Shown here piece by piece: positions 1-24,468 of a DNA stretch of 24,468 nt. The stretch lies in the IMG/VR virus record IMGVR_UViG_3300027806_000150, positions 1 to 24,468 of that record; one strand, 5' to 3'. The DNA comes from a virus. The translations under genes were made by a program, and so were the position numbers. Under the pieces are notes generated by a model. It was not told the origin of the DNA, ran no database searches, and was given only the letters and a program-made list of their open reading frames with translations. Within the stretch, counting starts at the first letter, position 1, and the number at the start of each line of letters is the position of its first letter.

Positions 1-8
1 ATCACACA

Positions 9-266
9 ATGGCCAAGCACCCCGCCCTCGACGTCCCCGCCCGCAGCCCCAGCGACAACCGCCCCTACGGCCACCGCGCCGCCTCCGCAGTCAACGACCG
101 GCTCCAGGGCACCGGCTACGGGGTGAGCTACCGCCGGTACCTCAGAGACGGCTACACGCGCGCCCGGCCCTACAACCTCTACACACCGACGGGCGTCGTC
201 TCCTTCTCGACCCCCGAGGCGGCCCTGGCCGGAGCCCTGGCGCGCATCGCCGCCGCCCAAAAATAA
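9..266 (+). CDS. Hypothetical protein, 85 aa, Arg/Tyr-rich
   Basis: I do not recognise this protein. It starts at an ATG eight bases into the window, so its ribosome site is mostly cut off and an earlier start outside the window cannot be excluded. The middle is rich in Arg and Tyr (YGVSYRRYLRDGYTRARPYN), and the C-terminal 20 residues are Ala-rich and probably helical. There is no membrane segment or signal peptide. Third codon positions are nearly all G or C, which supports real coding. The stop codon TAA abuts a short spacer holding a GTTTACACG copy and two competing hairpins. Small basic proteins like this are common in phage early regions, but no function can be assigned. Confidence 0.6.
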   Translation: MAKHPALDVPARSPSDNRPYGHRAASAVNDRLQGTGYGVSYRRYLRDGYTRARPYNLYTPTGVVSFSTPEAALAGALARIAAAQK

Positions 267-269
267 ATG

Positions 270-278
270 CGTGTAAAC
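270..278 (-). repeat. GTTTACACG element, copy 1 (minus orientation)
   Basis: Exact copy of the dispersed 9-mer, read on the minus strand. It lies between the genes ending at 266 and starting at 366, and is the only intergenic copy in minus orientation. The plus-strand context is GCGTGTAAACGC. Confidence 0.8.
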
Positions 279-315
279 GCCCTGTGCCCCTTGCGGCATA
301 GGGCGTTTCGCCCTA
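275..315 (+). promoter_or_regulatory. Two mutually exclusive hairpins in the spacer
   Basis: AAACGCCCT (275-283) can pair with AGGGCGTTT (300-308), a perfect 9-bp stem. The segment TAGGGCG (299-305) can instead pair with CGCCCTA (309-315), a perfect 7-bp stem with a TTT loop. Both use the same AGGGCG segment, so only one can form at a time. This is the geometry of an attenuator or a weak terminator. No strong U-tract follows, so plain intrinsic termination is uncertain. Confidence 0.4.
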
Positions 316-365
316 TCTATCACTTGTGGCCAGGGCAATCACGCCCGGCCCCAGGAGAGACCCAG

Positions 366-647
366 ATGACCGCCCCCGCTTCAACCAAGACCGTCGCCGT
401 CACCGGGCGCAAGGACAGCCACCTGCAGCGCGCGGGCTGGGCCAAGATCGTGAAGATCGACATCGACACATGGCTCGACGCCGACGACCGCATCGACTTC
501 CGCATCCTCTGGCTGACTGACCTCGAGGGCAACGTCTGGGAAGCGTCGGCCAAGATCGGCGAGACCGAGGAGCAGGTGGCCGAGGTGTTCGCCCGCCGCG
601 CCTACACCAACGACCGCTGCATCCTGGCCTTCCCCGCGAAGGCCTGA
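366..647 (+). CDS. Hypothetical protein, 93 aa
   Basis: I do not recognise this protein. The ATG at 366 is chosen because AGGAGAG (353-359) sits just upstream. The frame stays open back to 267, but that part covers the hairpin spacer and reads unlike protein. The N-terminus (about 15 residues) is polar and probably flexible. The rest looks like a small mixed alpha/beta domain with alternating hydrophobics (AKIVKIDID, DFRILWLTD) followed by a helix. There are no cysteines except one near the end and no membrane segment. It lies between two hairpin-containing spacers, so it may be a separately regulated early gene. Function unknown. Confidence 0.65.
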   Translation: MTAPASTKTVAVTGRKDSHLQRAGWAKIVKIDIDTWLDADDRIDFRILWLTDLEGNVWEASAKIGETEEQVAEVFARRAYTNDRCILAFPAKA

Positions 648-677
648 GCCACCCACATCGCGGACAACCCGCCGCCC

Positions 678-706
678 GGCCCCGGCTCTCAGAGTGCGGG
701 GCCTTT
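678..706 (+). terminator. Terminator-like hairpin before the metalloprotease gene
   Basis: GGCCCCG (678-684) pairs with CGGGGCC (697-703), and the loop itself contains a small CTC/GAG stem. Only TTT follows, so it may be a weak intrinsic terminator or an RNA-stabilising hairpin. Confidence 0.4.
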
Positions 707-743
707 GGGGTGCAAGGGCGCTTCCGCCCGGCAGGAGATCGAG

Positions 744-1799
744 ATGATTATCTACAGCGCTGGCCCCTTCGACGTCGTCCACCACGAGGCTGACGGCATG
801 TACTACGTCCACGACGTCCGCAGCGGGGAGGTCGTCTCGAACTACTACCCCCTCGCCAAGACGGCCAACCGCCGCGCGCGGCAACTGGCCGAGGCCAGAC
901 CCTGGACGCTGCCGACCCTCCCGGTCGGCACGCCGGAGACCGCCGACAACTACCCTGGCGTGGCCCCGAAGCCGCAGGTCGATGACGACCCCCGTGGCCC
1001 CGAGGAGCGCGCCTACGACGAGCGCCAGGAGGCCCGCGTCCAGGCTCAGATCGAGCAGGCCAAGGAGGAGGACCGCATCTTCTGCGAGACGGTCCTGCAC
1101 ATCGACGCGATGCGCCACACCGTCCTCGAGGCCCTCGACGCGATCGACGCGGAGATCGCCGCCGGCCACCGCGCCGACACCCGCGAGCAGTGGCTGACCA
1201 TGGCCGCCGAACTGCTGCGCCCCATCATCAAGGAGCGCACGGGCCTCGACATGACGCCCTACCGCGTCACCTGCGGCTGGCCCTCCCTGGGCGGCGCAGG
1301 CAAGCGCACCGTCCTCGGTGAGGCGTGGCACCACCGCGCCTCGACCTCCGGCCACGCGGAAATCTTCATCACGCCGGCTGAGGACGATCGGCGGATGGTC
1401 CTCGCCATCCTGATCCACGAGGTCCTCCACACCTGCCTGCCGGAGGGCACGGGCCACAAGCGCCCCTTCTGCGACGCGGCAGCCAAGATGGGCTTCGCCT
1501 CGCCCTTCACCCAGTTGGTCTCGACGCCCCTCCTCTGGCAGATCGCGGACGACATCATCGCCCAACTGCCCCTCTACCCCCACGCCAAGGTCGTCCCCGG
1601 CCTGCGCTCGCTGGGCGCGCCCAAGGAGCAGAAGAACCGCCAACTGAAGGCCGTCTGCACCGGCTGCGGCTTCACCTTCCGCGCCTCCAAGAAGTGGCTG
1701 ACGGTCGCTGAGACCCTGCAGTGCCCCGACCCCGACTGCGGCTCCGACATGGTCTGCGAGGGCCTGGATGAGGGCGATGATGAGGGGGAGGAGGGGTAG
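744..1799 (+). CDS. SprT-like zinc metalloprotease with zinc ribbon
   Basis: This 351-aa protein carries HEVLH at residues 225-229, the HExxH zinc site of metallopeptidases. A third histidine at 238 lies in GHKRPF, the arrangement of SprT-like domains. The C-terminus holds a zinc ribbon, C305-x2-C308 and C327-x4-C332, also typical of SprT proteins, followed by a Glu/Asp/Gly tail. Residues 1-100 are an unassigned domain, and about 90-130 is a charged helix or coiled coil. Known SprT/Spartan relatives bind DNA and cleave DNA-crosslinked proteins. The phage substrate is unknown; a role in clearing host DNA-bound proteins is inference. The start is ATG 744 with AGGAG at 733-737; the upstream TTG at 705 overlaps the hairpin and is not favoured. 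Confidence 0.8.
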   Translation: MIIYSAGPFDVVHHEADGMYYVHDVRSGEVVSNYYPLAKTANRRARQLAEARPWTLPTLPVGTPETADNYPGVAPKPQVDDDPRGPEERAYDERQEARVQAQIEQAKEEDRIFCETVLHIDAMRHTVLEALDAIDAEIAAGHRADTREQWLTMAAELLRPIIKERTGLDMTPYRVTCGWPSLGGAGKRTVLGEAWHHRASTSGHAEIFITPAEDDRRMVLAILIHEVLHTCLPEGTGHKRPFCDAAAKMGFASPFTQLVSTPLLWQIADDIIAQLPLYPHAKVVPGLRSLGAPKEQKNRQLKAVCTGCGFTFRASKKWLTVAETLQCPDPDCGSDMVCEGLDEGDDEGEEG

Positions 1800-1810
1800 G
1801 GCAAAATAGC

Positions 1811-1991
1811 CGGGTTGAAAAAACAACCCTGGGAAACAACTAGGGCAACTAGTCCTAGGGTTGGAGGGCCTGCGGCACCCCCGAGGGGTTGAAAGGTTGG
1901 AGGGGTTGTTCCGTTAAGGAACAACCCTCCTTTTCAACCCTGAAGCCGAGACCTTTTCGGAGGGGTTGTTTTTTGGGGTTGGAAGGGTCTC
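1811..1991. repeat. GGGTTG/CAACCC repeat cluster with nested hairpins
   Basis: About ten copies of GGGTTG, CAACCC or the close variant GGTTGG fall in 180 bp, in both orientations. They include GGGTTG (1812) with CAACCC (1824) around an A6 loop. The strongest hairpin has arms 1899-1912 and 1918-1930 (loop GTTAA, one bulged G). It is extended by GGGTTGAAA (1886-1894) pairing with TTTCAACCC (1932-1940). A third pair is GAGACC (1948-1953) with GGTCTC (1986-1991). A/T runs here contrast with the G+C-rich surroundings. It could be an iteron-like replication origin, a protein-binding array or a structured RNA. The sequence does not decide which. Confidence 0.7.
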
Positions 1992-2000
1992 GCGGAGGGT

Positions 2001-2030
2001 GGTGGCCTGGAGGGGCCTGGAGGGGCCTCT
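2001..2030 (+). repeat. Short tandem repeat, 10-bp unit
   Basis: Three consecutive decamers read GGTGGCCTGG, AGGGGCCTGG and AGGGGCCTCT; the shared core is GGCCT. They sit between the GGGTTG cluster and the promoter-like 15-mer. They could be a minor binding array or slippage in a G-rich stretch. Confidence 0.5.
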
Positions 2031-2094
2031 GTGGGGCTCCTGGAGGGCTGCGAGCGCGCCGCCCGCGTGGCCCGGTATCGCGCGCGCATAGCCC

Positions 2095-2126
2095 GACGGC
2101 GTACCGTTGCCAAGGCCGGCAGAACA
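2095..2126 (+). promoter_or_regulatory. Promoter-like repeat, copy 1
   Basis: GACGGCGTACCGTTG (2095-2109) is identical to the copy at 3764-3778. In both copies GAACA follows exactly 27 bases after the first base (2122-2126). The core ACGG-CGTA-CCGT is an interrupted palindrome that can form a 4-bp hairpin. It lies 80-94 bp before the gene at 2189. Exact repetition in two spacers, each ahead of a gene block, suggests a promoter for a phage RNA polymerase or a repressor operator. No bacterial -35/-10 pair is evident. Confidence 0.6.
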
Positions 2127-2188
2127 CCCTCAGGGATGTCCTGCGCGCTGGCCGTCCTGGCCGGCGATCCACCACCGCAAAGGACACC

Positions 2189-2641
2189 ATGACCTACACA
2201 TCTGAGCAGGCCCGCCTCGACGCGGAGCAGATCGTCGACAATGTCATTGTGAGCAGTGACACGCCAACGGACGCCCTGGCGAAGGCCCTCTTCCGCCTCG
2301 TCAACCGGCGGGTCGGTGACGCCCTCTGCGGGCTGCAGGCCGATCGCGGACCCATGCAGAAGCCGGAGGCTCCGCGCCGCGACGACAGGCCGGCGTCCAC
2401 TGGCGGCGACGGCAACCGCCTGATCCCGCCCTCCGAACTGGGCCTGGACGTGGCCCAGGGGCCGAGCGGCAAGCTGGTGTCGATCACGATCCACTTCGAC
2501 GAGCCGATCGAGACGCCCGCCTTCACCGTCCAGATCGAGACGGACGGCGGCGGCCACTACATCCCCACTGAGGTCGACGAAGACGACGACGACGACGACT
2601 GCGACGCCATGAAGGAGATGCTCAGGGGGCACTGGGGCTGA
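2189..2641 (+). CDS. Hypothetical acidic protein, 150 aa
   Basis: I do not recognise this protein. The ATG at 2189 has AAAGGA at 2179-2184. The upstream in-frame TTG at 1889 is rejected because that stretch is a repeat and hairpin region. Residues 1-55 look like a helical domain (LDAEQIVDNVIV, ALAKALFRLVNRRVGDAL). A polar linker rich in Arg, Asp and Gly follows at about 55-85. The end is a beta-rich segment (KLVSITIHFDEP, FTVQIETD) and a strongly acidic stretch of consecutive aspartates at about 131-137. Acidic tails on small phage proteins sometimes mimic DNA, but that is not shown here. It is the first gene of a tightly coupled five-gene run (2189-3765); its stop overlaps the next start by one base. 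Confidence 0.7.
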   Translation: MTYTSEQARLDAEQIVDNVIVSSDTPTDALAKALFRLVNRRVGDALCGLQADRGPMQKPEAPRRDDRPASTGGDGNRLIPPSELGLDVAQGPSGKLVSITIHFDEPIETPAFTVQIETDGGGHYIPTEVDEDDDDDDCDAMKEMLRGHWG

Positions 2642-2862
2642 TGAACGCCGCAGAGGCCCTCCTGCAGTCCTGGGCGGCTGACGCCCGGCCCAGGGACTAC
2701 AAGGCCCGCCACGCGCACCGGGGCACGCCGTCCCGGCTGCGCCTGAGCGCGTCCGGTCCCAGCCGTGGCGAGAAGAGGCGCGCCGCCCGCGAGCGGCTCA
2801 TCATGGTCATCGGCCTCGAGCGCGAGGCTGAGGCGGCTGTCAGGAAGGCGTTTACACGATGA
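2641..2862 (+). CDS. Hypothetical basic protein, 73 aa
   Basis: I do not recognise this protein. Its ATG shares one base with the preceding stop (TGATG), and its own stop overlaps the next start as ATGA, so translation is probably coupled on both sides. The first 60 residues are rich in Arg, Ala and Lys (PRDYKARHAHRG, RGEKRRAARERL), and the end is a probable amphipathic helix. It might bind nucleic acid through its basic character, which is only inference. The last codons, TTT ACA CGA, are forced by a GTTTACACG copy that runs into the next gene's start. Confidence 0.65.
   Translation: MNAAEALLQSWAADARPRDYKARHAHRGTPSRLRLSASGPSRGEKRRAARERLIMVIGLEREAEAAVRKAFTR
2850..2858 (+). repeat. GTTTACACG element, copy 2
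   Basis: Exact plus-orientation copy. It ends immediately before the ATG at 2859, in the stop-start overlap of two genes. A protein bound here would sit over a gene junction. Confidence 0.8.
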
Positions 2863-2987
2863 AGCCCGACCTCATCGACAAGATCGCCTGGGGCGCCATG
2901 ACGGCCATGCTCGTCGTCCTCGCCGTGACCCTCGCCTCTGCCTGCGCGGCGATCTCCTTCGTCGCCTGGAGGGAGATTTTGACCTGA
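2859..2987 (+). CDS. Small single-pass membrane protein, 42 aa
   Basis: The gene overlaps the previous stop (ATGA at 2859-2862) and shares its last base with the next ATG at 2987. The product begins MKPDLIDKIAW, then has one hydrophobic stretch of about 24 residues (residues 13-36, GAMTAMLVVLAVTLASACAA and on), and ends in WREILT. Third positions are G/C-rich. One membrane span is clear. The role is unknown; a small holin-like, superinfection-exclusion or membrane-anchoring protein are all possible, and the position in an early-type block does not favour lysis. It is too short for most gene finders, but the stop-start architecture on both sides argues strongly that it is real. Confidence 0.65.
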   Translation: MKPDLIDKIAWGAMTAMLVVLAVTLASACAAISFVAWREILT

Positions 2988-3586
2988 TGCCCCGCATCTC
3001 CCGGCACGACTACATCGCCGGCCTGGAGCGCAAGCGCCTCGCCCGCCTGGAGACGAGGGCCAGGGAGCGGCGGGAGCGTGAGGAGGTCGAGGCTGGCGTC
3101 GCTGAGAGCGTCAACCTCGGCCTCTCTCGCGGTGAGGCCTTCGACGCGCCGGAGCCGGGCAAGGGGGCCAGGACGAGGCCCGTCCGCCGCATGAGCGGCC
3201 TCGGCTGGCTGGCCAAGCAGGGGCGGATGCCCCCCGACCTCAAGCGCATCGGCGAGACCTACGGCGACGCCTACCGCGTGGCCCAGGGCGAGGACAGCAT
3301 CCGCTCCTGCATCGGCGACACGAACGGCGGCGGATCGAGCGTCATCCGCATGCCGCCCTCCTTCATCCTGGTCAGGATGCGCCAGCGGGCCAGGGACGAT
3401 CTGGCCGGCATGCGCGCCCGCCTGGGCAACGAGCAGAGCCTCATCCAGGCGATGGACCTCATCTGCGGCGAGGAGAAGACGCCCAGGGAGGCCTCCAAGA
3501 ATGGGGCCGACGCGGCTGCCCTCGAGGCCCTCCTGATGGCCGCCCTGCGCCTGCTGCAGGCGACCGGGTTGGCGAGGGCCGCATGA
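2987..3586 (+). CDS. Hypothetical protein, 199 aa, possible DUF6456-like C-terminus
   Basis: The start is ATG 2987, which shares a base with the preceding stop and has GGAGGGAG at 2968-2975. The frame also runs open upstream to 2765, but that part overlaps two coupled genes. Residues 1-50 are a highly charged Arg/Glu helix (ARERREREEVEA). The middle is loosely structured. The C-terminal 75 residues form a predicted helical bundle (RDDLAGMRARLGNEQSLIQ, then ALEALLMAALRLLQATG). That spacing recalls DUF6456-type regions in alphaproteobacterial proteins, which may carry a helix-turn-helix. This match is from memory of the pattern only and is tentative. A regulatory role would fit the position upstream of the structural module. 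Confidence 0.7.
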   Translation: MPRISRHDYIAGLERKRLARLETRARERREREEVEAGVAESVNLGLSRGEAFDAPEPGKGARTRPVRRMSGLGWLAKQGRMPPDLKRIGETYGDAYRVAQGEDSIRSCIGDTNGGGSSVIRMPPSFILVRMRQRARDDLAGMRARLGNEQSLIQAMDLICGEEKTPREASKNGADAAALEALLMAALRLLQATGLARAA

Positions 3587-3765
3587 CCCCCGAGCAGTAC
3601 GAGCGGCTGCCTGATGCGTTCCAGCGCATCATCCGCATCGACCGATACGTCAGGGCGCATCAGGTGGTGCCCTTCGACCTCGCCAGGGAGCGGCGGGAGC
3701 AGCGCCGGCTGTGCGAGATCATCGTCCGACCCGGCAGCGGCAGGGGGCGCAGCGCGGCCCTCTGA
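3583..3765 (+). CDS. Hypothetical basic protein, 60 aa
   Basis: I do not recognise this protein. The start overlaps the previous stop as ATGA (3583-3586), indicating coupled translation. The sequence is Arg-rich (LARERREQRRLCEIIVRPG) with a probable helix at residues 15-45. Third positions are G/C-rich, supporting coding. It is the last gene of the block; its stop codon TGA overlaps the first two bases of the second promoter-like repeat. Function unknown. Confidence 0.65.
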   Translation: MTPEQYERLPDAFQRIIRIDRYVRAHQVVPFDLARERREQRRLCEIIVRPGSGRGRSAAL

Positions 3766-3795
3766 CGGCGTACCGTTGACGGACCTGGACGAACA
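3764..3795 (+). promoter_or_regulatory. Promoter-like repeat, copy 2
   Basis: GACGGCGTACCGTTG (3764-3778) with GAACA at 3791-3795 matches copy 1 in sequence and spacing. It begins inside the stop codon of the upstream gene. A strong intrinsic terminator lies about 90 bp downstream, before any gene. The site could therefore drive a short RNA, or drive the structural genes by read-through under antitermination. Confidence 0.6.
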
Positions 3796-3895
3796 GCGGC
3801 AGGGAGAAGTCTGCACTCAGAAGTGTGCGTGGCGGTCCCCCCCTCGCTCGCACCGGCAGCAATCAACCCCTGGGCCTCACCTCCCAGGGGTTTTT
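3779..3895 (+). ncRNA. Candidate short non-coding RNA between promoter-like repeat and terminator
   Basis: The 115-base interval from the promoter-like repeat to the terminator holds no start codon with a ribosome site. It includes a small CACT/AGTG hairpin around 3815-3826 and then the terminator stem. I tested it by eye for a tRNA cloverleaf and found no T-arm. An RNA of about 100 nt is plausible if the repeat is a promoter. Otherwise this is simply a leader with an attenuator. Confidence 0.3.
3865..3895 (+). terminator. Intrinsic terminator before the structural module
   Basis: AACCCCTGGG (3865-3874) pairs perfectly with CCCAGGGGTT (3883-3892) around an 8-base loop, followed by TTTTT (3891-3895). 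This is the clearest rho-independent terminator in the window. It separates the early-type block from the packaging and head genes. Confidence 0.9.
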
Positions 3896-3912
3896 CGTGC
3901 CTCGGAGGTCAG

Positions 3913-5946
3913 ATGGTCTCACCCAGACGAGATGATCGCCAAAGACCGAGGCCCCCGGCCTGGGCTGGGTATGCCCAAGGCGCACGCGACGTGGTGGTCG
4001 ACGGCGCTGAGGCTCTGCGTCGCTATGCCCGCAGCCGCACGCCCGCCCAGGCCTGGGGAGACGCTGTCGAGATGGCCAAGGGCCTCGGCGTGTCGGCCCT
4101 CGAGGGCGGCATCCGCGAGGCCAACAAGATCGCCGACGAGGACGGCTTCGACCTGACCCGCTCCTTCGACCGCTGGGTCGGCGACGCCGTCGACAATGTC
4201 GTCGACAAGGGCAAGGCGGCATACGCCGCCGACCGCAAGGCGCGGGCCAGCGGGAGGCGCGAGGACTACAAGGGCGCCGTCATGGCTGTTGGAGGTGTCA
4301 CCGCTGCGGCTGCAGACGGCCTGACGGGCGGCGGCAAGACCAAGGTGGCCAAGGCCGCCCTGGCCGAGGCCCAGGCCCTGAAGCGGTCGTCTGACGCCCT
4401 CCTGGCCCCGCCTGGGTACAAGCCCAGCACCCGCCAGCTTGCCCGCACCCGCCAGCCAATGGCGATGAAGCCCCAGAAGGCGCCCGCCGGCGTCACCGGC
4501 AGCAGCGACGCGACCAGGAACATCGACGTCACCTACAACGGCAAGCACCCCCACGAGTGGACCGCCGAGGAGAAGACGGCCTTCGGCGAGTTGTACGGCC
4601 TGAAGGGCTTCGGCGACGAGGCCCCCATGCAGGTCTTCCTCGACATGGACGGCAAGGAGATCGAAATTCCAGGCGGGCTGGAGGGGCGCTGGTCGCACTC
4701 TGACCTCCTGCGCCTCAAGGGTGCGGGCATCGACCCCAGCCGCCTGCCTGAAGACCTCCACATCGCCATCCAGCAGAAGCTGGGGCGCACCATGACGGAC
4801 GACACGGGCCTCAGCGACGGTCAGGTCTGGAGCGGCGCGATGTTCGGCATGACCAGCCCGAACAACCCCCTGTTCCCCAACCAGATGGCCATGAGCCGCC
4901 TGCGGATGAACAACATGGAGGACGTCAGCCGCCTCGCCGAATTTGCCCCCTGGAACCGTCCAGGCAGCAATGGCGCGCCGATCTCGCCGGAAGACCGGAG
5001 GCGTGTAAGCGACGAGATCGCAGCCGCCTACGGCCTGAACTCGGGCAAGGCGGGCGGCCTGGGCGTTCGCGGGACGACCGACTACAGCCGCGTCGCCGAC
5101 TTCGCCCACATGTTCCGCACCGACCCTGAGTGGATGCACCGCCGGCAGGACGAGCCGTGGTCGAACTTCGCGGAGCGCGTCATCAGTCAGGTGCCCGGCT
5201 TCAAGGCCAAGACCGGCATGTTTGGCACCGTCTGGCAGGACCCTGGCAACGCCGACGTCTCGGCGATGGACCGCCACATGGTGAACTTCGTGGAAGACGC
5301 GATCTTCACCGACCCCCAGCACCGCGCCTCATACGAGGCCCGCGTCCTCAACCGCGTCAACAAGGGCGGCGGCAAGACCTACGAAAGCTACGCAGACCTC
5401 CCCCACGCGATCCGCCAGGACGGCCTGCTGGAGGAGATTGGCAAGGCTCCCACGCCCAAGTTCCGCAACCACCGCACGGGCGAGATCAGCGGGGCGATCC
5501 CCGAGCATCTGGCCGGCGAAGACTGGATCAGCGAGCCTGAGAGCGTCCAGTTGATCGGCGACGCCTACAAGCGCGGCATGGCCATGAATGCCGAGCATGC
5601 CCGCGAGAGGGGCGTCGGCCTCTTCAACTCGCAGTGGCACGTCTGGGACCGCATCCGTCGCCGCCTGGAGCCGCACGAGAACATGTATCCCGGCCTCGAG
5701 CGGCTTCCTCGGATGAGCGTCAATCAGCTTCGTGTCGCCGACGACGCCCACCGCCGATCGGGGCACAAGAACTACACCAAGACCGAGTTGGACGACGGAT
5801 CGACCCGCCTCAACCCGACCAAGCCGGTCCCTGATTGGCGCAGGCTGACCTACTTCGGCATCCCGGCTGCCATCGCCCTGCCTATGACTGCCCAGATGAT
5901 GCAGCAGACGCAGCCGCCGCCCGAGGAAGAGCCGACCTACTACTAG
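3913..5946 (+). CDS. Large virion-type protein with HhH-glycosylase-like motif, 677 aa
   Basis: The start is ATG 3913 with GGAGGT at 3904-3909. A GTG at 3823 in the same frame lies before the terminator and is rejected. Residues about 1-120 are helical and charged. About 118-150 is Gly/Ala-rich and weakly hydrophobic (AVGGVTAAAADGLTGGGKTK). Residues 306-320 read WSGAMFGMTSPNNPL. Residues 428-455 carry a VPGFKAKTG hairpin-like segment with K433, and MDRH with D453 and H455. The K-x19-D spacing resembles the catalytic Lys/Asp of endonuclease III-type HhH-GPD glycosylases, and of a phage domain I recall as DUF7178. The end has a short hydrophobic stretch and a Pro/Glu tail. An enzyme packaged or made with the head genes is inference. 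Confidence 0.75.
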   Translation: MVSPRRDDRQRPRPPAWAGYAQGARDVVVDGAEALRRYARSRTPAQAWGDAVEMAKGLGVSALEGGIREANKIADEDGFDLTRSFDRWVGDAVDNVVDKGKAAYAADRKARASGRREDYKGAVMAVGGVTAAAADGLTGGGKTKVAKAALAEAQALKRSSDALLAPPGYKPSTRQLARTRQPMAMKPQKAPAGVTGSSDATRNIDVTYNGKHPHEWTAEEKTAFGELYGLKGFGDEAPMQVFLDMDGKEIEIPGGLEGRWSHSDLLRLKGAGIDPSRLPEDLHIAIQQKLGRTMTDDTGLSDGQVWSGAMFGMTSPNNPLFPNQMAMSRLRMNNMEDVSRLAEFAPWNRPGSNGAPISPEDRRRVSDEIAAAYGLNSGKAGGLGVRGTTDYSRVADFAHMFRTDPEWMHRRQDEPWSNFAERVISQVPGFKAKTGMFGTVWQDPGNADVSAMDRHMVNFVEDAIFTDPQHRASYEARVLNRVNKGGGKTYESYADLPHAIRQDGLLEEIGKAPTPKFRNHRTGEISGAIPEHLAGEDWISEPESVQLIGDAYKRGMAMNAEHARERGVGLFNSQWHVWDRIRRRLEPHENMYPGLERLPRMSVNQLRVADDAHRRSGHKNYTKTELDDGSTRLNPTKPVPDWRRLTYFGIPAAIALPMTAQMMQQTQPPPEEEPTYY

Positions 5947-5996
5947 CCCAGCGGAACAATCCCTCGAGGGGAACTTCGCGCAGCCCAGGCATCGTC

Positions 5997-6395
5997 ATGG
6001 CAAAGCCTAAGCCCAAGCCCATCGCGTTTACACGCGAGATCGCGGAGGACATCTGCGCCTGGGTCTCCTCCGGCAAGAGCGTCACCGCCTACTGCCGGCA
6101 GCCGAACACGGTCTGCAAATCGACGGTCTTCAACAAGCTGGCCTCCGAGGAGTGGTTCGTCGAGATGTTCGAGAAGGCGGCGCAGGCTCGCGCCCATGCC
6201 GTGGTCGATGAACTGATCGACATCGCCGACAACACGCCCGATCCCGCCGTCGCCCGCAACCGCATCCACGCCCGGCAGTGGTACGCCGGCAAGATGCACA
6301 ACAAGTACGCCGACAAGCAAAAGATCGAGCATGAGGGCGGCATTACAGTAGAGATCGTCCACTTCGGCGCGAAGACTGATGACGACAAGGATTAG
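5997..6395 (+). CDS. terS: Terminase small subunit
   Basis: This 132-aa protein begins MAKPKPKPIAFTREIAEDIC. It has an N-terminal helix-turn-helix-like region (residues about 12-50: FTREIAEDICAWVSSGKSVTAYC and a following STVFNKL helix). A long helical part follows with ARAHAVVDELIDIADN and RNRIHARQWYAGKMHNKYADK. That order is characteristic of phage small terminases, which recognise the packaging start site and assemble as a ring next to TerL. The large subunit starts 17 bases before this gene ends. The ribosome site is weak (AGG near 5986). The frame is open back to 5835, but that part overlaps the previous gene. A GTTTACACG copy lies at codons 10-13. Confidence 0.88.
   Translation: MAKPKPKPIAFTREIAEDICAWVSSGKSVTAYCRQPNTVCKSTVFNKLASEEWFVEMFEKAAQARAHAVVDELIDIADNTPDPAVARNRIHARQWYAGKMHNKYADKQKIEHEGGITVEIVHFGAKTDDDKD
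6026..6034 (+). repeat. GTTTACACG element, copy 3
   Basis: Exact plus-orientation copy within the first 13 codons of the small terminase gene. It is read as GCG TTT ACA CGC, using TTT and ACA codons that are rare in neighbouring genes. Confidence 0.8.
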
Positions 6396-7716
6396 GCTCC
6401 CCAACAACTGGGAGCCTCGAGACTACCAGCTTCCCCTCTGGTCCTACCTCCAGGGGGGCGGCCTTCGTGCAGACGTGGCCGCGCACCGACGGTGGGGCAA
6501 GGACGAGGTCGCGCTGCACTGGACGGCGACCCAGATGGTTCAGCGCCCCGGCAGCTACTGGCACATGCTGCCGGAGGCCTCCCAGGCGCGGAAGGCGATC
6601 TGGGACGCCGTCAACCCGCACACCGGCCTGCGCCGGATCGACGAGGCCTTCCCGCCCGCCCTGCGCGAGACGACGCGCGAGCAGGATATGTTCATCCGCT
6701 TCAAGAACGGCGCGACGTGGCAGGTCGTCGGGTCGGACAACTACAACTCCCTGGTCGGCTCGCCGCCAGTGGGCGTCATCTTCTCCGAGTGGTCGATCGC
6801 CCGCCCCGACGCCTGGACCTACATGAGGCCCATCCTGGCGGAAAACGGCGGCTGGGCGGTGTTCCTGTGGACGCCTCGGGGCCGCAACCACGCCACGCGG
6901 GCCTTCGAAGCGCGCGAGACTGACGCCGATTGGTTCACCCTGCGCTCGCCGGCCAGCGACACCAGTGTGTTTACACGCGATCAACTGGACAAGGAGCGCC
7001 AGGACCTGATCGTCGAGACCGGCTCCCAGGAGGAGGGCGAGGCCCGCTTCCGCCAGGAGTACATGGTCGACTTCAACGTCGCCACGCCGGGCTCCTACTA
7101 CGGCTCCCTGATCGGGGCCGCCGAGGCTGCCGAGCCGTCGCGCTTCCGTCGCGGCCTGTACGACCCGAGCGTCAAGGTGGAGACGTCCTGGGACCTGGGG
7201 ATCGACGACTACACGGCCATCTGGTTCTTCCAGCAGGTCGCCACCGAGGTCCGCGCCATCGACTACTACGAGGTGGGCGGGGAGGGGCTGCAGAGCATCG
7301 TCCGAGAGGCGATCGCCTCCAAGCCCTACGTCTACGGCACCCACTACCTGCCGCACGACGTCCAGGTCAGGGAACTCGGCAACAGCGGCAAGAGCCGGCT
7401 GCAGACCCTGAACGGCCTCGGCCTGACCAACGTCAACGTGGGCGTCCCGACGGACCCCGAGGAGCGCATCAACGCCGGGCGACAGTTGATCCCCGTGACG
7501 TGGTTCGACGTCGACAAGTGCGCCCAGGGCATCGAGCGCCTGCGGAACTACAAGAAGCGGTGGAACGCCGCCCTGGGGACCTACACCGGCCCCCTGCACG
7601 ACCAGAACAGCCACGGCGCTGACGCCTGGGGCGAGTTCGCGATGAACCGAAAGATCAGCCGCTTGGCGACGCCCCGAGGGCGTCCGAGGCCGACGACCGG
7701 AGGCTGGATGGTATGA
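6379..7716 (+). CDS. terL: Terminase large subunit (packaging ATPase/nuclease)
   Basis: This 445-aa protein has the terminase order. RRWGKD at residues 37-42 is the variant Walker A (arginine plus GK). VGVIFSEW at 131-138 is the Walker B strand with E137 as likely catalytic acid. FLWTPRGRNH is a coupling motif. In the nuclease half, SWDLGIDDYTAIW has D272 and D276/D277, and HGADAWGEF has D415, giving the metal-binding acids of the RNaseH-like fold. It pumps DNA into the prohead through the portal and cuts it. It overlaps TerS by 17 bases and the portal gene by ATGA. The length is normal for the compact class of large terminases. A GTTTACACG copy lies in the nuclease half. Confidence 0.95.
   Translation: MTTRIRLPNNWEPRDYQLPLWSYLQGGGLRADVAAHRRWGKDEVALHWTATQMVQRPGSYWHMLPEASQARKAIWDAVNPHTGLRRIDEAFPPALRETTREQDMFIRFKNGATWQVVGSDNYNSLVGSPPVGVIFSEWSIARPDAWTYMRPILAENGGWAVFLWTPRGRNHATRAFEARETDADWFTLRSPASDTSVFTRDQLDKERQDLIVETGSQEEGEARFRQEYMVDFNVATPGSYYGSLIGAAEAAEPSRFRRGLYDPSVKVETSWDLGIDDYTAIWFFQQVATEVRAIDYYEVGGEGLQSIVREAIASKPYVYGTHYLPHDVQVRELGNSGKSRLQTLNGLGLTNVNVGVPTDPEERINAGRQLIPVTWFDVDKCAQGIERLRNYKKRWNAALGTYTGPLHDQNSHGADAWGEFAMNRKISRLATPRGRPRPTTGGWMV
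6969..6977 (+). repeat. GTTTACACG element, copy 4
   Basis: Exact plus-orientation copy inside the large terminase gene, read as GTG TTT ACA CGC (Val-Phe-Thr-Arg). Confidence 0.8.
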
Positions 7717-9689
7717 AGGAAGCAATCCTCGAGGAAGCCCTGGAGGCCTTCGATCTCGCCGCCGAGGCCGAGAACGACAACCGCGAAGAGGCCCTGGACG
7801 ACCTCAGGTTCGCCCGCCTGGGTGACCAGTGGCCGGAGGGCGTCCGCTCCAAGCGGGAGGGCGAGGGCCGTCCCTGCCTGACGATCAACAAGCTGCCCGC
7901 CTTCATCCGTCAGGTGGTCAACGACGCCCGGCAGAACCAGCCGGCGATCAGCGTCCACCCCGCCGACGACAACGCCGACCCCGAGACGGCTGAAATCCTG
8001 GGCGACCTGATCCACAACATCGAGGTCTCCTCGAACGCCGAGGTCGCCTACGACACGGCCCTCGACTTCGCCGTGACGAGCGGCGTCGGCTACTTCCGCA
8101 TCAACACCAAGTATTCCTGCGACGACACCTTCGACCAGGACATCGTGATCGAGCGGGTCGCGAACCCCTTCTCGATCTACGGCGACCCCAACTCGACGGC
8201 AGCCGACAGCAGCGATTGGGACACGGCCTTCGTCGTCGACAGCATGTCCAAGGCCGCCTTCAAGGCGCGCTGGAAGGGCGCTGATGAGGTCGATTGGCAG
8301 GCCGACGGCTACGAGGCGCTGAACGAGAACTGGCGCGTCGAAAACCAAATCCAGATCGCCGAGTTCTGGAAGCGGGAGGAGGTCCTGCGGAAGATCGTCG
8401 CCCTGAGCGACGGGACCATCATGGGCCTGGACGTTTACACGGCCCAGAAGGCCTTCTTCGACGCCCTCGGCGTGTCGATCGTCGGCCAGCCCCGCGAGGT
8501 GCGCTCCAAGAAGGTCGTGCAGCACATCATGACCGGCGCTGAGGTGCTGGAGAGCATCGATTGGGCCGGCCAGTACATCCCGATCGTCCCCGTCTACGGC
8601 GAGGAGATCATGATCGACGGCAGGCGTCGCCTGCGCTCCCTCGTCCGCGACGCGAAGGACCCCCAGCGCCGCGTGAACTACCACACCAGCATGGTGACCG
8701 AGTTAGTCGCCCTGGCCCCCAAAGCGCCCTGGGTGGGCCGCGTTGGGGCCTTCGACACCGACCGTGCGCGCTGGGAGACGGCCAACACCGAGAACCACGC
8801 CTACCTCGAGTACGACGGCAACGACGCCCCGCAGCGCCAGCCCTTCTCAGGCGTGCCCGCCGGCGAGATGCAGCAGGTGCTGCTGGCCTCGGACGACATG
8901 AAGGCCGTCATGGGCCTCCACGACGCCAGCCTCGGCATGCGCTCGAACGAGACGTCTGGCCGGGCGATCATGGCGAGGCAGCGCGAGGGCGACGTCTCGA
9001 CGTTCAACTACATCGACAACCTCAGCCGCGCGATCCGCCACGCAGGCCGCATCATCGTCGACCTGATCCCGAAGGTTTACTCGGTCCCGCGCGTCATTCG
9101 CGTCATGGATCGCGAGGGAACGCCCCGCAACGTCCAGGTCAACCAGCCCTTCGTGCCGGGCGAGGAGGGGGCTCAGACCGGCCAGCCGGTGGAGGCCGAG
9201 AACCCCGACATCGCCAAAATCTACGACCTGACGGCTGGCAAGTACGACGTCATCGTCAAGGCCGGCCCCAGCTTCACGAGCCGCCGAGAGGAGGCCGCGA
9301 CGCAGATGATCGAACTGGTCCGCGCGTTCCCGCAGGCGGCTCCCGTCATCGGCGACATGCTGGCCAAGAACCTCGATTGGCCGGGCGCAGACGACCTCGC
9401 TGTGCGGATGCAGGCCCTCCTGCCGCCCCAGGTGCAGGCCGCCCTGGCCGGCAAGCAGCCGCCGTCGCCCGAGCAGATGCAGATGCAGGCCCAGGTGCAG
9501 CAGATGCAGCAGGCCGGCCAGCAGCTTCAGCAGGCCCTCCAGCAGGCGCAGGCGCAGATCGAACAACTGCGGGCTGACCGCTCCCTGGAGGAGCGGAAGC
9601 TGGAGATCGAGGCCTACGAGGCCGAGACGCGCCGCATCGCTGAAGAGAACAAGTCGATGCCTGAGGGCGTCGCATACATTTCGCAATAA
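7713..9689 (+). CDS. Portal protein, P22 gp1 family
   Basis: This 658-aa protein sits directly after TerL, overlapping it by ATGA, with GGAGG at 7699-7703. The N-terminal part (ARLGDQWPEGVRSKREGEGR, then LTINKLPAFIRQVVNDARQN) and the central SNETSGRAIMARQREGD are hallmarks of P22-like portals. The portal is a dodecameric ring at one head vertex through which DNA enters and leaves. The final part (from about residue 575) is a Gln/Met/Ala-rich coiled coil with repeated QMQ and QQAQAQ units, comparable to the C-terminal barrel of P22 gp1. The total is somewhat shorter than P22 gp1 (725 aa). Assignment is firm from motifs and order. Confidence 0.93.
   Translation: MKEAILEEALEAFDLAAEAENDNREEALDDLRFARLGDQWPEGVRSKREGEGRPCLTINKLPAFIRQVVNDARQNQPAISVHPADDNADPETAEILGDLIHNIEVSSNAEVAYDTALDFAVTSGVGYFRINTKYSCDDTFDQDIVIERVANPFSIYGDPNSTAADSSDWDTAFVVDSMSKAAFKARWKGADEVDWQADGYEALNENWRVENQIQIAEFWKREEVLRKIVALSDGTIMGLDVYTAQKAFFDALGVSIVGQPREVRSKKVVQHIMTGAEVLESIDWAGQYIPIVPVYGEEIMIDGRRRLRSLVRDAKDPQRRVNYHTSMVTELVALAPKAPWVGRVGAFDTDRARWETANTENHAYLEYDGNDAPQRQPFSGVPAGEMQQVLLASDDMKAVMGLHDASLGMRSNETSGRAIMARQREGDVSTFNYIDNLSRAIRHAGRIIVDLIPKVYSVPRVIRVMDREGTPRNVQVNQPFVPGEEGAQTGQPVEAENPDIAKIYDLTAGKYDVIVKAGPSFTSRREEAATQMIELVRAFPQAAPVIGDMLAKNLDWPGADDLAVRMQALLPPQVQAALAGKQPPSPEQMQMQAQVQQMQQAGQQLQQALQQAQAQIEQLRADRSLEERKLEIEAYEAETRRIAEENKSMPEGVAYISQ
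8433..8441 (+). repeat. GTTTACACG element, copy 5
   Basis: Exact plus-orientation copy inside the portal gene, read in a different phase from copies 3 and 4 (GAC GTT TAC ACG). The conserved unit is therefore the DNA word and not a peptide. Confidence 0.8.
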
Positions 9690-9712
9690 CCCTTAGTCGA
9701 GAGGACCAAGGG
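9690..9712 (+). terminator. Weak hairpin after the portal gene
   Basis: CCCTT (9690-9694) pairs with AAGGG (9708-9712), with a few further inner pairs possible. No U-tract follows, so it may stabilise or separate transcripts more than terminate them. Confidence 0.35.
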
Positions 9713-9725
9713 ACTGCGATTGCAA

Positions 9726-9751
9726 GCAGCGTCGAGATGACGCCGCCCCTC
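9726..9751 (+). promoter_or_regulatory. Repeated leader stem-loop, copy 1 (before scaffold gene)
   Basis: The segment starts GCAGCGTCGAGATGACGC and continues CGCCCCTC. GCGTC (9729-9733) pairs with GACGC (9739-9743) around GAGAT. Nearly the same 25 bases precede the coat gene at 10651. The stem is identical and only the loop length differs by one base, which is what conservation of RNA structure would look like. Confidence 0.55.
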
Positions 9752-9765
9752 TGGAAGCAGAAACT

Positions 9766-10632
9766 ATGACTATTGAAAGTGAAGTCGAGACCAACCTTGG
9801 CGATGACGAGTACATCGACAGTGGAGTTGAGGCTGAAGACGGAGACGAAGACCAGTCTGAGGAATACCTTGAAGACGGCGAAGAGGGTGATGAGCCCGAA
9901 GCCGAGGAAGAGGAAACCGAAGAAGTTGAGGTCTCCGGTAAGAAGTACAAGCTGCCCAGGTCCCTCAAGGACAACCTGATGATGCAGCAGGACTACACCC
10001 GCAAGACCACCGAACTCTCCGAAAGCCGCAAGGCCTTCGAAGCGGAGCGAGCGCAACGCATCGCCGCCGTCGAGGAGATGCAGGAGGACTACGGGCGCGT
10101 CCACGCCCTCAAGTCGCAGGTCGCTGAGTTCGAGAAGATCAACTGGTCGAACTTGAGCGCCATCGACCCCGCAGAGGCCCAGGCCCTGTGGATGACCTAC
10201 CAGCAGGTGAAGGACGGACTGTCCAACGCCGAAAATGATCTGAAGACGAAGACCGAAGGCCGTCTGCGGGACCAGCGAGAGAACCTCGCCAAGGCGATGC
10301 AGGAAACGGGTCGAGTTCTCTCTCGCGAGATCAAGGGCTGGTCGCCGGAACTGAGCGGAAAGCTGGCCGAGTTCGCCGAAACCTACGGCGTGCCCCGGTC
10401 GGAACTGTTCGAGACCCCCGACCCGCGTATCTGGAAGCTGTTGAACGACGCCTACCAGGGACGCCAGACCCAGACAAAGCAGAAGGCGACCGAACGCCAG
10501 CAAAGGGTGCAGCAGGTGCAGCCCGCAAAGTCCGTCCAGGGGAGACCCATCCCCCCGACCGGATTGAGCGACCGCCTGAGCGCCGCAGAGTGGGCACGTC
10601 GCCGCAACGCCCAGTTGGCCAAGCGCCGCTAG
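9766..10632 (+). CDS. Scaffolding protein
   Basis: This 288-aa protein lies between portal and coat genes, the usual scaffold position in P22-like phages (P22 scaffold is 303 aa). The first 60 residues are extremely acidic. A short patch, VEVSGKKYKLPRSLKDNLMM, follows, then a long charged coiled coil (residues about 85-190). The end is basic (AAEWARRRNAQLAKRR), as expected for the coat-binding helix-turn-helix of P22-like scaffolds. It would direct coat assembly and then leave the head. The start of the gene uses GAA, AGT, ATT and GTT codons much more than its neighbours. GGAAG at 9753-9757 is the likely ribosome site. Confidence 0.85.
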   Translation: MTIESEVETNLGDDEYIDSGVEAEDGDEDQSEEYLEDGEEGDEPEAEEEETEEVEVSGKKYKLPRSLKDNLMMQQDYTRKTTELSESRKAFEAERAQRIAAVEEMQEDYGRVHALKSQVAEFEKINWSNLSAIDPAEAQALWMTYQQVKDGLSNAENDLKTKTEGRLRDQRENLAKAMQETGRVLSREIKGWSPELSGKLAEFAETYGVPRSELFETPDPRIWKLLNDAYQGRQTQTKQKATERQQRVQQVQPAKSVQGRPIPPTGLSDRLSAAEWARRRNAQLAKRR

Positions 10633-10650
10633 GGCGAACTCCCCTCCACC

Positions 10651-10675
10651 GCAGCGTCGGATGACGCCGCCCCTC
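10651..10675 (+). promoter_or_regulatory. Repeated leader stem-loop, copy 2 (before coat gene)
   Basis: GCGTC (10654-10658) pairs with GACGC (10663-10667) around GGAT, flanked as in copy 1 by GCA before and CGCCCCTC after. The coat gene's ribosome site GAAGGA (10681-10686) follows within a few bases, so the structure could influence translation or mark an RNA-processing site. Confidence 0.55.
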
Positions 10676-10694
10676 CCTTAGAAGGACCCCTTCG

Positions 10695-11912
10695 ATGCCC
10701 AATACTCTGATCACCCCGACGCAGGTGACCCGCGAGGCCCTGCGCGTCCTCCACCAGAAGCTGAACTTCATCGGCTCCATCACCCGCGACTACGACAGCC
10801 AGTACGCGAAGAAAGAGGCGAAGATCGGCGACACGCTGAAAATCCGCCTCCCGAACCAGTACGTCGTGCGGAGCGGCGCGACCCTGAACATCACCCCGCC
10901 CCTCGGCGACACCGTCGAGCAGACGGTCGACCTGCGGGTCAACCAGCAGCGCGGTGTGGACCTCGCGTTCACCTCCGTCGACCTGACGCTGTCTCTGGAC
11001 GACTTCTCCGAGCGCATCATCGAGCCGGCGATGAACGTCCTGGCGGCGAACATCGAAGCGGACGCCATGTCGATGTACCGCTCCGTGTCGCAGTCGATCT
11101 GGAACGGCGGCTCTCCGTCCTCGTTCCCGCAGGTGCTGGCGGGCCGCAAGGTCCTGGTGGACGCCCTGGCTCCGCTGGGCAACCGCACGGCCAACCTGAA
11201 CACGACCGACAACGTCGACCTCGTCGACGCTCTGAAGGGCCTGTTCAACGACACGACCAACCTGTCGAAGCAGTACCGCGAAGGCTACATGGGTCGCACC
11301 GCAGGGTTCGACTTCATGGAGAACACCCTGTGGCCCAGCCACACGAACGGGGCGCGCGTCGCGAACACCTACCGCACCAACACCCAGGTCGGCACCCTGG
11401 CGCTGGATGGTACGGCCTACTCGACGATCACCCTGGCGACCGGCACCGGCGCGGCCAACGTCGGAGACGTGTTCACCATCGAAAACTGCTTCCGCGTCCA
11501 CCCCGAGACCCGCGTGTCGACGGGCGTCCTGCAGCAGTTCGTGGTCACGGCGGCCTTCGCCGGTGGCGCTGGCCCGATCTCGATCAGCCCCGCCATCGTC
11601 CTCGGTGGCGCCCGGCAGAACTGCGTCATCCCGACGACCTCTGCGACGGCGGTGGTGACCTTCCTCGGCACCGCCTCGGCGACTGCCGGCACCTCGCTCC
11701 TGTACCACAAGGACGCCTTCGCCTTCGCGACGGCTGACATGGTGATGCCGGATGGTGTGGATTGGAAGAGCCGGCAGGTGCTGGACGGCATCTCGATGCG
11801 GATCATCCGCCAGTACGACATCAACAACGACAGGTTCCCCTGCCGTCTGGATGTCCTCTACGGCTACGCTCCGATCCGCCCGAGCCTCGCCGTTCGCCTC
11901 CACAACCGCTAG
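10695..11912 (+). CDS. Major capsid (coat) protein, P22 gp5 family
   Basis: This 405-aa protein begins MPNTLITPTQVTREALRVLH, the characteristic start of P22-type coat proteins. KKEAKIGDTLKIRLPNQYVV and the DFSERIIEPAMNVLAANIE helix complete the HK97-fold core. Residues about 215-320 form a beta-rich, Gly/Ala/Thr segment comparable to the inserted domain of P22 coat. The end (CRLDVLYGYAPIRPSLAVRL) is also typical. It forms the icosahedral shell around the scaffold. P22 gp5 is 430 aa, so the length fits. GAAGGA at 10681-10686 is the ribosome site. A strong terminator follows, which suits a highly expressed gene. Confidence 0.94.
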   Translation: MPNTLITPTQVTREALRVLHQKLNFIGSITRDYDSQYAKKEAKIGDTLKIRLPNQYVVRSGATLNITPPLGDTVEQTVDLRVNQQRGVDLAFTSVDLTLSLDDFSERIIEPAMNVLAANIEADAMSMYRSVSQSIWNGGSPSSFPQVLAGRKVLVDALAPLGNRTANLNTTDNVDLVDALKGLFNDTTNLSKQYREGYMGRTAGFDFMENTLWPSHTNGARVANTYRTNTQVGTLALDGTAYSTITLATGTGAANVGDVFTIENCFRVHPETRVSTGVLQQFVVTAAFAGGAGPISISPAIVLGGARQNCVIPTTSATAVVTFLGTASATAGTSLLYHKDAFAFATADMVMPDGVDWKSRQVLDGISMRIIRQYDINNDRFPCRLDVLYGYAPIRPSLAVRLHNR

Positions 11913-11925
11913 GCCTAAGGCCGGT

Positions 11926-11959
11926 GGGCCACCCTTCAACGGGTGGCCCGCTTTCTTTT
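11926..11959 (+). terminator. Intrinsic terminator after the coat gene
   Basis: GGGCCACCC (11926-11934) pairs perfectly with GGGTGGCCC (11941-11949) around TTCAAC, followed by GCTTTCTTTT. It probably trims coat transcripts while letting some transcription continue into the tail genes. Confidence 0.9.
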
Positions 11960-11973
11960 CAGAAGGGCACCCT

Positions 11974-12282
11974 ATGGGCGCTATGATCAACGAAGACCGC
12001 TTCGGCGTTGTCTCTGCCACCCTCGACGTTGCGTCGGTCGCGGCGGCGACCACGGCGCAGCAGACGTTCACCGTCCCCGGCCTCCGCGTCGGCGACATCG
12101 TCATCCCCATGAAGCCGAGCCTGACGGCTGGCCTGGGCATTGCCGGCGCGCGGGTTTCCGCTGCCGACACCCTCGCCATCACCTTCATCAACGCGACGGC
12201 TGGCGCGCTCGACCCGGCGGCTGAGGCCTACCTCATCTTCTGGTTCCGGCCCGAGAAGACCTCCACCGTCGTCGTGGCCTAA
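11974..12282 (+). CDS. Small virion protein, probable capsid decoration
   Basis: This 102-aa protein has AGAAGGG (11961-11967) before its ATG, just after the coat terminator. The frame upstream to 11752 overlaps the coat gene and the terminator and is rejected. The sequence is beta-rich with no charged helices (TTAQQTFTVPGLRVGDIVIP, then SAADTLAITFINATAG and AYLIFWFRPE). Proteins of this size and texture directly after the coat gene in related phages are usually head-decoration or stabilising proteins. I recognise the pattern but not a named family, so the role is inferred mostly from position. Confidence 0.7.
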   Translation: MGAMINEDRFGVVSATLDVASVAAATTAQQTFTVPGLRVGDIVIPMKPSLTAGLGIAGARVSAADTLAITFINATAGALDPAAEAYLIFWFRPEKTSTVVVA

Positions 12283-12288
12283 CACTAA

Positions 12289-12312
12289 GAGCCGCCCCTC
12301 AGTGGGCGGCTC
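12289..12312 (+). terminator. Strong hairpin after the decoration-like gene
   Basis: GAGCCGCCC (12289-12297) pairs perfectly with GGGCGGCTC (12304-12312) around CTCAGT. The following TGCCCGTTT is a poor U-tract and already belongs to a GTTTACACG copy. It may be a partial terminator or an RNA-stability element. Confidence 0.6.
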
Positions 12313-12317
12313 TGCCC

Positions 12318-12326
12318 GTTTACACG
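12318..12326 (+). repeat. GTTTACACG element, copy 6
   Basis: Exact plus-orientation copy between a hairpin and a ribosome site. Its last G is also the first base of GGAGAG (12326-12331), which serves the gene at 12336. This is one of two copies lying wholly outside genes. Confidence 0.8.
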
Positions 12327-12335
12327 GAGAGCAGC

Positions 12336-12968
12336 ATGGCCCTCGACACCTTCACCAACCTGAAGGCCGACTTGGCCATCTGGCTCTCGCGCTCCGACAT
12401 GACGGATCGCATCCCCACCTTCATCACCCTCGCCGAGGCGACGATGAACCGCGCCCTGCGGACGAAGGGATCGACGGGGCGGTCCACGGCAAGCGTCAAT
12501 ACGGAATACACCGACTTGCCGGCCAACTTCGCCGAGGCGATCTCGATCACGACGACGCACAACGGCCAGATCGTGAACCTGGACCCCGTCGCGCAGGAGA
12601 CGATGGACGGCTACGAGGCCTCCACCGACTGCCCGAAGATGTACGCGATCGTCGGCGGCCAGCTTCGCCTCTATCCGACGCCCAACACGACCTACGTCCT
12701 GGCCATGACCTACTTCCAGAAGGTCCCCGCCCTGAGCGATACGACCGCGACGAACTGGGTCCTGGAGAGCCACCCAGACGCCTATCTGTACGGCGCTCTG
12801 TTCCATGCCGGCCCCCTCCTGCGCGACGCGGAGGCGATGGCCATCCACAAGTCCCTCTTCGACACCGCCATCAGCCAGATGCTCTCTGAGCGCCGCCTGC
12901 CGGGCGGCAAGCTGCGCGTGGATGAGGCTGTCGCCGCGACGGGCCGCTTCAACATCATCACGGGGTAG
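12336..12968 (+). CDS. Head-tail adaptor (connector) protein
   Basis: This 210-aa protein begins MALDTFTNLKADLAIWLSRS with a FITLAEATMNRALR helix. A beta part follows (TDLPANFAEAISITTTHNGQ, GGQLRLYPTPNTTYVLAMTY), then helices (ESHPDAYLYGALFHAGPLLRD). This helix-beta-helix order is that of the adaptor proteins of podoviruses (SU10-type adaptor family), which bind under the portal ring and start the tail. Position after coat and before tail genes agrees. The ribosome site GGAGAG overlaps a GTTTACACG element. No truncation is seen. P22 uses an unrelated-looking gp4 at this place, so the family name is from memory. Confidence 0.8.
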   Translation: MALDTFTNLKADLAIWLSRSDMTDRIPTFITLAEATMNRALRTKGSTGRSTASVNTEYTDLPANFAEAISITTTHNGQIVNLDPVAQETMDGYEASTDCPKMYAIVGGQLRLYPTPNTTYVLAMTYFQKVPALSDTTATNWVLESHPDAYLYGALFHAGPLLRDAEAMAIHKSLFDTAISQMLSERRLPGGKLRVDEAVAATGRFNIITG

Positions 12969-12972
12969 CGGC

Positions 12973-13401
12973 ATGTCCAAAGGCGACACCTTCGAAAACG
13001 ACATCCTGAAGCTGATCTTCCAGGCCGTGGCCATCGCCAACATCGCGGACAACGCGGCCTCCTCTCCGCTCACCCAGCTTTGGATTTCCCTGCATACGGC
13101 AGACCCTGGCGAGGCGGGCAACCAGACCACCAACGAGACCAGCTACGGAAGCTACGCCCGCGTGGCCCTGGCGCGGTCGGCGGGTGGCTGGACCGTGACG
13201 GGCAACGTGGTCTCACCGGCCTCCAACGTCGACTTCCCAGCCTGCACCTCCGGCACCCCGACGATCACGCACGTCGCCGTCGGAACGGCCTCGAGCGGAG
13301 CCGGTAAGCTGCTCTACCGAGGCGCGCTGACGCCCTCCATCGCCGTCAGCCCCGGCATCCAACCGCGCCTCACCACCGGCTCCACGATCACGGAGGAGTA
13401 G
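12973..13401 (+). CDS. Tail-region virion protein with HTADPG motif, 142 aa
   Basis: The protein contains LWISLHTADPGEAGNQTTNE followed by SYGSYARVALAR, a combination I know from a widespread phage family often annotated as tail fibre or Gp80-like. Residues 1-30 are a hydrophobic-polar helix. The rest is beta-rich and ends with a strand-turn pattern (GIQPRLTTGSTITEE). The ATG at 12973 follows the adaptor stop by four bases, with only a weak GGGG ribosome site, so coupling with the upstream gene is likely. The exact role in the virion is not established; a fibre base or small tail component is the usual suggestion. Confidence 0.75.
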   Translation: MSKGDTFENDILKLIFQAVAIANIADNAASSPLTQLWISLHTADPGEAGNQTTNETSYGSYARVALARSAGGWTVTGNVVSPASNVDFPACTSGTPTITHVAVGTASSGAGKLLYRGALTPSIAVSPGIQPRLTTGSTITEE

Positions 13402-13404
13402 GCC

Positions 13405-14205
13405 GTGCCCATCGCGAACAACGACGACTACGTCGGCAGTGCCAAGCAGGTCATCGAGTGGATGCGGTCGGTCACACGCACGACCGTTATCGGCGGGTGG
13501 TTCACCCTGTTCGAACTGGCGGGGCAGCCCGGCCCAGGAACCCTGGCGGCGGGCAACACAGCCTCCGGTGTGGTTCACGACGACGCCATCGCGGGCTACC
13601 CGCAGATCAACAGCTTCGCTGGCGGGGCCGTCGGCTACCTGACCCGCTTCGCCGGTCATGGCTCCGCAGCCGGAAAACTGGCCCTCTACGACCGCCTCTT
13701 TGTGTGCGGGGCCTATCCCGGCATCCAATCGCGCTTGGCGCTGTCCTCGCCGCCGACCGGCTGGCAGTCCCGCGTACCCGGCTCCGACTACAAGGGCCTC
13801 GAAATCTGGATCGAGTGCGTCACGGCTCTGGCGGCGACGGCGACAATCACGGTGGAGTACCTCGACCAGGACGGCAACGCGGGGACGACCGGCGCGGTCA
13901 GCGTCGGCGGCGCTCTGACCCTCGGTCGGATGATCCAGCTTCCGCTGCAGGCGGGCGACAGCGGCGTCTCGGGCCTTGTGGCCATCACCTCCTCCGGCGC
14001 AGCGTCTGGCACCTTCAATGTCATGATTATGCGCCCCCTGATCTCCTGCTTCCGCTTTCCGTTCGCGAACGGCGGTGACACCTGGGACTACCTCAAGACC
14101 GGCCTGCCTGTGGTCTACGACAACTCCGCGCTTTACCCGGTCTTCGCCATGGACGGCACGTCTTCCGGCGTCCCCGAACTCAGCATCGAGATCGGGTCGA
14201 AGTAG
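13405..14205 (+). CDS. Virion-associated protein, paralogue A, 266 aa
   Basis: The start is GTG 13405, supported by GGAGGAG at 13391-13397. The product is beta-rich and closely resembles the next gene's product. Shared segments are GTLAAGNT, GYP-INSFAGGA-GYLTR, RVPGSD-KGL--WIE-VTA and VYDNSAL. No enzyme motif is visible. I recall similar 250-270-aa proteins in many phages between head-tail connector and fibre genes, where they are annotated only as virion or hypothetical proteins. The N-terminus (ANNDDYVGSAKQVIEWMRSV) may be the attachment part, as it is conserved in type in both copies. Role inferred: tail or fibre component. Confidence 0.75.
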   Translation: MPIANNDDYVGSAKQVIEWMRSVTRTTVIGGWFTLFELAGQPGPGTLAAGNTASGVVHDDAIAGYPQINSFAGGAVGYLTRFAGHGSAAGKLALYDRLFVCGAYPGIQSRLALSSPPTGWQSRVPGSDYKGLEIWIECVTALAATATITVEYLDQDGNAGTTGAVSVGGALTLGRMIQLPLQAGDSGVSGLVAITSSGAASGTFNVMIMRPLISCFRFPFANGGDTWDYLKTGLPVVYDNSALYPVFAMDGTSSGVPELSIEIGSK

Positions 14206-14997
14206 ATGGCTATCGCAAGTTTGGACGACTACCGGGCGGCGGTGAAGCAGAAAATCTTCTTCCTCAAGACCGGCCTCAGTGCGAACAACTTCCCGTTCAC
14301 TTCCTCGGGCACCCCGCCCGCCGGGACGCTGGCGGCGGGCAACACCACGACGGGCATCACGCCCACCGACGCCGTGACCGGCTACCCGCCGATCAACAGC
14401 TTCGCTGGCGGCGCGCAGGGCTACCTCACGCGCTGCGACTTCGTCACGTCCAACGCCAGTTCTCAGTGGGGCCTCCTATTCGACCAGCTCTGGAAGTCGG
14501 GAGGCCACACCTTCGGCACCAACTTCCCCATGACCACCTCAAACGTGGGGCGCGTGCCGGGCTCCGACTTCAAAGGGCTGCAACTGTGGATCGAGGTCGT
14601 CACGGCCATGGTCGGCACGGCGGTCATCACAATCGACTACCGTGACGATGCGGACGTGGCCCAGGTGGCCTCGATCACGCTACCGGCGGCGGCGGGGGCA
14701 AACACCATCCACCGGGTCTCGATCCCCTCCCACGGCATTCGCCGGGTCACCAACATCGTCGAGGCGGGGGCCACTGGCGGCACCTACAACGTCGCCATCA
14801 ACCGCCTGCTCTCGCGGATCAATTACAAGTATTTTGGTGGTTCGGATCGCGGGTGTCCGCCTCCCGACGCCGTGCAGGACAACCCCAACGCCTGCGGCTG
14901 GCGGGAGGTCTACGACAACTCGGCCCTGGCGATCTATTGGAGCAACACCTCCGGCAGCCGCGCCAACGAGGTCTGGATTGAGGTCGCGTCGAGATGA
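14206..14997 (+). CDS. Virion-associated protein, paralogue B, 263 aa
   Basis: This is the tandem paralogue of the preceding gene. Its ATG comes directly after that gene's TAG, with no spacer. The N-terminus (MAIASLDDYRAAVKQKIFF) and the blocks GTLAAGNT, INSFAGGAQGYLTR, RVPGSDFKGLQLWIE and EVYDNSALAIYW align with paralogue A. It differs in the region 90-110 and in an extra loop near residues 210-230 (GGSDRGCPPPDAVQDNPNAC), which holds two cysteines absent from A. The two may form a mixed complex, or may have diverged to bind different partners; both are inference. Its stop overlaps the next start as ATGA. Confidence 0.75.
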   Translation: MAIASLDDYRAAVKQKIFFLKTGLSANNFPFTSSGTPPAGTLAAGNTTTGITPTDAVTGYPPINSFAGGAQGYLTRCDFVTSNASSQWGLLFDQLWKSGGHTFGTNFPMTTSNVGRVPGSDFKGLQLWIEVVTAMVGTAVITIDYRDDADVAQVASITLPAAAGANTIHRVSIPSHGIRRVTNIVEAGATGGTYNVAINRLLSRINYKYFGGSDRGCPPPDAVQDNPNACGWREVYDNSALAIYWSNTSGSRANEVWIEVASR

Positions 14998-15470
14998 GCC
15001 TCCAGTTCCGTCGCTGGCGCTCCTCGGCGCTGCGCCGAGCGGTCCAGGGGTTTGAGGGTGGCGCACTCTCGGCGGTCGTCGCCGACGAGTTCTACGGACC
15101 ATCCTCGACCATCTCCTCTGCCTCGTGGTCCTCGGCTGGCTCGACCTCAGCGTCCCTCGTCCTGGTCGGCATTTCGCCATCCGCCTTCTCGGCGACCTCT
15201 TCGACCCTGTCTGATTGGCTGGGGGCGGGGCTTGGCATCATCAGCGCCAGCTTCTCGTCCTCCGGCCTGACGGTCGTCACCTTCAGCGGGGCGACCTTCG
15301 GGGGTAACCCCTGGGACGAGGAGGGGGGAGCCCCGGCAAGCTGGGCCTCTGCAGGAGCCTTCCCCAAGACCTGGGCTGCGGCGGCCCCCTCTCCCGAGAC
15401 GTGGGTCTCTGCAGAGACCTCTCCCGAGACCTGGGTTCCCGAGACCAACTCTCCCGAGACGTGGGGCTAA
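14994..15470 (+). CDS. Ser-rich protein with C-terminal tandem decapeptide repeats, 158 aa
   Basis: The start overlaps the previous stop (ATGA at 14994-14997). Residues 1-30 are basic then polar. Residues about 35-100 are Ser/Ala/Gly/Thr-rich and beta-like (TISSASWSSAGSTSASLVLV). From about residue 112 the protein is a run of 10-residue units with Trp at a fixed place: PASWASAGAF, PKTWAAAAPS, PETWVSAETS, PETWVPETNS, PETWG. I do not recognise a family. The repeat tail may be a length-variable spacer or adhesive surface segment near the fibres. The DNA repeats are close enough to expand or contract by recombination. Confidence 0.7.
   Translation: MSLQFRRWRSSALRRAVQGFEGGALSAVVADEFYGPSSTISSASWSSAGSTSASLVLVGISPSAFSATSSTLSDWLGAGLGIISASFSSSGLTVVTFSGATFGGNPWDEEGGAPASWASAGAFPKTWAAAAPSPETWVSAETSPETWVPETNSPETWG
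15329..15465 (+). repeat. Five 30-bp tandem repeats (coding)
   Basis: Units begin at about 15329, 15359, 15389, 15419 and 15449. The last three share CTCTCCCGAGAC(G/C)TGGG; the first two are more diverged. The period of exactly 30 bp keeps the reading frame and gives decapeptide repeats with a P-x-(T/S)-W core. Confidence 0.85.
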
Positions 15471-15473
15471 CGC

Positions 15474-15722
15474 ATGCTGTTCGTCGGACCTGACATCCCG
15501 GCTCTCCTGCAGCCGATCCTGAAGGCTGTCGTGGACGCCATCGCCGACATCCGCGCGCCGGGCAAACCGACGCAGCTTGCCGCCGTGACGTTCGCCCAGC
15601 TTCCGCCCGCCGCCAACTGGCGCAACTGCATGGTGATCGTCACCGATCGCAACACCATCGCCGTCTCTACCCCCTCCGGCTCCACCTGGGCCTGGACACG
15701 ATCTGATGGGAGCGCCCTCTAA
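15474..15722 (+). CDS. Small tail-region protein, 82 aa
   Basis: The protein starts with a hydrophobic-amphipathic helix (PDIPALLQPILKAVVDAIAD). It continues with a small beta unit, TFAQLPPAANWRNCMVIVTD, then STPSGSTWAWTRSDGSAL. The second half resembles short beta units seen in phage tail-fibre proteins, where a value is followed by a 'GSxWxxxxSDGS' ending. I cannot name the family. The stop overlaps the next start as TAATG, so it is translated together with the fibre gene. A role as fibre chaperone or small fibre-associated protein is inference. Confidence 0.65.
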   Translation: MLFVGPDIPALLQPILKAVVDAIADIRAPGKPTQLAAVTFAQLPPAANWRNCMVIVTDRNTIAVSTPSGSTWAWTRSDGSAL

Positions 15723-16312
15723 TGCCCTCAACCTACACGACCCGCCTGCGTTTCGAGTTGCAGGGGACGGGCGAGAACCTGAACAACTGGGGGGCTCGCC
15801 TCAACACCGCCCTGACGAGGATCGACGCGGCCATCGCTGGGCGCGCCGCGATCACCCTCGCCGGCCCGACGGCCTACACTCTCTCCGTCTCCAACGTGGC
15901 GGACGATGAGGCCCGCAACGCCTTCCTCGACCTCTCTGGCGTCGGCGGATGCAGCCTCATCATCCCCTCCGTCTCCAAGGTCTACACCATCCGCAACGGC
16001 TCCAACGGGGCCGTGACGGTCACGACGGGGGCGGGCACGACCGTCGTCCTCAGTGTGGGCGACACGATGATGGTGGCCTGCGACGGGACCAACGTCCGCA
16101 CCTTCTCCATCGCCGGTTTCGACCTGAAGACGTACATCGACGCGGCGATCCTCTCGACGACGGGCTCCCTGCCGGCGACGACCGGAAACGAGGGGAGGAG
16201 CCTCGTCGTGGTCGGCGGCGCCTGGACGCCCAAGCTGCTCACCGTGTCGGACATCTCCGACGCCAACACCAACATTCGCGGCTTCGCCATCGCCGCCGCA
16301 GTCGCCCTCTAG
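15722..16312 (+). CDS. Tail fibre-like protein, 196 aa
   Basis: The N-terminus TTRLRFELQGTGENLNNWGA and the following LNTALTRIDAAIAGRA match a recurring start of phage tail fibre and tail-associated proteins (the 'GENxNxWGxxLNxxLxxID' pattern). Residues 45-130 are beta-rich with regular strands (YTIRNGSNGAVTVTTGAGTT, VVLSVGDTMMVACDGTNV). The end is a further beta segment and a short hydrophobic tail. In related phages this domain attaches to the virion and is followed by longer variable domains; here it stops early and other short genes follow. It may therefore be one part of a multi-gene fibre. The start shares its A with the previous TAA. Confidence 0.78.
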   Translation: MPSTYTTRLRFELQGTGENLNNWGARLNTALTRIDAAIAGRAAITLAGPTAYTLSVSNVADDEARNAFLDLSGVGGCSLIIPSVSKVYTIRNGSNGAVTVTTGAGTTVVLSVGDTMMVACDGTNVRTFSIAGFDLKTYIDAAILSTTGSLPATTGNEGRSLVVVGGAWTPKLLTVSDISDANTNIRGFAIAAAVAL

Positions 16313-16324
16313 GAGAGCATCAGC

Positions 16325-16750
16325 ATGCCCGCAAACGCCAACGCCGTCCCCAACAGCATCGTCACGCCGCAGACCCCCAGGTCGGCTTCGGTTTTGACCA
16401 ACGCCGCCCAGGGGACGTTTCCGCCGACGACCGCGCCGAGCAACACGTTCCTCCTGCTCACGGCTGGAACGGGCGGCGGACGCCTGACGCGCCTCCGCGC
16501 GACGCCGCAGACGACCATCGCCGCTGCGGTCCACCAGTTGTTCCGCTCCCGAGACAGCGGGACCACCAAGTTCTTCGTCCAGGGCGTGACCCAGGGCGCG
16601 GTGACGGTCAACTCGACCACGGCGGCCATCCCGGTCGACTTCGGCTACAGCGAGGACAACCCCCTGGTCCTCGGCCCCAACGAGCAACTGTACGTCGCCT
16701 GCAGCGTGTCGACGGCCTGCGTCTTCGACGCAGACTACTCGGACTACTAG
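16325..16750 (+). CDS. Tail-region virion protein, 141 aa
   Basis: AGGAG at 16311-16315 precedes ATG 16325. The product is beta-rich, with LTRLRATPQTTIAAAVHQLF, RSRDSGTTKFFVQGV and DFGYSEDNPLVLGPNEQLYV. These read like a small jelly-roll or beta-sandwich domain known from many phage hypothetical virion proteins ('RSxDxGxT...GYSxxNPLxLxxxExLY'). I have no firm family name. It lies between a fibre-like gene and a glycine-rich tail gene, so fibre tip or fibre decoration are reasonable guesses. There is no signal peptide or membrane segment. Confidence 0.7.
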   Translation: MPANANAVPNSIVTPQTPRSASVLTNAAQGTFPPTTAPSNTFLLLTAGTGGGRLTRLRATPQTTIAAAVHQLFRSRDSGTTKFFVQGVTQGAVTVNSTTAAIPVDFGYSEDNPLVLGPNEQLYVACSVSTACVFDADYSDY

Positions 16751-16752
16751 GC

Positions 16753-17370
16753 ATGAACCGGCAGGGCATGAGGGGCTTCGCCGGGCAGGGCATGGACGCG
16801 CAGCGCGCCGAGCCCGACCAGGACGAGCCCCACACCTTCCCGGCGGCGGCCTCGGCCTACTCGTGGACCGTGCCCAGGACCGGCAAGTGGAAGTTCGTCG
16901 GCTGGGGGGCCGGTGGTAGCGGGTCGCCTGCGGGCGGTGGCGCGTCTGGCGGCTATTTCGAGATCACGCGCCAGCTTCGTCGCGGCGCGGTGGTCACGAT
17001 CACGGCAGGTGTTGCGTCCTCCAGCGACACGAGCGTTGTCCTGCCCGGCGCAACGGCCACCGCTACCCGTGCAAACGGGCAGACAGCCGGAACCGCGAGC
17101 GGCGGTGACGTCAATCTCGCCGGTTCAGCCGGTGTGGCCGCTGGGTCCAGCCCAGGCGCGGCGGGCCTTGGAACGGGCGGCGGCGCAGGTGGCGCGCCGA
17201 GCGGCGGCTCTGGAGGCTCTGGTGCGCCCGCGAACCTGCCCTACCGAGGCGGCGCGGGCGGCCCAGGGTCGGGCCAGGGCGGCGTGGGCGCAGGCGCTGG
17301 CGAGCAGGGCGTGGCGACCATCCCAGGTCAGTCCGGCCTCGTCCTGGCGGTCCTGATCAAGGGCTCCTAG
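16753..17370 (+). CDS. Glycine-rich tail/fibre protein, 205 aa
   Basis: The ATG at 16753 follows the upstream stop by two bases. The same frame is open far upstream, but that stretch shadows other genes. Residues about 35-55 read SWTVPRTGKWKFVGWGAGGS, the start of the glycine-rich domain common in phage fibre proteins. From about 130 the chain is almost entirely Gly, Ala, Ser and Pro, like the polyglycine helix bundles known at fibre tips of some podo- and myophages. The last 10 residues (GLVLAVLIKGS) are hydrophobic. A receptor-binding or fibre-tip role is inferred. No clear ribosome site precedes it, so coupling is likely. Confidence 0.75.
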   Translation: MNRQGMRGFAGQGMDAQRAEPDQDEPHTFPAAASAYSWTVPRTGKWKFVGWGAGGSGSPAGGGASGGYFEITRQLRRGAVVTITAGVASSSDTSVVLPGATATATRANGQTAGTASGGDVNLAGSAGVAAGSSPGAAGLGTGGGAGGAPSGGSGGSGAPANLPYRGGAGGPGSGQGGVGAGAGEQGVATIPGQSGLVLAVLIKGS

Positions 17371-17401
17371 CCCACCACCCAACATCACCAAAGGAGAGGC
17401 C

Positions 17402-17830
17402 ATGTCCCTCTATCAGCGCATCAACGCGACCACGGGGCTCCTGGTCGGGGAGCCCGGCCCCTTGCCGGCGAACCTCGTCGGCCTGAAGGACGAGAGCCTC
17501 GCGGACCTCGAGCAGGCCCTGGGCTCCACCATCGCGCACGAACTGGGCTTCGGCGACACGGGCTTCCTCCCGGTGCCGCCGCCCGAGCCGGAGCCGCCGC
17601 CGGTCAGGCGCGACATCACCCGCATCCTGTTCCTGCAGCGCATCCCCGCGCCGGCCCGCATCGCCATCCGCACCGCCGGCAAGACCAACCCGATCATCGA
17701 AGACTTCCTCGATCTGATCTCGGCGACAGACACGATCAACCTGGACGCCGCCGACACCCTCGCCGGCGTCGCCTACATGCAGAGCCAGGGTCTCCTCACT
17801 GAGGCCGAGGCTGGGGCGCTCCTCGCATGA
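17402..17830 (+). CDS. Tail-region protein with Pro/Glu linker, 142 aa
   Basis: AAAGGAGAGG just before ATG 17402 makes the start firm. Residues 1-50 form a small domain. Residues about 57-68 are a Pro/Glu linker (PVPPPEPEPPPVRR). The C-terminal 70 residues form helices (DITRILFLQRIPAPARIAIR, then NLDAADTLAGVAYMQSQGLL). Similar helical ends ('...DTxxGVxxLxxxGLL') occur in small phage proteins encoded near tail genes, but I know no assigned function. The stop overlaps the next start as ATGA. It might be a fibre chaperone or a minor tail protein; both are guesses. Confidence 0.7.
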   Translation: MSLYQRINATTGLLVGEPGPLPANLVGLKDESLADLEQALGSTIAHELGFGDTGFLPVPPPEPEPPPVRRDITRILFLQRIPAPARIAIRTAGKTNPIIEDFLDLISATDTINLDAADTLAGVAYMQSQGLLTEAEAGALLA

Positions 17831-18036
17831 GCCTCGGGCGCTGGGGCTTCAGGATCGCCGTCGCCATCGACCAGCTAGGCAACGCTATCCTGGGCGGCAA
17901 CCCCGACGAGACGATCTCCAGCCGCGCCGAGAAGGCCCGGCTGCGCGGCGAGCGGTGGGGGTGCCTTCTCTGCCGCTTCCTCGATTGGCTCGATCCGAAC
18001 CATTGCGCCAAGTCCGTCGAATGGGATGAAAAATGA
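17827..18036 (+). CDS. Small conserved phage protein with PDET...HC motif, 69 aa
   Basis: The sequence contains LGGNPDETISSRAEKARLRG and FLDWLDPNHCAKSVEWDE. The pattern GGxPxETxSxRA followed by W...HCxxS is widespread in short phage proteins that lie between tail genes. These are annotated inconsistently, and no function is established to my knowledge. The first 20 residues form an amphipathic helix. Three cysteines and one histidine (CLLC, HC) could bind a metal, which I infer only from their spacing. Both ends overlap neighbours as ATGA, so it is certainly co-translated with the tail stabilisation gene. Confidence 0.72.
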   Translation: MSLGRWGFRIAVAIDQLGNAILGGNPDETISSRAEKARLRGERWGCLLCRFLDWLDPNHCAKSVEWDEK

Positions 18037-19823
18037 CCCGACAGTCCCTTGACCTCCCGCCCGGCATGTTCTCCGACGACAGCCGCCTCGCGAGCAAGGG
18101 GCGCTGGGCGACCGGGTCCAACGTGCGCTTCGTGGAGGGCAGGCCGGAGATCATCGGCGGCTGGGAGAGCCTGACGGACAGCCTGCTGACGGGCGTCTGC
18201 CGCAACATCTTCCAGTGGACGGATCGCCTCGCCGCGCCGTCCCTCAACATCGCCTTCGGGACGCACTCGAGGCTGCAGGTGTGGGTGGGTGGCTCGCTGT
18301 TCAACATCACGCCGACCCTGGCCCTCCCCGAGCAGACCCTCGGCAACAACCCCATCGCGACGACGAACACCCTGACGACCGTCGTCGTCACCCAGGCCGG
18401 CCATCCGCACCTCGTCGGAGACAGCGTCACGATCTCTGGCGCGACGGCAGTCGCCACCGTGACGATCAACGGCACCTGGACGGTGACGGCGGTCACGACG
18501 AACACCTGGAGTTTCACCGCCGGCTCTTCCGCCAACGCGACGACCACGGGCGGCGGCGCGGCTGTCCTGGCGAAGCCCAACAAGGCCTTCGCCGACGGCG
18601 CGATCGACGGCACAGGCGGCGCAGGCTTCGGCACGGGCGCGTGGGACGTGGGGACCTACGGCTCGCCCTCCACCTCCGACTACTGGCCCAGGACGTGGTC
18701 TATCGCCGCCTGGGGTGGGCAGATGGTGGCCTCGCCCAGGGCTGGGACCATCCACCTCTGGCAGAACGTCACGGGGACGCCCGCCGCGCCGATCAGGGAG
18801 GCCCCCGCCCGCGTGCGGGCCATGGTGGTCTCGAACACCGACCAAATCTTCGCCCTCGGCTGCAATGAGGAGGTGAGCGGCGTCTACAACCCCCTCTGCA
18901 TCCGCTACAGCGGCATCCGTCGCGTCAACGAGTGGACGACCCTCACCCCGAGCGACAGCACGTCGAGGGAGTACATCCTGCCCGGCGGGGGGGAGATCGT
19001 CACGGGCCGCAACCTCGGCCCCTACATCCTGATCTGGACGACGAAGGACCTCTTCTTCGCCGACTTCACGGGCAACCTCGCCGCCCCCTGGCGCTTTACG
19101 CGGGTCGGTGAGAACTGCGGAGCCGCCGGCCCCAACGCAGTCGCCGTGAAGGGCCAGCGCGCCTTCTGGTGGGCTCCTGACGGGCAGTTCCTCACCTTCT
19201 CCCCCGGCGGTCAGCCAGAGGTGATCGAGTGCCCCATCTCCCAGGACGCGATCGACAACATCTCGCCGTCGCAACTCGACAAGATCGTCGCCTCGATCAA
19301 CTCGAACTTCAACGAGGTGCGCTTCGACTACCCCGACGGCAGAGACGGCTTTGAGAACAGCCGCTACCTCGCGATGAGCATCTCAGACCTGAGGTGGTAT
19401 TCGGGCGTCATGGCCAGAACGGCCATGGTCGACAGCGGCCCATCTGACACGCCCATCGGGACGACAGCCGGCGGCAACATCTACTGGCACGAGCGGGGGC
19501 GCAGCGCAGACGGTTCCCCTCTTGCGTGGAGCATCGAAAGCGGCGAGATGTTCTTTGATCCCGAGCGCACGTCCCTGATCAGGGGCCTGCTCCCAGACGT
19601 CAAGGATCAGGTCGGCCCCTGGGCCTTGACCCTGTTTACACGCATCCGGCCCAACCAGCCCCCGACCACCTACGGCCCGTACACGTTCGCCTCGACGGAC
19701 GATCAGGTCGACTTCATGGCGACGGGCTGGCTTTTCCGCATCAAGTTCTCTGGGTCCTCAAGCCCGGCGAGGGGCCGCCTGGGCCTCCCTCAGTTCGACT
19801 ACACACTGCTTGGTAAGCGGTAG
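18033..19823 (+). CDS. Tail stabilisation/hub protein, P22 gp10-like
   Basis: This 596-aa protein starts RQSLDLPPGMFSDDSRLASK, followed by RWATGSNVRFVEGRPEIIGG, the typical opening of podovirus packaged-DNA-stabilisation proteins. Many short beta repeats with Trp follow, suggesting a beta-propeller-like body. Residues about 105-185 are an insertion, rich in Thr and Ala, with HPHLVGDSVTISGATAVATV and NGTWTV. This is an inserted small beta domain seen in several phage tail proteins. In P22 the equivalent protein caps the connector and holds DNA in the head. A GTTTACACG copy lies near the 3' end. The ATGA overlap with the previous gene implies coupling. Confidence 0.78.
   Translation: MTRQSLDLPPGMFSDDSRLASKGRWATGSNVRFVEGRPEIIGGWESLTDSLLTGVCRNIFQWTDRLAAPSLNIAFGTHSRLQVWVGGSLFNITPTLALPEQTLGNNPIATTNTLTTVVVTQAGHPHLVGDSVTISGATAVATVTINGTWTVTAVTTNTWSFTAGSSANATTTGGGAAVLAKPNKAFADGAIDGTGGAGFGTGAWDVGTYGSPSTSDYWPRTWSIAAWGGQMVASPRAGTIHLWQNVTGTPAAPIREAPARVRAMVVSNTDQIFALGCNEEVSGVYNPLCIRYSGIRRVNEWTTLTPSDSTSREYILPGGGEIVTGRNLGPYILIWTTKDLFFADFTGNLAAPWRFTRVGENCGAAGPNAVAVKGQRAFWWAPDGQFLTFSPGGQPEVIECPISQDAIDNISPSQLDKIVASINSNFNEVRFDYPDGRDGFENSRYLAMSISDLRWYSGVMARTAMVDSGPSDTPIGTTAGGNIYWHERGRSADGSPLAWSIESGEMFFDPERTSLIRGLLPDVKDQVGPWALTLFTRIRPNQPPTTYGPYTFASTDDQVDFMATGWLFRIKFSGSSSPARGRLGLPQFDYTLLGKR
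19634..19642 (+). repeat. GTTTACACG element, copy 7
   Basis: Exact plus-orientation copy near the 3' end of the stabilisation gene, read as CTG TTT ACA CGC. Confidence 0.8.
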
Positions 19824-19832
19824 GAGGTTCAT

Positions 19833-20762
19833 ATGGGTTTCTTTGGTTCCGGTAGCTTCAACAAGTCGAAGACGAGCGCGAAGTCGACGGCGACGACCAC
19901 GTCGACCGGCACGAGCCGCCAGCGCGCCTACCTGGACGACGTCTTCAAGCAGCCCGCCATCGACCTGATGGGCAACGTCAGCAACCTCGCGAAGACGGAC
20001 CCGACGACCCTCGTCCCGAAGGACAACGCCCTCCAGACGGAGGCGGCTGGCCGTGTAAACTCGCTGACCGGGAACCCTGAAGCCTTCAATCAGTCCAACG
20101 ATTGGATGAAGAGTGTCGCTGGGGCCTCCGCCCCCCAGGTCAACGGCGAGAGCCTCCTGACCGGCCTCAGCAGCTACTACAACCCCTTCGAAAAGGACGT
20201 CATCGACAGTTCGATGGCCGACTACGACTTCAGCGCCGGTCGGGATCGCGCGGGCGACATCCTGGGCATGGCGGCTGGAGACGCCTTCAGGGGCTCCGGT
20301 GGCGCGCTCACCCTGGCCGCCGGAGACGACGCCCGCCGCAGGGGCCGCTTCGCCCTTGGGGCCGGTATCCGCAGCGCCGGCTTCGATCGCGCGACGGCCC
20401 TCTCCGCTTCGGACGCCGATCGCCGGCAGCAGGCAGCGATGGCCAACGCCACGTTCACCGGCCAGCAGCGGGACCGCACCCTGGAGGCGGCGCGAGGCCT
20501 CACGGCCAACGCGACGGCCTTCGACGCCAACCAGCGCGCCAACGCAGGCCAGACCTTCGACATGGGCACCCAGCTTCGCACGCAGGAGCAGGAGAGGGCG
20601 ACTGCGCCCTTCGACATGCAGAAGTACCTGACCGATCTGTGGGGCGGCCTCGCCAACCCCTTCTTCGGCAGCGACGAGGACGTGACCGAGAACTCAACGG
20701 CCAACACCACGTCGAAAGGCAAGTCTTCGGGCTTCGGTCTCACTCTTGGCTTTGGGAAGTAA
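19833..20762 (+). CDS. Internal/tail virion protein, 309 aa
   Basis: A near-perfect ribosome site AGGAGGT (19822-19828) precedes ATG 19833. The protein begins with a Ser/Thr/Lys-rich flexible segment. A helical middle follows (QRAYLDDVFKQPAIDLMG, and GRDRAGDILGMAAGDAFRGS through ARRRGRFALGAGIRSAGFDR) rich in Ala, Gly and Arg. The end is again Ser/Gly-rich. I recognise this texture from internal or ejection-type proteins of podoviruses, but not a specific family. It follows the stabilisation protein and precedes three more internal-type genes, in line with P22's ejection cluster. A GTTTACACG copy in minus orientation lies at residues 74-76. Confidence 0.7.
   Translation: MGFFGSGSFNKSKTSAKSTATTTSTGTSRQRAYLDDVFKQPAIDLMGNVSNLAKTDPTTLVPKDNALQTEAAGRVNSLTGNPEAFNQSNDWMKSVAGASAPQVNGESLLTGLSSYYNPFEKDVIDSSMADYDFSAGRDRAGDILGMAAGDAFRGSGGALTLAAGDDARRRGRFALGAGIRSAGFDRATALSASDADRRQQAAMANATFTGQQRDRTLEAARGLTANATAFDANQRANAGQTFDMGTQLRTQEQERATAPFDMQKYLTDLWGGLANPFFGSDEDVTENSTANTTSKGKSSGFGLTLGFGK
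20052..20060 (-). repeat. GTTTACACG element, copy 8 (minus orientation)
   Basis: Exact minus-orientation copy inside an internal-protein gene. On the plus strand it reads CGT GTA AAC, using the otherwise rare GTA codon. Confidence 0.8.
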
Positions 20763-20765
20763 GAC

Positions 20766-21470
20766 ATGGCAAATCGCAGAGGCCCGAGGGGCCTGAAGTT
20801 TGGGCCGGTCGACGAGCCGGCCACCATCGATCCCCGCACGGCGACGCCCGACGGTGTGGACCTGTCGGTGCCGTACAAGTCCTGGCACGACATGCAGGAG
20901 CCGGCGAGCGGGCGGGGGATGACCAACACGCCGCAGGAACTGCAGTACGCCATGCACCCTGATCAGCGGCCCAAGGACCCCTACGCGCCGGATTGGATCG
21001 ACTACTTGAGCGGCCTGCTGGACGGCCAGCGCCCGCGCGACATCCGCCGCGACTACGAGAAGCGCAGCGAGATGGAGCGCATGCGTCGGGCTCTGGAGGA
21101 TGGCGTCCTGACCGACCCGCGCGAGCGCCTCGCCTACCACACCAACCCCGACGAGTGGGGCAAGAGCGTCTCGACGAACTACGGCAAGACGGTCGCCAAC
21201 GAGGGGGACACCCTGGTCAGCCCCGGCTACGGCACGCGGAAGTTCGACAAGACGCCCGGCTATGCCGAGCAGGGCATCAGCCCGAGCGACGCCCTCGCCA
21301 GGGCGCAGGAGGCAATGCGCCTCGACATGGAGCGGGCCGACAAGGCCGCCCGCCGCGACATCGATTGGTACAACGCCAGGAGCCAGCGCATTTCGGCGAC
21401 GAGGCCGCGAGCAGGCGGTGACGGCGAGAGCCCCTTTAAGCCGGTGAACCTCGGACCCGTGGGAGGTTAA
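20766..21470 (+). CDS. Hypothetical virion-module protein, 234 aa
   Basis: I do not recognise this protein. It follows the previous stop by three bases, with GGGAAG just upstream. It is hydrophilic and has no membrane segment. The first 60 residues are extended and polar. Residues 70-120 are helical and charged (DIRRDYEKRSEMERMRRALE). The end is another charged helix (ALARAQEAMRLDMERADKAA) and a short tail. Position in a run with the ejection-type genes suggests a minor virion or internal protein, but an assembly factor is equally possible. Confidence 0.65.
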   Translation: MANRRGPRGLKFGPVDEPATIDPRTATPDGVDLSVPYKSWHDMQEPASGRGMTNTPQELQYAMHPDQRPKDPYAPDWIDYLSGLLDGQRPRDIRRDYEKRSEMERMRRALEDGVLTDPRERLAYHTNPDEWGKSVSTNYGKTVANEGDTLVSPGYGTRKFDKTPGYAEQGISPSDALARAQEAMRLDMERADKAARRDIDWYNARSQRISATRPRAGGDGESPFKPVNLGPVGG

Positions 21471-21473
21471 CAA

Positions 21474-22169
21474 ATGGCCAAAGCTGACGACTACATCACA
21501 GGCAACATGTACGACCTCGGCGACGGCGGTGAGCCGCAGGTCTGGGGCGGCAAGAAGCTGGGCTGGGTCTCCAAGGAGCGTTGGAAGGCCACGAGGGGCG
21601 AGACGCAGGTCAAGTTTGACGCCGACCTCGACCTTCGCAGACGCCTCGACAGGGCCAAGCAGATCGCCACTGACAGCCCGACGGCGACCGGCTTCATCGG
21701 GGGGCTGATCTCCGGCCAGGGCGCGCCTGCATGGTCGCCCTTCAAGGGCATCGGCGCGGCCCACGACCTCGCGCAGCAGGTCAAGCCCGTGCGCGCGTCT
21801 GCCGCCTTCTCCAATCTGCAGGAGATGAGGCAGAACAACCCGACGGGTGCGGCGGTCGGTAGCCCGTCCGACACCGACATGGCGCTGTTGATGTCCAAGG
21901 ATGCGAACCTCGAGGTCAGTCAGTCGCGCGAACAGTTCCTTGAAGAGGTTGCTGCCGCTCGCAGGCACCTGGGCCGCAATCGCAAGGGCCTCACCGAGGA
22001 CTACCCCTACGACCTCCGCACCGACAACCCTGAAGACATCCCCCAGGGGGCCTTCTTCATCGCGACCAACGGCAAGCTGTACCGCAACAAGAAGGGCGCT
22101 GGCGCTCCTGGCCAGACGGCGCAGGAACGGGCGAGTTCGTTTGAGTACCTGGGACCGGAGGGCCGCTAA
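21474..22169 (+). CDS. Probable ejection-type internal protein, 231 aa
   Basis: GGGAGGT (21461-21467) precedes ATG 21474. Residues about 108-160 read VRASAAFSNLQEMRQNNPTG, then GSPSDTDMALLMSKDANLEV and SQSREQFLEEVAAARR. This pattern (helix, 'MRxNxPTGxAxG', 'SxxELxLL...LxxxQS') recurs in phage internal virion and DNA-transfer proteins. The C-terminal part (IPQGAFFIATNGKLYRNKKG) is a small beta unit. It is encoded directly before the largest ejection-type protein, overlapping it as TAATG. The exact role, such as part of a DNA-delivery channel or an internal scaffold, is not shown. Confidence 0.72.
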   Translation: MAKADDYITGNMYDLGDGGEPQVWGGKKLGWVSKERWKATRGETQVKFDADLDLRRRLDRAKQIATDSPTATGFIGGLISGQGAPAWSPFKGIGAAHDLAQQVKPVRASAAFSNLQEMRQNNPTGAAVGSPSDTDMALLMSKDANLEVSQSREQFLEEVAAARRHLGRNRKGLTEDYPYDLRTDNPEDIPQGAFFIATNGKLYRNKKGAGAPGQTAQERASSFEYLGPEGR

Positions 22170-24265
22170 TGGAGGTCTATCGCTTCAAGGGGCCTGACGG
22201 CCAAATCCACCGCGCCAGGGCCGCGTCGCCCGAGGAGGCGAAGGCCGGCCTGGAGAAGATGTGGGCCGATCGCGCCAACACGGGCCGCGTCGCCGCGCAG
22301 AAGGACGCCCGCACTCGGGTGCGGAACACGCCGGCGGTCATCCGCGCCCTCAACGCGGGAGCCTGGGCCAACTGGGCAGACGACCTCGACGCCTGGGGCG
22401 CTGGCGTCGAGACGGGCCTCAACAACAAGGTCCGCTCGCTGGTTGGCAAGGAGGCCCTCCCCTACACGCCGGAGGAGGCGCGGGCGGCGGTCCTGGCCGC
22501 CAACAAAGAGGGCGACGAGCAGTTCCGCCAAGACCACCCCTGGCTCTCCACCGGCTCCAACATCCTCGGCGCGGTCTTCGGCCCCGGCTCCAAGATGGCT
22601 GGTCGCTACATCGGCGGTGGGGCGACCATGATGTCCCGCGCGAAGCGGGCGGCCCTCGTGGCGGGCGGCTACGGCGGGGCGGCGGGGGCCGGCAACGCCG
22701 AGAACGACCGCGTGGGCGGCTTCGTCGGCGGCGCGCTGATGGGCGCGCCCGCCGGCTTCGTCGGCGTCCCCGTCCTCGAAAAGACCCTCCCGCCCATGGC
22801 TCGCGCCGTTGAGCGCGTCGCCATCCCCGCGATGGGCCGGATGGCCGAGGCGATGCCCAATCTCGCGGCCCAACTCGACCGCGCGACGGGCGGCGCGTCG
22901 ACAAGGCGTGTAAACAGGCAGCCCCTCAGCGAGGATGAGTACCGCGTCGCGAAGGCCCTCGAGGAGATCAGGCGCGACGACCTGGACGGCGGATACGCTC
23001 CCGGCGGCGGGCCGGCCATGTACGATCGCGGGCCAAACATGCAGACGACGGCTGACGTCCTCGTGCAGTCCGGCGGCCCCGGCGGCGCTCGCGTCCGCGC
23101 CCGCGCCGAGGAGGTGAAGGCCAACGAGCAGCCCGACCTGCGAGCCGATCTGGCGCAGGGCCTCGGCGGTCGCGGCGACTACTGGGAGACCCTCGAGACC
23201 ATGCAGAAGGGTCGCCGGAAGGCCGCCGACGATAGCATGGGGCTCATCGGCGACCGGCCCATCATGCTCGATGAGAACAGCGTCGCCGCCCTCCGCTCTG
23301 AGCGCGCCCGAAGCGCCATGGCCGAAGCCGTCAAGAACGCCCTCGCCTCGGAAGATGAGGCCGTCCGCCACTCCGGCGTGGCCCTGCAGCGCCTGATGGA
23401 CGACCTCGGCGACACGCCCGGCTACGCCCTCGGGCCGCGCGCCATCACCGTGCGTCAGGCGCAGGACATCAGTGAGAGCCTTCTCAAGGCTGCAGATGCC
23501 GCGTTTAAGAGCAGCACCGTCACTCCAGGTCTCGGCCCGACACTGAAGAGCCTGGGGCGGGCTGTCCGCACAAACGCCAGGACGCCCGATCGCGGCGGCC
23601 TCAAGGAGTACGACGACTTCCTCAAGCAGTACGCCACCGACATGGAGATCGAGGGGGCCTATGAACTCGGCTCCAACGTGCTGAAGAACGGCCTCGACAA
23701 CTCGGCTGAGTTCGTTCGCCGGGAACTGGACGAGGCGGGGCCGGGGGCGATGGCCGCCTACCGCAAGGGCGTCGCAGAGCAGCTTCTGAACACCGTGATG
23801 GACACGGGCGATCTGCGCGTGCTGCGGAACCTCCTGAAGAACGAGAACTTCAAGCAGCGCCTGCGGCTGGCCTTCCCTGACGACGCGTCCTTCGTCGAGT
23901 TCCTCGATGCCGCCGAGAAGCGCGTCATGCAGGCCAACCTCAACAACCGCTACGCCGGCGGCTCCCCCACCTACCTGCGTCAGGCCATGCGCCAGCGCCT
24001 GGAGGGCGAGGGCTACGATCTGAGCGACCTGATGGACGACGTCACCTCACCGCGCGCGGCGGCTGGCCGAGTGACTGCGCGCATCCTCCAGGGTCGCGGC
24101 GGCATCCTCACCGACCCCAAAAGGAACGCGATCCTGGGAGGGGCTCTCCTCGACGACGCCGAGATGTCTCGCCTGCTGAACGGCCTCCAGACGGGTCAGC
24201 GCATCCAGGGGGCCATCAGCCGCTCCACCGCGCCGATCGCCGGCAGCACGCAGAACCGCCCCTAG
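22169..24265 (+). CDS. Large internal/ejection protein, 698 aa
   Basis: The start shares its A with the previous TAA. Residues 1-30 form a small domain (YRFKGPDGQIHRARAASPEE) also seen at the start of other phage internal proteins. Residues about 130-205 are a Gly/Ala-rich, weakly hydrophobic stretch with GxxxG spacing (ALVAGGYGGAAGAGNAEN, GGFVGGALMGAPAGFVGVPV), typical of ejected proteins that insert into or cross the host envelope. The remaining 490 residues are long charged helices (ARVRARAEEVKANEQPD, then SEFVRR-like segments). No lysozyme or protease motif is seen. This is the usual last and longest gene of a podovirus ejection cluster. A minus-orientation GTTTACACG copy lies at 22907. 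Confidence 0.75.
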   Translation: MEVYRFKGPDGQIHRARAASPEEAKAGLEKMWADRANTGRVAAQKDARTRVRNTPAVIRALNAGAWANWADDLDAWGAGVETGLNNKVRSLVGKEALPYTPEEARAAVLAANKEGDEQFRQDHPWLSTGSNILGAVFGPGSKMAGRYIGGGATMMSRAKRAALVAGGYGGAAGAGNAENDRVGGFVGGALMGAPAGFVGVPVLEKTLPPMARAVERVAIPAMGRMAEAMPNLAAQLDRATGGASTRRVNRQPLSEDEYRVAKALEEIRRDDLDGGYAPGGGPAMYDRGPNMQTTADVLVQSGGPGGARVRARAEEVKANEQPDLRADLAQGLGGRGDYWETLETMQKGRRKAADDSMGLIGDRPIMLDENSVAALRSERARSAMAEAVKNALASEDEAVRHSGVALQRLMDDLGDTPGYALGPRAITVRQAQDISESLLKAADAAFKSSTVTPGLGPTLKSLGRAVRTNARTPDRGGLKEYDDFLKQYATDMEIEGAYELGSNVLKNGLDNSAEFVRRELDEAGPGAMAAYRKGVAEQLLNTVMDTGDLRVLRNLLKNENFKQRLRLAFPDDASFVEFLDAAEKRVMQANLNNRYAGGSPTYLRQAMRQRLEGEGYDLSDLMDDVTSPRAAAGRVTARILQGRGGILTDPKRNAILGGALLDDAEMSRLLNGLQTGQRIQGAISRSTAPIAGSTQNRP
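22907..22915 (-). repeat. GTTTACACG element, copy 9 (minus orientation)
   Basis: Exact minus-orientation copy inside the large ejection gene, read on the plus strand as CGT GTA AAC (Arg-Val-Asn). Confidence 0.8.
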
Positions 24266-24396
24266 AGCAGGCTCACGACGAAGTACGTCACGCCGAGGAT
24301 CACCCCGGCGATGGCGGCGTAGGCCGTGTCGCGAATAGCGGCGCGAGGCGGTCTGACGACCTCGAACTCGGCATCGATGATCTCGCGTTCGAACAT
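24262..24396 (-). CDS. Small membrane protein on the minus strand, 44 aa
   Basis: The reverse strand encodes MFEREIIDAEFEVVRPPRAA, then a single hydrophobic segment of about 20 residues (TAYAAIAGVILGVTYFVVSL). Almost every third position is G or C, while all plus-strand frames here contain stops. It converges with the large ejection gene and overlaps its stop by four bases. A charged N-terminus with one membrane span near the C-terminus is compatible with a small holin, antiholin, spanin-like or exclusion protein; nothing decides. The upstream sequence has a modest purine-rich GGTTAGGGTGG before the ATG. It is the only clear minus-strand gene in the window. Confidence 0.65.
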   Translation of the reverse strand: MFEREIIDAEFEVVRPPRAAIRDTAYAAIAGVILGVTYFVVSLL

Positions 24397-24413
24397 AGCC
24401 ACCACCCTAACCT

Positions 24414-24468
24414 TCAGCAGGAGCGCCCGTCCATGGCGAACGCCGAACCCAGGACCACGTCTTGGATC
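24414..24468 (-). CDS. Possible 3' end of a minus-strand gene (partial)
   Basis: Read on the minus strand from the window edge, one frame gives IQDVVLGSAFAMDGRSC and a TGA, with G/C-rich third positions and a 17-bp gap to the 44-codon gene. If real, the two would form a minus-strand pair. It conflicts with the plus-strand start at 24433, and the stretch is too short to be sure. Confidence 0.3.
   Translation of the reverse strand, partial: IQDVVLGSAFAMDGRSC
24433..24468 (+). CDS. Possible start of a plus-strand gene (partial)
   Basis: ATG 24433 follows AGGAG (24419-24423) at ideal spacing and opens a frame to the window edge (MANAEPRTTSWI). It would be divergent from the 44-codon gene. Only 12 codons are visible, so product and reality are uncertain. 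Confidence 0.35.
   Translation, partial: MANAEPRTTSWI

Follow-up and report, generated by a model that had tools for sequence, protein, structure and literature searches.

An OGG-like HhH-GPD domain predicted in a probable ejection protein of a P22-like phage

Introduction

Endonuclease III (Nth) has the lysine-then-aspartate order of the HhH-GPD enzymes, and most of its members contain a [4Fe-4S] cysteine motif. In classical HhH-GPD enzymes, as in the alignment of OGG2 proteins, the spacing between the two residues is 18. Recognition of 8-oxoG by OGG1 (human and mouse OGG1, CacOGG) involves Phe319, which stacks on the base, and Gln315, which bonds to its N1, and the equivalent pairs are Asp194/Trp198 in OGG2 (D194-x3-W198 in MjaOGG2) and Asp218/Trp222 in AGOG (PMC3397491). 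In the OGG2 enzymes, which are 8-oxoguanine DNA glycosylase/AP lyases, the carboxylate of a C-terminal lysine senses 8-oxoG (PMC3397491).

Polyvalent and ejection proteins, such as T7 gp16 with its cell-wall-degrading domain and the proteins carrying ART-PolyVal, PcfJ or LPD23, are also among the closest described systems, and the family presented here shares their architecture, neighbourhood and cysteine depletion. The word "glycosylase" is absent from the main text of the 2017 survey in which the polyvalent proteins were defined (PMC5512222), and literature searches brought up no description of an ejection protein or internal virion protein with DNA glycosylase activity; such an activity appears to be new for these proteins.

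Here we analyse a stretch of viral DNA of 24,468 nucleotides (the window), corresponding to positions 1 to 24,468 of the IMG/VR record IMGVR_UViG_3300027806_000150. A sequence-only reading of this DNA had singled out one gene as encoding a virion-type protein with a motif like that of endonuclease III-type glycosylases, which could act on DNA at entry or during packaging.

Results

A cysteine-free protein encoded directly before the terminase genes

Translation confirmed the open reading frame of 677 residues, and its position immediately before the terminase genes was borne out by the identification of the small subunit, followed by the large-subunit gene. The main features of the region are the following:

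3913..5946, plus strand: coding sequence of the 677-residue protein (P0001), carrier of the predicted glycosylase domain, open throughout with no stop
3913..4485, plus strand: N-terminal region, residues 1-191, Ala/Gly-rich and without a recognised domain
5857..5943, plus strand: C-terminal tail, residues 649-677, predicted to be disordered (pLDDT < 50)
~5997..6395, plus strand: terminase small subunit, directly downstream (phrog_1482, E 7e-27)
6379..7716, plus strand: terminase large subunit, by position and a Walker-like sequence; matched PHROG family 2472, without assigned function
7713..9689, plus strand: P22-type portal protein (PF16510, E 7e-200)

The window also encodes a P22-type coat protein and an SU10-type adaptor, and its gene content marks it as part of the genome of a P22-like podophage. 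The Gly/Ala-rich part that had been pointed out is real, A+G reaching 48% per 50 residues from about residue 102. The protein contains no cysteine at all, and an identical one is encoded by a second viral contig. Single-sequence searches of Pfam, PHROGs, the PDB and annotated phages gave no match for it, a search of NCBIfam with the family alignment gave none either, and a Pfam scan recognised no second domain in the window protein. No cultured relative was found in database searches that included annotated phages.

Relatives in environmental viral contigs and their conservation

The motifs under consideration, all at the positions given by the sequence-only reading where it had named them, are listed below:

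4855..4866, plus strand: SPNN, residues 315-318, a helix-loop-helix site by conservation and predicted secondary structure
5191..5217, plus strand: HhH hairpin VPGFKAKTG, residues 427-435, with the catalytic-type lysine K433 at 5209-5211
5269..5277, plus strand: D453-R454-H455, a helix-start catalytic-type aspartate with a histidine at D+2 (MDRH is 452-455)
5632..5646, plus strand: Q574-x3-W578, putative base-pocket pair, by conservation and by the structural-alignment register in both models
5668..5679, plus strand: EPHE, residues 586-589, a conserved motif; the alignment to OGG2 stops at its H588

A scan of every six-frame ORF in the window finds the order PG...K[TSA]-15/20-D.H a single time, and the same order was obtained in 6 of 20,000 shuffles of the 677-residue protein, so that one sequence on its own can do little more than suggest a relationship and the case depends on relatives and structure. 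The first relatives were obtained with a degenerate DNA pattern for PG.K.KTG.F run against IMG/VR contigs, which returned 51 stretches, nearly all of them chance occurrences, L037 and L045 being the true relatives. A profile built from the first relatives detected 55 loci and later about 100 relatives in environmental viral contigs, amounting to 72 distinct homologous ORFs, over which conservation was counted in the rows covering each site. At its sensitivity, the scan of genome contigs detected no relatives in species genomes. Weak Pfam matches, MinC_N among them, were confined to one or two members and were set aside for that reason.

The lysine and the aspartate on which the earlier proposal hinged proved to be invariant, K433 being lysine in 70/70 covered rows and D453, together with R454 and H455, being unchanged in 71/71. 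Equally unchanged, in 70/70 rows, were S315 and P319 as well as Q574, W578, D579, R582, E586, H588 and E589, while position 317 is Asn in 64 rows and position 318 is Asn or Gln in 69. The spacing from Lys to Asp is 20, and 18 in the group of L080, as in the classical enzymes. Close relatives (dN 0.013, dS 0.433) evolve under strong purifying selection; a third pair, L247/L253, was excluded from this calculation because its codons are not collinear.

These data bear on whether the protein might be a structural or DNA-binding part of the virion in which a glycosylase fold is kept without catalysis. Many ejection proteins are structural and a fold by itself shows no function, but the catalytic-type Lys and Asp, the His and the pocket Gln/Trp are invariant among relatives that are only 32-49% identical to the window protein (46% for L080), and we regard this explanation as very improbable.

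Sequence comparison with known glycosylases

No match to PF00730 was found in the window protein, in 30 relatives or in 12 longer phage records, nor did PF22175, the OGG2 family, match the family of the 677-residue protein in scans in which control genomes were positive. The glycosylases in the PDB gave no sequence-level match, and the weak profile matches to other PDB entries (peptide deformylase, PF0695) were discarded as noise. Alignment of the family with 24 OGG2 proteins by hhalign gave an E-value of 0.07, with a score that was reached by 3 of 150 column shuffles; this best alignment to OGG2, though weak, places lysine on lysine and aspartate on aspartate.

The predicted fold is that of an OGG-like HhH-GPD domain

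AlphaFold2 was run on residues 192-677 of the window protein with an alignment of 30 sequences, yielding a model with a pLDDT of 88.9 and a pTM of 0.87 in which residues 192-648 are of high confidence. The domain delimited from it is:

4735..5676, plus strand: OGG-like HhH-GPD core, residues 275-588, the part matched to OGG2 structures (3fhg/3n0u/3knt, VIA Z 12.5) and numbered 84-397 in the model

In this model the K433 hairpin lies between helices 225-235 and 241-251 (model numbering), with K433 as the second residue of the second helix, and D453 stands after the hairpin, just before helix 263-268. A VIA comparison with the PDB gave SsoOGG (SsOgg, 3fhg) as the best match, with a Z of 12.5 and an rmsd of 3.0 over 191/207 residues, and the same Z was obtained over 191-198 of about 206 residues for SsOgg, TmaOGG (TmOgg, 3n0u) and MjaOGG (MjOgg, 3knt/3fhf), 198/206 in the case of MjOgg. 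The 45 top rows were OGG enzymes only, OGG1 appearing with a Z of about 9.9, and, with respect to the A-domain with Gly42 of OGG1, some of the OGG1 alignments reached into the N-terminal part of the model.

Since the aligner warns that helical models can reach Z values of 13-14 without kinship, a second, domain-only model was made for L080. This model (pLDDT 89.7, pTM 0.87) matched MjOgg with a Z of 13.5 over 199/206 residues, and OGG enzymes occupied all 50 rows among the matches listed. As both models share one alignment, the second is a replicate rather than independent data, and with such Z values attainable by helical models the case rests on the fold and the motifs jointly. Foldseek placed MjOgg and mouse OGG1 first for the window model with E-values that are non-significant (best 0.08-0.33 across both models), and alone is insufficient to establish the fold.

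Taken from the models, residues ~275-590 almost certainly adopt an HhH-GPD fold. Neither of the outcomes named in the sequence-only reading as refuting it, a confident model lacking the HhH fold or poor conservation of K433 and D453, was observed, and its interpretation is supported. The domain is predicted to be an OGG-like HhH-GPD glycosylase domain, closest in fold to OGG2 and OGG1 and not endonuclease III itself. The best structural match, OGG2, is covered over nearly its whole chain and has in common with the phage domain the HhH lysine, the aspartate, the D-R-H sequence and a tryptophan in the last helix. In contrast to OGG2, the phage domain has Gln574 at the position of Asp194 and an EPHE run-on replacing the lysine sensor, and the phage protein has insertions, an extra N-terminal region, no cysteine and no significant sequence similarity. 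With OGG1 it shares the Q-x3-aromatic pocket, the histidine at D+2 and a putative Asn-containing void-filling loop, but its Z is lower and a Trp takes the place of Phe319. As regards the likeness to endonuclease III, the Lys...Asp order and the HhH-GPD type of fold stand, whereas the nearest structures are those of OGG2 and OGG1; a protein free of cysteine cannot carry the Fe-S cluster of endonuclease III, and membership in that family was rejected on this ground. The domain appears to represent an undescribed HhH-GPD subfamily.

Two more distant enzymes among the structural matches, the hypermodification enzyme PUGT (8z2m) and DUF2419 (7ugk), raise the alternative of a base-modifying or nucleotide-cleaving relative, either of the PUGT type or a queuosine-type N-glycosidase like DUF2419. 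These matches are far weaker than those to OGG (Foldseek E 1.6 for 8z2m, Z 8.7 for 7ugk), the gene sits in a late virion context and not in a modification operon, and PF00303, the thymidylate synthase-type marker of thymidine hypermodification, was not found in 12 longer phage records. This alternative seems to us the least probable of those considered, slightly below a non-catalytic virion part.

Reading of the putative active site

With the window model, almost every alignment to OGG1 stops where model residues 391-393 fall on residues 323-325 of hOGG1, and if the helix is gap-free this constant offset puts Q574 on Gln315 and W578 on Phe319, in agreement with the L080 model. The base-pocket aromatic residue is accordingly Trp in the phage family and Phe in hOGG1. 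H455 corresponds to the histidine at D+2, H270 of hOGG1, and D-R-H is also present in most OGG2 proteins. For the SPNN loop, the model suggests an equivalence with the NN(N)/Asn loop with which OGG1 and OGG2 fill the void in DNA (PMC3397491).

H588 of the EPHE motif falls at the C-terminal lysine of OGG2 and the chain runs about 90 residues further, so the lysine sensor is absent from the 677-residue protein, which must either sense 8-oxoG in another way or act on some other substrate. Fold and residue conservation are computed properties, and catalysis and substrate are deduced. The domain is likely to be an active glycosylase, and a guanine-type substrate (oxidised or otherwise modified guanine) is reasonably probable.

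Distant similarity to DUF7178

The sequence-only reading had compared the SPNN segment with that of a phage domain, DUF7178, and this family does exist as PF23802. A DUF7178 query retrieved 126 phage records, and the four members scanned all match PF23802. Its alignment displays LSPN, G.K...F, ID.HA and Q-x3-W, and it has in common with the window family the motif order LSPN...K...D.H...Q-x3-W-x3-R; unlike the window family, DUF7178 proteins are stand-alone, of about 200 residues, and contain cysteines. Profile comparison of DUF7178 with OGG2 gave an E-value of 6e-4, a score reached in 0 of 150 shuffles, and some DUF7178 proteins are labelled "glycosylase" in actinophage records. The PF23802 model did not match the window protein, and hhalign of the window family with DUF7178 was not significant, 9 of 150 shuffles reaching the score. 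The parallel in motif order holds, the profile tie falls short of significance, and a distant kinship between the two families is plausible.

DUF7178 is probably a minimal HhH-GPD glycosylase family, and the analysis links it to OGG2-type glycosylases, although Pfam gives no function for this family of many cultured phages. The SPN segment, the Lys, the Asp and Q-x3-W are kept in L228, L230, L233, L234 and others, and the family is frequent in phages that infect Mycobacterium, Streptomyces, cyanobacteria and roseobacters.

Virion context: fusions, neighbours and cysteine depletion

The region matching residues 1-191 is longer in the relatives and can hold other domains in one ORF with the glycosylase domain, namely an SLT transglycosylase (L058, 2e-26; L059, 1.5e-27), ART-PolyVal plus PcfJ (L284, 4e-20; L285) or LPD23 (L099, L100, L278 and L281), all of which are typical of ejection and polyvalent proteins. 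The domain also occurs in very long single ORFs of up to 2108 residues (L305), and in L305 and L306 the extended N-terminal portion had no Pfam match at all.

In the fetched DNA, where many loci are short, a packaging or virion gene was found at 41/73 loci. In L092 the neighbours of the gene on one side encode a tail protein and an internal virion protein resembling gp14, and those on the opposite side a further internal virion protein and a tail fibre. A gene for a DNA ejection protein lies upstream of it in L096, and terminase, portal or head genes are close by in L066, L102, L058, L074 and L078.

Cysteine is nearly absent from the glycosylase domain of the family, with 1 in 10,809 residues compared to 1.35% in OGG2. 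T7 gp15 and gp16 (2,065 residues) and P22 gp7, gp20 and gp16 (1,309 residues) contain none, while the other T7 and P22 proteins average 0.8-1.0%. Scaffolds and P22 gp26 show that non-ejected proteins without cysteine exist, which makes the depletion supportive and not a proof. Ejected phage proteins in general seem to be marked by the absence of cysteine (T7, P22; L307, L308), and a 698-residue ORF of the window at 22169-24265, also free of cysteine, may be another ejection protein.

Gene context and domain fusions are computed, and packaging and timing are what we infer. The label "virion-type" given earlier is supported by synteny, the fusions of the relatives and cysteine depletion, which together suggest that the 677-residue protein is very probably an ejected phage protein. 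The gene lies directly before the terminase in the window and near TerL or portal genes at other loci, and this placement would also suit a late enzyme that is not ejected and whose task is to repair or nick DNA in the producer cell, either ahead of packaging or while it proceeds. The SLT, ART-PolyVal and LPD23 fusions, the internal-virion-protein neighbours and a cysteine depletion like that of the T7 and P22 ejection proteins speak against such an enzyme, which we consider improbable.

Discussion

We think it fairly probable that this is a virion-packaged, ejected protein of the polyvalent type, whose C-terminal half represents a new OGG2/OGG1-like subfamily of HhH-GPD glycosylases serving repair at entry. 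In the mechanism that we propose, the helix-hairpin-helix would grip the DNA backbone and the SPNN loop would occupy the space vacated when a base flips out. W578 would stack on this base and Q574 would hydrogen-bond to it; an oxidised or otherwise modified guanine is the most likely candidate. D453 and K433 would then cut the glycosidic bond, and a Schiff base on K433 would allow AP-lyase nicking. Delivered with the genome, the enzyme would act in the newly infected cell before phage gene expression, and its most plausible task would be the clearing of lesions from the incoming phage genome. Whether the target is the phage's own DNA we regard as evenly balanced.

The main alternative is an ejected anti-host effector whose target is a normal base, or a modified base specific to the host, in DNA of the host or of a competitor or in a nucleic acid related to defence. 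Its excision would serve to harm the host chromosome or weaken a defence and not to repair phage DNA. Polyvalent proteins are largely predicted to be counter-host effectors (PMC5512222), relatives have the domain in a single ORF with an ADP-ribosyltransferase and PcfJ, and the missing 8-oxoG sensor of the OGG2 type makes another base possible. The Q-x3-aromatic pocket pair, however, resembles that of OGG1, an attack on common bases would endanger the phage genome too unless this were modified, and the hypermodification marker PF00303 was missing from the longer records, as described above. In balance, we find such an effector unlikely, although less so than the other alternatives.

More broadly, we put forward tentatively, as slightly more doubtful than assured, that tailed phages inject a dedicated DNA glycosylase/AP lyase, as an effector within their polyvalent or ejection proteins, at entry against a specific modified or damaged guanine, be it for genome repair or for attack on host or defence-marked DNA; this would be an activity of a new class in the opening minutes of infection. 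If the entry-repair proposal is true, uncultured phages of a widespread group carry a base-excision enzyme in the virion and bring it into the cell along with their genome, DNA glycosylase joins the known activities of ejected phage proteins, and a function is assigned to a family recognised by no database. It would also suggest that phages attend to lesions in their packaged genome, or to the chemical state of host DNA, before their genes are read.

Other observations on the window and its relatives

The window ORFs at 13405-14205 and 14206-14997 are adjacent and form a tandem pair of paralogues with 36% identity from end to end, and the ORF at 14994-15470 ends with SPETW-type peptide repeats (15350-15470). 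The product of 705-1799 contains HEVLH, has two CxxC-like clusters in its C-terminal part and resembles by eye a SprT-like metalloprotease, its sole strong match being phrog_6361, of unknown function. Similar acetyltransferase-like ORFs (GNAT-like by eye) are found among the late genes of two relatives (L037 11221-11877 and L045 1464-2090). In L045, moreover, the ORF at 6763-10317 has an N-terminal GNGRHRFAYLRDQG stretch, without a Pfam match, that resembles a ParB-like nuclease fold.
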